From Sphingobacterium kitahiroshimense (GTDB taxonomy: Bacteria; Bacteroidota; Bacteroidia; Sphingobacteriales; Sphingobacteriaceae): a DNA stretch of 64,000 nt. The notes under the pieces are model-generated. The model made no database searches, was not told the origin of the DNA, and worked only from the letters and a program-made list of their open reading frames with translations. The first letter of the stretch is position 1, and every line of letters begins with the position of its first letter. Shown piece after piece: positions 1 to 64,000 of this stretch. Location of the stretch: contig NZ_JAOQNK010000001.1 in NCBI RefSeq assembly GCF_025961315.1, positions 5,084,001 through 5,148,000 of the forward strand, in the 5' to 3' direction. A program made the position numbers and the translations under genes.

Positions 1-66
1 TTAAAGAATAACTCTCCTCATACTCCTGTTGCATAAATGGATAATTGCTGTGTACCGAAACTGCTA

Positions 67-546
67 TTAAATGGTAGATTGATAATTTGAAAGTGGCAAC
101 TGCGAAAAAGATATTAGTCCAGGCCCTTCTAAGGCATTGTATAACCTTTGAATATCACTTTCCTTAGCAATTTGGTGTATTAACAAGGTGTTATTTTCCA
201 TAGAAACACAGCGTACATTATAACGATGTAAAATTTCCCAGATGTTTTCATTTGTGTCAAATGATATTTTAAACAATGCAGCATTTAAAACAGAACCAAA
301 AGTGATTGTAACATCCAGTACATCGGCTATTTTTTTAAGATTGAGTAGTGTATTATCGATTAAGATTCCAGGCATAGCTACCTCAATCGTTATCAATACT
401 ATTTCCGGAATATCTGTACGGGATTGTGAAATGGTCTCAATTTCTAATCCTAATTGATACATTGTTGAAATGATTTCTGGTAGTAAATCACGTTGATTTT
501 TGCAATTCAAGGTGAACAATTTAGAGGTCATATTTTTCTTTTTCAT
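67..546 (-). CDS. ilvN: Acetolactate synthase small (regulatory) subunit-like ACT protein
   Basis: 159 residues. The N-terminal half (about 8-85) has the alternating strand-helix pattern of an ACT domain, and the rest resembles the C-terminal domain of IlvN/IlvH. In that family the protein binds the large subunit IlvB and gives valine feedback control of the first step of branched-chain amino acid synthesis. The sequence is divergent and a little short, since family members are about 160-195 residues, so the assignment rests on overall pattern. The strongest support is context: a leader peptide rich in Val, Ile and Leu and a terminator lie directly upstream, ending about 12 bases before the ATG. 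The next gene lies outside the window, and bases 1-66 hold no gene that I can see. It could instead be another ACT regulator of the ilv operon. Confidence 0.62.
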   Translation of the reverse strand: MKKKNMTSKLFTLNCKNQRDLLPEIISTMYQLGLEIETISQSRTDIPEIVLITIEVAMPGILIDNTLLNLKKIADVLDVTITFGSVLNAALFKISFDTNENIWEILHRYNVRCVSMENNTLLIHQIAKESDIQRLYNALEGPGLISFSQLPLSNYQSTI

Positions 547-557
547 AACATGGAATC

Positions 558-594
558 AAAAAAAAAGCTTCCCAAATTTTTTGGGAAGCTTTTT
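558..594 (-). terminator. Attenuator terminator before the ilvN-like gene
   Basis: Perfect 15-bp stem (562-576 with 580-594, 3-base loop). On the minus strand it is followed by a run of nine T ending only about 12 bases before the ATG at 546. A terminator between promoter and start codon means transcription attenuation. The leader segment at 632-640 (minus strand TGGGAGGTT) can pair, with two G-U pairs, with AGCTTCCCA in the upstream arm of the terminator. This gives a 9-bp antiterminator that excludes the terminator stem. Pairing was worked out by hand, without energy calculation. Confidence 0.8.
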
Positions 595-619
595 ATAATA
601 TTATTTATTTTTAAATATC

Positions 620-718
620 TTACAAAGTATTAACCTCCCATTTTGAACAAAAAATGACGATGACCACGACTGTAGCGTTAATCAAGATGTTAATATTAAT
701 CTGTCCTAGATTGTTCAT
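620..718 (-). CDS. Branched-chain amino acid leader peptide (attenuation control)
   Basis: A 32-residue reading frame starting at ATG 718-716 and ending at TAA 622-620. Fourteen of the 32 residues are Ile, Val or Leu. They include an INININ-like stretch at residues 7-13 and the run VVVIVI at residues 17-22 (bases 670-653). Stop and terminator are 25 bases apart. A ribosome stalled on the Val/Ile run for lack of charged tRNA would leave 632-640 free to form the antiterminator. A ribosome reaching the stop would cover 632-640 and let the terminator form. The same frame is open upstream to 820, but the added residues are Lys/Asn-rich and unlikely to be translated. This is the classic ilv leader design; that it works this way here is inferred. 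Confidence 0.75.
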   Translation of the reverse strand: MNNLGQININILINATVVVIVIFCSKWEVNTL

Positions 719-960
719 TATGAAAGTGTTTTCTTTTGTGTTTTTACAAAGAAAAGAAAATATTTTTATTATCCAATTTTTATTAATGCATAATTGTTTT
801 TTTTGATGAGGCAAGTCCATAGCACATATGAACCAATGGATTAAGTTTTTTTGTTTGTGGGTGTAATCTAATAGTTGCAGTTTCTTAGAAATTATAACTA
901 ACGGTTTTGCTTTAGTAAATCATTATTATAATGATGAAAGTCATGTTTAATATATCAAAC

Positions 961-1094
961 GATATGTTTTGCATATTGTTTATCTTGACTTGATACTTTT
1001 GTGAGTAAAAGCATATAAAATGAAGATTCTAGCAGGATGTTATGTATTTAATGATATAAATAAATTAGTAAGTTTTCTTAATGGTAAACGATAA
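961..1094 (+). other. Decayed copy of a hipB-type promoter with a 24-codon frame
   Basis: Bases 1005-1040 match the hipB start region at 8685-8720 closely. They share TAAAAGCATATAAAATGAA and a following TAGCAG. Forty bases upstream, at 962-976, is a degraded ATATG..GCATAT palindrome matching the middle hipB operator at 8639-8658. The spacing to the start-proximal site is the same as in the hipB promoter. The ATG at 1020 opens only 24 codons to a TAA at 1092-1094, and I see no HTH after the first few codons. I read this as the relic of a second hipB-like promoter and start, or a satellite binding site for HipB. Nothing else recognisable lies in 821-1251 apart from the terminator at 1107. Confidence 0.5.
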
Positions 1095-1106
1095 TTCTGA
1101 AGATTG

Positions 1107-1158
1107 AATAAATAAAAAAAGCCGATCTACTTACGCAAAACGGCTTTTTTTATTTATT
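1107..1158. terminator. Bidirectional terminator
   Basis: Perfect 18-bp stem (1107-1124 with 1141-1158) with a GCCG/CGGC top and A-rich/T-rich lower part, so it can act on both strands. It separates the minus-strand barrel gene to the right from the ilv leader region to the left. Confidence 0.8.
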
Positions 1159-1251
1159 TAAACTCTTGGCGCATTTAAAAAAGATATCATTTACTGTAAG
1201 CAAGTAATGTAATATTTCATAGCATACATTGAAATGATAAAACGCAATATA

Positions 1252-1953
1252 TTAATTTATGAATTTATAACTCAAGCCTAATCCAACACGAAGCCCAGTC
1301 CAATCAATTTTACTATCTCTCATCTCACTGCTTTTACCAGGGATTTCAGCATTATAACCAACACCAAGGTTAGCACCCAAAGATTTTATGAAATTCCACT
1401 GCACACCAACATAAGGTGTAATGGAAAAACCCGTTGATTTGGATTCAACAATATGCTTTTTATCAATTTCCTTTCGACCTGATTGCGTTTCATAATATCC
1501 ATCTGAAGTAATATTATTGAATGTTACTGCAGGAGAAATCTCCGCAAAAAGGGATAGATTATTCTCATGTCCTTGATTGGTTTGGAAGAAATAATTTCGA
1601 TATAAAGCTCCGATACGATAAGCATTTGCATTCAAATTATAAGCAATCGCGCCGGAATAATCCGAATAAGCCAATCGACCTCCTGTTGATAAATAAGTGA
1701 CATTGATCCCGTAGTCACTATTTTTAACGGAATATGTCACTTCACCATAATTGGTATAATGATTTGGGAAATTGTCGGTAACTGAAATAGGTACGGGATA
1801 ATCTAATTTAATTCCGCTTTGAATGACATTCAAGAATGAACTCATTTCGGACATTTTATAATTACCAATGCCAAATCTATAGCCAAACCCAATTTGCGCC
1901 ATTGAGGTTATAGTCATCAGTAACAATGCAATACTTAATATTAGTTTTTTCAT
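1252..1953 (-). CDS. Outer-membrane beta-barrel protein, secreted
   Basis: 234 residues from the ATG at 1953. This start gives a clean signal peptide (MKKLILSIALLLMTITSMAQ) and a 10-base gap to the stop of the upstream lipoprotein gene. The longer frame starting at 1983 would overlap that gene. The mature part is a series of alternating Gly/aromatic strands ending in a Phe-Ile-Asn tail, the pattern of small eight-strand porin-like barrels (outer membrane protein beta-barrel family). It is co-directional with the lipoprotein at 1964-3850 and probably co-transcribed from the promoter at 3881-3888. No specific function can be given. Confidence 0.75.
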   Translation of the reverse strand: MKKLILSIALLLMTITSMAQIGFGYRFGIGNYKMSEMSSFLNVIQSGIKLDYPVPISVTDNFPNHYTNYGEVTYSVKNSDYGINVTYLSTGGRLAYSDYSGAIAYNLNANAYRIGALYRNYFFQTNQGHENNLSLFAEISPAVTFNNITSDGYYETQSGRKEIDKKHIVESKSTGFSITPYVGVQWNFIKSLGANLGVGYNAEIPGKSSEMRDSKIDWTGLRVGLGLSYKFIN

Positions 1954-1963
1954 AATTTTTAGG

Positions 1964-3850
1964 CTATTGGCCAATATTGACATAATTGTTGTTTAGGATA
2001 ATATTATTGTTTAAAAGTCTCGCTGCGAAAGGATGGAAGTAAAGGCCTGTCGTCAGGCTAAAGACAATACTGCTATATTTACTATCCATAACATTAATAA
2101 GCGAATTAGAAGAGAAATTCTCATCTTTAAATAATATTTTTCCAGTGAATTTATCAAAACATATAAATTCTCCAGGCACCTTTTTAATTACTTTTAAACT
2201 TGGTAATTCACAAATTGAAAAATAATTATCAAAGGATTGAAGAACAACCTGATCTTGAATTAATGGGTGAAATTCAACAGCGTTTCTGGTACGGCTCCCA
2301 GTTTTTTCGGCTATTACTGTATATTGATCATTTTCATATCTATAAATTTTGTACCAACCATTATTATAGCTCCCAGAACTTGTGGTATACCTGCCGTCTT
2401 CGGAAATACCAGGAAAGAACTGTCCATTGGCTTCTCTTTTTTTACTCAACAATTTACCAGAGTTTAAATCATAAATTTCATAGTCATATAAATTATTGTT
2501 ACCAACAAGGATTTTATCATCATTGGTCAAATAATAGACTGGAAAATCATCGCTAACATAAGTTCTAATTTTTTTGCTGAAAGTAAAATCTGAGTACACT
2601 TCGATTTTTGGCTTAGTTTCATAAACATCGCTTCTTAAATGAACTGCAACTTTTCCCGTCGCTTGAGAAACTTTAAAAGAACTGATATAATAAGGATATT
2701 GGACAAGATCTGGATTTTTACTTTTCAAGACAAGGTCATCAATTCCAAAATTTCGAATTCCAAAACCATTTTTATTACTTCTCATAGAAAGGATTAATTT
2801 GTTTTTAACGTCACCTTCAACCAAGATAAGATGCGCATTGTCTACTTCGGGATCGCCGTATTTCTGCTCCTTAAAGTAGTTGATAATCTTCGGATATTTA
2901 GCATAATCCCATGTGTCAGCTTTTTCTGGTAAGATATACAATTCATAATACTGTTCTTCTTGAAAAGGGAATGCTGGTCTATATACTTCAGCATTATTTT
3001 TACCTAATGGTATGGTTAGTACATTTCCCTTCCATACGAGAACGTATTTGTTTTCAATGCCATCAGGATGGGTCCATTGTATATCCAAACTTAGGTTTTT
3101 TAAGGTCTTTGTCTTGAAATAGTTGCTTGTGAAAACTTTATATTGTACAGAATAAAAATCTTCTTTTGGTGGAACTTTGTTACCCCTATATTTTGTAATT
3201 ATTTTATATGTTTTAGCTCCGTAGGAATAATCATCATCGATAAAACTAGTTTTGCTAGGATCTGTAATTTTATTAATAAAAATCTGATCTAAATTGTCGA
3301 AATTATAAATTTCATAACTTTCAATTTCGGCTCCTTCAAGATTTGGCTTGTTCCAATAGATTTCTAATTTCTTAGAAGAATTAATCCGTTGGTTAATGTT
3401 CAAATTTATCTGGGGATTTACATATTTTATTGGATATATAAATTCAAAACTTGATTTCTCTTCGCCTAAAACTTCAGCTAAACTTCCATTTCCTGAAGAA
3501 AGATTTACTTTTACTTTCAGTATATCAGAATCGTTTCCTGTAAGATCTGAGGGATCTAAATGCAATACTTCCTTTTCGCCAACAATCAGTTTATTATTAA
3601 GATAAAATTCTTGTTTAGTAACAGCTCCAGGAGCGGCATTGATCGTATACATTAGATCGGTTGCACCATAGATGTAAATAGTTTCACCATTAGGCACGTC
3701 CGCGACATTCATGGTGACCTTTACATTCTTGTCAGGTTGTTTAATTTCATGAAAATTCAAGTCTTCACTTTCATATTTACAGGAAATAAGACATAATAAA
3801 TTAAAACATATGTATAATTTAAAAATACATAGTAAGTTCTTGCGACGCAT
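1964..3850 (-). CDS. Large lipoprotein with fibronectin-like and propeller-like repeats
   Basis: 628 residues from ATG 3850, chosen because the promoter box at 3881-3888 lies between it and the upstream alternative ATG at 3883. The signal peptide ends in a lipobox (LISC) with Cys24, so the protein should be a lipoprotein, probably at the outer membrane. Residues about 30-130 and 150-320 look like immunoglobulin/fibronectin type beta domains (patterns such as LEIYWNKP..IESYEIY and the parallel LDIQWTHP). Residues about 330-628 are repeated four-strand units resembling a beta-propeller. I do not recognise the family. The following barrel gene is probably its partner in the same operon. Confidence 0.7.
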   Translation of the reverse strand: MRRKNLLCIFKLYICFNLLCLISCKYESEDLNFHEIKQPDKNVKVTMNVADVPNGETIYIYGATDLMYTINAAPGAVTKQEFYLNNKLIVGEKEVLHLDPSDLTGNDSDILKVKVNLSSGNGSLAEVLGEEKSSFEFIYPIKYVNPQINLNINQRINSSKKLEIYWNKPNLEGAEIESYEIYNFDNLDQIFINKITDPSKTSFIDDDYSYGAKTYKIITKYRGNKVPPKEDFYSVQYKVFTSNYFKTKTLKNLSLDIQWTHPDGIENKYVLVWKGNVLTIPLGKNNAEVYRPAFPFQEEQYYELYILPEKADTWDYAKYPKIINYFKEQKYGDPEVDNAHLILVEGDVKNKLILSMRSNKNGFGIRNFGIDDLVLKSKNPDLVQYPYYISSFKVSQATGKVAVHLRSDVYETKPKIEVYSDFTFSKKIRTYVSDDFPVYYLTNDDKILVGNNNLYDYEIYDLNSGKLLSKKREANGQFFPGISEDGRYTTSSGSYNNGWYKIYRYENDQYTVIAEKTGSRTRNAVEFHPLIQDQVVLQSFDNYFSICELPSLKVIKKVPGEFICFDKFTGKILFKDENFSSNSLINVMDSKYSSIVFSLTTGLYFHPFAARLLNNNIILNNNYVNIGQ

Positions 3851-3880
3851 ATAGATTAATTGATGGTTTTTATTTGTCGC

Positions 3881-3888
3881 CAAAAATA
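3881..3888 (-). promoter_or_regulatory. Promoter -7 box for the lipoprotein/barrel pair
   Basis: Minus strand reads TATTTTTG, a match to the Bacteroidota -7 consensus TAnnTTTG. It would start the transcript about 25 bases before the ATG at 3850. The -33 element is not clear. Confidence 0.45.
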
Positions 3889-4127
3889 ACTAAAATTATT
3901 TAATACCTTAAGTCTCTTTTTAATAAAATTTCATTTAGTGATTATAAAAACACTTTAGCTTTAGAATTTTTCTGATCGATCGATTTCTGATTGGATTCAA
4001 GAATAGGTTATAAATTGTCAGGTTTCTGACTTTTATTACATATTATGAATGCCTTCAAATTTGGAACCTGAAATTTCCGCAAGAAATAATGTATTGACAG
4101 TCTCATCATTCAGAAGATGATAACTAA

Positions 4128-4601
4128 TTATTCTTGTACTGCGTCAATTAAAATGGCAAGTTGTATACATGGCTTGTCAGAGCGGTTGCTCCAAGCGTGG
4201 TTCGTTCCTTTCTGAATGACAATGTCTCCCGCCTTTAAAAGGGTTTCACCTTCTTCCATGATCAGATAAAGTTCTCCTGAAAGGATGATGATGTAATCCA
4301 ATGTGGAGGTCTGATGCATCATCGGATGGGGCTGTCCAATTTTTACATCTACACCAAGCTCTTTGTCAGGAGGTATAGAGACATAACGAAAATACGTTCC
4401 GTTTTTTGGCGTTTCAGGGAAACCCTTATTGGGGATCTGCATTTCATAATCCAGGCTGGCAGGCATCTGTTGCGTATTCCAAACATCTGATATCACCAAA
4501 TTGGGAAAATGTTCTACAGCATTTGCTACAATTTTATCTTCAAGGATCACAGACTTTCCGTTTTGGATTCCGGTGACGATTCTTCTTGGTATTTTATTCA
4601 T
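4128..4601 (-). CDS. Cupin-domain protein
   Basis: 157 residues. The C-terminal half (about 85-150) is a cupin barrel. It contains HPMMHQTSTLDY followed by a strand carrying the sensing/catalytic-like GELYLIMEEGE, then LKAGDIVIQKGTNHAW, which is the second cupin motif with its Gly, Pro-like turn and His. Metal-binding His residues fit H92, H96 and the late His. The start overlaps the end of the oxidoreductase gene by 8 bases, so the two are translationally coupled. Cupins of this kind are often isomerases, dioxygenases or small-molecule binding proteins; the substrate here is unknown. It probably acts in the same response to quinones, aldehydes or another electrophile as its neighbours. Confidence 0.8.
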   Translation of the reverse strand: MNKIPRRIVTGIQNGKSVILEDKIVANAVEHFPNLVISDVWNTQQMPASLDYEMQIPNKGFPETPKNGTYFRYVSIPPDKELGVDVKIGQPHPMMHQTSTLDYIIILSGELYLIMEEGETLLKAGDIVIQKGTNHAWSNRSDKPCIQLAILIDAVQE

Positions 4602-5586
4602 GGATCATTATTAATTTATTTCCCTTTGTCTGGTTGTTTTTAAGCATACGATGAGCTTCCAGCACTGTTTCAGTGGAAAGCTTGCCTACAATTTTATAAC
4701 TTGGCGGACTTATGGTTCCGTCTTGGATCATTTCCGCAATACGCTGGAGATTATCTTTGTAGTATGCGTAATTTTTGGTCATGCTGTGTGCATAATTGGA
4801 GATATTCAATATGCTACTTCCTTTATTAAAGAGCGTTTCACGGGATTTTGTGGTGTTCATAAAAGTAACATCAACATAGGTTCCATTAATTTTTAGCAAT
4901 TCCGCTGTAATTTCGGCAATCTCGTTTCCAACCAGATCGATTCCGATATCAAAGGTTAGATTGTTGTTTGCTTTAAGCAGATTATCTCTTAGATTAGGCA
5001 GTTTATAATTGACGATCTGATTTTCCTTTAGTCCCATATTCAAGAGCAGTTTAGTACTATCCTCACTACCTACAGTAGCCATGATATTATTAATTTTATG
5101 CGCCACTAATATCTTGACAAGAAACGAACCGACTCCTCCAGTAGCTCCCGTAATCAGCATTGTGTCCTTCGGACTGATTTGGAGCCGATTAAAAATTTGT
5201 AGAGCAGTTAGCGCCGCCGATGGTACTGCCGCTGCTTCCTCAAAGGAAATTCGCTTGGGTTTTACAGCAACAATAGCTTCAGGAACTGTAATAAATTCAG
5301 CATATGTACCATTGCTGCCCATTGATCCACTAGCACAGAATACCTCATCACCGATTTGAAGATCAAGTACTTGAGCACCCTTGTCCACTACGATTCCTGC
5401 CAGTTCTCGTCCCAATATCGGTGAACTGATCAGTTTTCTTTCATGTTCATTTTGCAGCATCTGGTAATCGATAGGATTAAAACCGCTCGCTTTTATTTGG
5501 ATCAAAACTTCATGGTCTTTCGGTATTGGTTTAGGAATAGATCCATCTTCCAGCTGACCCTGTTTATTGAGTATAACTACTTTCAT
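4594..5586 (-). CDS. Zinc-independent medium-chain dehydrogenase, quinone oxidoreductase type
   Basis: 330 residues, the usual length for the quinone-oxidoreductase/zeta-crystallin branch of medium-chain dehydrogenases. The N-terminal GroES-like domain (about 1-120) has the typical ASGFNPIDYQ and GRELAGIV motifs and lacks the zinc-binding Cys/His set. The Rossmann domain follows with GATGGVGSFLVKIL near residue 145 for NADPH binding. The protein is predicted to be cytoplasmic. It is first in a two-gene operon with the cupin and is divergent from an HxlR regulator. In well studied cases (YodB and QorR) such regulators sense quinones or aldehydes and control this enzyme type, so a role in electrophile detoxification is inferred. 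Confidence 0.85.
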   Translation of the reverse strand: MKVVILNKQGQLEDGSIPKPIPKDHEVLIQIKASGFNPIDYQMLQNEHERKLISSPILGRELAGIVVDKGAQVLDLQIGDEVFCASGSMGSNGTYAEFITVPEAIVAVKPKRISFEEAAAVPSAALTALQIFNRLQISPKDTMLITGATGGVGSFLVKILVAHKINNIMATVGSEDSTKLLLNMGLKENQIVNYKLPNLRDNLLKANNNLTFDIGIDLVGNEIAEITAELLKINGTYVDVTFMNTTKSRETLFNKGSSILNISNYAHSMTKNYAYYKDNLQRIAEMIQDGTISPPSYKIVGKLSTETVLEAHRMLKNNQTKGNKLIMIHE

Positions 5587-5603
5587 GACGTGTTTATTTT
5601 ATA

Positions 5604-5675
5604 CAAAGGTATATGCAGAATAGTTTATATTTGCCACTAGTTAACTGTTGGTAACTAGTAACATGAAGGTAACTA
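5604..5675. promoter_or_regulatory. Divergent promoters and probable HxlR operator
   Basis: Plus strand TATATTTG at 5626-5633 and minus strand TACCTTTG (5611-5604) are both TAnnTTTG boxes, giving back-to-back promoters for hxlR and the oxidoreductase. Just downstream for hxlR is an inverted repeat, ACTAGTTA at 5636-5643 and TAACTAGT at 5652-5659, with a third half site GGTAACTA at 5668-5675. Its size and placement suit a dimeric winged-helix repressor that autoregulates and controls the divergent operon. Confidence 0.65.
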
Positions 5676-5677
5676 TT

Positions 5678-6052
5678 ATGGCAAATATTATAGAGAATGG
5701 TGTAGAAAGACCGGCGACATGTACAGAAGAGCTTTTTGCCATGCGCGACAGTCTCGATGTATTGGGAGGTAAGTGGAAACTGATGATTTTGCGTTATCTG
5801 ACCAACAGAACGGATCAACAAATTCATTTTAAGAAATTGCAAAGAGGGATAGAGGGAATTTCAGCAAAAATGCTTACGAAAGAACTCCGAGAGCTTGAAA
5901 TCAATTTACTGATTACAAGAACCATTCAAGATACCAAACCCATTACGGTCATTTATGCTGTAACAGAATACGGGAAATCAGTATTTCCGGTGACCGAGAC
6001 GCTGGTAAACTGGGGTTTGATCCATAGAGATAAAATTAAAAATTCGTTGTAA
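5678..6052 (+). CDS. HxlR-family winged-helix transcription regulator
   Basis: 125 residues from ATG 5678, which has AAGG eight bases upstream; ATG 5663 in the same frame is the alternative. Family signatures are GGKWKLMILRYL, then the recognition-helix region GISAKMLTKELRELE and the wing ITVIYAVTEYGKSV. There is a single cysteine, Cys15, in front of the winged helix, roughly where YodB/QorR carry their redox-sensing Cys. Sensing of oxidants or electrophiles is therefore plausible, though not proven. It is divergent from the oxidoreductase/cupin operon. A degraded homologue of the same family lies at 52122-52345. Confidence 0.88.
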   Translation: MANIIENGVERPATCTEELFAMRDSLDVLGGKWKLMILRYLTNRTDQQIHFKKLQRGIEGISAKMLTKELRELEINLLITRTIQDTKPITVIYAVTEYGKSVFPVTETLVNWGLIHRDKIKNSL

Positions 6053-6054
6053 TA

Positions 6055-6104
6055 AAATATCCTATTCCCTTTCCCCGTCGAATGGAAAAGGAAATAGGAT
6101 ATTT
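6055..6104. terminator. Bidirectional terminator between converging genes
   Basis: Long imperfect stem, 6055-6074 with 6084-6104, with AAATATCCTATT and AATAGGATATTT as outer arms. It lies between the hxlR stop and the stop of the minus-strand GH36 gene. Confidence 0.75.
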
Positions 6105-6128
6105 AAAGTTGTTAAGTGATCGATCTAC

Positions 6129-8330
6129 TTATGGAGTAGCTGTCAACAGGATGACTACGCTTCTTCTGTTATTTTCTAAAACAGGATTTAATCCGATATT
6201 CATTAAGAAGTCTCCTGATAGGATCAGGTTTTCAGCGATCGTGTTATCGTCTTTATTCAGGTTTATTTCTTGGACTTTGTACGATTTATTCGGATCTAAA
6301 CCTTGCCATTTGATCGGTTTAGTGATTTTAAAAACATGGTTATAAAAGGTGAGGTAATTGAACATCACTGCTTTACTTTTATCGCTGTTTATGTAGGCAA
6401 GACTAGCATAATTATTTTCTCTAGGATTAGAAAAGCGATAAAGATCACCATGCCACACGATATCTTTGATATTATCGTATGTTTTGACGGCTTTTTGTGC
6501 AAAGCTTAGTTCTACCGGACGCAGTTCTTCTAAATTTAGATCAAAACCCATTTTTCCCATCATGGCTACATCAATTTTAAATTTAAGATCTTGTTTGCCA
6601 AAAGTGGTGACATGGTTTGCACTTCCTATTGCGGGAAAGAACAGGGAGTTTTCATACTGCATAAAGATCCGATCGTAAGGATCCGTGTTGTCACTTGGCC
6701 AATATTCACTAAAGTAATTTAATGCACCGTAATCGATACGCCCACCACCACCAGAACAAAGCATCATAGGAAGTTTCGGATACTTGGCGCGGAATCGTTC
6801 TAGAATTTTGTATAAGCCCAGGGTGTAGTCAACATAGAAATTATTTTGGTCACTTTGGAAACTCGAGTATGCATTGTATATCACAGCATTACAGTCCCAT
6901 TTGATATAAGCTAAAGAAGGATTTTTCTGTAATAATTGATCAAGAGTGTTGAAGACAAAATCTTGTACTTCGGGATTGGATAAGTCCAGCACGAGCTGAT
7001 TTCTAAAATAATATTCAGGTCTGTTTGTCTGCTTCACCACCCAGTTTGGTTTCTTTTCATAAAGTTCACTTTTGGGACTTATCATCTCAGGTTCTACCCA
7101 GATACCAAATTTCACACCCACTTTATCGGCGTCTTTTGTGATTGAGGCAATTCCATTGGGTAGTTTTTTCTTATTCTCAGTCCAGTCTCCTAATGCAGAT
7201 GTGTCCGCATTTCGGGGATATTTATTTCCAAACCACCCATCATCTAACAGGAAAAGATCAACACCTAATTTTTTGGTGTTTTCAAGCAGATGAAAGATTT
7301 TCTTTTCATCAAAATCAAAATAGGTACTTTCCCAGTTGTTGAGCAAGGTGAGGCGTTCTCCGTTTCCATCAACCAGGCGGTTATTTTTTGCCCATCTATG
7401 AAAATTACGAGATCCTTCACCTACACCTTTCGTCGACAGCGTATAGGTGAATTTTGGGGTAGTGAAAGCTGTTTTAGGTTTTAAAGCATAATGCGATGCA
7501 TAATTATTAATGCCTGCAATAATTCTTAAATTATCCTGCGGATCTTTTTCAAAATCAATTCTGAAGTTGCCGCTCCAATCCAACCCACCTAGTAAGACTG
7601 TTCCCTGTGTTTCATTCCATGTCTTATCCATACCAATGGCAAAGTAAGAACTCATCAACAAGTTGGTCCGGGTACCCAGTTTACTGTCCAGTGTTTTGAT
7701 ACCATGGGTAAGTCTTTCTGTTTCTGGTTGCATCTCGGCTATCCAGTCACCGTGATAGCTACGTAAGTAAAAATCGTCTGATTTCAGGTTAAGATTAGCC
7801 GAAGCAAATTTGGTTAGTTTTACATTTTTTTTCTCTTCATGCCGAATAACCGTCCATTGTTCAAAGATGTTGTCCTGATAATTTGCCTGATAATGTAATT
7901 CGACATAGAAAGGGTACAGTTCATCTTTCATAAAAATGGTGACATGCTGTTTGCCAGCAATACTGATATCATTTTTATGGTCGATATATTTAAGATCTAA
8001 AGATTGATTACCGTCGGCATGCTCGACGCTTATAGCAGGTTCAAGTAAGTTTCGGGTGCCCGAAGCCGAATAAGCAGATTGATACATACTGGTGTAGTCA
8101 TGAGCCTGTTTATATTGCCTGGTTACTTGTGTATATTCATCGGCTTTTGACAGCTTATTTCCAAGGTAGACCATATTGACATCTTTGTTTTCTTCTACAT
8201 TCAGAACCAGTGCGATGCCAGCAGTTTCGAGGATGATATTTTTTGTTGTCTTGAGTTGCAATTGCGTTTGTTGTGCACTACTATCAATAAAAATAGGGAG
8301 CAACAAAAATAGTAGCATAAATTTTGTCAT
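6129..8330 (-). CDS. GH36 alpha-galactosidase, secreted
   Basis: 733 residues, the normal length for bacterial GH36. A signal peptide covers about residues 1-19 (MTKFMLLFLL...SSAQ). Next come an N-terminal beta-supersandwich (about 25-300) and the catalytic barrel with LLDDGWFG near 361-368. The nucleophile motif is KWDCN with Asp479, and the acid/base motif is WPSDNTDP with Asp547. Both catalytic carboxylates are present and spaced as in characterised GH36 enzymes. The enzyme should release alpha-1,6-linked galactose from raffinose-type oligosaccharides or galactomannan/xyloglucan side chains in the periplasm. It stands alone, with no transporter or regulator next to it. Confidence 0.92.
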   Translation of the reverse strand: MTKFMLLFLLLPIFIDSSAQQTQLQLKTTKNIILETAGIALVLNVEENKDVNMVYLGNKLSKADEYTQVTRQYKQAHDYTSMYQSAYSASGTRNLLEPAISVEHADGNQSLDLKYIDHKNDISIAGKQHVTIFMKDELYPFYVELHYQANYQDNIFEQWTVIRHEEKKNVKLTKFASANLNLKSDDFYLRSYHGDWIAEMQPETERLTHGIKTLDSKLGTRTNLLMSSYFAIGMDKTWNETQGTVLLGGLDWSGNFRIDFEKDPQDNLRIIAGINNYASHYALKPKTAFTTPKFTYTLSTKGVGEGSRNFHRWAKNNRLVDGNGERLTLLNNWESTYFDFDEKKIFHLLENTKKLGVDLFLLDDGWFGNKYPRNADTSALGDWTENKKKLPNGIASITKDADKVGVKFGIWVEPEMISPKSELYEKKPNWVVKQTNRPEYYFRNQLVLDLSNPEVQDFVFNTLDQLLQKNPSLAYIKWDCNAVIYNAYSSFQSDQNNFYVDYTLGLYKILERFRAKYPKLPMMLCSGGGGRIDYGALNYFSEYWPSDNTDPYDRIFMQYENSLFFPAIGSANHVTTFGKQDLKFKIDVAMMGKMGFDLNLEELRPVELSFAQKAVKTYDNIKDIVWHGDLYRFSNPRENNYASLAYINSDKSKAVMFNYLTFYNHVFKITKPIKWQGLDPNKSYKVQEINLNKDDNTIAENLILSGDFLMNIGLNPVLENNRRSVVILLTATP

Positions 8331-8598
8331 ATTGTTGGTTTAGGGTTCTGAAGTAATTAGCACTATTTAATTAAAGCCTAATGTATTCCATATCGTATTG
8401 ATCGGATGCATCGGTGTGGACTATAATAAATAGTAACGTTTCAACTAAGATAGTGATTGCTAGATTGTTCTCAAAATGATCAATAATTATAATCAGAACT
8501 GCAGATTGTTTATTTTATTTTTTTATGGTTTGTAGGGTTGAGGCTTATGAATTTACCCAAGATATCAATGCCTGGGCAAAAGCGACATAATAAGTGGG

Positions 8599-8698
8599 TT
8601 ATATGCTTTTACATATAATATATCATTATTTCATATTTTTATATGCTTATGCATATAATTTGATATTTTTTCTTATTTTTATATGTAAAAGCATATAA
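8599..8698. promoter_or_regulatory. Three HipB operator palindromes at exact 40-bp spacing
   Basis: Three copies of the 20-bp palindrome TTATATGNNNNNNCATATAA lie at 8599-8618, 8639-8658 and 8679-8698, each starting exactly 40 bp after the previous one. The last ends two bases before the hipB ATG. The spaced repeats suggest cooperative binding of HipB dimers on one face of the helix and autorepression. The rest of the gap 8331-8598 shows nothing recognisable. Confidence 0.8.
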
Positions 8699-8699
8699 A

Positions 8700-8918
8700 A
8701 TGAATATAATAGCAGAATTTGTAAAATCCAAAAGAAAGCAACTCGGACTCACACAAGAGGATCTTGCTGAAAGTGCTGGAGTAGCTTTAACAGTTGTCCG
8801 TAAGATTGAGCAAGGTAAAGATAATTTAAGTCTAACAAAAGTAAATCAGGTGTTAATGCTTTTTGGACATTTTTTAGGACCAGTTAATGCTAAAGATTAT
8901 GAGACAGGGAATCATTAA
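8700..8918 (+). CDS. hipB: HipB-like antitoxin/repressor, XRE family
   Basis: 72 residues, made up almost entirely of an XRE/Cro helix-turn-helix: KSKRKQLGLTQEDLAESAGVA is the first half, followed by the recognition helix and KIEQGKDNLSLTKVNQVL. It is the first gene of a three-gene operon and overlaps the next gene by 20 bases. In HipBA and HipBST systems HipB binds DNA and the kinase and represses its own operon. The three palindromes directly upstream fit that role. It lacks the C-terminal extension seen in E. coli HipB. Confidence 0.85.
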   Translation: MNIIAEFVKSKRKQLGLTQEDLAESAGVALTVVRKIEQGKDNLSLTKVNQVLMLFGHFLGPVNAKDYETGNH

Positions 8919-9234
8919 ATATAATAATATAATTGCAGGAACACTTACGGAAACAGAAGAAGGGACATATGTTTTTCAATATAATGAAGGATATATTAAA
9001 GAATTTCCTGATCAATTTATAACATTTCAAATGCCTGTAAGGAAATACCCGTATAATAGCGTGTCCATGTTTCCATTTTTTGACGGCTTGATACCTGAGG
9101 GCTGGTTATTAGATATTGCAAGTGCAAGTTGGAAATTAAATCAAAATGATAGAATGGGATTATTATTGGCTTGTTGTCAAAATAGTATTGGCGCAGTATC
9201 CGTACACCCTATAGAATTAAACGAAGATGAATAA
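8899..9234 (+). CDS. hipS: HipS-like protein (HipA N-terminal subdomain alone)
   Basis: 111 residues from ATG 8899, inside the end of hipB; an in-frame ATG at 8887 is the alternative. It matches only the N-terminal subdomain 1 of HipA (couple_hipA), including the signature FFDGLIPEGWLLD and the ending NSIGAVSV. In the tripartite HipBST system a separate HipS of this kind, not HipB, neutralises the HipT kinase. The overlaps on both sides (20 bases with hipB, 8 bases with hipT) show a tightly coupled operon. Whether this one is the antitoxin is inferred from that known case. Confidence 0.8.
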   Translation: MRQGIIKYNNIIAGTLTETEEGTYVFQYNEGYIKEFPDQFITFQMPVRKYPYNSVSMFPFFDGLIPEGWLLDIASASWKLNQNDRMGLLLACCQNSIGAVSVHPIELNEDE

Positions 9235-10171
9235 ATGTCTGTATTGCTATAAGGAATTAGGTGAAAGGGAAATTGACTATCATCCTAAATGCTCTAAATT
9301 GTTTTATGGAGCAGAGGAACCTCCCGTTCTACCATATCGTTTGGATGAAATGGAACTTTTGGCAAGAGAATCTGTACAACATTCAATCACAGTACCAGGT
9401 GTACAACCCAAACTTTCTCTGGGCTGGATAAAAAATTTGTTAACTGATGGTCAACGAGGACGATTAACGATTTTAGACGCCTTGGAAGGTAATTATATTT
9501 TAAAGCCACAAAATGCTTTGTATAGCCAAATGCCAGAAAATGAACATTTATCCATGAAATTAGCAGAGTTATTTAATATAAAAACAGTTCCATATGCTAT
9601 GATCAGACTAATCACTGGAGAGCTCTGTTATATTACCAAGCGTATCGATCGCAATGTAGATGGTTCAAAAAATCATATGATAGACTTTTTACAGATATTG
9701 GAGTTGGAAAACAAGTATAAAGGTAGTATGGAATTGTTGGGTAATATGATAGGAAAATTGTCAAACCATACTTTGTTAGATAAACGTCGATTTTTTGAAC
9801 TAACTGTTTTCAACTTTATCATTGGAAATAACGATATGCATCTAAAGAACTTTTCTATGCTAAACGATTCTTCTTTGGGCTGGGTGTTTTCTCCAGCTTA
9901 CGATTTGCTTAATGTCAAGATCATTTTTCCTAAAGATAAGGAAGATACAGCTTTATTATTAGGCGGGAAAAAGATGAATTTTAGTAAAGGATATTTTAAT
10001 CGATTGGCTGAAGTTTTGGGTTTAAATGATAAGCAAGTTAAAACGGTTTACAAAAGAATACTAGAATGGAATCCAAAAGCATTACAGCTCATTGATATTT
10101 CTTTTTTAAACGATGATAATAAATCTGCATTCAAAACGTTAGTCGAGGAAAGAGCAAGTTTATTTTTATAG
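9227..10171 (+). CDS. hipT: HipT-like serine/threonine kinase toxin
   Basis: 314 residues, close to the length of HipT and shorter than HipA because the N-terminal subdomain is encoded by the preceding gene. A small Cys/His cluster, C4-X2-C7...H19-X2-C22, sits at the N-terminus and may bind zinc. The Gly-rich loop with possible autophosphorylation sites is S53-I-T55-V-P-G-V-Q-P-K. The ATP-binding Lys is in ILKPQ (Lys93). The catalytic loop is GNNDMHLKN with Asp203, and the metal-binding Asp is in SPAYDLL (Asp226). All kinase residues are present, so the toxin looks active. HipA targets glutamyl- and HipT tryptophanyl-tRNA synthetase; the target here is unknown. Confidence 0.87.
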   Translation: MNKCLYCYKELGEREIDYHPKCSKLFYGAEEPPVLPYRLDEMELLARESVQHSITVPGVQPKLSLGWIKNLLTDGQRGRLTILDALEGNYILKPQNALYSQMPENEHLSMKLAELFNIKTVPYAMIRLITGELCYITKRIDRNVDGSKNHMIDFLQILELENKYKGSMELLGNMIGKLSNHTLLDKRRFFELTVFNFIIGNNDMHLKNFSMLNDSSLGWVFSPAYDLLNVKIIFPKDKEDTALLLGGKKMNFSKGYFNRLAEVLGLNDKQVKTVYKRILEWNPKALQLIDISFLNDDNKSAFKTLVEERASLFL

Positions 10172-10434
10172 TTTTTTTCTTTTCTACATTTCATATTCAA
10201 ATAGGACTTGGAAATCATGGATTAGAAGTGTTATAGGGATTTTCTGATTCCGTTTCCTGAGATAGGGACATCACATAAGACGCTAAAAGTTGCGTTCGCA
10301 AAAAAAAGTATGAGTATAATTGTGTAAGTTATAGAGGTGCTAAAACTGATTTTATAATTAAAATTAAAGAAGGGGCTAAAATTTTTATTTAAATAATAAA
10401 AATTACAAAAGTATTGGAGGACAAGTCATTGGTT

Positions 10435-10479
10435 AATATAAAATGCTTGCAAATCGTATATTTACAAGCATTTTATATT
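10435..10479. terminator. Bidirectional terminator between hipT and serine hydrolase
   Basis: Perfect 15-bp stem AATATAAAATGCTTG (10435-10449) with its complement at 10465-10479. It lies in the 348-base gap 10172-10519, which otherwise holds only a shorter A/T-rich hairpin near 10380-10404 and no gene that I can support. Confidence 0.75.
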
Positions 10480-10519
10480 GTAATCGGCTTAGAATGTCTT
10501 ACCTTGACCTACTGATTTA

Positions 10520-11839
10520 TTATTCCAGATTGAACAGAAATTCTCCACCACCTTGTTTCAATTTCATTGTTTTTTCTTCCGGTCTAAATTCTAAAACAAT
10601 CCCTGCCTGTTCAAATTTGAATTTATCTTTTTCTGTTGCTTCAAGAGGAAATGCCGACTGTCCTGTTGCTTGAGCCATCAGCGTTTTTTTGTCTTTTGTA
10701 ATCGTAATTTTCAAGGGGATTTGTTTGGACGCATAAATACCTAAATACTTATCCAGATCTTCTGAAGATACTTCATGGCTGGAAAAATTTGGAATATCAT
10801 ATGGTTTATTATAAACTGCACTTAATAACGCAATAGCAATATTGTTATTATTGAAATTAGTTCCGTTTGAAGTTAAAGCAAAATCAATATTTTCGTCATC
10901 AAAATGAGAAAAGACAGAACTAAAACCATCAATTCCTCCGGTGTGTCCATATCCAATTTTATCATAAAAAGGAATTTGAAATAAGCCTACCCCATATTGA
11001 TCTTTGATGCTTTTCATGATTTCAAGATTTTCAGGATTCAACAATTTGCCATTAAACAGTGCATTGCTGAAATCGACCAAATCGCTTGGTGTAGAAACAA
11101 CTCCTCCAGCCCCCAGAGGTATAGAAATATCTGTTTCAGGTTGAAGAATCCATTTCTCATTAAAGGTATATGATTTGCATTCTTCTTTCGCTGGATTAAT
11201 TTTTCCTCCCATATAGGTGTTCTTCAAATCAAGAGGTTTTGTTATAAATTCTTTTAACAGATCTGTATAACTTTTTTTGAAACTTTTTTCAAGCATGTAA
11301 GTTAACAGTACAAAATTTGAATTGCTGTATTGCGCTTTGCTGTCAGGTTCAAAATCACTACCCGCTTTTGCAATAATTGCTACCATTTCTTTTTCGGTCT
11401 TAGGCTGTGTATTCCAGGTCAGGTAATCCTTGTCATCCGTAAAATTATGTATTCCACTTCTGTGGCTTAATAAATGTTCTACGGTTATTTTTTCGGCATT
11501 CTTAATCGTCGGAAAAAAGCTTTCGATGGTTTGATCTAGTTTTAGTTTTTTCATTTCTACAGCTTTCAAAACCAAAACAGAAGTAAATGTTTTTGAAATG
11601 GAACCAATTCTATACTTAGAATTTGTAGTTGCTTTCTTATTTTTTTCAAGATCAGAAAAGCCGACCGATTTGGAATATATAAGTGTACCATTTTTTGATA
11701 TAGCCACACTTCCCATAAACTTGTTATTTTGCTCCAGTGATGCAAAATACGAGTCTAGTTTTTGTGAGTCGATATTTTGCGCATAGCTACTAGTCGAGAT
11801 CAAAAGAAGTACGAAGTAACTTGAAATTTTTTTAAGCAT
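10520..11839 (-). CDS. Serine hydrolase of the class C beta-lactamase/esterase type
   Basis: 439 residues with a signal peptide (about 1-20, ending SSYAQ). The catalytic triad motifs of the beta-lactamase/transpeptidase-like fold are present: S80-I-S-K83, Y171-S-N173 and H299-T-G. The C-terminal part (about 340-439) is an extra beta domain as found in many Bacteroidota members. The protein should be periplasmic. HTG in place of KTG and the tail domain are more typical of D-aminopeptidases and esterases than of true AmpC, so resistance should not be assumed. It is a single gene, convergent with hipT. Confidence 0.88.
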   Translation of the reverse strand: MLKKISSYFVLLLISTSSYAQNIDSQKLDSYFASLEQNNKFMGSVAISKNGTLIYSKSVGFSDLEKNKKATTNSKYRIGSISKTFTSVLVLKAVEMKKLKLDQTIESFFPTIKNAEKITVEHLLSHRSGIHNFTDDKDYLTWNTQPKTEKEMVAIIAKAGSDFEPDSKAQYSNSNFVLLTYMLEKSFKKSYTDLLKEFITKPLDLKNTYMGGKINPAKEECKSYTFNEKWILQPETDISIPLGAGGVVSTPSDLVDFSNALFNGKLLNPENLEIMKSIKDQYGVGLFQIPFYDKIGYGHTGGIDGFSSVFSHFDDENIDFALTSNGTNFNNNNIAIALLSAVYNKPYDIPNFSSHEVSSEDLDKYLGIYASKQIPLKITITKDKKTLMAQATGQSAFPLEATEKDKFKFEQAGIVLEFRPEEKTMKLKQGGGEFLFNLE

Positions 11840-12147
11840 AATAATTTGTCTTATGGTTTTTAATTTGATGGATAAAGAGCCTGTCGTAATTTACAGCTTC
11901 TTAGACTTTAAAGATAATTGTTTTAGTTTATATTTTAATACTTTACGAGTTTGATTTTCTTTGAATAAAATCCATGCGATCATTAGAATTGTGTTTTAAA
12001 AAATGGAGCCCAACAGTGTAAATAAGTTTTTATAGTAAATCATACTGGTTCAATTGCACTGTAAATATTTTTTTTAATAGAATTCCTGTACAAAGAAGGG
12101 TGTTTTCATTTTTACCTCTATCATTACCTTAAATACTTTATATTTGA
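11840..12147. other. Intergenic region with a -7 box touching a start codon
   Basis: Divergent gap of 308 bases. The only signal I see is TATATTTG at 12139-12146, a perfect TAnnTTTG box that ends one base before the ATG at 12148. If used, transcription would start inside or just after the start codon. No gene or strong hairpin is visible in the rest. Confidence 0.35.
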
Positions 12148-13008
12148 ATGATGATAGTAAGTGATATTTTTTACGGCAATTTCGAACTTGAAGATATTCT
12201 TAGCGAGCTAATAAACTCGGAGCCTGTTCAACGGTTAAAAAATATTCATCAGGGAGGTGCCATTTTTTTGATTTCTCCACATGTTGATCACAGCAGATAT
12301 GAACATTCTATCGGCGTTATGCTTCTCGTGAGGAAACTTGGAGGGAGTTTGGAAGAACAGATAGCTGCGCTTTTGCACGATGTTTCGCACACTGCTTTTT
12401 CACATGTTATTGATTATGTCTTGCAGCATAAAGGCGAAGATTATCATGAGCAAATTTTTGAAACAGTAATAGGAAAGTCTACGATACCTAACATTCTCGC
12501 TAAATATGGATTCAGTACTTCCTTATTGGAAGATCCAAAGCATACCTTGCTTGAGATGCCGCTACCTGCGCTTTGTGCAGATCGAATAGATTATAGCATT
12601 AGGGATTTATATCATTTCGGCCTCATCGATATTGTGGAGGCACATGATTTTATAAGCGAACTTGGTGTTCAGGATGGTAAGATAGGTGTTCAGAGTGAAG
12701 AAGTAGCTTCATGGATTACCAGTAAATATCTTCAGCTCAATAATGCATATTTCAGAAAACCGGAACATATATTTGCCAATACAAAGCTTGCAGAATTGAT
12801 TGCTTTGGGACTGGAAAAAGGTATTCTTGTTTTATTAGATCTTTGGAAAGATGATCCTGCAGTTTTATCCATAATAAAGACCGATCCTGATCTCAATGCC
12901 GAACTTGAAAAAATCAAAAATTTGGAAGGTTTTGAAAGTTTTTCAGAATCTCGATCTGGAGAGGTTTTCAAAGAGAGAATACTAAAGCCTATGGTCATAG
13001 GTACTTAA
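12148..13008 (+). CDS. HD-domain phosphohydrolase
   Basis: 286 residues. Metal-binding HD residues are visible: R50-Y-E-H53, then L-L-H77-D78-V-S-H, and a later Asp in CADRIDYS (Asp145/Asp148). This arrangement matches the YdhJ/dGTPase-like HD superfamily, which hydrolyses nucleotides or other phosphoesters. The start MMIVSDIFYGNF matches the usual N-terminus of such proteins (MKIINDPVYG type), so the start looks right although a promoter box lies directly against it. No partner gene is adjacent. The substrate cannot be told from the sequence. Confidence 0.85.
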   Translation: MMIVSDIFYGNFELEDILSELINSEPVQRLKNIHQGGAIFLISPHVDHSRYEHSIGVMLLVRKLGGSLEEQIAALLHDVSHTAFSHVIDYVLQHKGEDYHEQIFETVIGKSTIPNILAKYGFSTSLLEDPKHTLLEMPLPALCADRIDYSIRDLYHFGLIDIVEAHDFISELGVQDGKIGVQSEEVASWITSKYLQLNNAYFRKPEHIFANTKLAELIALGLEKGILVLLDLWKDDPAVLSIIKTDPDLNAELEKIKNLEGFESFSESRSGEVFKERILKPMVIGT

Positions 13009-13295
13009 TAAAGGAAATCTTTTTTACCATCACTAAATTTCTCATTAATCTTATATAATAATTTATATCTGCCAATTCCCCTCATAAATCGGTCAGAATA
13101 AGTGTATGCTTCAGGAGCAGGAAATCCATATTTATAACAATAATGTTACAAAATGTATTACTTCATATACTATAGGTTTTTTTTCGTCGTTAATTATTTG
13201 ATAATGCTTAAGTTTTAATGTAAATGTTTTCATTAAAATACTTTTTATTAATCGTTATCGACAATTTTTAGATGATCTAAACTTAAAACCTTTGT

Positions 13296-16200
13296 ATGAA
13301 ATTTAGTGCTACCCAATGTAAACTATGGTTGTCGTATTATGCACCATCCTTGTTTTTTTTGCATGTCCTATTCATTATTCCTTGCGCTTCGGCAGCGCAG
13401 CAAAAAACGATCCTTGGTAAAGTGATCGATGCGGTGACAAAGACACCCTTACTAGGAGTTACGATAAAGCTTGACGATAAAAATGGTACAACCGTAACGA
13501 CAGACAAACAAGGTGGATTTGTATTAGACAATGCGGCAATAGGACAATCGCTAACTTTTTCATTTTTGGGATATTCCAGTCAGACGATAAAAATAGATAC
13601 GCGTACAAGCTATACAATATCTTTAGCACCTGTTTCCAATGTGATAGAAGAAACGGTTGTGGTGGGATACGGCCGTCAGAAAAAACGAAATCTAACAGGA
13701 GCTATTGTTTCTGTGGGTGCTGCTGAAATTGAGAAAACAACGTTGCAGGATCCGATTTCCATTTTACAGGGACGGGCAGCCGGCGTGCAGGTATCGTCCA
13801 ATTCGGGAGCACCTGGGGGAGAGATGAGTATCCGTGTCCGGGGAAGTTCTTCGCTGAACTCGGGTAATAATCCGCTTTTTGTTGTAGATGGTATTCCGCT
13901 GGAATCCAATTCTATTTCTTCTTTAAATGGTACAGAAAATTCAGGTCTAAATCCAATGGCGGATATCAATCCAAGCGATATCGCCTCTATTGAAATCCTA
14001 AAAGATGCAGCCTCAACAGCAATTTATGGTTCCCGCGCTGCCAATGGAGTTGTGATGATTACGACCAAACGTGGTGCAGCTGGTAAGCCGGAAGTGATAT
14101 TGAATGCAAATGCAGGAGTGAGTTCCTTGACGCGAAAACTAAGTGTTCTTAATGCCAGACAATACCGAGAAGCAGTGTTGGACTCTTATCGTGGGATGAC
14201 AATCCCAGAAGACCCTTTCTATACGATTATCGATTCCCTCAACCCCATGAACAATGGTGATGTAGACTGGCAGGATGAATTGATGCGTACAGCAAAACAA
14301 TATAAGTTGGATCTTTCTGTAAGAGGAGGTAATGAAGGAACAAAATACGCCTGGAGTTCGTCCTATTTGGATCAAGATGGAGTTATATTGAATTCGAATT
14401 ATAAACGGTTCACCTCCCGACTGAATGTTGACTTTACAATTTCAGATCGTGTGCGGATAGGGCAGAGCATTTCCTACACAAACGCGGTCAACAACCGAAC
14501 GAATGCTGCTGGATCAGGGAATTTGAGTATTATCAGGAGTTTATTGATAAGGCCGCCAAATATGTCGATGTACTTGCCTGATGGATCACTGAACGGCTAT
14601 ATGATTGGACAGCGCAACCCTGTCGGTATGGCTTTGTTTTCAACCAATCTCAATAAGAGCAATCGCATTATTGGAAGCCAATATCTAGAAATTGATATCT
14701 ATAAAGATCTTAAATTCCGGAGCAATGTCAATCTGGATTATATTGCAATGAAGGAAGATGAATTTATGCCATCGATACTGGACTATCGCGAAGGATACAA
14801 TAGCGGTGCTGTGCGATCTTCCGGAAATCTTACTTGGGGAAATGAGAGCTACTTTACTTACACCAAAAATGTAGCGGATAAGCACAATATTGGGGCTGTG
14901 TTTGGAGTGAGCTTTCAGAAATGGCGTTATGACAGAACAGGTCTCAATGGAGAATATTTTCCAAGCGATGACATACGTACCCTAAATGGTGCATCTGTCA
15001 TTTCAAACCAAGGTGTAAATGTCGCTTCCGAACATGCTATGCTTTCTTATTTCGGCCGGGTTACATACGATTATGAGAGCAAATATTTATTAGAATTCAA
15101 TCTTCGTTCTGACGGTTCTTCCCGCTTTGGCCGTGATCGGCGGTTTGGGTTCTTTCCCTCTGCATCCGCAGGATGGCGTTTCGTGGAAGAAGAAGGTATC
15201 AAAAATCTGGGTTGGCTGAGCGACGGTAAGCTCCGTTTTAGCCTCGGAAGTACTGGAAATGAAGCCATCGGTGATTACACATCAAGAGGAGAGTTTACCT
15301 TAGGAACAAACTATTTGGATTTTTCGGGTGCTGCGCCGACAGTGATGCCCAATCCGAGCCTCACTTGGGAGACTACCCACCAATATAATCTGGGCTTAGA
15401 GCTAGGGTTTTTTAAAAATAGAATCCTGTTTTCAACAGATGCGTACTTGAAGAAAACAAAAGATCTGCTGTATAATGTGCCTACCCCTGGAACTTCTGGT
15501 TTTGAATATATTACGCAAAATATAGGGTCGATTGAGAATCGGGGCTTGGAATTTAGCCTACAGACCCGTAATCTAGAAGGAGCCTTTCGTTGGAGCACCA
15601 ATGTAAACATTAGCTTGAATAGGAATAAAGTGACTTCCTTACCTAAAAATTTACTGACTAACGGGCATATCCAAAACGGTAATTTCCATATACTGCAAGA
15701 AGGTTTACCTATTGGCGTATTTTATGGTTGGAGTTTTCTTGGCGTCTATGCGCGTGATGAAGACAATACAAACAAGCTAACAAACGGAGCCAACGGAGCT
15801 GTCTTTGTAGGTGGAGACCCCATTTGGAAGGATGTCAACAATGACAAAATTATCGATCAGAATGACCGGGAGATAATCGGATATGCAGAGCCTAAGTATT
15901 TCGGCGGAATCTCCAACGATTTTAGCTATAAGAACTTTCATCTGAATGTGTTTTTTCAGTATGCTGTCGGAAATCAGATTTACAACGAATTGAATCATCA
16001 ACGAAACTCAATTGTTCGTTACAACAATTTATCTACCGATGCCCTTGATCGGTGGCGGGAGCAGGGGGATCAAACAGATTTTCCACGATTGATTCGGGAC
16101 GATCCAAAACAGTCCGATAGCAGGGTCCAAAGTAGATGGGTTGAAGATGGTTCGTATCTCAAATTAAAGAACGTCAATTTAAGATATTCTTTTGATTCAG

Positions 16201-16388
16201 CTTTGAGCAAACGGATCGGCCTGCGCAAGCTGGATGCATTTGTTACTGCTACGAATCTGGTCACTTGGACCAAATATACTGGCTTTGACCCCGATGTCAA
16301 TTCCTATTCCGGCCTTCGTGTAGGGTTGGATGAAGGTTCTTACCCACAGAGCCGCACATTTACGTTTGGTTTAATCTTTGGACTTTAA
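13296..16388 (+). CDS. SusC-type TonB-dependent transporter (first PUL)
   Basis: 1030 residues. A signal peptide is followed by a carboxypeptidase-like regulatory domain (about 38-120, starting TILGKVIDAVTKTPLLGVTI) and the TonB-box region VVVGYGRQKKRN near 120. Then come the plug (about 125-240, with VRVRGSSSLNSGNNPLFVVDGIPL-type segments) and the 22-strand barrel to the C-terminal Phe-Gly-Leu. It imports oligosaccharides or other glycan fragments across the outer membrane with its SusD partner, whose start lies 9 bases downstream. No glycosidase or regulator is in this operon, so the ligand is open. AACCTTTG a few bases before the start is near the -7 consensus but not exact. Confidence 0.93.
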   Translation: MKFSATQCKLWLSYYAPSLFFLHVLFIIPCASAAQQKTILGKVIDAVTKTPLLGVTIKLDDKNGTTVTTDKQGGFVLDNAAIGQSLTFSFLGYSSQTIKIDTRTSYTISLAPVSNVIEETVVVGYGRQKKRNLTGAIVSVGAAEIEKTTLQDPISILQGRAAGVQVSSNSGAPGGEMSIRVRGSSSLNSGNNPLFVVDGIPLESNSISSLNGTENSGLNPMADINPSDIASIEILKDAASTAIYGSRAANGVVMITTKRGAAGKPEVILNANAGVSSLTRKLSVLNARQYREAVLDSYRGMTIPEDPFYTIIDSLNPMNNGDVDWQDELMRTAKQYKLDLSVRGGNEGTKYAWSSSYLDQDGVILNSNYKRFTSRLNVDFTISDRVRIGQSISYTNAVNNRTNAAGSGNLSIIRSLLIRPPNMSMYLPDGSLNGYMIGQRNPVGMALFSTNLNKSNRIIGSQYLEIDIYKDLKFRSNVNLDYIAMKEDEFMPSILDYREGYNSGAVRSSGNLTWGNESYFTYTKNVADKHNIGAVFGVSFQKWRYDRTGLNGEYFPSDDIRTLNGASVISNQGVNVASEHAMLSYFGRVTYDYESKYLLEFNLRSDGSSRFGRDRRFGFFPSASAGWRFVEEEGIKNLGWLSDGKLRFSLGSTGNEAIGDYTSRGEFTLGTNYLDFSGAAPTVMPNPSLTWETTHQYNLGLELGFFKNRILFSTDAYLKKTKDLLYNVPTPGTSGFEYITQNIGSIENRGLEFSLQTRNLEGAFRWSTNVNISLNRNKVTSLPKNLLTNGHIQNGNFHILQEGLPIGVFYGWSFLGVYARDEDNTNKLTNGANGAVFVGGDPIWKDVNNDKIIDQNDREIIGYAEPKYFGGISNDFSYKNFHLNVFFQYAVGNQIYNELNHQRNSIVRYNNLSTDALDRWREQGDQTDFPRLIRDDPKQSDSRVQSRWVEDGSYLKLKNVNLRYSFDSALSKRIGLRKLDAFVTATNLVTWTKYTGFDPDVNSYSGLRVGLDEGSYPQSRTFTFGLIFGL

Positions 16389-16397
16389 TAAATAACG

Positions 16398-17771
16398 ATG
16401 AAAAAATTGTATAAATACATATTTTGGTCTATTCTTTTTCTATCTGTTACCAGCTGTTCTAATTCATTGCTGGATAAGGAACCTATTAGCAATTTTTCTG
16501 GAGAAGGGTATTATAAAAAGCCCAGTGATGCCCAAGCTGGAGTCAATGGAATCTATAATGGTCTACAAACTCTTTTCCGTCAAAATTATGCCCACTGGGG
16601 CGAGGGCCGGGCTGATAATGTGGTGACCCGTCATGCCGGTGATCCTGGAGCGCTGCAACAAAATACGCTAACGCCAATTATCAATTCAGCACGGTGGGAT
16701 AATTTTTATACCGTTATATCCCGCGCGAATTACGCAATCAAATATATTCCCCAAGCATTTGGAGATGAGGATAGCGAACTAAAAAAACAATTACTCGGGC
16801 AGGCACATGCGTTGAGGGCACTCGCTTATTTTTACTTAGTTCGGATCTGGGGGGAGGTACCTTTAGTCATCGAACCGTATGAGGGTTTGGGTCAAGATCT
16901 GTTTGTCAAAAAGAACACGGAGGCTGAAGTATTGGCTAAGGTAGAGGAAGATTTGATGCTCGCGACGGAGAATTGTGCTACAAATTATTCAGGTGCCGGG
17001 AATCGCGTGTTAATCACCAAAGGAGCTGCTTATGCATTTCTGACGCAACTGTATATGTGGCAAAAGAAATATGCGCAGGCCATAGAAATGTCCGAAAAGG
17101 TGCTCGCAGATCCGCAATATACCTTGGTGTCGATCGAGGATTGGAATAACATTTTTGTAAAAGGGAGCAGTGCTGAAAGTATTTTTGAAGTCGGCTACAA
17201 TGAAGTACAGACCAATAACCTCCGTATATGGTACGCCATGGGATCAGATAGTGACTATGTACCCAGTACATCTTTTATTGCGTCTATCGAACCGGGGGAT
17301 CTCCGCAAACCACGGATTTACGATGTGTCCCAAGTACAGCCACGTAAGATCTGGAAATTTTTTGGACAGGGATTTAATGACGAGAGTCCAGAACCTTCGG
17401 CAGGAAATATGGTACTTACCAGAGTGGCTGATATCCTCTTACTGAAGGCCGAAGCACATGCAAATTTAAACCAGCCCGTTGAATCATTGGACTTACTGAA
17501 CCGTATCCGCATTCGTGCAGGACTCGTTGCTTTGGATCAAAATAAAGCCAACATCCAATTTGGAAACTTACTCACCGGTATTTTGCACGAAAGATCTATA
17601 GAGCTTTCTTTTGAAGGACATCGGTGGTTTGATCTTGTACGGACTGGTACTGCAATTTCAACCATGAAACCGATCAACGGTCTCTCGGACAATCGAAATC
17701 TCCTGTGGCCAATACACGAAGGCGAACTATTAAAAAATCCAAATTTGAAACAAAATGAATTTTATAGATAA
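16398..17771 (+). CDS. SusD/RagB-type surface lipoprotein (first PUL)
   Basis: 457 residues, somewhat short for SusD. The lipobox is VTSC with Cys20 (MKKLYKYIFW...VTSC). TPR-like helices are seen around residues 60-250 with the typical GQAHALRALAYFYLVRIWGEVPL segment. The C-terminal RagB/SusD part ends in ERSIELSFEGHRWFDLVRTG, a family hallmark. It sits as a lid on the SusC barrel encoded just upstream. It is followed 4 bases later by a fasciclin-domain lipoprotein. Confidence 0.93.
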   Translation: MKKLYKYIFWSILFLSVTSCSNSLLDKEPISNFSGEGYYKKPSDAQAGVNGIYNGLQTLFRQNYAHWGEGRADNVVTRHAGDPGALQQNTLTPIINSARWDNFYTVISRANYAIKYIPQAFGDEDSELKKQLLGQAHALRALAYFYLVRIWGEVPLVIEPYEGLGQDLFVKKNTEAEVLAKVEEDLMLATENCATNYSGAGNRVLITKGAAYAFLTQLYMWQKKYAQAIEMSEKVLADPQYTLVSIEDWNNIFVKGSSAESIFEVGYNEVQTNNLRIWYAMGSDSDYVPSTSFIASIEPGDLRKPRIYDVSQVQPRKIWKFFGQGFNDESPEPSAGNMVLTRVADILLLKAEAHANLNQPVESLDLLNRIRIRAGLVALDQNKANIQFGNLLTGILHERSIELSFEGHRWFDLVRTGTAISTMKPINGLSDNRNLLWPIHEGELLKNPNLKQNEFYR

Positions 17772-17775
17772 TCAT

Positions 17776-18354
17776 ATGAAGAAGATCAAATATATCGTTA
17801 CTTTTTTTCTGTTTAGTTTTGCAGTGGTGGTTACTTTTTTTAGTTGCGAAGTACAGGACAGCTTTGAATACGATTATGCAGAAGACAATAGCAAATTAAA
17901 TATGTCTGCATGGGCCTATATCCAAAAAAATGATTCTTTGTCTTCCCTAAAAGAAGCAATTACGCTAGCTAAGGATGAAGCATTATACGAACGTACAGAG
18001 AAATCGACCTTTATTCTGCCCACGAATCGTGCGTTTAAGGCATATTTAGAAGAAAATAATTACGACGCTATAGGTACAGTACCGGTATCCATACTGAAAG
18101 ATATGTTGCGTTATCATATTGTAAAAGCAGTAGTGAATTTTAATGATCCTGCATTGTCTCCAAAGAACAAGCCCATTGCATATCAGACTGAAAAAGGTGA
18201 GATCATGTATTTATCCCATACCGGTACGTATGTGGGGCTCATCAATGAAGGAACCAATAAGCAATGGCAAATCCGTACGTCAAATCTTGTTCCGGACAAT
18301 GGTGTCATCCATATTGTTGATCAGGTTGTTTTCTATTCCGAGAAGGTAAAATAG
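17776..18354 (+). CDS. Fasciclin-domain lipoprotein
   Basis: 192 residues from ATG 17776, chosen because it gives a clean lipoprotein signal (FFSC, Cys24) and does not overlap SusD. The remainder is one FAS1 domain: LSSLKEAITLAK...STFILPTNRAFKAYL, then LKDMLRYHIVKA and the closing NLVPDNGVIHIVDQVVF. FAS1 domains mediate adhesion or bind carbohydrate and protein partners. Following SusC/SusD, it is probably a third surface subunit of the uptake complex. It is the last gene before the terminator at 18362. Confidence 0.85.
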   Translation: MKKIKYIVTFFLFSFAVVVTFFSCEVQDSFEYDYAEDNSKLNMSAWAYIQKNDSLSSLKEAITLAKDEALYERTEKSTFILPTNRAFKAYLEENNYDAIGTVPVSILKDMLRYHIVKAVVNFNDPALSPKNKPIAYQTEKGEIMYLSHTGTYVGLINEGTNKQWQIRTSNLVPDNGVIHIVDQVVFYSEKVK

Positions 18355-18361
18355 GTATATT

Positions 18362-18397
18362 GTTCCTGCATTTCCACAACAGTTAAAATGCAGGAAC
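18362..18397 (+). terminator. Terminator of the first SusC/SusD operon
   Basis: Perfect 12-bp stem, GTTCCTGCATTT (18362-18373) with 18386-18397, seven bases after the fasciclin stop. The T-run after it is weak. Confidence 0.65.
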
Positions 18398-18635
18398 GTA
18401 ATTTTCTTTGAGAAAGTACCGGATGTTCAAGACCTGATCCAATTACTTCTTATTTTTAAAGCCTGATTAAATAGTTTTTTTGTTCTTTCCCGTTCTGCTG
18501 GCTCAGTATCAGTTCCCCTCATCGCTTGTTAAAGATCCATATAATTTGTCTACACAAATGTCGAAACTTCAATCGGTTATTCTTATTTGAATAATATTTT
18601 TGTTAATATTGGTATTACAGTACTAATTATAAATT

Positions 18636-21600
18636 TTGATGCTCCGTAGTACCTTACTTTCGATCAGTATACTTTTTTTTTCATGGATTACTAGTTTTTG
18701 TTTCGGTCAAGAGCAAGGGACAGTCTATTCTTTCAAGAACATCACTTCCGATCAAGGATTGGTACATAACCATATCAATTGCAGCCTGCGAGATCAATAT
18801 AATTACATGTGGTTTGGAACGGAATCTGGACTTAGTCGATTTGATGGACTTCAATTTACAAATTTCCGTTATTCATCAAACAAAGGCTTTGGATTGAGCA
18901 GTAATCGTATATCGGCATTGTTTGAAGGACCAGGGCAACAAATTTGGATCCGTACCCATTCGAAAATGAATGTGTACGATCAAAAAAAAGGAGTAATCAT
19001 TCAAAATATAGATTCCATTCTTCAGACATGGAATTTACCGATCGGAGATCCTCAAATTATCCGCCATTTTGAAGATGATGAATATGCTGTTTTGTACAGC
19101 GATAATTCATTCATGCTAACACATACGATTTCAAAAAAAACGAGAAAATTTTCACCACTTAAGAATCAAAAAATTGTCGATGTTGTAAATTATTCGAAGG
19201 AATCTTTTTGGATAATCTATGAAAACGGTTTGACACAGCTCGTACAAAAAAAGACCTGGAAGATTCTTAAACAATTTTCTTTACCTGCCAGCAAACAGCG
19301 CGTTACGTATGGTCTATTTATAGATCGCGAAGGAGATCTGTGGATTTATTCAAAAGATGTTCCAATCGGCGTATTTTGGGTCAGAGCTGGATCGGATGAG
19401 ATCAGTCACATCAAAGAACAACTTTCGAATGTATTTGTAGGCAGTATCGTTCAAGATGAACAAGGTCTCATTTGGTTAGCTACTGATCATGGTGGAATCA
19501 ACGTCTTTAATAAAAAGATGCAATCAATTATTGTGATCAATCACGAGGCGTATAATTTAAGAAGTTTACCCTATAATAGTATTACATCCCTGTATAAAGA
19601 TCCGAAAGGTATTATCTGGGTTGGGACATATAAGGGCGGTATCAGTTATTATCATCCAAACTTACTGCTTTTTCCGGTATACCAAAATTATGCAGGATAC
19701 GCCAAAACATTGCCATTTGATGATGTCAACAGGTTTATTCAAGATCAAAATCATAACTTATGGATCGGTACAAATGGTGGCGGTCTCTTGCATTATAACT
19801 TTCAAGATAAAGTATATAAACAATATCTACACAATCCAAATGATGCAACTTCTTTACCCAGTAACGTTGTCGTAAGTCTGTATCTGGATCAAAAAAATAT
19901 ACTTTGGGTAGGTACTTACCACGGGGGATTGAGTCGGTTCGATGGTAAAAGTTTCAAAACATACAACAAAGGCGCTGATCGATTACCAGACGATAGCGTC
20001 TGGGAAATATTTGAAGATTCAAGAGGTCGTTTCTGGGTCGGAACACTATCTGCTGGTTTATATTTGTTTAATAAGGATACGGAAACGTTTTCCACCTATC
20101 GCTCGCGTGAGGGAAAGACAATTTCCAGTACCTATGTATCTGTTTTATTTGAAGATTCAAAAAATAATATCTGGGTTGGAACTGCTACAGGCATCGAATT
20201 GATTCGGTCAAATGGGGAAATCCATCAATTTAATGAAAAAGAAGGCAAGTTGCGTCTTTCCAATGATTTGATATATGATATTAAGGAAGATGAGCTGGGT
20301 CGCATTTGGGTGGCCACTCAAGAGGGAATTAATATCATTCAGGATGAAACGATCCAATACCTCAATACGAGCGACGGTCTGATTGACAATGCCGTACTGG
20401 TATTAATCAAAGATAATAAGGGCAATATGTGGGCCTCAACAGCAAAAGGATTATCTGAAATTGTTCCCAATCAAAATGCTAAGCAATTTGTCATTCGTAA
20501 CTTCACCAAAGAACAGGGACTACAAAGCAATGTCTTTAATGAAAATTCAGCTTTAAAGATGGATAACGGCCAGCTCATATTTGGAGGACCAAACGGTTAT
20601 AATATTATTGATCCAAATCAAATTTTGGGATCAAAAGAAAATATAACACCTGTTCTATCCAATATCTATCTTTTTAATCGTAAAATCAACGTTGGTGAAC
20701 GTGTAAACGGCAAGGTTATTTATAATGAGGCACTGACCAATGTGAAGAAATTAGAACTGCCATATGACCAAAATGCGATCTCCTTGGAACTATCCTCATT
20801 TAATTATTTGCAGCAGGATAATCGGATCTACCAGTATCAGTTGGATGGACTCAGTGAGGAGTGGTTTGATTTTGAAACGGGAACAATGAAGGCCAATTTT
20901 ACGAATCTTGATTCCAAAACATACCGATTTTACATCCGACATTCAGTCGATAATGAAAGCTGGTCTGAAAAAACATTATTATTAACCCTCGTGATTGAGC
21001 CTCCTTTTTGGAGGAGCAATTGGGCATTAATGCTTTACGTGCTGATTTCTATTTCCTGTATCTACCTGTGGCAAGCGTGGGTAAAACTGCGGACAAAGAC
21101 ACGAAATCAATTGATAATGGTCAAAGAACAGGCGCTGCAAGCAAAAGAACTCGAAGAGTTGAAGACACGCTTTTTTACTAACGTAAGCCACGAGTTCAGA
21201 ACGCCGATCAGTTTAATTTTAACCCCATCAGAGCAGCTTCTAAAAGAAGAAACAGATCTGCATAAAAAAGAAAATTTAAGGCTGATCAATAAAAATGCAT
21301 CTCGTCTATTGATTTTGGTCAATCAATTGCTGGATTTTCGAAAACTGGAAAAAAACCAGCTTAGCCGTATGGACGAATATGGCGATTTAATTCTTTTTAC
21401 GAAAGAACAGATTGAGCCCTTTTTCCAATTGGCCGAAGTCAATTCGCTCTGCATTGAAGTGATATATAACCGCGATCATTATCTCGGTAATTTTGACAAA
21501 GGAAAATTGGAAAGTATCCTATTCAACCTATTGTCAAATGCGATCAAATTCAGCAGATCGGGAGGTACTATACATATCACGAGCACGATTAAGGAACAAA

Positions 21601-22640
21601 ACGATGACCTCGATATATGGCGATTAGAGATTAAAGACCAAAGTCCCGGGATACCGGAAGAATATCAAAATCGGATATTTGACCGTTATTTTCAATATGA
21701 TGTCAACAGTGGCCGTTTAAATCAAGGTACAGGTCTTGGATTAGCCATCGTGAAAGAATATGTCGAGTTTCTCAATGGAAATATTTCCGTTCAGAGCAAA
21801 GTCGGAGAAGGATCATGTTTTGTGGTTGAAATACCGATCGAAGCGATTTCGGAAACATCAGTACTCCCGGAGAAACAAATCAACAAGAGAAATCAGATTT
21901 TGCTGATTGAAGATCATATAGAATTTTTAGAATATTTGAAAAGAAATTTAAACGATGAATACGTAGTTGATGGTGTCTGTACCGTAAAGGAAGCAAAAGA
22001 CCATCTGACAAAAAAGGAGTATGATTTAGTGATTGCCGATATTCAGCTTGCTGGTGAAAGCGGTATCGATTTTTGCTTGTATCTAAAATCATCAGAACGT
22101 TACCGACATATTCCTGTCATTATGGTAACTGCTGTGCTGGATCAAAAAATACAGCTGCAGGCAATCCGTGCAGGGGCTTCAGATTATGTTCTAAAACCAT
22201 TTAATTTTGAATTGCTGAAATCTAAAATCGCCAGTGTCCTGGATCAAAAATCATCCCTGGTTAAAAAATACAAAAAGCAAATCGCAATCGAACTCAACCA
22301 GCCAGAGGTTGAGTCTGCCGACGAGAAGTTCATCCGCGAATTCATTCTTGAAGTCGAGCGAGATTTGTCAGACTCGACGTTGTCTGTCGAAGTATTAGCC
22401 GGAAACATGCACATGACCCGGGTAGGACTTTATAAAAAGATATTAGCCATTACCGGATATTCACCAACAGAATACATCAGGCATATCCGTCTAACAAGAG
22501 CCATGCACCTGATACAACATTCCAGTTTATCGCTTTCAGAAATTGCATATGAAGTTGGTTTTAGTAATCCCAAACAATTTACGAAATACTTTAAAGCTAC
22601 TTTCGGATTTTTACCATCCTATTATCGTAAAAGTCTGTAA
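18636..22640 (+). CDS. Hybrid two-component system regulator (HTCS) of the second PUL
   Basis: 1334 residues holding a whole signalling chain. There is a signal peptide, a periplasmic sensor of repeated two-component propeller units (about 35-700, with repeated IWVGT/LWIGT strands) and a Y_Y_Y domain (about 710-790). A single membrane helix is near 797-816. The cytoplasmic part has the dimerisation domain with NVSHEFRTP (His852), the ATPase domain, a receiver domain with Asp1135 in VIADIQL, and an AraC-type DNA-binding domain (about 1245-1334). In Bacteroidota such proteins bind an oligosaccharide in the periplasm and activate the neighbouring PUL. The target is inferred to be the GH31-GH43 operon starting at 22814. 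Confidence 0.95.
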   Translation: MMLRSTLLSISILFFSWITSFCFGQEQGTVYSFKNITSDQGLVHNHINCSLRDQYNYMWFGTESGLSRFDGLQFTNFRYSSNKGFGLSSNRISALFEGPGQQIWIRTHSKMNVYDQKKGVIIQNIDSILQTWNLPIGDPQIIRHFEDDEYAVLYSDNSFMLTHTISKKTRKFSPLKNQKIVDVVNYSKESFWIIYENGLTQLVQKKTWKILKQFSLPASKQRVTYGLFIDREGDLWIYSKDVPIGVFWVRAGSDEISHIKEQLSNVFVGSIVQDEQGLIWLATDHGGINVFNKKMQSIIVINHEAYNLRSLPYNSITSLYKDPKGIIWVGTYKGGISYYHPNLLLFPVYQNYAGYAKTLPFDDVNRFIQDQNHNLWIGTNGGGLLHYNFQDKVYKQYLHNPNDATSLPSNVVVSLYLDQKNILWVGTYHGGLSRFDGKSFKTYNKGADRLPDDSVWEIFEDSRGRFWVGTLSAGLYLFNKDTETFSTYRSREGKTISSTYVSVLFEDSKNNIWVGTATGIELIRSNGEIHQFNEKEGKLRLSNDLIYDIKEDELGRIWVATQEGINIIQDETIQYLNTSDGLIDNAVLVLIKDNKGNMWASTAKGLSEIVPNQNAKQFVIRNFTKEQGLQSNVFNENSALKMDNGQLIFGGPNGYNIIDPNQILGSKENITPVLSNIYLFNRKINVGERVNGKVIYNEALTNVKKLELPYDQNAISLELSSFNYLQQDNRIYQYQLDGLSEEWFDFETGTMKANFTNLDSKTYRFYIRHSVDNESWSEKTLLLTLVIEPPFWRSNWALMLYVLISISCIYLWQAWVKLRTKTRNQLIMVKEQALQAKELEELKTRFFTNVSHEFRTPISLILTPSEQLLKEETDLHKKENLRLINKNASRLLILVNQLLDFRKLEKNQLSRMDEYGDLILFTKEQIEPFFQLAEVNSLCIEVIYNRDHYLGNFDKGKLESILFNLLSNAIKFSRSGGTIHITSTIKEQNDDLDIWRLEIKDQSPGIPEEYQNRIFDRYFQYDVNSGRLNQGTGLGLAIVKEYVEFLNGNISVQSKVGEGSCFVVEIPIEAISETSVLPEKQINKRNQILLIEDHIEFLEYLKRNLNDEYVVDGVCTVKEAKDHLTKKEYDLVIADIQLAGESGIDFCLYLKSSERYRHIPVIMVTAVLDQKIQLQAIRAGASDYVLKPFNFELLKSKIASVLDQKSSLVKKYKKQIAIELNQPEVESADEKFIREFILEVERDLSDSTLSVEVLAGNMHMTRVGLYKKILAITGYSPTEYIRHIRLTRAMHLIQHSSLSLSEIAYEVGFSNPKQFTKYFKATFGFLPSYYRKSL

Positions 22641-22744
22641 ATTAAATTATTGTGATTTATTGATAATCTCTGCAGATCTCACCAGTTAACATTAGATACC
22701 CTAATTGTTAACATAATACCCCCTCCCGGAAATAACTACTGCGC

Positions 22745-22752
22745 TATATTTG
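22745..22752 (+). promoter_or_regulatory. Promoter -7 box of the second PUL
   Basis: TATATTTG, a perfect TAnnTTTG match, giving a leader of about 55 bases before the ATG at 22814. I see no TTTG at the expected -33 distance, which would fit a promoter that depends on the upstream HTCS activator. Confidence 0.5.
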
Positions 22753-22813
22753 ATCCTACCAATTCAAACGGTAAAAGGGAAATAACCAAAATTAAACCAG
22801 TAATTATTTATAT

Positions 22814-25678
22814 ATGCAAAACCTAAAGTTTGCTCTGAGCGGTATTATGCTTTTTGCACTTGTCCATAATGGAAATGCGCAAGTGAATAAATCCAATTTT
22901 ATAAAAACCCAATCAGGTGTCAAGATCAGTTTCAAGGGATCTGAAAGTGCCATTGATCAAGATGTTTATCTGGATGTGATCACGGATAAAATCATCCGCG
23001 TCACTGCACTTCCTTATGGAGATCCATTTCCATCACAAGCAAGTTTGGTGGTCGTCGATTCTTTGCAGCGTCAGCTCAAATCCTTTCATGTACAACCAAC
23101 AGATTCGACGATCGACTTAACAACATCGGATCTTATCGCTAAGGTTTCTTTGGTGAGCGGGAAAGTCGAATTTTTTGATATATCAGGTAAGAGAATTTTT
23201 AGTGAATCAAAAAGAAATGCCGATGCATTCATTCCCGATAGCTATAATGGAGATCCTTTTTATCGATTAAATCAAGATTTTATTGTAGACACCGCTGAGG
23301 GTATATTTGGACTTGGTCAGCATCAAAATGCGATTATGAATTACAATCGCGGTAAACAGGTGACTTTGTTGCAATATAATACCGAAATTGGAATTCCTTT
23401 TTTAGTTTCGACAAACAATTATGGGCTTTTATGGCACAACTATTCCATCACCAAAGCTGGAGATACACGTGCTTTTCTGCCCCTCAATGCATTTAAATTA
23501 ACTTCTAAAGAGGGCGAGCAAGGGTGGTTGACAGCAACCTATGTGAATAAGCATAAAGATGACGAAGTTTTCCTGTCACGTCCCGAATCAATTATCGAAT
23601 ATAGTTACCTGACTGATCAGCATAAGTTTCCCAAAGATGTCAAACTCGTAGACAGTAAAGTTATCTATGAAGGCCGTATATCTTCTCCCTATTCAGGAAA
23701 ACATGTGCTCCATTTTAAATACTCGGGTTACATGAAAGTGTGGATTGATGGACAATTGGTCGCTGATCGGTGGAGACAATCCTGGAATGCAGGAACATTT
23801 GAAATTGAACAGCAATTTAAACGAGAAGAGGATCATGATATTCGTATAGAATGGTTGCCAGATGGGGGAGAATCTTATTTTACTTTAAATTGGCAAAGCC
23901 CTATTCCAGAGCAGCGTAAAAATGTGTTTTCTTTTAACTCTGAAGCCGGTGATGCGATTGATTATTACTTTGTACATGGTCAATCGATGGATGAAGTCGT
24001 TTCTGGATATCGCCACGTGTCAGGAAAAGCACCGATTATGCCTTTATGGAGTTTTGGTTACTGGCAAAGTCGCGAACGGTATAAAACGCAAGCGGAGATT
24101 GAAAGTGTCGCAACAGAATTTCGAAACCGAAAAATTCCCATTGACAATATCGTACAAGATTGGTCATACTGGTCAGAGCCCGACTGGGGAAGCCAGCAGT
24201 TTGATAAGACGCGATTCCCTGATCCAGCAGGGATGATCAAAAAATTACATGATCAAAATTATAAGTTGATGATTTCGGCATGGCCCAAGATCAATGAACA
24301 ATCTACCGTCTACAAACAGTTCAGCGACAATAAATGGATTTACACCAGAAATATTTATGATGGACGGAAAGACTGGATCGGAAAAGGATATACATCGACT
24401 TTTTATGATCCCTTCAATAAAGGAGCACGCGATGGATTTTGGCAATTATTAGACAAAAATCTTTTTCAAATTGGCGTCGATGCCTGGTGGATGGATGCCA
24501 GTGAACCTGATATACATTCAAACATCGATCTGAACGAACGCAAATCTGTCTTTCAGCCAAATATCGGATCATCAGTCCGCTATTACAATGCATTTCCACT
24601 TCAAAATGCGAAAGGAATCTATGAGGGACAGCGCGAAACAGATCCCAATAAACGTGTATTTATTTTAACACGTTCCTATTTTGCGGGCCAGCAGCGCTAT
24701 GCGGCTGCAGCTTGGAGTGGCGATATAGCTTCAAGATGGCATGATATGAAGGATCAGATTGCTGCTGGAATCAACTTTTCAATGTCTGGTACGCCTTACT
24801 GGACGATGGATGCCGGTGGCTTTTTAGTAGAGAATAGATTTCATAAGCCCAATCCTGCAGATCAGGAAGAATGGCGCGAAATGAATTCCAGATGGTATCA
24901 GTATGGCACTTTCCTGCCTATATTCCGCGCTCATGGTCAATTTCCATTTCGCGAACCTTTTAATATAGCGCCAGAAGATCATCCAGCATATAAAAGCATG
25001 GTGTATTACATCAATCTGCGCTATAAACTTCTGGCTTACAATTACAGTATAGCCGCAAAGACATTTTTTGAAGACTACTCGATGATTCGTGGATTGGCAA
25101 TGGACTTTCCCGAAGATCAGAAGGGGTTTAATATTAATGACCAGTACCTGTGGGGACCATCCTTATTGATCAGTCCAGTTACAGAAATGGGAGCCACTTC
25201 GAGAGTCATTCATTTACCCGAAGGCAGAGATTGGTACAATTTCTACACGGGCAAAATGAGTCAGGGAGGACAAGATATCACAGCAGAAGCTGCTTATGAG
25301 CGTATGCCGGTATTTGTAAAAGCAGGATCAATATTGCCAGTAGGCAGAACCATTCAGTTTACAACTGAGCAAAAACAAGATCTGATCAACCTGTATGTTT
25401 ACGATGGAGCCGATGGTGAATTTACGCTATATGAAGATGAAGGAATCAATTATAATTACGAGAAAGGACAATATAGCCGTATCGATATGACCTATGACAA
25501 CAGCACAAAAACACTCTTATTAGCAGACCGTGCTGGTTCGTTTGCTGGTATGCTAAAGGATCGAAAATTCAATATCATTTTTGTTGATCCTGCTCACGGC
25601 GCCGGTATTGATATACAGGCCAAAAAATCAAAGATGATTTCTTATTCCGGAAAAACACTACAGGTTAAATTAAAATAA
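22814..25678 (+). CDS. GH31 glycoside hydrolase with PA14 domain, alpha-xylosidase-like
   Basis: 954 residues with a signal peptide (ending GNAQ). An N-terminal beta-sandwich is followed by a PA14 domain inserted at about 275-365 (GRISSPYSGKHVLHF...YFTLNWQ). The catalytic barrel has WWMDASEPD with nucleophile Asp561 and WSGDIASRW with acid/base Asp637. PA14-bearing GH31 enzymes in Cellvibrio and Bacteroides xyloglucan loci are alpha-xylosidases, so that activity is the best guess; alpha-glucosidase activity cannot be excluded. It is the first gene of the operon, followed 28 bases later by SusC. Confidence 0.9.
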   Translation: MQNLKFALSGIMLFALVHNGNAQVNKSNFIKTQSGVKISFKGSESAIDQDVYLDVITDKIIRVTALPYGDPFPSQASLVVVDSLQRQLKSFHVQPTDSTIDLTTSDLIAKVSLVSGKVEFFDISGKRIFSESKRNADAFIPDSYNGDPFYRLNQDFIVDTAEGIFGLGQHQNAIMNYNRGKQVTLLQYNTEIGIPFLVSTNNYGLLWHNYSITKAGDTRAFLPLNAFKLTSKEGEQGWLTATYVNKHKDDEVFLSRPESIIEYSYLTDQHKFPKDVKLVDSKVIYEGRISSPYSGKHVLHFKYSGYMKVWIDGQLVADRWRQSWNAGTFEIEQQFKREEDHDIRIEWLPDGGESYFTLNWQSPIPEQRKNVFSFNSEAGDAIDYYFVHGQSMDEVVSGYRHVSGKAPIMPLWSFGYWQSRERYKTQAEIESVATEFRNRKIPIDNIVQDWSYWSEPDWGSQQFDKTRFPDPAGMIKKLHDQNYKLMISAWPKINEQSTVYKQFSDNKWIYTRNIYDGRKDWIGKGYTSTFYDPFNKGARDGFWQLLDKNLFQIGVDAWWMDASEPDIHSNIDLNERKSVFQPNIGSSVRYYNAFPLQNAKGIYEGQRETDPNKRVFILTRSYFAGQQRYAAAAWSGDIASRWHDMKDQIAAGINFSMSGTPYWTMDAGGFLVENRFHKPNPADQEEWREMNSRWYQYGTFLPIFRAHGQFPFREPFNIAPEDHPAYKSMVYYINLRYKLLAYNYSIAAKTFFEDYSMIRGLAMDFPEDQKGFNINDQYLWGPSLLISPVTEMGATSRVIHLPEGRDWYNFYTGKMSQGGQDITAEAAYERMPVFVKAGSILPVGRTIQFTTEQKQDLINLYVYDGADGEFTLYEDEGINYNYEKGQYSRIDMTYDNSTKTLLLADRAGSFAGMLKDRKFNIIFVDPAHGAGIDIQAKKSKMISYSGKTLQVKLK

Positions 25679-25706
25679 ATACAACCGATTTTAAATTTTA
25701 AATTAT

Positions 25707-28700
25707 ATGATAAGTAAGCAATTGTTTAAAAAGGGAATTGCCGTCGTCGTCATGACGGGCATGACCTCAGTTGTCTGTGCACAATCCTTTTCGGGATCAG
25801 TAGTTTCTGCTGATTCCAACTTGCCAATCGGGGGCGCAAGTATTAAAGTGAAAAATCAGGCAACTTCAACAAGTAGTAATGAATCTGGGAAATTTTCCAT
25901 ACCTGCGGCAAAAGGAACGATCTTGATCATTTCCTATGTCGGTTATAAAACAGAAGAAATTGCTGCCTCAGGTACAGATCTGGTCATTCGTTTACAACCA
26001 TTGGTATCCGATCTGGATGAGGTGGTCGTCATTGGCTATGGTGTACAGAAAAAGAAATTAAATACAGGAGCAAATCTTAAAGTTGAAGGCGAAGATCTGC
26101 AAAAACGTAATCAGCTCAATCCGCTACAGGCACTTCAAGGACAGGCACCGGGTGTATCCATCACATCGACCTCAGGGCAACCGGGAGCAGACATGAAAGT
26201 TGTCGTTCGCGGTTTAGGTACAATAGGCAACTCCGGGCCATTATATGTGATCGATGGTGTGCCGGGAGGAGATATTTCGGTGTTAAATGCGGCAGATATT
26301 CAGTCGATCGATGTATTAAAAGATGCGGCATCTGCAGCCATTTACGGGTCTCAGGCTGCAAATGGGGTTGTTTTAGTGACTACAAAAATGGGGGCTGCCG
26401 GTAAAAGTATCTTGTCATTTGATGGCTTTACCGGAATTCAGAATGTAGCCCGCAAAGCAAAACTATTGAATGCCGACCAATATAAAGTCATCATGAATGA
26501 ACAGTCGCTTAATTCTGGGGCCTCCGTTATCAATTTTGATGGTATGGAAGGTTTAGCCAATACCAGTTGGCTGGACCACATGTTTAAAGACAATGCCCGA
26601 ATGGATAACTATAATATTGGATTAACCGGTGGATCGGAAAAGTCAACCTACGCAATGTCCTTAAATTATGTTGCACAAGAAGGGATTGTTGGGGGCAAGG
26701 ATGTTTCCAACTACGAACGCTATGGCTTCCGCAGTAATTCGGAACATAAATTATTGAATAACTTTCTAAAAATAGGACAGCATCTCAATTTCAACTACAT
26801 AAAAAATAGAGGTGTAAGTGTTGGCGATCAGTACAGCAATACGCTACGTGGCGCATTTAGCACATCGCCATTGTCTCCCGTCTATTCGGACAATGGTCTT
26901 TTTGGAAGTCCATTTAACGATACCTCCAATTCGCCTTGGTACAACGGAGACGGTAATCCCTATGGTAGCATGATGACCAATTCCAAGAATAGCAATGATG
27001 GTCAGAAACTGCTGGCCGATGTCTTTGCTGAAATTGAACCAATCAAGGGTTTGAAAGTCAGGTCGCTGTTGGGATTTAATTATTATGCATCCGAATACAG
27101 AAGCTTTACGCCCATGTACCGCTTTTCAATTTATACCTACAACGAAGATCATACGACAACTTCTCAGAACATGAGCAAAGGTCATACGCTGACCTGGACC
27201 AATACAGCATCCTATGATTTTAGTATCAATAGCGATCACCGGTTTTCAGCTATGGTGGGTATGGAATCATTGCGTTATCAAGGAACATATCTATCTGCTT
27301 CCAATTGGAATCTATTATCGCAGTTCAATGATTTTTCGCATGCTTACTTGGATAATACCACAGGTCAGGCGCACTTAGATGAGAAAGGTAATGTTGTAGA
27401 AACCCGCACAGTAGCTGGTAAACCGGAGAATATTACGCGCAGGGTATCTTATTTTGGACGTATGGGTTATAATTACAAAGAGAAGTATCTTTTAAATGCA
27501 ACCCTAAGAGCCGATGCCTCATCCAAATTCTCCAAAGACAACCGTTGGGGTTATTTTCCTTCGGTATCCGCCGGATGGGTGATCTCTTCTGAAGATTTTT
27601 TTCAAGACAACTTAAGTGCGATAAACTTTTTTAAACTTCGAGCATCATGGGGTCAGGTAGGTAACCAAGATATCGATGATTTTCAATATGCTTCGCCGAT
27701 AAGTACTTCAACAGGTATCACTTCTGGCAACCCCGGAGCGCACTATGTATTTGGAACAAGCAATAACAATATCGCTGGAGCTTATCCAAGCCGGTTATCT
27801 AATCCATACCTGACATGGGAAACTTCCGAGCAGACCAATATTGGTATAGACGCCAAATTTAGCAATAATCGTTTGGACATTGTTACCGATTTCTATATAA
27901 AAACTACCAAAGACTGGTTGGTTACGGCGCCCGTACTGGCCACAACAGGTACAAGACCACCTTTTATCAATGGTGGAGACGTCAAGAATACAGGGGTTGA
28001 GCTTGCGGTCAATTGGTCTGACCGCGTCAATGAACTGAAATATAACTTTGGTGTCAATGGTGCTTATAACAAAAATAAAGTTGGTCAGATTCCGACTGAA
28101 GACGGTATTATTCATGGTCGAACAGCTATGCTTTATGACAACTCGGAAGAGTTTTATCGTGCTGAAAACGGTCAGCCGATTGGATATTTTTGGGGATATA
28201 AAACCGATGGTTTATTTCAGAACCAAGCCGAAATTGATGCATGGAGAGATGCTGGAAAGGGTGTTCTACAGGCAGACGTACGACCTGGTGATGTCAGGTA
28301 TGTAGACCAAAATGGCGATGGTGTTATAAACGCCACCGATAAAGTAAATCTCGGTGTAGGTATGCCAAGTTTTACCTATGGATTTAATCTAGGCTTAGAT
28401 TATAAAGGAGTCGATTTTTCAATACAGGCCTATGGATCCGTAGGAAACAAGATCGTACAGTCCTATCGCAACCACGCGAACAAACAAGGAAACTACACCA
28501 CACGGATCTTGGACAGATGGACTGGTGAAGGCACTTCCAATACCATACCAAGGGTTACCGAAACAAATGTCAACTGGCAATTCTCCGATCTCTACCTGCA
28601 AGATGGCGATTTTCTGCGCATCAGTAACATTACATTGGGTTATGATCTATCCAAAGTTCTCCGCTGGAAATTCACCAATCAGATCCGCTTCTACGTACAG

Positions 28701-28844
28701 GGACAAAATCTATTCACGTTCACCAAATACGACGGTATGGACCCCGAAATCGGTTACGGCACGGATGGTTGGGTTTCAGGTATAGACTTAGGTTATTATC
28801 CACGACCTAAAAGTGTCTTGTTCGGTCTAAACGTTAAATTTTAA
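25707..28844 (+). CDS. SusC-type TonB-dependent transporter (second PUL)
   Basis: 1045 residues: signal peptide ending VCAQ, a carboxypeptidase-like domain (about 25-105), DEVVVIGYGVQKKK near 110, then the plug with VVRGLGTIGNSGPLYVIDGVPGG and the barrel up to the terminal Val-Lys-Phe. It should import oligosaccharides released at the cell surface. It lies between the GH31 gene and its SusD partner (12-base gap), so the ligand is probably a xylose-branched oligosaccharide. This ligand is inferred from the neighbouring enzymes. Confidence 0.93.
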   Translation: MISKQLFKKGIAVVVMTGMTSVVCAQSFSGSVVSADSNLPIGGASIKVKNQATSTSSNESGKFSIPAAKGTILIISYVGYKTEEIAASGTDLVIRLQPLVSDLDEVVVIGYGVQKKKLNTGANLKVEGEDLQKRNQLNPLQALQGQAPGVSITSTSGQPGADMKVVVRGLGTIGNSGPLYVIDGVPGGDISVLNAADIQSIDVLKDAASAAIYGSQAANGVVLVTTKMGAAGKSILSFDGFTGIQNVARKAKLLNADQYKVIMNEQSLNSGASVINFDGMEGLANTSWLDHMFKDNARMDNYNIGLTGGSEKSTYAMSLNYVAQEGIVGGKDVSNYERYGFRSNSEHKLLNNFLKIGQHLNFNYIKNRGVSVGDQYSNTLRGAFSTSPLSPVYSDNGLFGSPFNDTSNSPWYNGDGNPYGSMMTNSKNSNDGQKLLADVFAEIEPIKGLKVRSLLGFNYYASEYRSFTPMYRFSIYTYNEDHTTTSQNMSKGHTLTWTNTASYDFSINSDHRFSAMVGMESLRYQGTYLSASNWNLLSQFNDFSHAYLDNTTGQAHLDEKGNVVETRTVAGKPENITRRVSYFGRMGYNYKEKYLLNATLRADASSKFSKDNRWGYFPSVSAGWVISSEDFFQDNLSAINFFKLRASWGQVGNQDIDDFQYASPISTSTGITSGNPGAHYVFGTSNNNIAGAYPSRLSNPYLTWETSEQTNIGIDAKFSNNRLDIVTDFYIKTTKDWLVTAPVLATTGTRPPFINGGDVKNTGVELAVNWSDRVNELKYNFGVNGAYNKNKVGQIPTEDGIIHGRTAMLYDNSEEFYRAENGQPIGYFWGYKTDGLFQNQAEIDAWRDAGKGVLQADVRPGDVRYVDQNGDGVINATDKVNLGVGMPSFTYGFNLGLDYKGVDFSIQAYGSVGNKIVQSYRNHANKQGNYTTRILDRWTGEGTSNTIPRVTETNVNWQFSDLYLQDGDFLRISNITLGYDLSKVLRWKFTNQIRFYVQGQNLFTFTKYDGMDPEIGYGTDGWVSGIDLGYYPRPKSVLFGLNVKF

Positions 28845-28856
28845 ACACTAAAAATC

Positions 28857-30485
28857 ATGAATAAATCTCATTTCATATACAGTTCTTTTTTAATGTCGGC
28901 CTTACTGTTCAACTCTTGTTCATCCAGTTTTCTCGATGTCGAGCCGATGACAAGTGTTTTAGAAAGTAATTTCTATAAAACAGTAGCCGATGCAGATATG
29001 GCCTTAGTGGGTTGTTACGATGGTTATCAGCGTACTGTGTCCAATGGTAGCCAGTCCTTTTATTTAACAGCTGAGGTTGCCGCAGACCAGTGTTTTGGCG
29101 GTACAGGTACGACAGATGGGCGTGCATTTCAGGCGATCGATCGGTTTGATATTTCAGAATCCTCTTCAGATAACAATATTTTTGATGGTACCTGGTCAGA
29201 TTATTATGCCGGTATTTTTAGAACGAATACCCTTTTGGGTAAATTGGACGGGACAGACTTTGCTAATCAAACCGCTGCTAGAGCAAGGATTGAGGGGGAA
29301 ACAAAATTTTTACGCGCCTTGATGTACTTTGATCTGGTGCGTTTATTTGAAAAAGTCCCTTTGCTAACGAGTGCTACTAATGAAAATATACCCCAAGCAG
29401 ATCCTAAGGATGTATACAAACTGATCGTCGAAGATCTTAAGTTTGCGGCAAGTCATATTCCTGCAGATGCCTATCCAAAATCGGCAGCAGGAATCAATGA
29501 TGGTCGGGCAACGCCTTTAGCGGCAAAAGCATTATTAGCACGTGTCTATTTATTTTATACCGGATACTATGGTACTGAAGATATAGGTGTCACTAAAGCC
29601 GAAGCACTCGCCGGATTAGAAGATGTGATCAGCAGTGGGCAGTTTGCTTTAGTACAAAACTTCAGCGCGCTATGGCCGGCAGCGAGTTACGTTCCCAACA
29701 AAACCAACAACTCGTTAGATATATCCAAGTATATCGGAAAAGGGAATTCAGAAGTGGTGTTTGCGCAAAAGTTCAATAATACCTCCAACTATAATGGTTA
29801 TGTTGATGGCAATCGCTGGATCGTTTTCTTAGGGCTCAGAGGTAAAAGCTGGTCTCCTTATGGCCAAGGATGGGGTGCCTGTACCGTTAGTAAAAACTTC
29901 TTTAATAAATTTAGTAATAATGATACGCGAAAAGAAGCCTCTATCATTGACATCGATGGAGAGGGCATTACTAATTTTGATCTGAGAGATCAACGTGAAT
30001 ATACCGGATATACCGTAAAGAAATATGCGCCAACCGCTTTACCGGACGGAACGACCAATACGGGAGGAGAGAAAGATATGCAGCTTTCTCAAGATCAGGA
30101 TTATTTTGTGATCCGTTATGCCGATGTATTACTGATGGCTGCAGAGCTGGGTTCGGGCAATGCTCAAAAATATTTTGATGATGTGCGAAAAAGAGCTTAT
30201 AAAAGCAACTTCACAGCTGCCGCTGTATCCAAGGCTGCAATTTTAAGAGAAAGAGAATTTGAGTTTGCCTTCGAGGGAATTCGTTATTGGGACGTTTTAA
30301 GACAGGGATTAAATAATGCTGCGGGCATACTGGAAACTTCCGAAGATGTGCTCAGTGGTTCTGTTCCTGAAAAAGTCACCGTTAAAAAAGAGAACTTCTT
30401 AAAGACAAGAGGTTTTATGCAGATTCCTAATAAACAGATTACCCTATCCAATGGCGTGCTAAAACAAAATGACGGATGGAATTAG
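28857..30485 (+). CDS. SusD/RagB-type surface lipoprotein (second PUL)
   Basis: 542 residues. Lipobox FNSC with Cys21, then FLDVEPMTSVLESNFYKT, the usual SusD N-terminal pattern. TPR-like helices include ETKFLRALMYFDLVRLFEKVPL, and the C-terminal signature is EREFEFAFEGIRYWDVLRQG. It forms the substrate-binding lid of the transporter encoded just upstream. Sequence similarity to the SusD at 16398 is limited to family hallmarks, so the two loci bind different ligands. Confidence 0.94.
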   Translation: MNKSHFIYSSFLMSALLFNSCSSSFLDVEPMTSVLESNFYKTVADADMALVGCYDGYQRTVSNGSQSFYLTAEVAADQCFGGTGTTDGRAFQAIDRFDISESSSDNNIFDGTWSDYYAGIFRTNTLLGKLDGTDFANQTAARARIEGETKFLRALMYFDLVRLFEKVPLLTSATNENIPQADPKDVYKLIVEDLKFAASHIPADAYPKSAAGINDGRATPLAAKALLARVYLFYTGYYGTEDIGVTKAEALAGLEDVISSGQFALVQNFSALWPAASYVPNKTNNSLDISKYIGKGNSEVVFAQKFNNTSNYNGYVDGNRWIVFLGLRGKSWSPYGQGWGACTVSKNFFNKFSNNDTRKEASIIDIDGEGITNFDLRDQREYTGYTVKKYAPTALPDGTTNTGGEKDMQLSQDQDYFVIRYADVLLMAAELGSGNAQKYFDDVRKRAYKSNFTAAAVSKAAILREREFEFAFEGIRYWDVLRQGLNNAAGILETSEDVLSGSVPEKVTVKKENFLKTRGFMQIPNKQITLSNGVLKQNDGWN

Positions 30486-30529
30486 TAAAGCCGATCGTTA
30501 AATTTTGCTTTGATAAAAATTGTACAAAG

Positions 30530-31444
30530 ATGAAAAATATAGTAAAGTATAGCATCTATTTCTTCATTGGAATAGTTCTGTTTGGAGCCTGTACTCCTGA
30601 AAAATATGAATTAGGGGATATCGATATTGCACCGGCCCAGATCGTAGAGGGCGTATCGTATAAAATTGAACATGATGCTTCGAATCCCAATATTATTTAC
30701 TTGACCAGTTTGGTTGATGCAAAATATACACCCTTGTGGGAGCATCCTCAGGGACGTAGCCAAGATAAAAAGGTTACCCTGAATATTCCATTCCCTGGAG
30801 AATACAAAGTGAAGTTCGGCGTTGAAACCCGCGGTGGTATTGTATATGGAGAACCTGCCACTTTTAAGGTAGATGATATGTATGCCGAGTTTATCAGTGA
30901 CGAAACCTGGACACTGTTGGCAGGTGGGGCAGGAGAAGAGAAAACCTGGTATCTGGATCTGGATCAAAATGGACTGTCAAGAGTTTTCAAAGGGCCGTTA
31001 TATTTTTATGGAACAGGTGACTGGTGGGGCAATGTCAATCAGCAGGGAAAGCCTCTCAATAGCGATTCTTGGCTTTGGGATCCCACCTGGAAAGAAAATA
31101 CCTGGCTTATGCCAGCAGGTGATTATGGAGAAATGACTTTTAATTTAAAAGGAGGTGCAAATATCATTGTCAACCACAATATGCTAGGTAGAAAGCAAAA
31201 AGGATCCTTTATGATTGATACGGACAAGAAGACGATCCGAATGGTTGATGCAACACCCTTACATGGTAAACCTCAAGATGGTATCGTGGTCGATTGGGGC
31301 GATGTTCGCATTATGTCGTTGAATGAAAATACCATGCAACTGGCCGTTTTACGAGATCCTGTTCTTTCACAAGAAGGTGCCGCCATGTTGACGTATAATT
31401 TTATTAGTAAAGCTTATCGGGAAAGTTTGAACGCAACAGAATAA
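30530..31444 (+). CDS. Surface glycan-binding lipoprotein (SusE/SGBP-like) with PKD-like domain
   Basis: 304 residues from ATG 30530. The upstream in-frame ATG at 30476 would overlap SusD and hide the signal peptide. Lipobox FGAC with Cys21. Residues about 45-125 form a PKD/Ig-like module (VTLNIPFPGEYKVKFGVETRGG), and the C-terminal half is Trp- and Gly-rich (GDWWGNVNQQG, WLWDPTWKENTWLMP). That composition suits carbohydrate binding through stacked aromatics. Its position after SusC/SusD is that of SusE/SGBP genes. The exact family is not certain. Confidence 0.75.
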   Translation: MKNIVKYSIYFFIGIVLFGACTPEKYELGDIDIAPAQIVEGVSYKIEHDASNPNIIYLTSLVDAKYTPLWEHPQGRSQDKKVTLNIPFPGEYKVKFGVETRGGIVYGEPATFKVDDMYAEFISDETWTLLAGGAGEEKTWYLDLDQNGLSRVFKGPLYFYGTGDWWGNVNQQGKPLNSDSWLWDPTWKENTWLMPAGDYGEMTFNLKGGANIIVNHNMLGRKQKGSFMIDTDKKTIRMVDATPLHGKPQDGIVVDWGDVRIMSLNENTMQLAVLRDPVLSQEGAAMLTYNFISKAYRESLNATE

Positions 31445-31529
31445 AAAAAAGAATGTATTTCCTCATATTTATCGTACGAATTTGGGAAAGAAAGAGTTTA
31501 AGTGTAGCACGTAAAAATATTTTCATCAA

Positions 31530-33116
31530 ATGAAACGAATTGTATTAAGTATGTGTACCATATTTATGGTATTTGTCACGCAATTAGCATTAGCGCAGAT
31601 GGGGTTTAAGAACCCCGTTATAAAAGGTTTTAATCCGGATCCTAGCATATGTCGGGTTGGAGATGATTTTTATTTAGTAACATCATCATTCGAGTATTTC
31701 CCTGGGTTGCCCATTTATCATAGTAAAGATCTTGTGAACTGGCGACAGATTGGTCATTGTCTCACACGTGAGTCGCAGCTTAAATTACAAGATGTAGGAT
31801 CTTCTAGAGGGTTATTTGCTCCATCTATCCGTTATCACGATGGACTTTATTATGTGATATGTACCAACGTATCCGATAAAGGGAATTTTTATTGTACTGC
31901 AGAAAATCCAGCAGGACCATGGAGCGATCCTGTCTGGGTAGACATCAAGAGTATTGATCCAGATATCTTTTGGGATGAAGATGGAAAAAGTTATTTCGTT
32001 ACACAGGGAGAAGAGGGTATAGGTGTGACCGAAATAGAACTGCTTACAGGAAAATTACTTTCTAACGAGAAGTTAGTTTGGGCAGGCACAGGTGGGCGTT
32101 TTCCTGAAGCACCACATATTTACAAAAAAGACGATTATTATTATTTGTTACTTGGAGAAGGAGGGACTGAATATGCACATAGCGCGAGTATTGGACGAAG
32201 TCGATCAATATGGGGTCCCTACGAATCTTGTCCACTAAACCCTATTTTGAGCCATTCGAACAGGAGAGGGCAAGCAAATCCAATTCAGGGGGTAGGACAT
32301 GCCGACTTCATCCAAGCAGCAGATGGATCTTGGTGGACCGTATTTTTGGGATTCAGAGTTACGCATCCTTACAGTTATTACCATATTTTAGGTAGAGAAA
32401 CATTTTTAGCTCCAGTGAGTTGGCCAAAAAATGGTTGGCCCCAGGTCAATGGAAACGGAACTATTCAGCTGGATATGAATGTTCCAACTTTACCCAAGAA
32501 ACCTTTCGCAGTAGCAACTGTTAGAGATGATTTTGATAGTGAAACATTAAATTTACAATGGCAATATCTGCGCAATCCAGATTCTTCAAAGTATGCGTTT
32601 AATACCCGTATGGGTTCTTTATGTATGTGGAGTAGTCTGGGTACACTCAATGAAACTAAACCACTCTCTTTTATTGGGCGTCGACAAACAGAACATGATT
32701 TTGAAGCAAGTACAGCACTCGAATTTTTCTCTGATACAGAATTCGAAGAAGCTGGAATGACATTATTGCAAACAAGTTCTCATCATTACGATTTTTTTAT
32801 TAGACGCAAAGGTAATGGCTATTGCATACAGTTGAGAGCGATAGTCGGGTCTCTTAAATATATTGTTGCGGAAAGGGAAATTTCGACCAATCAAGTTGTG
32901 TTGAAGATCAAAGGAACAGCACAAGAATATCAATTTGGTCAGATAGATCCCAAAAGCGGAAGATTTGAGTCAATAGGCAAATTAGACACACGATACTTAA
33001 GTACTGAAGTTGCTGGAGGATTTACAGGTGTGATGATCGGGCTGTATTCAACTTCCAATGGATATCGGACAAAAGCTAAGGTTTTCTATGACTGGTTTGA
33101 TTATTTCACCAGCTAA
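31530..33116 (+). CDS. GH43 beta-xylosidase/alpha-L-arabinofuranosidase
   Basis: 528 residues: signal peptide (ending ALAQ), five-blade propeller (about 25-310) and a C-terminal beta-sandwich (about 330-525) as in two-domain GH43 enzymes. Catalytic residues are the base Asp37 in NPDPS, the modulating Asp in SIDPDIF (Asp143/145) and the acid Glu193 in FPEAPH. The activity should be removal of xylose or arabinofuranose. Together with the GH31 alpha-xylosidase-like enzyme this points to xyloglucan or arabinoxylan fragments. It is the last gene of the PUL, ahead of the terminator at 33147. Confidence 0.92.
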   Translation: MKRIVLSMCTIFMVFVTQLALAQMGFKNPVIKGFNPDPSICRVGDDFYLVTSSFEYFPGLPIYHSKDLVNWRQIGHCLTRESQLKLQDVGSSRGLFAPSIRYHDGLYYVICTNVSDKGNFYCTAENPAGPWSDPVWVDIKSIDPDIFWDEDGKSYFVTQGEEGIGVTEIELLTGKLLSNEKLVWAGTGGRFPEAPHIYKKDDYYYLLLGEGGTEYAHSASIGRSRSIWGPYESCPLNPILSHSNRRGQANPIQGVGHADFIQAADGSWWTVFLGFRVTHPYSYYHILGRETFLAPVSWPKNGWPQVNGNGTIQLDMNVPTLPKKPFAVATVRDDFDSETLNLQWQYLRNPDSSKYAFNTRMGSLCMWSSLGTLNETKPLSFIGRRQTEHDFEASTALEFFSDTEFEEAGMTLLQTSSHHYDFFIRRKGNGYCIQLRAIVGSLKYIVAEREISTNQVVLKIKGTAQEYQFGQIDPKSGRFESIGKLDTRYLSTEVAGGFTGVMIGLYSTSNGYRTKAKVFYDWFDYFTS

Positions 33117-33146
33117 TTTTTGAGATAATTAATGCCGTATCAATTT

Positions 33147-33194
33147 ATTTTAAAGATATCAGGAAAGATCATATTTTTTCTGATATCTTTAAAA
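33147..33194 (+). terminator. Terminator of the second PUL
   Basis: Stem of about 19 bp with one mismatch, TTTTAAAGATATCAGGAAA (33148-33166) with 33176-33194. The following gap to 33432 holds two more small hairpins (33334-33356 and about 33372-33399) and only a weak short reading frame that I do not accept as a gene. Confidence 0.65.
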
Positions 33195-33432
33195 TCTTTC
33201 TACTTTTAGTAGTAATATGGCGAGCAGAAGGGCAATCAAAAAAGAATTGAATTCTAAAGGTGGTTTTTTCAAAATAGATTATGACCAAACAATAAGATTA
33301 AAGAATTTTTTCTTAATAGCAATATTAGCAAATGGGATCGAATCTTTATCGATCCCTAAAGTAACTAGATACTCTCTAAAATCGATTTTGAGAGTGATAT
33401 TCTGGGATCATAGGCCTAGTTCAGTTTTACAA

Positions 33433-33669
33433 TTATTCGATAATTTCGAATGATAGAAACCCTATTTCTAATCCCTTAGATCTAACTAGTTTTTGAATAT
33501 GATCCTCGCGACGTCCGTCTGATTTTAAAGACATTGTAAATATTTTATCTTCAAGCTCGATAGTAGACAATTCAATATTTTTAAGATGTAGCTGAAGATA
33601 GTCCATAATTTCTATTCGTCTCAAAATCATATTTTTGCAAATAGAAAAAACTAATATGTATCCAATCAT
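33433..33669 (-). CDS. Hypothetical small protein
   Basis: 78 residues, minus strand, 53 bases after the stop of the TetR-like gene and in the same direction. The second half (about 30-78) alternates hydrophobic strands and charged helices, an ACT-like ferredoxin pattern, and resembles the cytoplasmic tail of MgtC-type membrane proteins in feel only. No domain is recognised. It may be a real gene or the remnant of a longer one. Confidence 0.35.
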   Translation of the reverse strand: MIGYILVFSICKNMILRRIEIMDYLQLHLKNIELSTIELEDKIFTMSLKSDGRREDHIQKLVRSKGLEIGFLSFEIIE

Positions 33670-33722
33670 AGAAATGAAATTTTTGTTTTATTTTTAAATA
33701 GATAGGCCTGTAACTTATAGAT

Positions 33723-34151
33723 TTATTTGCTTTTTTTTAAATTCTTATAATTATGAATAAATCTATTTTTCTCATGTATTTCTATTTGATCAATTTCTGC
33801 TTTTAATTGTATGATTCGTTTCGATTGTTTGTATTTTTCTTTATGATAAATTTGTAAAAGGCTACTACTTTCAATATATTCACTTCTATAACGGTGAAAT
33901 TGAATAAGAGCTTCATCTATATTTTTGGATGGAATTGTTTTTTCATAAATATAATTAAAACACTTAGCAATTTGATCCAGCATTACTAATTCTAAAAGCC
34001 CATGTAATCCACCAAAATGACTCAGTAATCGACTTCTAGATATATTTGTCGCATTTATAATATGATCAGTAGTTATGTTATCAAAACCGTATTGCTCTAT
34101 TGCTGGAGCTATTTCGTTTAAACTTTGATGTACAAATTCTGAAATTTTCAT
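33723..34151 (-). CDS. TetR-like transcription regulator, short
   Basis: 142 residues, whereas TetR proteins usually have about 190. Residues 1-50 fit the TetR helix-turn-helix: a first helix, then FDNITTDHIINATNISRSRLLSHFGGLHGLLELV, the recognition segment with the usual Phe-Gly. The ligand-binding part is reduced and ends in a Lys-rich tail. It lies 67 bases after the universal stress gene in the same direction. The targets are unknown; the RND efflux operon at 36062 is a nearby candidate, since TetR proteins often control efflux pumps. Confidence 0.65.
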   Translation of the reverse strand: MKISEFVHQSLNEIAPAIEQYGFDNITTDHIINATNISRSRLLSHFGGLHGLLELVMLDQIAKCFNYIYEKTIPSKNIDEALIQFHRYRSEYIESSSLLQIYHKEKYKQSKRIIQLKAEIDQIEIHEKNRFIHNYKNLKKSK

Positions 34152-34218
34152 AGATTCTTTTCTTGTTATTTTTTAATAAACTGGTTTACTCTAGCTGCTT
34201 TACCTGTTAGGTTCGAGT

Positions 34219-35028
34219 TTATAGTTGAATTGAAAGTAAAGGTATGTTAGATGCTGAAGCCATTTTCCTGGTTAAACTTCTATGAATAATAGAATTCCAA
34301 AAACCATATTTATAAGGGATCATTATTAAAATATCTGCATCGGATGATTTAATTTCCTTTTCAATAGCATTTATTACCGATTCTGCATGAACATCTATGA
34401 ACGTTGCCTCCGTATCTGAAAGGAATTCTAAAATGTTATTAATTTTAGTGGGCTCTGTTGGTCTATTTGAATATTTATTTACATGAAAGATATCAACAGT
34501 GGCACCAAAATTATGAGCAAATTCTCGAACATTTTCAAGAACTTTTTTGTGAACACCACGATCAATATCACAAGCAAAAAGTACTTTAGTTATTCCTTTA
34601 TAACTTACATTTGAAGGTATGCTTAGTATCGGACACTTTACTTTATTAATTATCATAGTTGTAGTGTTCCCGAGTAAATCTTGACCAAGACTTTTTTCTG
34701 CCATACCAAGTATAATTAGCTTCGCATCAAACAATTTTATGCAACTTGTTAAAGCTGTTATAAAATCACCTGTAGCAAAATATGGAATAGCAGGTATTTC
34801 ATGATTTTTAGATATCGAATCTACCATATCTTGTAATATTTCCTTACGTATAAATGTAAGTCTATCTAATTTATCTGCAGGAAGTCGTGCATTCAGCACA
34901 TGAATTGAAGGCGAAAAGAAATTGAAGAGTACAATCTGATAATTTTTTCCTTTAAGAGCTTTTATAGCAAAATTCAAAGCATTATCCGCATCTTTAGAAA
35001 AATTAGTTGCTACTATAATAGTTTGCAT
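34219..35028 (-). CDS. Tandem universal stress protein (UspA family)
   Basis: 269 residues made of two Usp domains. The first (about 1-145) runs from IIVATNFSKDADNALNFAI to KLIILGMAEKSLGQDLLGNTTTMII. That resembles the G-2X-G-9X-G ATP loop, but the glycines are not ideal. The second (about 150-269) ends LIMIPYKYGFWNSIIHRSLTRKMA with a poor ATP motif. The protein is cytoplasmic. Bacteroidota often carry such double-domain proteins, induced by stress or growth arrest. It sits between a barrel gene and a TetR-like gene, all on the minus strand. Confidence 0.85.
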   Translation of the reverse strand: MQTIIVATNFSKDADNALNFAIKALKGKNYQIVLFNFFSPSIHVLNARLPADKLDRLTFIRKEILQDMVDSISKNHEIPAIPYFATGDFITALTSCIKLFDAKLIILGMAEKSLGQDLLGNTTTMIINKVKCPILSIPSNVSYKGITKVLFACDIDRGVHKKVLENVREFAHNFGATVDIFHVNKYSNRPTEPTKINNILEFLSDTEATFIDVHAESVINAIEKEIKSSDADILIMIPYKYGFWNSIIHRSLTRKMASASNIPLLSIQL

Positions 35029-35071
35029 AATATAACGAGGATTATTTTATAATTGGAATGATGGGTGTTTG

Positions 35072-35112
35072 ATTAGTTTATTCGATGTGATATTCACATC
35101 GAATAAACTAAT
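35072..35112. repeat. Perfect 19-bp inverted repeat between barrel and usp genes
   Basis: ATTAGTTTATTCGATGTGA (35072-35090) is followed by three bases and its exact complement at 35094-35112. There is no T-run on either side, so it is not a standard intrinsic terminator. It could be an RNA-stabilising hairpin at the 3' end of the barrel mRNA or an operator in front of usp. Confidence 0.6.
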
Positions 35113-35134
35113 TATAAAGTTGTGTTAAAAAATA

Positions 35135-35701
35135 TTAAAATGGAATTGCATAACCAAATGAAGCCATTATCCCACGATTTTTAATAGTAGAAATTTTTCC
35201 TAAATCATTAAGACCTAAATTATAACGAGCATCAACAATGATTTTTCCTGGTCCAGCAGGTAGAGCTACACCGGCTCCCATCTGAACACCAAAATCTATT
35301 TTATTAAGTTTCTCACCATAATTTTGAATTAATTTAGAGTCTTTATCCAATAATAATCCAATTGAAGGACCGGCATTTACGTATACAGGACCAAAACTGT
35401 ATTTCGCAAGAATAGGTAATTCCAAATAATTAAGATCTAAGTCCTTTTTAATATTATCTTTTTTTATGGTCGTTCCTTTTCCAATATAATTTATCTCTGG
35501 TTGAATCGAGAAATTTTTAATTCCTGTAAAAATATTTACGCCCAATCCACCTTGAAATCTAACTTTCATTTTTTCACCAGATATGCTATTAATACTTTGT
35601 TTTGAAACATTAATACCAACTTTTGGAATAATTTCAACTTGTTGTGCTTTTCCATATAAACTAAGACCGATAAGAGCACTTGCTAAGATTAATTTTTTCA
35701 T
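35135..35701 (-). CDS. Outer-membrane beta-barrel protein, PorT-like
   Basis: 188 residues from the second ATG (35701); two codons upstream is an equivalent ATG at 35707. Signal peptide MKKLILASALIGLSLYGKAQ, then strands rich in Gly and alternating hydrophobics (PKVGINVSKQS, FSIQPEINYIGKG, VYVNAGPSIGLLLD) ending in Pro-Phe. This is the pattern of the outer membrane beta-barrel/PorT family. The function is unknown. It has its own promoter box at 35737-35744. Confidence 0.8.
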   Translation of the reverse strand: MKKLILASALIGLSLYGKAQQVEIIPKVGINVSKQSINSISGEKMKVRFQGGLGVNIFTGIKNFSIQPEINYIGKGTTIKKDNIKKDLDLNYLELPILAKYSFGPVYVNAGPSIGLLLDKDSKLIQNYGEKLNKIDFGVQMGAGVALPAGPGKIIVDARYNLGLNDLGKISTIKNRGIMASFGYAIPF

Positions 35702-35736
35702 GTTCATTTTATTTAAATAACTTTTTAAGATTGATA

Positions 35737-35744
35737 CAAAATTA
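35737..35744 (-). promoter_or_regulatory. Promoter -7 box for the PorT-like gene
   Basis: Minus strand TAATTTTG fits TAnnTTTG, about 30-40 bases before the start. The rest of the gap 35708-36061 up to the RND operon has no gene and no clear box on the plus strand. Confidence 0.4.
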
Positions 35745-36061
35745 TATGTAAAGCATATTTGTATTAAGAGAAAACTAGCTGAAGTGACAATTTTTGATGT
35801 TGAAATTTAACCGTATCAATGTTGAAGTGCAAAAAAGTGATTTTTAGTATTGATCAGAGTATTCTAACTACCTGTAAATGATTTTTTATATATAAAAACA
35901 TGATTTTAATTAATTTTTGATCTGCTGTTAAAATTTGCTGTGCCAATTCAGATCTCGACGGTTTCATTTCAGATGCTATTTTACCCAGTTCAGTAAGTTA
36001 TATCTTTTTTAAAAAATAAAATCTCTTGTTCTTTGCAGGTGAAATTTAAAATCATAAAAAA

Positions 36062-37210
36062 ATGGTAAAGCAAGAATTCAAAGCAAAAAACAATTTCAAT
36101 CTATACGTAGCCGTATTTGCTTTCGGTATTATGTTTAGTTCATGTGGCGGACAACAAGAAGACGGATCATACGAACAGCAACCTGTAAATGCTGATTTTA
36201 TCGAACTAAAAGAGTCTCCGACTAGCATTGTAGAATCTTATCCGGGTACCATTGAAGGTACAGTCAATGTAGATATTAGAGCTCAAGTTACTGGTTACCT
36301 TGAGACGACATATGTAAAAGAAGGCCAATACGTTCAAAAAGGCCAGTCACTGTTTAAGATAAAGAGCGATGTTTTCAATGAACAGGTAAACAATAGTAAA
36401 GCATCTTTACAATCTGCACTAGCTGCACAAGCAAATGCACAAATTGAACTTGAAAAAATAAGACCGCTAGTTCAGGGGAAGGTTGTATCAGACTTACAGT
36501 TAAAGACTGCACAAGCGCAATATGATGCAACAACTGCTCAGGTAGCACAAGCTAAATCAGCAATAAGCTCTTCACAGCTAAACGCTGCTTTTGCGATTAT
36601 TAAGGCACCAGTAAGTGGTTATATCGGCCGCATTCCGAGTAGGGTCGGAAACTTGGTAACCCCTAGCGATGCTAATCCATTAACAACATTATCGGAAATT
36701 GATCAAGTATTTGTTTACTTCAATCTCAATGAAGCAAAATTTATTGAATTTATGAATGATCGAAAAACAGATGATGGAATGAATACGGTGGAAATTATTA
36801 TGGCTGATGGTAATCGATACGCTAACAAAGGGACTGTCGAAATTGCTAGTGGAAATATTGACCGTAATACAGGTACTATCGCATTAAAGGCTGTGTTTCC
36901 AAACCCAGATAGGATTTTACGTTCAGGTGGCGCAGCCCGTATTATTTTAACTAAAAGTCTTAGAAGTGCCATTAAACTTCCTATGGCAGGAGTAAAAGAT
37001 ATTCAAGATAAATTTTTCGTTTATGTGCTTGCAGATAGTAATAAGGTAGCCATGAAACCGATCACGATAAACGGAAGAACGGGTGCTGATTATATTGTTA
37101 AATCAGGGGTAAAACCAGGTGATAAAATAGCTGTAAACAGTATAGATCAGCTAATAGAAGGAGTTGTGGTATTACCGAATATAGTGAGCCAAGACTCATT
37201 GAATAATTAA
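36062..37210 (+). CDS. RND efflux periplasmic adaptor (membrane fusion lipoprotein)
   Basis: 382 residues. Lipobox FSSC with Cys28. The lipoyl half-motifs RAQVTGYLETTYVKEGQYVQKGQSLFKI and AIIKAPVSGYIGRIPSRVG flank an alpha-helical hairpin rich in Ala/Gln (about 105-165), followed by the beta-barrel and membrane-proximal domains. It joins the inner-membrane pump to the outer-membrane channel. It is the first gene of the three-gene pump operon, with 19 bases to the pump gene. Confidence 0.94.
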   Translation: MVKQEFKAKNNFNLYVAVFAFGIMFSSCGGQQEDGSYEQQPVNADFIELKESPTSIVESYPGTIEGTVNVDIRAQVTGYLETTYVKEGQYVQKGQSLFKIKSDVFNEQVNNSKASLQSALAAQANAQIELEKIRPLVQGKVVSDLQLKTAQAQYDATTAQVAQAKSAISSSQLNAAFAIIKAPVSGYIGRIPSRVGNLVTPSDANPLTTLSEIDQVFVYFNLNEAKFIEFMNDRKTDDGMNTVEIIMADGNRYANKGTVEIASGNIDRNTGTIALKAVFPNPDRILRSGGAARIILTKSLRSAIKLPMAGVKDIQDKFFVYVLADSNKVAMKPITINGRTGADYIVKSGVKPGDKIAVNSIDQLIEGVVVLPNIVSQDSLNN

Positions 37211-37229
37211 TTTTTAGATAAGTATCAAA

Positions 37230-40200
37230 ATGTTAAAAAAGATTATAGATAGACCAGTAATGGCCACCGTTATTTCGGTTGTGCTATTAATATTGGGAGC
37301 TATAGGGCTCCTCAGGCTCCCTGTAACGAGATTTCCTGATATTTCACCGCCTACCGTAATGGTTTCGGGAAGTTATCCGGGAGGAAATAGTGAGGCAGTT
37401 ATTCGATCGGTGGTTACACCATTAGAAGAGCAGATAAACGGTGTGGAAAATATGCAGTATATTAAATCTACTGCAAGTAATGATGGTTCATTTTCCATTT
37501 CAGTCATATTCAAACAAGGAGTGAATCCTGATCAGGCAGCTGTAAATGTGCAGAATCGAGTACAACAAGCCACACCTATTCTTCCACAGGAAGTTATTCG
37601 AATGGGATTGACCACCTCGAAGCAACAGAATAGTATGATCATGATTTTCAACGTTTTTACCGATAATAATGAAAAATATGATGAACTATTCCTACAGAAC
37701 TATGTAAATATCAATGTTATTCCACAGATAAAACGTGTACCAGGAGTAGGTCAGGCACAGGTTTTTGGTCAAAAAGACTATTCTATGCGCGTGTGGTTAA
37801 ATCCACAGAAAATGGCTTCTTATGGTTTGGAGCCAGCCGATGTTAGTAATGCGATTGGTATGCAAAGTTTAGAAGTCGCACCAGGTAAGTTGGGAGAAGA
37901 ATCCAATGCTGCTCTAGAATATGTAATGCGGTATAAAGGGAAAAAGAGTGAACCACATGAGTATGAGAATATTGTTGTGAAACGTAATGGTGAGCTCTTG
38001 GTACGATTGAAAGACGTAGCCCGTATTGAATTTGGATCACTTAGCTACAGTGGTAACACAAGTATGGATGGGAAAAGATCTGTAACTGTAGCTATTTTGC
38101 AAACTACTGGATCCAATGCCAATGACATTGAAATTGGCGTACGTGATGTTTTGAAAAGTGCTTCGAAAGACTTTCCTCCTGGAATAGACTACACGGGATT
38201 AATGAGTACAAAAGAACGTCTAGATGAGGCCACGGGACAAGTTAAATCTACTTTGATAGAGGCATTTATACTAGTTTTTATTGTTGTCTTTTTATTCTTA
38301 CAAGATTTTAGATCGACAATTATTCCGGCAATAGCTGTACCTGTAGCGATTATAGGAACATTTTTCTTCTTGCTTGTTTTTGGATTTACCATTAATGTTT
38401 TGACGCTATTTGCATTGGTATTGGCCATTGGTATTGTAGTGGATGATGCTATTGTAGTCGTCGAAGCCGTCCATAGTAAAATGGAAGGTACCAATATGAC
38501 AGGTAAGGAAGCAACACACAGTGCGATGGGTGAGATCACAGGTGCCGTTATCTCGATTACATTAGTGATGTCGGCTGTATTTATACCGATTGGGTTTATG
38601 ACAGGTTCCGCAGGTATTTTTTACAAACAGTTTGCATACACGCTAGCTATTGCCATTATTATTTCAGCAGTTAACGCACTTACGCTTACTCCTGCCCTAT
38701 GTGCCTTATTATTGAAAAATAATCATGCCGAAGGTCATCATCAAGATGGAAATAAGAAAAAAGGTTTTGGAAGACGTTTTTTTGTAGCTTTCAATGCAGG
38801 GTTTGATAATCTGACAGGTAAGTATATTAAGGGGTTAAAATTTTTAATTGCTAGAAAATGGCTTGGAGCAGGTTTAGTGATTTTAATTACTGCTGTTGCA
38901 GGTTGGTTAATGATGAGTACTCCTAAAAGTTTTGTTCCAATGGAAGATGATTCTTTTATTATCTATAGTTTAAATATGCCTCCAGGTACAGCTTTAGATC
39001 GAACAACTGCCGCAGCGGCACGTGTAGATGATATATTGAAGAAGACACAAGCTGTAAAAAATAGTACCACTATTACTGGCTTTAATATTTTATCAAGTAG
39101 CGCAAGTCCAGCTTATGCTATGGGTTTCATTAAGCTGAAAGATAAGAAAGATCGTGGCGAGGTTAAAGATATAGACCAGGTTTTAGGAAACTTGACCGCT
39201 GAGTTTGCAGGAATTAAGGAAGCAACGGTGATGGCATTTAGAAGCCCTCCGGTAGAAGGTTATGGTGTAACAAGTGGTGCAGAAATTGTGTTACAAGATA
39301 AAACAGGTAAATCTCCGGAAAAACTAAAAGCAATGTCCGATGAGGTTATTGGACAAATTATGCAGCAACCAGGTGTTCAGTTTGCCTACACAACATTCCG
39401 CACAGATTATCCACAACTTGAATTGGAAGTAGATGAGGATAAAGCGCAGCAAATGGGGGTTGAAATCGGTCGTATGATGAATGTTATACAGACGTATTTC
39501 GCTGGAGATCAGTCGTTGAACTTTACCCGTTTTGGTAAATTTTATCGTGTAAATGTTAAGGCAGATGGCATGTTTAGAGTTGATGAGGAAGCATTCAATG
39601 AAATATTTGTTCGTAATGATCAAAACCAAATGGTTCCTGTAAAATCTATGGTTACTCTTCATAAAGTATATGGTCCAGAAGCACTAAATCGATACAATTT
39701 ATTTAATTCACTTACCATAAGTGTAGTACCACTCCCTGGTGCAAGTAATGGTGACATTATGGACAATCTGGAAAAAAATGTACTGAGCAAATTACCGTCT
39801 GATTATGGATATGAATGGACAGGACTTAGTTTAGAGGAAAAATCTGCAGGAAACCAAACGATCATTATTTTATCATTGTGTTTAATGTTTGTTTACTTCC
39901 TACTTGCAGCGCAGTATGAAAGTTATCTTCTACCGTTTGCAGTTCTTCTTTCTATACCGACAGGTATTATCGGCGCATTTGCATCGATTAAAGCAATTGG
40001 ATTGGACAATAATATATATGTGCAGGTAGGGTTAATTATGCTTGTAGGATTACTTGCTAAAAATGCGATTCTAATTATTGAATTTGCTGTTCAACGAAGA
40101 GCTGCGGGTTATTCAATCGTAGAGTCTGCTATTGATGGTGCAAAATCAAGATTACGTCCCATTATCATGACTTCGTTAGCTTTTATAGTAGGTATGGTTC

Positions 40201-40388
40201 CATTGATGTTTGCCACAGGAGGATCTGCTATGGGAAATAGGTCAATCAGTACTGGAGCAGCAGTAGGTATGTTATCTGGTGTTGTATTAGGAATATTTGT
40301 TATTCCAATATTATACATTCTTTTCCAATATCTACAAGAAAAGATTTCAGGTAAAAATAAAAATCAAAAAATTCAAAGCGTTGAGTAA
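37230..40388 (+). CDS. RND efflux transporter, HAE-1/AcrB type
   Basis: 1052 residues, full length. N-terminal FIDRPVMATVISVVL-type segment, two large periplasmic loops and twelve predicted membrane helices. The proton-relay residues are present: Asp405 and Asp406 in VVDDAIVVVEA of helix 4 and Lys944 in LLAKNAILIIEFA of helix 10. It is a proton-driven exporter of drugs, dyes or detergents in the inner membrane. Its stop overlaps the start of the channel gene (TAATG), so the two are coupled. Confidence 0.96.
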   Translation: MLKKIIDRPVMATVISVVLLILGAIGLLRLPVTRFPDISPPTVMVSGSYPGGNSEAVIRSVVTPLEEQINGVENMQYIKSTASNDGSFSISVIFKQGVNPDQAAVNVQNRVQQATPILPQEVIRMGLTTSKQQNSMIMIFNVFTDNNEKYDELFLQNYVNINVIPQIKRVPGVGQAQVFGQKDYSMRVWLNPQKMASYGLEPADVSNAIGMQSLEVAPGKLGEESNAALEYVMRYKGKKSEPHEYENIVVKRNGELLVRLKDVARIEFGSLSYSGNTSMDGKRSVTVAILQTTGSNANDIEIGVRDVLKSASKDFPPGIDYTGLMSTKERLDEATGQVKSTLIEAFILVFIVVFLFLQDFRSTIIPAIAVPVAIIGTFFFLLVFGFTINVLTLFALVLAIGIVVDDAIVVVEAVHSKMEGTNMTGKEATHSAMGEITGAVISITLVMSAVFIPIGFMTGSAGIFYKQFAYTLAIAIIISAVNALTLTPALCALLLKNNHAEGHHQDGNKKKGFGRRFFVAFNAGFDNLTGKYIKGLKFLIARKWLGAGLVILITAVAGWLMMSTPKSFVPMEDDSFIIYSLNMPPGTALDRTTAAAARVDDILKKTQAVKNSTTITGFNILSSSASPAYAMGFIKLKDKKDRGEVKDIDQVLGNLTAEFAGIKEATVMAFRSPPVEGYGVTSGAEIVLQDKTGKSPEKLKAMSDEVIGQIMQQPGVQFAYTTFRTDYPQLELEVDEDKAQQMGVEIGRMMNVIQTYFAGDQSLNFTRFGKFYRVNVKADGMFRVDEEAFNEIFVRNDQNQMVPVKSMVTLHKVYGPEALNRYNLFNSLTISVVPLPGASNGDIMDNLEKNVLSKLPSDYGYEWTGLSLEEKSAGNQTIIILSLCLMFVYFLLAAQYESYLLPFAVLLSIPTGIIGAFASIKAIGLDNNIYVQVGLIMLVGLLAKNAILIIEFAVQRRAAGYSIVESAIDGAKSRLRPIIMTSLAFIVGMVPLMFATGGSAMGNRSISTGAAVGMLSGVVLGIFVIPILYILFQYLQEKISGKNKNQKIQSVE

Positions 40389-41800
40389 TGAGATTAAATA
40401 GAAAAAATATATTTTTCAGCTTAGGAGTGACACTTTTAGTGTCCTCTTGCGCTGTAAACAAAAGATACAGCCGTCCAGATTTGGAGACTCCAAAGAATTA
40501 TAGAAATAAGGTTGAGGTGACTGGTGATACCATTAGTCTACCCTATAAAACGTTCTTTAAAGATTCATATTTGACTTCTTTGATTGAGAAAGCACTAGAA
40601 AAGAACAAAGATATATCAGTCGCGATGATGAATCTACGTCAGCTGGATCTTACTTATAAACAGGCAAAGCTCGGATTTCTTCCAACGGCAGAACTCTCTG
40701 TTTCTGCCGCTCGAAATTATCTTTCAAAAACATCTTTGAACGGGTCATTAAGTGAGCAAATTACGGGAAAGGATTATATGGACGATTATTCAGCTACGCT
40801 TAATATTTCGTGGGAGGCCGACATATGGGGTAAAGTATCCATGCAGAAGGAATCTGCAAGAGCAAATTTTTTCATGCAACATGAAAATCTTGCCGCATTA
40901 AGAACACGTATTGTAAGTCAAGTTGCGCAAGCATATTATAATTTAATCACTTTAGATGAACAGTTAAAAGTTGCTTCACGTAATATTGAACTAAGTGAAG
41001 CAACGCTGCATGTTATTAAACTTCAATTTCAATCAGCCCAGGTCAATTCCCTTGCTGTGGAACAGGCTGAAGCGCAAAAGAAGACCGCCGAGTTATTGGT
41101 ACCACTTGCAAAACAGAATATAGCAATACAGGAAAATGCATTAAGTATACTTTGTGGTTCTTTTCCAGATAGCATAGCACGTATTAATAAGATGGAAACT
41201 ATACCTTTCGTAGAAAGTTTTCCTATTGGTATTCCTGCTGATATGCTAAGTAGGCGTCCAGACGTTCGGGCAGCAGAATATGCTGTAATGGTTGCTAATG
41301 CAGAAACTGGTCTTGCAAAGGTTCAGATGTATCCATCTTTACGCTTGACTCCTTCTATCGGAACAAATTCATTCCAATTTGATAACTGGTTTAACTTACC
41401 TGGTTCATTGGTGAAAAATATCGCCGGTAACATTACGCAACCTATATTTCAAAATAAGAAGTTAAAAACAGCTTATGAAATAGCTAAAATTGAACAAGAA
41501 AAGTCAGCAGAACAATTCAGACTAACGGTAATGACTGCTGTTGGTGAAGTATCTGATGCATTGGTTAAGAGGCAGTATGCTAACGAGCGAGTGACACTAG
41601 TTGAACACAAGAAAGTGGCTCTGCAAAAAGCTGTTAAGGATGCTATGCTTTTATATAACAGTGGGATGGCTACTTATCTGGAAGTTATAACTGCACAGAA
41701 TAATTCATTACAGAATGATTTAGATGTAATTTCAATACAAAAAGATAGATTTGATTCGACTACAGATCTTTATCGTGCACTTGGAGGAGGAACTGAATAA
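40388..41800 (+). CDS. Outer-membrane efflux channel, OprM/NodT type lipoprotein
   Basis: 470 residues. Lipobox VSSC with Cys21, then two homologous outer-membrane efflux repeats. The first has long helices around PYKTFFKDSYLTSLIEKALEKNKDIS and the second follows the IPADMLSRRPDVRAAEY signature near 290, typical of NodT proteins. A trimer of this protein forms the exit duct of the pump. It is the last gene of the operon, closed by the terminator at 41833. Confidence 0.95.
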   Translation: MRLNRKNIFFSLGVTLLVSSCAVNKRYSRPDLETPKNYRNKVEVTGDTISLPYKTFFKDSYLTSLIEKALEKNKDISVAMMNLRQLDLTYKQAKLGFLPTAELSVSAARNYLSKTSLNGSLSEQITGKDYMDDYSATLNISWEADIWGKVSMQKESARANFFMQHENLAALRTRIVSQVAQAYYNLITLDEQLKVASRNIELSEATLHVIKLQFQSAQVNSLAVEQAEAQKKTAELLVPLAKQNIAIQENALSILCGSFPDSIARINKMETIPFVESFPIGIPADMLSRRPDVRAAEYAVMVANAETGLAKVQMYPSLRLTPSIGTNSFQFDNWFNLPGSLVKNIAGNITQPIFQNKKLKTAYEIAKIEQEKSAEQFRLTVMTAVGEVSDALVKRQYANERVTLVEHKKVALQKAVKDAMLLYNSGMATYLEVITAQNNSLQNDLDVISIQKDRFDSTTDLYRALGGGTE

Positions 41801-41832
41801 CCCAACCAACTAGGTCATTATTATAAGGTAGG

Positions 41833-41870
41833 AGGATCGGCTTTGAAATATAAGTCGATCCTTTTTATTT
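41833..41870 (+). terminator. Terminator of the RND operon
   Basis: 11-bp stem with one G-T pair, AGGATCGGCTT (41833-41843) with AAGTCGATCCT (41852-41862), followed by a T-rich run. Confidence 0.8.
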
Positions 41871-41950
41871 TTTTAGTTTCTATTTTGGGAAAAAATAGAT
41901 TGACCAATCATCTATTTTAATTGCATCAAATTAGACTATTTTATAAAAAC

Positions 41951-41982
41951 AAAAGCATAATCAAATATTTGATTATGCTTTT
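41951..41982 (-). terminator. Terminator of the two-component operon
   Basis: Perfect 32-bp palindrome, AAAAGCATAATCAAAT and its complement with no spacer. On the minus strand it is followed by GTTTTTATAA, directly after the response regulator stop. Confidence 0.75.
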
Positions 41983-41988
41983 ACTTAT

Positions 41989-42744
41989 TTAAGAATCTAA
42001 CCATTCTTTCAAAAGATTTGATTTTTTTCTGCTTGCTATAATTTCAATATCAAAATCATACAATACTATTTTAAGTTTACGATTAAAATAGTTTAATAAT
42101 TGATGTACTGAATCTACATGAATGATACATTGTCGATTCGCTCTGAAAAAAAATTTAGGATCTAGCTGTTTCTCAATATCATCCAAACTCAGATTTAAAA
42201 CAACATCTTTTCCATTTTTTAATCGGGCTTTAGTGAGTTTCATGTCAGTATATATGCATGAAATGGAAGTAACTAGTATGGTTTGAAAACCATCACGAAA
42301 AGGGACTAAAAATCGTGATCTAAAGTCCTTTGGCTTTACGAAATTCAGCAAATTATCTAAAGCCTGTTGATTATCTGCTAATGACTCATACTCATCCAAT
42401 TTATTGAATGCTTGTTCTAATTCAGTTTTTTCAACAGGCTTAAGTATATAATCCACACTATTATACTTAAAAGCTTGGACAGCATATTCATCATAAGCTG
42501 TCGTGAAGATAACGGGACAATCTACAGTAACTTGATCAAATACATCAAAACTTAATCCATCGGAAAGTCTAATATCCATTATAATGATGTCTGGATCATC
42601 ATTCTCATTGAACCATTCTACGGTGTCTGCTACGCTATCCAATACAGCTATTATTTCGAACTGTGGATTTATTTCTTTTAATAAACGTTTAATACGATCA
42701 GCATTGAGTTTTTCGTCCTCAACTATTACTATTTTCTTTATCAT
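41989..42744 (-). CDS. LytTR-type response regulator
   Basis: 251 residues: receiver domain (1-120) with acidic pocket Glu9-Asp10 and phospho-acceptor Asp57 in IIIMDIRL, and Lys in the VDYILKPV motif. The LytTR DNA-binding domain (about 145-250) has FFRANRQCIIHVDSV and LNYFNRKLKIVL. It overlaps the kinase gene by 26 bases, so they form one operon. The genes it controls are unknown; the adjacent convergent RND operon and the divergent cyclase gene are candidates. Confidence 0.93.
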   Translation of the reverse strand: MIKKIVIVEDEKLNADRIKRLLKEINPQFEIIAVLDSVADTVEWFNENDDPDIIIMDIRLSDGLSFDVFDQVTVDCPVIFTTAYDEYAVQAFKYNSVDYILKPVEKTELEQAFNKLDEYESLADNQQALDNLLNFVKPKDFRSRFLVPFRDGFQTILVTSISCIYTDMKLTKARLKNGKDVVLNLSLDDIEKQLDPKFFFRANRQCIIHVDSVHQLLNYFNRKLKIVLYDFDIEIIASRKKSNLLKEWLDS

Positions 42745-43867
42745 ACTCGATTAATTGAATAGAAACTTTAAATGTAAGTTTGTCCTTTATTACTTCTGGT
42801 ACCTTTTTTCCTAAAAGCTTATAGCGACTTATAATATTATTTAAGCCTATACCCGTAGAAATATTTTTGGTGTTTTCAATTGGTGAAAGTGTATTTTCAA
42901 CAATTATCAATCCTACTTCCGGATTTGAAATATTTATATTTAAGGGTTCTTTTCTACTGGTCTTATTGTGTTTAATCGCATTTTCAATCAATAGTTGCAA
43001 TGTCAAAGAAGGAATGTACATGTATTTACTGTGTTCATTGATTTTAATTGTAAAATGCACACCGCTACCGATCCTGTGTGTTATTAAAAAGATATATGCA
43101 TTTAGGAAATTAATTTCCTCATCTAGCGTAATTATATTTTTTTTACTGTTCAATAGTAAAAAACGGTAAACTTTAGCGAAGTTTTCAGAATATTCGAATC
43201 CTATTTGTTGGTCCTCTAATATAAGTTCTGATAAAACGCTCAGATTATTAAAAATAAAATGTGGATCGAGTTGTAATTTTAGTGCATGTAGTTCCGCTTC
43301 TGCTGAAGCTTGTTTTAATTCTGCTGTTTTTAGCTTTTGCTCAGACATTTCTGTCGCAATACTGATCCAGTTACTAATCAGATAAGTCATTGTGTTGATG
43401 GATATAATCATGAAAGAAATTACCAAACTAACAACAATCCATCGCAAAATACTTTTTATATCTTCAATTGACAGAACATCTTCGACATCGGAAGAGCTTA
43501 AGTCTAATAGTGTGAAAAATAACATATTCATCATGATCATCAACAATACAATTGAAAAATTGAGCATGATTTCTAGAAAAAGTCTTTTCGATTTATTACT
43601 TGTCCAAGGAACTTTTATATTCAATTTTTTATGAATAAAAATACTGGATTCGGACATTAAAAAACAGAACATAAAGGTGATGAACCATTCGGCAGCAATT
43701 TCTTGAAAATTTCGTTGAAAATAACCTTTCCAATATATACTATACGGGTCTAATATATATGATACAAGGTAGAATAGAATAAATGCGAAGATGACTAGAA
43801 ATAATCTTTTAAAACGAGTAAATAATACCTGTTTTGCTATTTCTCCCTTATTCATATAGTCTTTCAT
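42719..43867 (-). CDS. LytS/YehU-type sensor histidine kinase
   Basis: 382 residues. Four predicted membrane helices (about 20-38, 58-78, 98-121, 142-165), a short coiled coil (170-198) and the His_kinase domain with LQLDPHFIFNNLS (His203). The ATPase part has LLIENAIKHN and STGIGLNNIISRYKLL. There is no separate sensor domain, so the membrane part probably senses the signal. It pairs with the LytTR regulator that overlaps its 3' end. Confidence 0.92.
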   Translation of the reverse strand: MKDYMNKGEIAKQVLFTRFKRLFLVIFAFILFYLVSYILDPYSIYWKGYFQRNFQEIAAEWFITFMFCFLMSESSIFIHKKLNIKVPWTSNKSKRLFLEIMLNFSIVLLMIMMNMLFFTLLDLSSSDVEDVLSIEDIKSILRWIVVSLVISFMIISINTMTYLISNWISIATEMSEQKLKTAELKQASAEAELHALKLQLDPHFIFNNLSVLSELILEDQQIGFEYSENFAKVYRFLLLNSKKNIITLDEEINFLNAYIFLITHRIGSGVHFTIKINEHSKYMYIPSLTLQLLIENAIKHNKTSRKEPLNINISNPEVGLIIVENTLSPIENTKNISTGIGLNNIISRYKLLGKKVPEVIKDKLTFKVSIQLIEYDKENSNS

Positions 43868-44195
43868 TAATTGTTTTAGAAATATGGATTTTCAAATTTT
43901 AGAATTAGCACTCCAAATAGGTGCTAAAAAATAATTCCATCATAACAAAGATGATCTTTTTTAAATAGTTAGTATAACTTTTTTTGACTCAAGTCTCCCA
44001 ATTTACTGTTGAAATTGACGAAAAGAACACTGAACTGAAAATGTATTTGTGACGAATGATTATTTAAAAATTAAAAAAAGCAGTAAATCTTAATATTTAT
44101 GGGATAAAATATAATTGACAAGGATTTATTGGAGTGCAGGATTTATAAAAGACTTTTGATTAAAACATGTTATATTAGATACTTTGTTACGCTAT
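43868..44195. other. Divergent intergenic region, kinase and cyclase genes
   Basis: 328 bases. A 7-bp hairpin TTAGCAC...GTGCTAA at 43905-43927 lies in the leader of the kinase gene. No exact TAnnTTTG box was found. Otherwise A/T-rich with nothing recognisable. Confidence 0.4.
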
Positions 44196-45266
44196 ATGAC
44201 ATTGATTAATTTATATCCAAGATTTGCTTGGACGAGAATTGTTTTCTGGGTAATTGCATATCTATTTTTATCTTTTTTGTCTTTGCTTTTATTCAAGGCA
44301 AATAATACTGATATCGATATTGATCTTGTTGTGTATTTTGCATGTTACTTCATTGGTGGCTTAATACTCGGAATTTTATCTGCACTGACGGAGCAGTTGT
44401 TTGAATATACCTTCTTTCAACGCATTTCTTTATGGGGTAATATTATATACAGAGTTATCCTTTATTATTTGATAACGATATTGTTGCTATGGCTTTTTGT
44501 GGATTTTATTTTCGATCGTTTCAGAAGCTCATTATCAAACAATGAGATTATAGGAGAATATACTTGGGTGAATATATTTTATATGATCCTAGTTTACAAT
44601 TTTATGGTTATTCTAGTCCTTAGTTTTGTGACGGAGGTAAGCAAAAAATTTGCACCAAACATGATGTGGCCTTTAATAATTGGGAAATATAGAACACCAA
44701 GAGTAGAAGAAAGGATATTTATGTTTATGGATCTACGATCTTCAACTACTATTGCCGAAGAATTAGGCCACGTGGATTACAGTAGGTTTTTGCGGAGTTG
44801 TTTTATAGATATCAACAGCGTACTGTCACGGTTTAACGGGGAGATCTATCAGTACGTTGGCGATGAGGTAGTAATTACTTGGCGTATTTCTTCACGTGGC
44901 ACAAATATGAAATGGGGTAATTTCTACTTTGAGTGCCAGCGCAAGTTTGAAAATAGGAGTTCATACTATGAAAAAAACTTTGGTCACAAACCTTTTTTTA
45001 AAGCTGGGGCACATATTGGATTTGTAAGTGTTGTAGAGATCGGTGTGATAAAAAAAGAAATTGCTTTTCATGGAGATACACTCAATACTACAGCTAGGAT
45101 ACAAGAACTCTGTAATCATTATAATCAAAGTTTATTAATCTCGGAAACGCTATCGATGAAAATTTCTGGCGATCATTTTGAGGTGATTCCAATAGCAGAA
45201 CTTAGACTTCGCGGAAAAATTGAAAATGTTATGGTAATGGCTGTAGAACAAAATAAAATTAGTTAA
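44196..45266 (+). CDS. Membrane class III adenylate cyclase
   Basis: 356 residues from ATG 44196; a TTG 12 bases upstream is a poor alternative. Four membrane helices (about 14-34, 44-64, 82-104, 122-146) are followed by a cyclase homology domain (about 170-356). All the canonical residues are present: metal-binding Asp179 (MFMDLRSS) and Asp223 (VGDEV), ATP-selecting Lys269 (FFKAGAH) and Asp294 (HGDTLN), and transition-state Asn297 and Arg301 (TTARIQ). It should therefore make cAMP. It is a single gene, divergent from the LytS kinase, with a strong palindrome after it. Its place next to efflux and two-component genes suggests envelope signalling. Confidence 0.9.
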   Translation: MTLINLYPRFAWTRIVFWVIAYLFLSFLSLLLFKANNTDIDIDLVVYFACYFIGGLILGILSALTEQLFEYTFFQRISLWGNIIYRVILYYLITILLLWLFVDFIFDRFRSSLSNNEIIGEYTWVNIFYMILVYNFMVILVLSFVTEVSKKFAPNMMWPLIIGKYRTPRVEERIFMFMDLRSSTTIAEELGHVDYSRFLRSCFIDINSVLSRFNGEIYQYVGDEVVITWRISSRGTNMKWGNFYFECQRKFENRSSYYEKNFGHKPFFKAGAHIGFVSVVEIGVIKKEIAFHGDTLNTTARIQELCNHYNQSLLISETLSMKISGDHFEVIPIAELRLRGKIENVMVMAVEQNKIS

Positions 45267-45298
45267 CCTGTCCTCACAAAAGCGAGTATCTTAAAATG

Positions 45299-45342
45299 CA
45301 AATTTCACTATTTATGATGATCATCATTAATAGTGAAATTTG
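45299..45342. terminator. 44-bp near-perfect palindrome after the cyclase gene
   Basis: Two 22-base arms with one mismatch and no spacer, centred on GATC at 45319-45322. It starts 32 bases after the cyclase stop. It probably works as a terminator or 3' stabiliser, although the T-run after it is weak. A smaller 12-bp hairpin follows at 45350-45380. Confidence 0.55.
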
Positions 45343-45363
45343 TATTTTAAATAATAAATGTTT

Positions 45364-45435
45364 TTTGTACATTTATTATTTATATACTTTAAGTTTGAAT
45401 TGAAGAGATACTCCTCGTATATTTTTTCAATTCAA
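45364..45435 (+). promoter_or_regulatory. Promoter and leader hairpin of the GH2 gene
   Basis: TTTG at 45364-45367 and TAAGTTTG at 45390-45397 fit the Bacteroidota -33 and -7 elements at a slightly long spacing. The predicted leader is about 80 bases. Overlapping the start point, TTGAATTGAA at 45395-45404 pairs with 45426-45435, which could be an operator or a leader hairpin. Confidence 0.5.
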
Positions 45436-45480
45436 GCTCAAAATTTATTTTAAGCTAACCTTATTAAACATAACTAAAAA

Positions 45481-47886
45481 ATGAAAAAAGTATCATTGCT
45501 CCTAATTATTTGGGGGTTCTTTATTAATTACTCTACATCTCAAGAAAAAAATAAATTAAGAAATCAGCTGTTTAATCTAGATTGGAAATTTAATCTCGGT
45601 AATCCCCCTAATGCTCAAGACGGAGATCTTGATGATTCGAACTGGCGATCTCTTGATCTGCCACACGACTGGAGTATTGAAGGTAAGGTAGCTTTGAAAA
45701 ATCCTTCAGGTAATGATGGCGGATATTTTCCAACCGGATTAGGTTGGTATCGTAAAAGCTTTCATGTGCCAGCTGCTAAAAAAGGTCAAAATATTTCAAT
45801 TTATTTTGAAGGAGTTTATATGAATTCAGAGGTTTTCATTAATGGCAAGTCGTTGGGATTATATCCTTACGGATATACTTCATTTTCATATGACCTTAGC
45901 CCGTATTTGTATTATGGAGAAAACAATACCATAGCGGTCAAAGTCGATAATTCTGCTCAGAAAAATAGCCGTTGGTATACAGGTTCGGGTATTTATAGAA
46001 ATGTATGGTTAATTACTAAAAACAAACTTTCCGTTGCGCAATGGGGGATTGGTATTAAGGCCGAGAACATCTCAAGTACAGAAGCGACAGTAAAATTGAA
46101 TATTCAAATTGATAATAATACAGCATCATCAACAGAAATCAGCGTGCGCACTATAATAATAGATGCGCATGGACAAGTGGTTTCAAAAAACAATAAAATG
46201 GTCAAAGCCACCGCATCAGTAGAAAATGAAATGGCAACTACATTATTGGTTAAAAAACCTATGCTTTGGTCACCAGATGCTCCCAATCTTTATACTGCCC
46301 GTGTAGAAGTTCTCAAAGGAAAAGATATTATTGATCGGGTTGATACTAAATTTGGAATTCGAAATATAGAGTTTCATGCAGCAACTGGCTTCATATTAAA
46401 TGGAAATAAGATCAAACTGAACGGAGGAAATGTCCACCATGATAATGGTTCTTTAGGTGCAGCTGCATATGATCGCGCCGAAGTGCGTAAGGTTGAGCTT
46501 TTGAAAGCAGCAGGTTTCAATGCTGTCCGTTCCTCGCACAATCCGCCATCTTCAAAATTTCTACAAGCCTGTGATAGTATAGGTTTATTAGTTATTGATG
46601 AAGCATTTGACGGATGGAAAACAAAGAAGACAGATTATGATTATGCCATACTTTTCGAAAAATGGGCTAAGAAAGATGTTCAAGCTATGGTGAAAAGAGA
46701 CCGAAATCATCCATCTATTATTCTCTGGAGTATCGGCAATGAAATAATCGAGCGAAAAGAACCAGATGCAGTGAAAACGGCAAAAATGCTAAGGGATGCG
46801 ATCAGAGAAATAGATGATAGTAGACCTGTGGTTTCGGCCATGACTACTTGGGACAAAGAATGGGAAATATTTGATCCACTAATGGCTGAGCATGATGTTG
46901 CCGGATATAACTATCAATTACATCGTGCGCCAAAAGATCACGAGCGAGTTCCAGATCGAATTATTGTACAAACCGAATCTTATCCGCGAGATGCTTTTGC
47001 AAATTGGAAACTTGTTCATGACCATCCTTTTATTATCGGTGACTTTGTCTGGACAGCAATCGATTATCTAGGAGAATCTGGCATTGGACGATGGTTTTAT
47101 ACTGGAGAAGTTACGGGTGAGCATTATGACAGAGATCTGTTTCCATGGCATGGTGCATATTGTGGCGATATTGATTTGACTGGATGGCGTAAACCCATCT
47201 CTCATTACCGAGATATCTTATACAATGGCGGATCAAAGCTTCATTTAGCCGTACGAGAACCTAATCCGGAGCCATTACAGGTTCATGAAACACTATGGAG
47301 CGTGTGGCCTACTTGGGAGAGTTGGAACTGGAAAGGTTATGAAAATAAAAATTTAGAAGTAGAAGTCTATTCGTCTCACCCCAAAGTTCGACTTTATCTC
47401 AATGGAGATTTGCTTGGAGAAAAGCTTACAGGGGAAAATGAACAGTTTAAAGCTACGTTCCAGGTTCCATATCAGGAAGGAGAATTGAAAGCGATTGCAC
47501 TTGACCGTTTATACAAGGAAATAGAGCAACGTGTCCTGAAAACAGCAAACAAAATTGCAAAAATAAGAATGAAAGCCGATCGTAAAGAAATTCAGGCTAC
47601 CGGGCAAGATCTATCCTATATAACTATTGAAGTGATAGATAATGAGGGAACAGTCTGTGATGGGGCAGATGAAAAATTAACATTTACGATTGAGGGACCT
47701 GGTACTTTAATAGGAATAGATAATGCTAATTTAAAGGACACCGAACCTTATACCTCCCAATCAAGAAAAGTTTGGAAAGGAAGAGCTTTGGCTATCATAA
47801 AAGGAGCAACTGATCCCGGTAATATTAAGATCACCGTAAATTATCCAGGTATTCCAAAATCGGAAATTATCATTGATAATAAATAA
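45481..47886 (+). CDS. GH2 beta-galactosidase/glycosidase, secreted
   Basis: 801 residues with a signal peptide (about 1-20, ending STSQ). Domain order is typical of GH2: jelly-roll sugar-binding domain (about 28-180), Ig-like domain (185-295), catalytic barrel (297-600) and further beta domains including a DUF4982-like and an Ig-like tail. The acid/base is Glu421 in SIGNE and the nucleophile is Glu499 in VQTES. Many Bacteroidota enzymes of this layout are beta-galactosidases, but beta-mannosidase or glucuronidase activity is possible. It is a single gene with its own promoter, not inside a PUL. Confidence 0.9.
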   Translation: MKKVSLLLIIWGFFINYSTSQEKNKLRNQLFNLDWKFNLGNPPNAQDGDLDDSNWRSLDLPHDWSIEGKVALKNPSGNDGGYFPTGLGWYRKSFHVPAAKKGQNISIYFEGVYMNSEVFINGKSLGLYPYGYTSFSYDLSPYLYYGENNTIAVKVDNSAQKNSRWYTGSGIYRNVWLITKNKLSVAQWGIGIKAENISSTEATVKLNIQIDNNTASSTEISVRTIIIDAHGQVVSKNNKMVKATASVENEMATTLLVKKPMLWSPDAPNLYTARVEVLKGKDIIDRVDTKFGIRNIEFHAATGFILNGNKIKLNGGNVHHDNGSLGAAAYDRAEVRKVELLKAAGFNAVRSSHNPPSSKFLQACDSIGLLVIDEAFDGWKTKKTDYDYAILFEKWAKKDVQAMVKRDRNHPSIILWSIGNEIIERKEPDAVKTAKMLRDAIREIDDSRPVVSAMTTWDKEWEIFDPLMAEHDVAGYNYQLHRAPKDHERVPDRIIVQTESYPRDAFANWKLVHDHPFIIGDFVWTAIDYLGESGIGRWFYTGEVTGEHYDRDLFPWHGAYCGDIDLTGWRKPISHYRDILYNGGSKLHLAVREPNPEPLQVHETLWSVWPTWESWNWKGYENKNLEVEVYSSHPKVRLYLNGDLLGEKLTGENEQFKATFQVPYQEGELKAIALDRLYKEIEQRVLKTANKIAKIRMKADRKEIQATGQDLSYITIEVIDNEGTVCDGADEKLTFTIEGPGTLIGIDNANLKDTEPYTSQSRKVWKGRALAIIKGATDPGNIKITVNYPGIPKSEIIIDNK

Positions 47887-47981
47887 TAATCTTCATTGTA
47901 GTACTGCTTTGCAATAATTAATGGAAAATGAAATAATAAAATTTATGGTTTACTGTTAGTATATTATTAAATATCTAAAAC

Positions 47982-48416
47982 ATGGATTGGTTAGTTAAGA
48001 TTAAAGAATGTATTGGTAAAGAGTTTAAAGTCTCGCCATCACCTTTTATGGGATGGCTCAAGCCTGTTGTATTAGCCGTTGAAGTGGGTCATCTGGAGTT
48101 CGAGTATACAATCAGACCCGAATGGCTCAATCCCATTGATAACTTACATGGAGGCATTATTGCGGCTATTATGGATGATATATTGGGAGCAACAATGTTT
48201 ACTTTTAATGAGGATGACTTTTATATCACACTTCATAATTCGATTGATTATTTGTCTATAGCAAAAAATGGCGATAAAATCATTGCTTCGACAAAAATCA
48301 TCAAGAAAGGAAAACAGTTTGTACTTGCTGAGTGCGAAATTTGGAGTTCGAAAAGGAGTCGATTAATCGCTAAAGGAACTTCAAATTTATATAAAACTTC
48401 AGTAAGCAACAAATAA
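47982..48416 (+). CDS. PaaI-type hotdog thioesterase
   Basis: 144 residues forming one hotdog domain. The catalytic segment is N54-L-H56-G-G followed by AAIMDDILG with Asp65, the usual arrangement of the PaaI/YbgC-like acyl-CoA thioesterases. The protein is cytoplasmic. Its stop is followed within 20 bases by the hairpin into which the outer insertion sequence has jumped. The substrate is unknown; phenylacetyl-CoA or medium-chain acyl-CoA are family examples. Confidence 0.88.
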   Translation: MDWLVKIKECIGKEFKVSPSPFMGWLKPVVLAVEVGHLEFEYTIRPEWLNPIDNLHGGIIAAIMDDILGATMFTFNEDDFYITLHNSIDYLSIAKNGDKIIASTKIIKKGKQFVLAECEIWSSKRSRLIAKGTSNLYKTSVSNK

Positions 48417-48430
48417 TATTTTAGTGTAAA

Positions 48431-48442
48431 TAGAGTTAGAAA
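48431..48442. terminator. Left arm of a hairpin split by the insertion sequences
   Basis: TAGAGTTAGAAA here is the exact complement of TTTCTAACTCTA at 52125-52136. With the three insertion sequences and one target duplication removed, the arms would be about 17-20 bases apart. They would form the 3' hairpin between the thioesterase gene and the decayed regulator. The outer insertion has separated the arms by 3.7 kb, so this terminator should no longer work. Confidence 0.65.
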
Positions 48443-48540
48443 TAATTCTTCAGTATACTTGACCTCCTCCCAAAAAACTGGAGTATTTAAAAGTAGAGAA
48501 TTCGGGATAGAATTACTAATTTTAAATAGGAGGAAAAACG

Positions 48541-48807
48541 ATGAAAAGATCGAAATTTACCGAAGCTCAGATCGCCTTTGCGATCAAGCAGTCTGAGACG
48601 GGTACCCGGGTGGAGGAAGTCTGCCGTAAAATGGGTATCAGCGAGGCTACATTCTACAATTGGAAGAAAAAATATGGAGGTCTGGGTATCTCCGAACTTC
48701 GAAAGTTGCGCCAACTAGAAGAAGAAAATACTCAGCTGAAGAAACTTGTTGCCGATCTGAGTTTGGATAAGCAGATGTTGCAGGATGTGTTAAAAAAAAA
48801 GTATTGA
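48541..48807 (+). CDS. IS3-family OrfA (copy 1)
   Basis: 88 residues. A helix-turn-helix (about 8-45, FTEAQIAFAIKQ...ISEATFYNWKKKYGG) binds the element ends, and a leucine-zipper helix (about 54-84) drives oligomerisation. The gene ends in a run of nine A followed by G (48792-48801), a slippery sequence for -1 frameshifting into OrfB. The fused OrfAB is the active transposase in this family. The protein is identical in all three copies. Confidence 0.93.
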   Translation: MKRSKFTEAQIAFAIKQSETGTRVEEVCRKMGISEATFYNWKKKYGGLGISELRKLRQLEEENTQLKKLVADLSLDKQMLQDVLKKKY

Positions 48808-49661
48808 GACCCTCTCAGCGCAGAAAAATAGTGAAGGGATTAGTTGCAGACTATCGGGTTTCATTACGGAAAGCATGCGAGGTATCACTACTAAGCACTT
48901 CTGTTTGGTACTATAAAGCTCACCGCCGCGAAGATCTTCCATTACGCTTAAGGATACGTAATATAGCCGAAACACGGGTACGTTATGGACTCTGGCGTGT
49001 CTATATTCTTTTACGTCGTGAAGGCTGGTCTGACAACCATAAACGTGTCTATCGGATCTATAAAGAAGAAGGTCTGAACTTAAGGAGTAAACGTCCAAGG
49101 CGCTGCAGAGCAGCCTCTCATCGTTCTGAAAGACCTTCATTTTCCAATTTACATGACTGCTGGAGCATGGACTTCGTGGCAGACGCACTATTCGATGGGA
49201 AGAAAATCCGCTGCTTAACTATAGTGGATAATTATAGTCGCAAATGCATGGCAATCCATGTTGAACAGAGTATAAAAGGTTATCAGGTTGTAGAAGTACT
49301 GGAAGAACTGAGGTTGTTTAAAGGAGCTAAGCCAAAGAAAATTCAAGTGGATAATGGGTCTGAGTTTATATCAAAAGAAATGGACAGGTGGGCCTACGAA
49401 CAAAAAGTTGAACTCGTCTTTTCAAGACCTGGAAAACCAACAGATAATGCGTATATTGAGTCGTTCAACGGGAGCTTCCGTGACGAATGCTTAAACACCA
49501 ATTGGTTCCTTTCGTTGGGGGATGCTAAGCAGAAAATTGAAGACTGGAAAGACGAATATAACACCTTCAGACCCCATAGTTGTTTAGGGGATTTAACACC
49601 TGAAATGTTTATTGAAAATCAGGTCAAAATTGACCTCCTCCCAAAAAACTGGAGTATTTAA
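48804..49661 (+). CDS. IS3-family OrfB transposase (copy 1, last residues replaced)
   Basis: 285 residues counted from a TTG codon, but natural expression is by frameshift from OrfA. The rve integrase core has the catalytic DDE set: Asp123 (SMDFVAD), Asp183 (QVDNGSEF) and Glu219 (YIESFNG), with 35 residues between the last two. Copy 2 has inserted just before the C-terminus, so the native ending ANFSTFKYS is replaced by nine residues read from the copy 2 left end. The length stays at 285 by chance. The catalytic core is whole, so activity may survive. Confidence 0.88.
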   Translation: MRPSQRRKIVKGLVADYRVSLRKACEVSLLSTSVWYYKAHRREDLPLRLRIRNIAETRVRYGLWRVYILLRREGWSDNHKRVYRIYKEEGLNLRSKRPRRCRAASHRSERPSFSNLHDCWSMDFVADALFDGKKIRCLTIVDNYSRKCMAIHVEQSIKGYQVVEVLEELRLFKGAKPKKIQVDNGSEFISKEMDRWAYEQKVELVFSRPGKPTDNAYIESFNGSFRDECLNTNWFLSLGDAKQKIEDWKDEYNTFRPHSCLGDLTPEMFIENQVKIDLLPKNWSI

Positions 49662-49711
49662 AAGTAGAGAATTCGGGATAGAATTACTAATTTTAAATAG
49701 GAGGAAAAACG

Positions 49712-49978
49712 ATGAAAAGATCGAAATTTACCGAAGCTCAGATCGCCTTTGCGATCAAGCAGTCTGAGACGGGTACCCGGGTGGAGGAAGTCTGCCGTAA
49801 AATGGGTATCAGCGAGGCTACATTCTACAATTGGAAGAAAAAATATGGAGGTCTGGGTATCTCCGAACTTCGAAAGTTGCGCCAACTAGAAGAAGAAAAT
49901 ACTCAGCTGAAGAAACTTGTTGCCGATCTGAGTTTGGATAAGCAGATGTTGCAGGATGTGTTAAAAAAAAAGTATTGA
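49712..49978 (+). CDS. IS3-family OrfA (copy 2)
   Basis: 88 residues, identical to the OrfA of copies 1 and 3, with the same upstream GGAGG and the same A9G slippery run at its end. It is intact and could supply OrfA, but its OrfB partner is interrupted. Confidence 0.93.
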   Translation: MKRSKFTEAQIAFAIKQSETGTRVEEVCRKMGISEATFYNWKKKYGGLGISELRKLRQLEEENTQLKKLVADLSLDKQMLQDVLKKKY

Positions 49979-50568
49979 GACCCTCTCAGCGCAGAAAAAT
50001 AGTGAAGGGATTAGTTGCAGACTATCGGGTTTCATTACGGAAAGCATGCGAGGTATCACTACTAAGCACTTCTGTTTGGTACTATAAAGCTCACCGCCGC
50101 GAAGATCTTCCATTACGCTTAAGGATACGTAATATAGCCGAAACACGGGTACGTTATGGACTCTGGCGTGTCTATATTCTTTTACGTCGTGAAGGCTGGT
50201 CTGACAACCATAAACGTGTCTATCGGATCTATAAAGAAGAAGGTCTGAACTTAAGGAGTAAACGTCCAAGGCGCTGCAGAGCAGCCTCTCATCGTTCTGA
50301 AAGACCTTCATTTTCCAATTTACATGACTGCTGGAGCATGGACTTCGTGGCAGACGCACTATTCGATGGGAAGAAAATCCGCTGCTTAACTATAGTGGAT
50401 AATTATAGTCGCAAATGCATGGCAATCCATGTTGAACAGAGTATAAAAGGTTATCAGGTTGTAGAAGTACTGGAAGAACTGAGGTTGTTTAAAGGAGCTA
50501 AGCCAAAGAAAATTCAAGTGGATAATGGGTCTGAGTTTGACCTCCTCCCAAAAAACTGGAGTATTTAA
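49975..50568 (+). pseudogene. IS3-family OrfB (copy 2), 5' part, interrupted by copy 3
   Basis: Native sequence runs to Phe188, just after the second catalytic Asp183 (VDNGSEF). It then reads nine residues into the left end of copy 3 and stops. The third catalytic residue Glu219 is on the other side of copy 3 (51760-52054), so this protein cannot be an active transposase. Confidence 0.93.
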
Positions 50569-50618
50569 AAGTAGAGAATTCGGGATAGAATTACTAATTT
50601 TAAATAGGAGGAAAAACG

Positions 50619-50885
50619 ATGAAAAGATCGAAATTTACCGAAGCTCAGATCGCCTTTGCGATCAAGCAGTCTGAGACGGGTACCCGGGTGGAGGAAGTCT
50701 GCCGTAAAATGGGTATCAGCGAGGCTACATTCTACAATTGGAAGAAAAAATATGGAGGTCTGGGTATCTCCGAACTTCGAAAGTTGCGCCAACTAGAAGA
50801 AGAAAATACTCAGCTGAAGAAACTTGTTGCCGATCTGAGTTTGGATAAGCAGATGTTGCAGGATGTGTTAAAAAAAAAGTATTGA
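50619..50885 (+). CDS. IS3-family OrfA (copy 3)
   Basis: 88 residues, identical to the other copies. Slippery run of nine A plus G at 50870-50879; the zero frame stops at 50883-50885 and the -1 frame continues into OrfB without a stop. Confidence 0.95.
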   Translation: MKRSKFTEAQIAFAIKQSETGTRVEEVCRKMGISEATFYNWKKKYGGLGISELRKLRQLEEENTQLKKLVADLSLDKQMLQDVLKKKY

Positions 50886-51739
50886 GACCCTCTCAGCGCA
50901 GAAAAATAGTGAAGGGATTAGTTGCAGACTATCGGGTTTCATTACGGAAAGCATGCGAGGTATCACTACTAAGCACTTCTGTTTGGTACTATAAAGCTCA
51001 CCGCCGCGAAGATCTTCCATTACGCTTAAGGATACGTAATATAGCCGAAACACGGGTACGTTATGGACTCTGGCGTGTCTATATTCTTTTACGTCGTGAA
51101 GGCTGGTCTGACAACCATAAACGTGTCTATCGGATCTATAAAGAAGAAGGTCTGAACTTAAGGAGTAAACGTCCAAGGCGCTGCAGAGCAGCCTCTCATC
51201 GTTCTGAAAGACCTTCATTTTCCAATTTACATGACTGCTGGAGCATGGACTTCGTGGCAGACGCACTATTCGATGGGAAGAAAATCCGCTGCTTAACTAT
51301 AGTGGATAATTATAGTCGCAAATGCATGGCAATCCATGTTGAACAGAGTATAAAAGGTTATCAGGTTGTAGAAGTACTGGAAGAACTGAGGTTGTTTAAA
51401 GGAGCTAAGCCAAAGAAAATTCAAGTGGATAATGGGTCTGAGTTTATATCAAAAGAAATGGACAGGTGGGCCTACGAACAAAAAGTTGAACTCGTCTTTT
51501 CAAGACCTGGAAAACCAACAGATAATGCGTATATTGAGTCGTTCAACGGGAGCTTCCGTGACGAATGCTTAAACACCAATTGGTTCCTTTCGTTGGGGGA
51601 TGCTAAGCAGAAAATTGAAGACTGGAAAGACGAATATAACACCTTCAGACCCCATAGTTGTTTAGGGGATTTAACACCTGAAATGTTTATTGAAAATCAG
51701 GTCAAAATAGCAAATTTTTCTACTTTTAAATACTCCTGA
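50882..51739 (+). CDS. IS3-family OrfB transposase (copy 3, intact)
   Basis: 285 residues from the TTG; the real product should be the OrfAB fusion made by -1 frameshift at the A9G run. The DDE residues Asp123, Asp183 and Glu219 are present, with the native C-terminus ANFSTFKYS ending inside the right inverted repeat region. HTH_21 at the N-terminus and the rve core follow the standard IS3 order. This is the only copy with an undisturbed transposase. Confidence 0.95.
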   Translation: MRPSQRRKIVKGLVADYRVSLRKACEVSLLSTSVWYYKAHRREDLPLRLRIRNIAETRVRYGLWRVYILLRREGWSDNHKRVYRIYKEEGLNLRSKRPRRCRAASHRSERPSFSNLHDCWSMDFVADALFDGKKIRCLTIVDNYSRKCMAIHVEQSIKGYQVVEVLEELRLFKGAKPKKIQVDNGSEFISKEMDRWAYEQKVELVFSRPGKPTDNAYIESFNGSFRDECLNTNWFLSLGDAKQKIEDWKDEYNTFRPHSCLGDLTPEMFIENQVKIANFSTFKYS

Positions 51740-51759
51740 AATTGGGAGGAGGTCAAGTT

Positions 51760-52054
51760 TATATCAAAAGAAATGGACAGGTGGGCCTACGAACAAAAAG
51801 TTGAACTCGTCTTTTCAAGACCTGGAAAACCAACAGATAATGCGTATATTGAGTCGTTCAACGGGAGCTTCCGTGACGAATGCTTAAACACCAATTGGTT
51901 CCTTTCGTTGGGGGATGCTAAGCAGAAAATTGAAGACTGGAAAGACGAATATAACACCTTCAGACCCCATAGTTGTTTAGGGGATTTAACACCTGAAATG
52001 TTTATTGAAAATCAGGTCAAAATAGCAAATTTTTCTACTTTTAAATACTCCTGA
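51760..52054 (+). pseudogene. IS3-family OrfB (copy 2), 3' part
   Basis: Continues the copy 2 orfB after copy 3 and one AGTT duplication. It reads from Ile189 through Glu219 (YIESFNG) to the native end ANFSTFKYS. An ATG at 51773 would give a 93-residue peptide without the first two catalytic residues. Confidence 0.93.
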
Positions 52055-52070
52055 AATTGGGAGGAGGTCA

Positions 52071-52121
52071 AAATAGCAAATTTTTCTACTTTTAAATACT
52101 CCTGAAATTGGGAGGAGGTCA
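52071..52121 (+). mobile_element. Right-end remnant of copy 1
   Basis: The AAAT duplication followed by the last 47 bp of copy 1, ending GGGAGGAGGTCA. It follows directly on the right end of copy 2, giving right ends at 51755, 52070 and 52121. Confidence 0.93.
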
Positions 52122-52345
52122 TACTTTCTAACTCTATATTTAAGAATAGGATGATTTTTTGTCGGTTTTTTTTACCCCATTTGCACATAGCTGTAATCAA
52201 CTCAGACAATGTTTTACTGTAGTCCGTAAGTTTATAATCAACCGTAATGTTTTTTGTGTTACATACCGTATGACTTATAAGCCCATTAATTTACGATACC
52301 TGTAATTCTTTTAACATTATTATCGGACTAATGCCCGTTTCTCTA
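52122..52345 (-). pseudogene. Decayed HxlR-family regulator, C-terminal half
   Basis: Translated on the minus strand, one frame reads GISPIIMLKELQVS, then a stop (TAA at 52293-52291). It continues INGLISHT...ITVDYKLTDYSKTLSELI and AMCKWGKKNRQKII. This follows the intact HxlR protein at 5678-6052 across the recognition helix, the wing (ITV-Y-LT-Y-K) and the closing WG..-R-KI. The premature stop and further stops upstream show it is dead. Without the insertions the frame would continue to a stop at 48440-48438, so the outer insertion cut its last few codons. In 52346-52561 I see nothing that I can support. Confidence 0.7.
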
Positions 52346-52561
52346 GATAGCTCTTTACTTTCTAAAATAATTTTAAGTTCACTTGGATATTCACTTAATT
52401 ATAATACGGTTATTCATATTGATGAAAGAAAAATTGTCGTTTTATCGCTAGGAGCAATTATGTATAAAATGATAATGTTATATAATTATTCCTATATTTT
52501 ATTCCAATGCCTCATATTCATAAAAAAATCTTACATTTAAAAAGTTTTACCAATATTAATC

Positions 52562-53152
52562 ATGGATCCAGGTAGTGAGTATTCTGACAATGAACTCATT
52601 ATTTTGCTTAAACAGAATAATGAGTTTGCATTTCGCCTTATTTTCGAGGAATGGCATAAAAAACTATATTTTTTCTGTATGCGTTATTTACAAAATAAAG
52701 AGCAATCGGAAGAAACTGTACATGATACCCTTGTTAAGTTATGGACCTCACGTCATAATATCGATGAAAATTTGCCTGTGGGAGCTCTACTTTATACAAT
52801 CTGTAAAAGATTATGTTTAAATCGTATACGTGATGCTGCTAGAGCGGCTAATGCAGCCTCCGAAATGTGGAATAATTATGTAGATTTAATTGATAATAGT
52901 GAAGAAAGGATAATTTTATCCGAATTGCAAGATTTTACAAATAAAGCTGTTAGCAAGTTGCCGAAACAGCAACAACTCGTTTTTAAAATGAGTAGAGATG
53001 AAGGCATGAGTCAATTAGAAATTGCAGATAAACTTAATATTTCAAAGGGAACTGTCAAAAAACATAGTTCTGAAGCTATAAAGTATTTGAAAGTATATTT
53101 TAAAAACCATTTTTATTTATGGCTGATCTTAAGTTTATTAAGTAAATTGTAG
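52562..53152 (+). CDS. ECF-type RNA polymerase sigma factor
   Basis: 196 residues. Sigma region 2 (about 17-85) with FRLIFEEWHKKLYFFCMRYLQNKEQSEETVHDTLVKLW, and region 4 (about 125-185) with LPKQQQLVFKMSRDEGMSQLEIADKLNISKGTVKKHSSEA. It lacks region 3, as expected for ECF factors. It is followed by a FecR gene and then an STN-type SusC, the standard layout in which the sigma factor turns on the transporter operon when the receptor signals ligand. The gap to FecR is 150 bases. Confidence 0.94.
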   Translation: MDPGSEYSDNELIILLKQNNEFAFRLIFEEWHKKLYFFCMRYLQNKEQSEETVHDTLVKLWTSRHNIDENLPVGALLYTICKRLCLNRIRDAARAANAASEMWNNYVDLIDNSEERIILSELQDFTNKAVSKLPKQQQLVFKMSRDEGMSQLEIADKLNISKGTVKKHSSEAIKYLKVYFKNHFYLWLILSLLSKL

Positions 53153-53302
53153 TCGTAATTTACTATCGTTTAAATGATGTAAAGCTTCAACCTTTCTTTA
53201 CAAGTTTTAAAGTCCTAATTTTTTTTTCGATTTAACTACTCCCTATCAGTTTTTCTGGTGTTATATTATACAAAGCTACATCCTAGAATGGCTTTATATA
53301 TT

Positions 53303-54475
53303 ATGAAAAAAGACACTCTTATATTACAATACCTTCTTGATAAATATACCAAGAGAGAGATAAATAAAGAAGAATTCGATTTGCTCTTGACGTATTTTAA
53401 AGATCATGACTCCTATAAAGATGTCGAAATTTTTATGGATAAAGATTGGGAAACCTTGAGTGAAGAGTATCCATTAGCAAAATCTAAAAGTGAAGAGCTC
53501 TTTCAAAATATCCTGTTAGACTCACGTTGTAATGTTATTGATCATTCTAAAAAAAATGGAATAGGAATCTTCAGTGTATGGACTTTAGCATCTGCAACAG
53601 CTGCTGCGCTTATTGTTTTAGGTATTTTTCTTCATTACAAAAGTGAGCTCAAATCAAAAATTAATACTGATCAAACACAGTTTGTCGACATACCTGCCGG
53701 TGGCAATAGGGCGACTTTAACTTTAGCTAGTGGAATAAAAATTGTACTTAATCAAAATAAAGAAGGCCTATTGATAGGAGATGATGTAATTACTTATTCA
53801 GACGGATCAATACTTGAAAAAACAACAGAAGTTTTGTCTAGCCAATCTAAAACTATTTATCAAACTATTGAAACTCCAAAAGGAGGTACCTATCAAATCA
53901 CATTATCTGATGGTACAAAAATATGGCTTAATGCAGCTTCTACTCTGACATACCCGTCTGATCTCAAGACTTCAAAATCTAGGATAGTTAGCCTTGAAGG
54001 TGAAGCGTATTTTGAAGTTGCAAAGGATAAGTCCCGACCATTTATAGTTAAAAGTAAGAATCAAACTGTAAAAGTTTTGGGTACACATTTTAATATTAGC
54101 TGTTATGGGGATGAAAAAAGTGTCAAAACGACATTGATTGAAGGTTCTGTTGAGGTAAATGATGTTTTATTGAGACCTAATGAACAATCAATTCTCACAG
54201 ATAATAAAATCAAAGTCTTAACTGTAGCGGCAGAAAAATCCATAGCATGGAAGAATGGCAAATTTGTCTTTAAGAGCGAAAATCTGGGAAGTATAATGAA
54301 AAAATTAGCACGATGGTATGATGTTGAAATTATAGTGGATGGAGATATTAGTGATAAGATATTTACAGGTTCTATCAGCCGATATGATAATATTTCTAAA
54401 ATATTAGAAAAAATATCATTTACTCAAGCTGTAAAGTTTAAAATAGAAGGAAGGAGGATCATAATTATGCCATAG
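53303..54475 (+). CDS. FecR-family anti-sigma factor
   Basis: 390 residues from ATG 53303; an in-frame ATG at 53288 is possible. The cytoplasmic N-terminus (about 1-85) should hold the sigma factor. One membrane helix at about 88-112 follows, then the periplasmic FecR domain (about 175-270, QTIETPKGGTYQITLSDGTKIWLNAASTL... and GEAYFEVAKD). The C-terminal DUF4974/STN-like domain (about 320-390) ends in a run of Ile before the stop. It relays the signal from the SusC plug/STN domain to the sigma factor. Confidence 0.93.
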   Translation: MKKDTLILQYLLDKYTKREINKEEFDLLLTYFKDHDSYKDVEIFMDKDWETLSEEYPLAKSKSEELFQNILLDSRCNVIDHSKKNGIGIFSVWTLASATAAALIVLGIFLHYKSELKSKINTDQTQFVDIPAGGNRATLTLASGIKIVLNQNKEGLLIGDDVITYSDGSILEKTTEVLSSQSKTIYQTIETPKGGTYQITLSDGTKIWLNAASTLTYPSDLKTSKSRIVSLEGEAYFEVAKDKSRPFIVKSKNQTVKVLGTHFNISCYGDEKSVKTTLIEGSVEVNDVLLRPNEQSILTDNKIKVLTVAAEKSIAWKNGKFVFKSENLGSIMKKLARWYDVEIIVDGDISDKIFTGSISRYDNISKILEKISFTQAVKFKIEGRRIIIMP

Positions 54476-54511
54476 TTTTACAAATAAACAATTTGGCTAA
54501 AGAAAAAAAAA

Positions 54512-54535
54512 CGGGAGTACTTCGAACTACTCCCG
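54512..54535 (+). promoter_or_regulatory. GC-rich hairpin in the leader of the STN SusC gene
   Basis: CGGGAGTA (54512-54519) pairs with TACTCCCG (54528-54535) around an eight-base loop, between the FecR stop and the SusC start. There is no T-run after it, so a processing or stability element is as likely as a terminator. No exact TAnnTTTG box follows it. Confidence 0.5.
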
Positions 54536-54605
54536 CCTAATTTGTTTGGCCTATTTTAAAATTCCTAACCAGAACTAAATTACTTAACCAAACCAATCAA
54601 AATTA

Positions 54606-57600
54606 ATGAAAATTAATGAAAGACCGGGGGGAAATTCTTATGTCGGAACCCTCCGAAAAATATTGATTCTTATGAAACTCACGACATTCATATTGCTTAT
54701 CTCCTTAGTTCAGGTAAGTGCTATAACAAATGCCCAAATCACAATTAAGGAGAGAAATATTACTCTTCAAAAAATAATGGACAAAATTAGTTTGCAAAGT
54801 GGCTATGATTTTATCTATTTAGACAGTGATCTTATAAATTTGAAGGCTATAAGTGTTGATTTAAAAAACGAAAACATCAATACTGCTTTGAAAATCTGTT
54901 TCGCAGATCAACCTTTGACCTATTTTGTAAATGACAAAACTGTCATGATTAAAAAAAAGCAATCTTATCTACTCAATTCGGTTGTTCAATCTATTTTAGT
55001 CCAAGATATTAAAGGTATCGTACTTGATGAAAAAGGAGCACCCTTAGCAGGAGTAACTGTTAGGTTGAAGGGCTCAAAAATAGTCGTCACTACCGATGGG
55101 CAAGGTCAGTTTTTTTTAAATAAAGTTGGTAAAGAACAGCAACTCCAGGTCTCATTTGTGGGTTATCGAACAAAAGATATAGTAATTGGGGTATCACGCG
55201 ATATTACTGTTAAAATGGAACTAGCAACTTCTGTTCTGGAGGAGGTCGCGGTTGTCAATACCGGATACCAGACAATCTCTAAGGAGAGGGCGACAGGAGC
55301 TTTTAATACGATTAGTCAAGAACAGTTAGAAAAACCTGCAACAAGTATTGCTCAACGCTTGATCGGTACCACGGCTGGTATGCAGGCTACCTTGGATGCT
55401 GATGGCAATCCAAGGTTTGAAATAAGGGGCCAATCTGCATTAAATATTAGGGACGGTTTTGGTGTCCGCAATCAGAATGCGGCACCACTAGTTGTTGTAG
55501 ATGGATTCCCGATTCAGGGCGATTTTAGTACAATAAATCCTAATGATGTTGAAACTGTGACCGTACTGAAGGACGCTGCAGCAGCTTCCATTTGGGGAGC
55601 TAAATCAGCTAATGGCGTTATTGTCGTTGTGACAAAAAAAGGTAAAAAAGGTACTCCACTCGCTATAAACTTTTCAGCCTTTACTCGTATTTCAAAAAAA
55701 CTGGATCTTGATTATGTAAATCCGTTGGCATCATCTTCTGAAACGATAGATTACGAAATGAAATCTTTTGGAAATTGGGGTGCAAGTATTAATGGAGGGA
55801 ATTTTCCTAATGATGTTTATAAAGCGTGGTCTCCTGGTACAATTGCATTGAGTGAATATAATTTGGGACATATCTCGCTTCAGGATCGTGATGCTTTACT
55901 TACAAAATACAAAGGGCTAAGTAACAAAAAACAGATTAAGGATGAATTGTTAAAAAACCCATCAGTTCAACAATACAATTTGGATTTCTCTGGTTCAAAT
56001 GAAAGAATGAGCAACCGTGTATCCCTACTTTATGAGAACACACAATCAAATTTCAAATATTCAGACAATAAGAAATATAATGTTAATTATAACACTTCAG
56101 CGGATATATTTAAGTGGTTAAAACTAAATTTTGGCGGACTTGTAAACTATAATAAGATCAATAGAAGTGGAGCAAACTATAATGTCAATCCGTATGGGTC
56201 TCCTAATCCATTGGCTGATATTGCTAATATTGCACCATATGAAATGCTTAGGAATGAAGATGGTTCTCTCAATAATATAGGTAAATATTATACACCTATT
56301 ATTGATAAGTTAGTACCAACATCGTTGTTTCCATATGCTGATTGGACATATAATCCAATTCAGGAAATTGAAAATAGAAAATATACGAGTGAGCAGTTGA
56401 ATACACGGTTACAAGCAGGACTTTCTTTTAAGATTATTAAGGGACTTACATTTGATACTAAGATTCAATATGAGTTATTTAATACTACCAATAGAAATTG
56501 GAACAATGAAAACACTTTTTATGTAAGGAATATTGTTAATTCGGCGGCGAGCTGGAATCGGGTTACAAATCGTGTGACGCCAAATCTACCTAAAGGAGGA
56601 ATTCTTGAACAAGGTCGAGTCAAAACAGAATCCTATATTTTCAGGAACCAATTAAATTTTGAAAGGAAGTTTAAGGAAGATCATGAAATTTCATTTATTG
56701 GAGGTACCGAAATCAATAATCTTGTATCACAAACTTTTACGTCCCCTACCGCTTATGGATATAATAGTGAAACGCTTGGCGTAGGAATATTTCCAAATGG
56801 TCCAGGTACGCCAACTGCTCCAATAGTTGACTGGACAGGTTTCAATCAATCATTTGAATATGTTAATAAATTTACGCATGTGACCGATCGATACTTTTCG
56901 CTATTTGGTAATGCCTCTTATACGTATAAAAGAAAATATACATTATCTGGTAGTATACGTACAGATGCTTCAAATCTTATTACAGACGACCCATCTTATC
57001 GCTATGCTCCTTTCTGGTCATTGGGAGGTAGTTGGCAAATAAGCAAAGAACAATTTATGCAAGAAAGTAAATGGATTGATCATTTAGCACTAAGAGCTAC
57101 TTATGGCTATAATGGAAATGTCGATAGGTCGACTTCTTTCCGCCCTCTCATTGCCATAGAGCCATCTCCTAATCTTTATACAGGAGATTATAGAGCCACA
57201 ATATCTAGTTATGGAAATCCTAATCTTCGTTGGGAGAAAACAGGAACTTGGAATATTGGTGTTGATTATAGTTTGTTCGGCGGATCTATTTTTGGTAAAG
57301 TTGATGTGTATAACAAGGCAGGTAAGGATTTAATTGCTACCCTTTCTATTCCAGGAGTAAATGGAACCACACGTCAAAACCTGAATAATGCAGCAATGAC
57401 GAATAAGGGTATTGAACTGGAAATTGGTACCGTGCAACGTTTGAGAGGTAATGACATTGTATGGCGAGGAAATGCTAACTTTTCTTATAATAAAAATCAG
57501 ATAACCAAATTATTTGTTGCAAATTATTATGCTTCGTCACTTGTTGGTGGAGGTTCGAATGCTTACGTAGAAGGTGAGGATTCAAATACACTTTGGGCTT

Positions 57601-58208
57601 ATGAATATACTGGTGTAAAAAACAATCAGCCTACTATCGCTGGACCAAATGGTACTTTTTTTGATTTTGCAACGAATACCCCGGGCAATGGGACGACATA
57701 TTTATTAAATATGGGAACTACAGTTGCGCCTTACACGTTAGGGTTTACAAACTCATTTAAAGTCTACGATTTTAATTTTTCTTTTATAGTTACTGGGAAA
57801 TTTGGGCATAAATTTAAGAGGGAAGGGTTTAATTATCCAGCAACTCTACAATCTAGAGTATTACCTAATAAAAAGATTAATGAAGTATTAAATGGAGATC
57901 TAATGCAGGTTATTCCGCTACCGCTTAATCAAATAGAGCCACGGTACTATTTTTGGGGTAGATTTCATCCTTATATGAATTATTTGGTTGAGAATGCTTC
58001 TCATATTCGGATGCAGGAAATCAATTTAACATATAATCTTCCTTTCAGATTGGGATCGAAAATCAATTTGAAACGTGTACAAGTATTCGCTCAGGGAAAT
58101 GATTTATTCACGGTTGTAGCTAATAAAGCTGGGGAAGATCCAGAATATCCTTTAGGTACTCTAAAACCGCAACCACGAATTTCTTTGGGTATCAAATGTG
58201 AACTATAA
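54606..58208 (+). CDS. SusC-type TonB-dependent transporter with STN signalling domain
   Basis: 1200 residues. The extended N-terminus before the signal sequence (LMKLTTFILLISLVQVSA) is usual for this subclass. Then come the STN domain (about 48-118, ITIKERNITLQKIMDKISLQSGYDFIY...), a carboxypeptidase-like domain (about 133-215), the plug with VAVVNTGYQTISKERATGAF near 225, and the barrel. The STN domain contacts FecR in the periplasm, so this is the ligand sensor of the sigma/FecR system as well as the transporter. The SusD partner starts 11 bases later. Confidence 0.94.
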   Translation: MKINERPGGNSYVGTLRKILILMKLTTFILLISLVQVSAITNAQITIKERNITLQKIMDKISLQSGYDFIYLDSDLINLKAISVDLKNENINTALKICFADQPLTYFVNDKTVMIKKKQSYLLNSVVQSILVQDIKGIVLDEKGAPLAGVTVRLKGSKIVVTTDGQGQFFLNKVGKEQQLQVSFVGYRTKDIVIGVSRDITVKMELATSVLEEVAVVNTGYQTISKERATGAFNTISQEQLEKPATSIAQRLIGTTAGMQATLDADGNPRFEIRGQSALNIRDGFGVRNQNAAPLVVVDGFPIQGDFSTINPNDVETVTVLKDAAAASIWGAKSANGVIVVVTKKGKKGTPLAINFSAFTRISKKLDLDYVNPLASSSETIDYEMKSFGNWGASINGGNFPNDVYKAWSPGTIALSEYNLGHISLQDRDALLTKYKGLSNKKQIKDELLKNPSVQQYNLDFSGSNERMSNRVSLLYENTQSNFKYSDNKKYNVNYNTSADIFKWLKLNFGGLVNYNKINRSGANYNVNPYGSPNPLADIANIAPYEMLRNEDGSLNNIGKYYTPIIDKLVPTSLFPYADWTYNPIQEIENRKYTSEQLNTRLQAGLSFKIIKGLTFDTKIQYELFNTTNRNWNNENTFYVRNIVNSAASWNRVTNRVTPNLPKGGILEQGRVKTESYIFRNQLNFERKFKEDHEISFIGGTEINNLVSQTFTSPTAYGYNSETLGVGIFPNGPGTPTAPIVDWTGFNQSFEYVNKFTHVTDRYFSLFGNASYTYKRKYTLSGSIRTDASNLITDDPSYRYAPFWSLGGSWQISKEQFMQESKWIDHLALRATYGYNGNVDRSTSFRPLIAIEPSPNLYTGDYRATISSYGNPNLRWEKTGTWNIGVDYSLFGGSIFGKVDVYNKAGKDLIATLSIPGVNGTTRQNLNNAAMTNKGIELEIGTVQRLRGNDIVWRGNANFSYNKNQITKLFVANYYASSLVGGGSNAYVEGEDSNTLWAYEYTGVKNNQPTIAGPNGTFFDFATNTPGNGTTYLLNMGTTVAPYTLGFTNSFKVYDFNFSFIVTGKFGHKFKREGFNYPATLQSRVLPNKKINEVLNGDLMQVIPLPLNQIEPRYYFWGRFHPYMNYLVENASHIRMQEINLTYNLPFRLGSKINLKRVQVFAQGNDLFTVVANKAGEDPEYPLGTLKPQPRISLGIKCEL

Positions 58209-58219
58209 AAACGTCAATC

Positions 58220-59758
58220 ATGAAAAATAGATATGTATATAATTATAACCTCTTAATTTTGCTTTCTTCATCGATCCTATTTTTAGGATGTAAGCGCTTT
58301 TTAGAAGAACCACCATCTAAGACCTCGGCTCTGGTTGTGAAAACAACAGCACAGATCAATGCTTTATTAGATAATCAGTCTACTTTTTTTCAAGAAGATA
58401 ACCGTACGCAAGTGTATGGAACAGACGATTGGGGAATGAATGTTGACTTATATAATGGTGGACGTTCTGTGCTTTCCAATATTGCAAGTATCCAATTTTC
58501 TACTTGGGATTCTCAATATTTGCTCAATGATATTTCCGATAATTTTTGGTCCAATGAATACAAGAAAATATTTACAGCGAATATGGCGTTGAGTAGTCTG
58601 GCGAATGTAACAGGATCAGAGCAAGATAAAGAAATTATAAGAACTGATGCCCATTTTATCCGAGCTTACAGTTATTGGGCACTTGTAAATACCTACTGCC
58701 TACCGTACACAGAGGAAAATAAAAATGAATTAGGTCTTCCTATTAAAACAAGTACGAGTTTTGAAGAACCGATTGAACGGCAGCCTTTACAGAAAGTATA
58801 TGAACTAATTGAATCAGATCTTTCAGAGGCTCTTAAGACATCGGTTTCTTTGACACAGTCAGGCCGTCCTCGACATTGGCGAGCAAGTAAAGAAGCCGTG
58901 AATGCTTTCGCAGCTCGTTATTTTCTGCATAAAAATAATTATAATAAAGCCGTAGAACATGCGGATGAAACTTTAAAGGGGTATAATTTACTCGTTGATT
59001 ATAACACCGAGATGCGCTATGGAATTGATGGCACTGCCGGAATAAATGCAGGAACGCCCCAAGCGGAAACAGTAACGCTGAAATATCCATATACACATAA
59101 CAACCAAAGTGACCAAACAGATATGATCGCATGGAAGGAGTTCCTTTATTTTCGGATGTTAAGTTTAGGAACTTGGTGGTATATTCCAAGTAAAGAATTA
59201 CTTGCTCTTTATGATAAAGAGAATGATTTAAGATATAAATACCATATGGTAGAAAACTATTCTTACGATCGTGGTATGGTAAAACCAGCGTATAGTTATC
59301 CGGGATATGTTTTCTTTTTCAAACAATGGACACCTTCTGGCCCAACAGTAGCGGAAACACTTTTAATAAAAGCAGAAGCACAAGCGCGTCTAAATGAAGT
59401 TCAAAATGCAATGAATACAGTAAACATTTTACGGTCAAAAAGAATGAAGCCAGGACCTTGGGTAGATCTAACGGCAAGCTCTAAAGAAGATGCAATAAAA
59501 AAGATTCTAGAAGAAAGAAGAAGAGAAATGCCATTTGTACAACGGTGGTTTGATATTCGACGATACAATAATAATGAAGATCCAAATGATGATATCATTT
59601 TGACGAGAGACTTTTATCCCTATAATGGTACAAATGTATTGTTCAACGAACCTGTTAAAACCTATACTTTGCCCAAAAATTCTAGAAGATATGCCAGTCC
59701 AATTCCTTCAACAGAGATCATTTCTAGCAATGGAGTAATTGTTCAAAATAATTATTAA
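58220..59758 (+). CDS. SusD/RagB-type surface lipoprotein (third pair)
   Basis: 512 residues. Lipobox LFLGC with Cys24, then KRFLEEPPSKTSAL. Helical repeats have DAHFIRAYSYWALVNTYCLPY, and the C-terminal family signature is EERRREMPFVQRWFDIRRY. It is the partner lid of the STN SusC. Sigma/FecR-linked SusC/SusD pairs in this phylum often serve host or fungal glycans, glycoproteins or peptides; no hydrolase is present here, so the ligand is unknown. Confidence 0.93.
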   Translation: MKNRYVYNYNLLILLSSSILFLGCKRFLEEPPSKTSALVVKTTAQINALLDNQSTFFQEDNRTQVYGTDDWGMNVDLYNGGRSVLSNIASIQFSTWDSQYLLNDISDNFWSNEYKKIFTANMALSSLANVTGSEQDKEIIRTDAHFIRAYSYWALVNTYCLPYTEENKNELGLPIKTSTSFEEPIERQPLQKVYELIESDLSEALKTSVSLTQSGRPRHWRASKEAVNAFAARYFLHKNNYNKAVEHADETLKGYNLLVDYNTEMRYGIDGTAGINAGTPQAETVTLKYPYTHNNQSDQTDMIAWKEFLYFRMLSLGTWWYIPSKELLALYDKENDLRYKYHMVENYSYDRGMVKPAYSYPGYVFFFKQWTPSGPTVAETLLIKAEAQARLNEVQNAMNTVNILRSKRMKPGPWVDLTASSKEDAIKKILEERRREMPFVQRWFDIRRYNNNEDPNDDIILTRDFYPYNGTNVLFNEPVKTYTLPKNSRRYASPIPSTEIISSNGVIVQNNY

Positions 59759-59782
59759 AAATTAATTCACAAAAAAAGAAAA

Positions 59783-60916
59783 ATGATGAAAACGTCAACA
59801 ATCATAAGTATAGTGCTATATATTATTTTAGCATCTGTAGGTAGCAAAGCTCAAGCCCAAAAATCCAAAGAAGACAATTATCAAATCAATGGACAGATAA
59901 AAGGATTGAATAATAATCAGATCTTTATCATTGTTTATAAAGAAGGTAATGAAAAAACTGATACGTTAACAACGATCAGCGTAGGTGAAAAATTTGAGAT
60001 GAAAGGGTTTACAGATAAGTCTAGATCAGTACAACTGCATTTGGGAGAAATAAATCCTCGTAAAAATTCTTACTTTTATTTAGAGCCCGGAATAATAAAA
60101 ATTACAGGAAACGTTGATCATCCTGATGAAATCAAAATATTGGGTACGGAAACAAATGAAGCTTATACCAGAACACAAGAGTTTTTAGTGCCTTTGTATA
60201 AAAGAAGATCTGCATTGATCCAACAGATACGAAATCTAAAAGAGGGTACTCCCGATTACAAAAACTTAGCAGTATCAATAAAAAGTAAGAGTGATTCGGT
60301 AAACGATTACAAGATTTTATTTATAAAGGAAAACCCGCGCTCAGATATTAGTTTGGGTTATTTATATGTTCTTCAAGATAACCTTCCGGTTGGTCTCGCA
60401 GACTCATTATACACAAACCTAGTTCCCAACCTAAGGTCAACAGTACAGGGCAAATATATTGGTGATAAATTAGCAGCAAGTAAAACCGTTGCAGTAGGTA
60501 AGAAAGCACCTGATTTCACATCTTCAGACACCACCGGAGCAGCTATAAAATTAAGTGATTTTAAAGGAAAATATGTGTTGCTTGAATTTTGGGCACACTG
60601 GTGTGTACCTTGTCGAGCGCAACATCCCCATATGAAGGTTATTTATGACAAGTTTAAAGATAAAGGGTTTACCATATTGCAATATTCCATTGACGTGAAA
60701 AAAGATGAAAAAAAATGGAAAGAGGCAATTGTTAAAGATGGATTAGTATGGCCACAGGCTTCTGATCTTTCTAACGGTAAAGCTCCAGTGGCAGAACTTT
60801 ACGGCGTTCAACCAATACCTGACAGTTTTCTGATCTCTCCTGATGGAACCATTATTGGACGTAGATTAAGTCATCAAGAACTAGAAGATATACTTAGCCA
60901 AAAATTAAGTAAATGA
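59783..60916 (+). CDS. TlpA-like thiol-disulfide oxidoreductase with DUF4369 domain
   Basis: 377 residues (MM start; the second Met is equally good). Signal peptide ending KAQAQ, a DUF4369 beta domain (about 28-125), a helical linker and a thioredoxin fold (about 235-377). The active site is W-C274-V-P-C277 and the cis-Pro region is GVQPIPDSF. The protein is periplasmic or outer-membrane facing. Such genes are frequent at the end of STN-SusC/SusD operons in Sphingobacteriales. The role is probably reducing disulfides in the transporter or imported peptides, which is inferred. Confidence 0.9.
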   Translation: MMKTSTIISIVLYIILASVGSKAQAQKSKEDNYQINGQIKGLNNNQIFIIVYKEGNEKTDTLTTISVGEKFEMKGFTDKSRSVQLHLGEINPRKNSYFYLEPGIIKITGNVDHPDEIKILGTETNEAYTRTQEFLVPLYKRRSALIQQIRNLKEGTPDYKNLAVSIKSKSDSVNDYKILFIKENPRSDISLGYLYVLQDNLPVGLADSLYTNLVPNLRSTVQGKYIGDKLAASKTVAVGKKAPDFTSSDTTGAAIKLSDFKGKYVLLEFWAHWCVPCRAQHPHMKVIYDKFKDKGFTILQYSIDVKKDEKKWKEAIVKDGLVWPQASDLSNGKAPVAELYGVQPIPDSFLISPDGTIIGRRLSHQELEDILSQKLSK

Positions 60917-60976
60917 TATCTTTAATTTAATTTTTTTAGATGGTATTATGGAATTTTTAATACTTTAGCATGCTTT

Positions 60977-61016
60977 AAAGTCTATTGCCCAATCACGGAA
61001 GGTAATAGACTTTTTT
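60977..61016 (+). terminator. Terminator of the STN SusC operon
   Basis: 10-bp stem AAAGTCTATT (60977-60986) with AATAGACTTT (61004-61013), running straight into six T (61011-61016). Confidence 0.8.
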
Positions 61017-61099
61017 GCTTTAATGAGTATTGTAGTTTGTCTTAACATTTGAGTTTTTTTTTGCAATATCTTTTGAATAATTCAATTTAACATTTTATT

Positions 61100-63127
61100 T
61101 TATTCTCCCCCTGACACATTTCTAGTTACACTCTCGTTTGTAGGCTTAAAATTTAAGTTTGCTATATCTTTACTTATACGCCCGTTTAGCTGTTTTATTT
61201 TTTGAAAACGTCTTTCATTTGATTTTGTGTTGCAGCGACTTTTATTTTTATCAGCTTTATTCTCTATCAAAAAGCTTGATATTAATTCGTGGTAGTGATA
61301 GGAATGGGCATGCAGATTCATTATTTTCTTTCTATATCCCTTAGCAAGACCTGGTTCTTTTTGAGTTAAAAAACAGGAGTCTGATAGTGCAGTCAATGAC
61401 ATAAAGGCTTTTTTCCTGGCAACTCTCATGTTTAAGTGAGATTGATCATTGGGTAGGTGAAGAAAGTCCATTACAGCCTCCTTAAATTTATTATTTTCCT
61501 GCAGTACATTTTTGATTATAATATCTATCTTTTGACCGGCTCTTATTGGAATTAAATACCAGCACAAAACTGATAGTCCACATCCTAAACAAGTAAATAA
61601 TAGGCGGTTTGTCGAAATGTTAATTATATTGTGCTCTGTTAAGTTTAAAGCTACGACAACAGATGCGGTAATAAAAGCGACAGAAATATCATAATAGCGG
61701 CGGTTAAAAATTAAAAAACAGAACATAAGTATTCCAGCGAAAAGGATAGAATAATAAATATCCGTTGTTAGATTAACTATTAATGATCCTAAAATTAAAC
61801 CGATCATGGTTCCGGTCAGTCTATCAATATTGCGAACAACTGTAGCCGAGAAAGTTGGCCTAGTAACGACAATGATAGTCATAAAGATCCAGTAGGTATA
61901 TTTCATTTCTGATAATATATACCCAAAAATCCCGCCTACTAAAAATAAAAAAGCCATCCGGAGAGCAAACATCGATAATGGTGTATAGGAATGAATATGA
62001 TACCAGATATCTTTTATTGATGATTTTACCGGAGTAATAAAGCTATCATAATCGATTTGACGATCATAGAATGCCTTAACTAGATGATCTTCATTACCTT
62101 CCTCTAATAGTCGTCTAGATTGTATAAAAGCTGTTGAATTTTCGATAACATCAATTAGTGCTTCATTTGCACTTTTATTATGGCGAAAGTTTATTTGCTC
62201 CAGATCTTCTATACCTCTAGAGATTTGCTGGATGTAATATGAATCTTTGCTATTATTTTTTTGATTGTGCATTGTTGTTTCAACACAATCTGCAACAGCC
62301 AGTATTAATGCTTTAACTTTTTTTGAAGCTCCGATTTGATCAAGCTCCATACGAATCTCTTGGTAATCTCTATTTACGGAAGTGGCCAAGGAATAGAGGT
62401 CAATCAATTGGTAAGCATGTATCCAAAGCGGATATGCAGTTTCATTTTGAAAAGTGTTTTTATTTTGTAGTAAGAGATAGCGTATCAGCTCATGCTGTTC
62501 TGCTAAACGGATACTGATTTGGGCTGCTTCCTTGTAAATTTGATTTAAAGGATCATCTTTAACATAATATTTTGCTTTTACCCGTAGTAACTGAGCTGAT
62601 GTAAGATAGCAAATGTTAAGAGCACGTTTAAGTTCCCATAGCGGAAATAAACGAGAGTGAATTATACTGACCAAATGATAAAATGCAGTTCCAGCCCCTG
62701 CAAATAGAGCAAATTGTAACGGATCATGAGGATGCAACCCCATTGTAAAAGTAATCATAAACAGATTTGTTACTCCTACCATACCTATACGTTTTCCGAG
62801 CGCTGTAAACATCGTGAAGATGGCGGCAGCAGCACTTACTGCTACGATAAGAAAAATAGGGTATGGGAGCAAGACTCCAACTGTCAATGCTATTGTCATT
62901 GTCCAGAATATACCAGATCTAGCAACAAGCAATTTATCTTTTTGGCGACCAGGAAAATCTGTCATTGAGGCATTCATGGCCGCGATTAAAAATGGAACAC
63001 TATAGTCCAGATGATAATAATATCCGATCAAAAATGCGGGTATCATTGCCGAAAGACAAGCTCTTAAAGCCTCCGGTCCAAATTCATTTAAGAGCCCCGC
63101 TGAATTGCGTAATGCTATTTTAATCAT
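61100..63127 (-). CDS. FUSC-family inner-membrane protein (YccS/YhfK-like)
   Basis: 675 residues in the two-repeat layout of the family. Each repeat has a block of membrane helices (about 20-150 and 385-520) followed by a cytoplasmic helical part (about 160-370 and 530-675). The second block carries the typical TRPTFSATVVRNIDRLTGTMIGLILGSL segment. Relatives such as AaeB export aromatic carboxylic acids, and others are of unknown function. It lies 2 bases after the aminotransferase stop, so the two are one operon. An efflux role for aromatic products is inferred from that link. Confidence 0.87.
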   Translation of the reverse strand: MIKIALRNSAGLLNEFGPEALRACLSAMIPAFLIGYYYHLDYSVPFLIAAMNASMTDFPGRQKDKLLVARSGIFWTMTIALTVGVLLPYPIFLIVAVSAAAAIFTMFTALGKRIGMVGVTNLFMITFTMGLHPHDPLQFALFAGAGTAFYHLVSIIHSRLFPLWELKRALNICYLTSAQLLRVKAKYYVKDDPLNQIYKEAAQISIRLAEQHELIRYLLLQNKNTFQNETAYPLWIHAYQLIDLYSLATSVNRDYQEIRMELDQIGASKKVKALILAVADCVETTMHNQKNNSKDSYYIQQISRGIEDLEQINFRHNKSANEALIDVIENSTAFIQSRRLLEEGNEDHLVKAFYDRQIDYDSFITPVKSSIKDIWYHIHSYTPLSMFALRMAFLFLVGGIFGYILSEMKYTYWIFMTIIVVTRPTFSATVVRNIDRLTGTMIGLILGSLIVNLTTDIYYSILFAGILMFCFLIFNRRYYDISVAFITASVVVALNLTEHNIINISTNRLLFTCLGCGLSVLCWYLIPIRAGQKIDIIIKNVLQENNKFKEAVMDFLHLPNDQSHLNMRVARKKAFMSLTALSDSCFLTQKEPGLAKGYRKKIMNLHAHSYHYHELISSFLIENKADKNKSRCNTKSNERRFQKIKQLNGRISKDIANLNFKPTNESVTRNVSGGE

Positions 63128-63129
63128 TA

Positions 63130-64000
63130 CTAATACGCACTTACTACTAATTCATTATTAACGGATAAAAAAGCTTGTGCAACGCGCGCTATATTTTCTT
63201 CATTTAAACCTGCAATGCAGATTCTACCACTTTTTACTAAGTATATGGCATATTCCTCACGAAGATCATGGACTTGCTTCGGCGAAAATCCAGAATAGCT
63301 AAACATTCCAGTTTGGTCTATCAGAAAACTGAACCGCTCTTTTTCTCCACCCAATTGGATTATTTGACTGTATAGATTTTTTCTAATCTGTTTCATGCGT
63401 ATACGCATTGATTCAAGTTCAATTAACCAAATTTGTTTTAATTCCGGGTTTCCTAGTATAACGTCTATTAACTTAGCGCCATAAGTGGGAGGGCTTGAGT
63501 AATTTTTACGTACCGTCGCTTTTAATTGCCCAGCTACTAGATTTGCTTCCTCTTTGTCCGTACAGACCACAGAGAGACCACCTACACGTTCACCATATAG
63601 TGAAAATATCTTTGAAAATGAGTTGCTCAGTAAAAATGTTAGGCCAGCATTTGTCATTGCAGTAATCGCATAGAGATCTTCATTAAACCCTTTTCCAAAC
63701 CCCTGATAAGCCATGTCCAAAAAAGGAATTAATTTTTTAAATTTTAAAACCTTTATGGTTTCGTCCCATTGTTCTTTAGTCAGATCTGCGCCAGTAGGAT
63801 TGTGGCAGCAAGGATGAAGAAGAACGATAGCAGACTCTTCCAAGGTCGAAAGAAAAGTGATCATCGCATTAAAATCTAACGTACCTAGTGTATCATTAAA
63901 GTATGGATAATATTCTACTGTAAACCCAGCACCATTAAATATAGAAATATGATTTTCCCAAGTAGGTCTGCTTACATAAACCTTACTGGTTGGATAGCTT
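63130..64000 (-). CDS. Aromatic/aspartate aminotransferase, class I (partial, runs off the window)
   Basis: The frame is open to the right edge at 64000, so only the C-terminal 289 or so codons are seen. The in-frame ATG at 63864 is internal. The sequence has VYVSRPTWENH and CCHNPTGADLT, which match TyrB/AspC. The PLP-lysine segment is SNSFSKIFSLYGERVGG, with Lys in FSK, and the substrate-carboxylate Arg is in the late SGRICIAGL. The enzyme transfers amino groups between aromatic or acidic amino acids and 2-oxoglutarate in the cytoplasm. It is followed after 2 bases by the FUSC gene. Confidence 0.9.
   Translation of the reverse strand, partial: SYPTSKVYVSRPTWENHISIFNGAGFTVEYYPYFNDTLGTLDFNAMITFLSTLEESAIVLLHPCCHNPTGADLTKEQWDETIKVLKFKKLIPFLDMAYQGFGKGFNEDLYAITAMTNAGLTFLLSNSFSKIFSLYGERVGGLSVVCTDKEEANLVAGQLKATVRKNYSSPPTYGAKLIDVILGNPELKQIWLIELESMRIRMKQIRKNLYSQIIQLGGEKERFSFLIDQTGMFSYSGFSPKQVHDLREEYAIYLVKSGRICIAGLNEENIARVAQAFLSVNNELVVSAY

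Follow-up and report, generated by a model that had tools for sequence, protein, structure and literature searches.

A nest of three identical IS3-family insertion sequences in Sphingobacterium kitahiroshimense and self-insertion of the same element in a second species

Introduction

How does a single insertion sequence come to lie inside itself twice over, and does it seek out its own sequence in doing so? The question is raised by a locus of Sphingobacterium kitahiroshimense, situated in a stretch of 64,000 nucleotides (hereafter the window; contig NZ_JAOQNK010000001.1, positions 5,084,001 to 5,148,000), in which three copies of one element are inserted one within another. Nesting is nothing unusual among jumping genes, and as a record of insertion this nest is clean but ordinary: as in nested insertion sequences generally, one element sits within another and has its own target duplication. 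The difference is that all three belong to the same element, are identical, and are the only intact copies in their genome. We recognised no description of self-nesting of this element in the open-licence literature.

The explanation that we favour, with a probability of about 0.85, is serial self-insertion of one IS3-family element producing 4-bp duplications as the IS407 group does; this figure covers serial self-insertion, and any preference for a particular site is graded apart. What is new here is the single location of the intact copies, together with an internal insertion site shared with a second species.

Results and discussion

Structure of the nest

We unpicked the assembly sequence by script and found three copies of an element of 1218 bp, all in one orientation and mutually identical once separated (Table 1). 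Copy 2 is interrupted after its base 907 by copy 3, and copy 1 after its base 1171 by copy 2. From inside to outside the spans are 1218, 2440 and 3662 bp, bounded by exactly matched duplications of 4 bp (AGTT, AAAT and TACT). The initial annotation, made from the sequence of the window, had described this same arrangement, and its account holds: the coordinates are right to the base, unpicking reproduces the arithmetic of the three spans, both nested steps share one orientation, and the alignment that it proposed, of the two parts of copy 1 (48460-49630 plus 52075-52121) against copy 3, shows identity. Since identical sequences of 1.2 kb occur three times with matched duplications, chance is excluded, and the nest is confirmed as real, exact, recent and made of ordinary insertions. 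Its coding capacity has been affected unequally: copy 3 is intact, copy 1 has an orfB altered only in its last 9 residues, and the orfB of copy 2 lacks the catalytic glutamate.

Direct repeats of this length and identity are prone to recombination and difficult to assemble, which lends something to a reading of the locus as the product of recombination or gene conversion among copies, or as an assembly artefact. Three different duplications, each exactly matched and in nested order, are not what any of these processes would be expected to leave, and we hold this reading to be highly improbable.

Table 1. Features of the nest in window coordinates. The nest extends over 48460-52121, with left tips at 48460, 49631 and 50538 and right tips at 51755, 52070 and 52121.
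Feature	Coordinates	Strand	Basis or remark
Outer target duplication TACT, left	48456..48459		script unpicking
Copy 1, left part, element bases 1-1171	48460..49630	+	identical to copy 3
orfA of copy 1, 88 aa	48541..48807	+	Pfam HTH_Tnp_1 found on identical copy 3 orfA
orfB of copy 1	48804..49661	+	residues 1-276 match copy 3; final 9 come from read-through into copy 2 left tip
Internal AGGTCA, element bases 1162-1167	49621..49626	+	same letters as right tip end; 4 bp before copy 2
Middle target duplication AAAT, left	49627..49630		script unpicking
Copy 2, left part, bases 1-907	49631..50537	+	identical to other copies
orfA of copy 2	49712..49978	+	ORF
orfB of copy 2	49975..50568	+	cut after ~187 codons, upstream of catalytic Glu219
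Inner target duplication AGTT, left	50534..50537		script unpicking
Copy 3, uninterrupted element, 1218 bp	50538..51755	+	script unpicking
orfA of copy 3	50619..50885	+	HTH_Tnp_1, E 1e-24
orfB of copy 3	50882..51739	+	rve, rve_3; NF033516 233 bits; D123, D183, E219
Inner target duplication AGTT, right	51756..51759		script unpicking
Copy 2, right part, bases 908-1218	51760..52070	+	identical to other copies
Middle target duplication AAAT, right	52071..52074		script unpicking
Copy 1, right part, bases 1172-1218	52075..52121	+	identical to other copies
Outer target duplication TACT, right	52122..52125		script unpicking

Family placement

The product of orfA matches the Pfam domain HTH_Tnp_1 and that of orfB matches rve and rve_3. 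Against the NCBI model of IS3 transposases (NF033516, cut-off 160 bits), orfB scores above the threshold with 233 bits and orfA alone below it with 49.8. A DD(35)E triad is present in orfB, with 35 residues separating D183 from E219. The two reading frames overlap, orfB lying in the -1 frame relative to orfA, and the run of nine A residues at the overlap is of the slippery kind typical of the IS3 family, so that frameshifting is predicted. The tips have the form TG...CA with imperfect inverted repeats. We assign the element to the IS3 family on these sequence characters, and the placement made in the initial annotation is borne out by the transposase domains, the NF033516 match and the 4-bp duplications.

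In the available text of two papers, duplications of 4 bp are linked to the IS407 subgroup of the IS3 family (PMC10045372), and elements of the IS407 group are described with two overlapping ORFs and a frameshift motif (PMC3281130). Overlapping ORFs with the second in the -1 frame, the DD(35)E triad, the TG...CA tips and the length of the duplications all liken our element to the group so described, the 4-bp duplication being found in the three cases of the nest and once more, as GTTT, in a second genome (G051). The comparison differs in that the named relatives are distant. These relatives come from 50 spread matches among at least 5000 plasmid records, in entries giving no group membership, and their orfB identities within that sample range over 34-49% (ISRel21, 48.5%; ISKpn34, 46.6 and 45.7%; ISSen4, 44.9%; IS476, 39.2%; ISKpn20, 35.0%; ISXac2, 35.0 and 34.3%).

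Distribution of the element

The genome that holds the nest (G000) is a single contig of 6,291,775 bases. With all 32 candidates scored, it contains no intact copy outside the nest; the other matches are fragments of at most ~350 bp, the most similar reaching 95% over 131 bp and 86% over 235 bp. The whole-genome search suggested by the initial annotation thus places every intact copy of G000 at one spot, as the three nested ones. Two left-end fragments of G000, at 7797 and 8954, were considered as a further nest on account of their spacing and rejected: both are short remnants, and the stretch that separates them contains no element genes.

Matches to the element occur in at least 46 of 93 congeneric genomes (G000 included), a tally to be read as a lower bound since four candidates were scored per genome. 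Among the matches listed, the nearest full-length copies elsewhere are in G051, at 94% and 92% identity. Across the family, 39 of 399 genomes (again with G000) match at E 1e-30 or better, and no further nest was seen among the matches listed, a weak negative with two candidates scored per genome.

Order, age and origin of the insertions

Since a host must exist before its guest, copy 1 predates the insertion of copy 2, and copy 2 predates that of copy 3. The initial annotation had gone further and read the order of events as copy 1, then copy 2, then copy 3. The first part stands, each host being older than its guest; the complete order does not, because the insertion of copy 3 into copy 2 may have come first, with the resulting pair of 2440 bp entering copy 1 afterwards. 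Recency, also claimed there, is upheld by the identity of the three copies and the intact duplications. Among the 16 full-length relatives elsewhere for which both flanks could be compared, matching 4-bp flanks surround two, the inner G051 copy (GTTT) and the copy at locus L071 (GAGT). All five matched duplications, these two and those of the nest, end in T, which is possibly a weak target preference.

Under serial self-insertion, the first copy would have landed in the space separating two host genes, and the element would then twice have received a further copy. By the IS3-family route, a resident copy would at each step yield a circle with its ends joined through a short spacer, and the circle would integrate elsewhere, duplicating 4 bp; copies 2 and 3 would accordingly be of local origin. 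Intergenic sequence around the outer copy contains an inverted repeat, in whose loop the copy sits; once rejoined, this repeat folds at -16.1 kcal/mol. The outer copy is flanked by a thioesterase-like gene on one side and a cluster encoding a sigma factor, FecR, a TonB receptor and a SusD-like protein on the other.

The nest might instead have been built partly or wholly elsewhere, for instance on a plasmid since lost, and have moved in through its outer tips as a unit of 2440 or 3662 bp. With both outer tips intact, a unit of this kind could be mobile. The region, too, looks variable: in the same-species genome G004 both tested flanks gave only short, weak matches and no empty site was found, and only fragments of the element appeared among the 4 of 22 candidates scored. 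Nor was an empty site found in the 92 other congeneric genomes, five of which match 446-506 bp of the right flank only, at 69-70% (E up to 1e-20). Against an origin elsewhere, G000 contains no second nest or donor, the 1138 matches in plasmid records all fall at 60-80% identity with none above 80%, and phage records hold no near match to the nest. A scan of viral contigs for a tip-spacer-tip arrangement returned four loci, none of which contains the element. We consider import of a ready-made unit unlikely, and retain serial self-insertion in place.

Survey of self-insertions in the genus

Left ends of the element were enumerated in the 93 congeneric genomes with a 36-base pattern allowing up to 3 mismatches, and all 41 that were found, spread over 20 genomes, were inspected up to 400 bp upstream on both strands. 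In four cases the left end falls within a second copy of the element and shares its orientation: the two of the nest at bases 907 and 1171, and two in G051 at bases 1126 and 1170 (hence 2 of the 38 left ends outside G000). The G051 case at 1126 has GTTT on both sides, and its outer fragment is 97.7% identical to the inner copy. The case at 1170 is a decayed pair whose right end is missing, so that its duplication cannot be checked; although first met in a motif-directed search, it is recovered by the enumeration of left ends, which uses no motif.

Copy 2 of G000 and one copy of G051 thus occupy the same internal site within 1 bp, in two species and in the same orientation. We judge the two events independent, because the loci differ and the inserted copies have diverged.

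Right ends number 30, in 18 genomes, and for 4 of the 30 more element sequence is found in the 400 bp that follow. Three of these are the nests already counted, and the fourth is a remnant in G019 (L049, 1450-1841) in which a left tip and a right end stand inverted to each other with 5 bases between, which may represent a fifth self-insertion, in the opposite orientation. The tip-like ends at this G019 locus, a run of 51 bp, were considered as a nest of the 1171 type and rejected for their inverted arrangement. For two right-end fragments in G047 (L105), the structure of a nest is not demonstrable.

Does the element target itself?

The initial annotation had contrasted the nest with the target immunity or self-avoidance that insertion sequences often show. 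That appeal is not borne out: the one paper found that names both immunity and the IS3 family defines immunity, in the part available, in general terms and does not ascribe it to IS3 elements. The element itself, with two self-insertions in the nest, does not avoid DNA already holding a copy.

Uniform insertion would give both nested steps in G000 with a chance of ~7.5e-8, before any bias of survival. It was the nest that prompted the survey, so the two G000 cases cannot count as independent evidence for a preference. For the 38 left ends outside G000, a uniform model assuming that 7 kb of each 5.3-Mb genome is element DNA expects 0.05 self-insertions, against 2 seen (P ~0.001). If harmless sites survive tenfold better, the probability of two or more becomes ~0.09, and that for the 10 left ends of G051 alone 0.008. 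Self-targeting by the element is thus suggestive only, and much of the excess could be explained by better survival of harmless insertions.

The element ends at its right tip in AGGTCA, and the same hexamer is found at one other place within it, at 1162-1167. IS911 inserts beside ends resembling inverted repeats, and tip-directed targeting has been seen in the laboratory. In the portions of the literature available, circles of IS911 have 3-4 bp between their ends (PMC2909936), the IS2 circle junction has one base pair (PMC3299598), and IS911 titles cited in PMC2909936 speak of targeted insertion and inverted repeats. Our element resembles IS911 in that copy 2 of G000 and the G051 copy entered 4 and 3 bp from the internal right-tip hexamer, where tip, spacer and tip would imitate a circle junction; it differs in that only 2 of its 41 left ends fit.

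These two, both self-insertions (at 1170 and 1171), are the only left ends with a complete AGGTCA 3-5 bp upstream, and the upstream control positions gave no complete match. Matches of four in six bases were seen at 3 of the 41, the 907 site among them, versus 3.7 expected. The 1126 site has no tip-like neighbour, and left ends outside element copies show no preference for AGGTCA. We therefore reject the idea that insertions in general seek this hexamer, since only 2 of 41 left ends fit.

One alternative within serial self-insertion is that targeting played no part: insertions would be random, most others would be lost for the harm they do, and those landing where they do none, as within the element, would persist. 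Insertion into the element presumably costs the host little, the outer copy occupies the loop of an intergenic inverted repeat, and two of the four self-insertion sites are no more tip-like than chance. What it accommodates poorly are the 1170/1171 insertions, same in orientation, found in two species and judged independent, and the small uniform chance of the two steps in G000. We regard untargeted insertion as plausible, at somewhat short of an even chance. That the element prefers a site like its right tip, at which two tips 3-4 bp apart would mimic a circle junction, is the least certain part of our explanation, and we put it at about even odds. A bolder version, in which the internal AGGTCA followed by AAAT mimics the right tip and draws new copies into the element's own 3' end in one orientation, forming a sink that would spare host genes, limit spread and break or alter older copies, seems to us doubtful.

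What could make the locus matter is that the event recurred: in two species this element was entered in the same orientation, at internal positions no more than 1 bp apart. Should that be confirmed, it would suggest that tip-directed self-targeting, of the kind seen with IS911 in the laboratory, also operates in nature, where it would hold the copies of an element with 4-bp duplications together at one locus.

Minor observations on relatives

Several relatives of the element carry inserts of ~47-51 bases, at base 337 (L063 and L064) and at base 903 (L063, L064, L042, L043 and L055); the loci concerned are L063 2415-3753, L064 2053-3423 and, near 1435, L042, L043 and L055. Shorter inserts occur at bases 95 and 711-716. 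The 903 insert, AATTGC..GCAATCATGAAC..TGAAT, is found in diverged copies at the exact site where copy 3 inserted (duplication 904-907). Sequences like it also lie outside the element in other genomes, and it may belong to a small repeat family; a new intragenic element was considered and rejected, given these outside occurrences and the broken reading frames of the carrier copies.

A repeat like GTAGCTAGYTAGGGTRAGATTACA begins ~27 bases past the right tip in L033 (G047), L037 (G079) and L062 (G051). With up to 2 mismatches, it is present in 27 of the 93 genomes, once in G000 and far from the nest. Finally, the element copy at L033, on its left side, and the two element tips at L104 (1700-3100) adjoin sequence coding for a DYGARFYD-like motif, which we take to resemble that of Rhs proteins.
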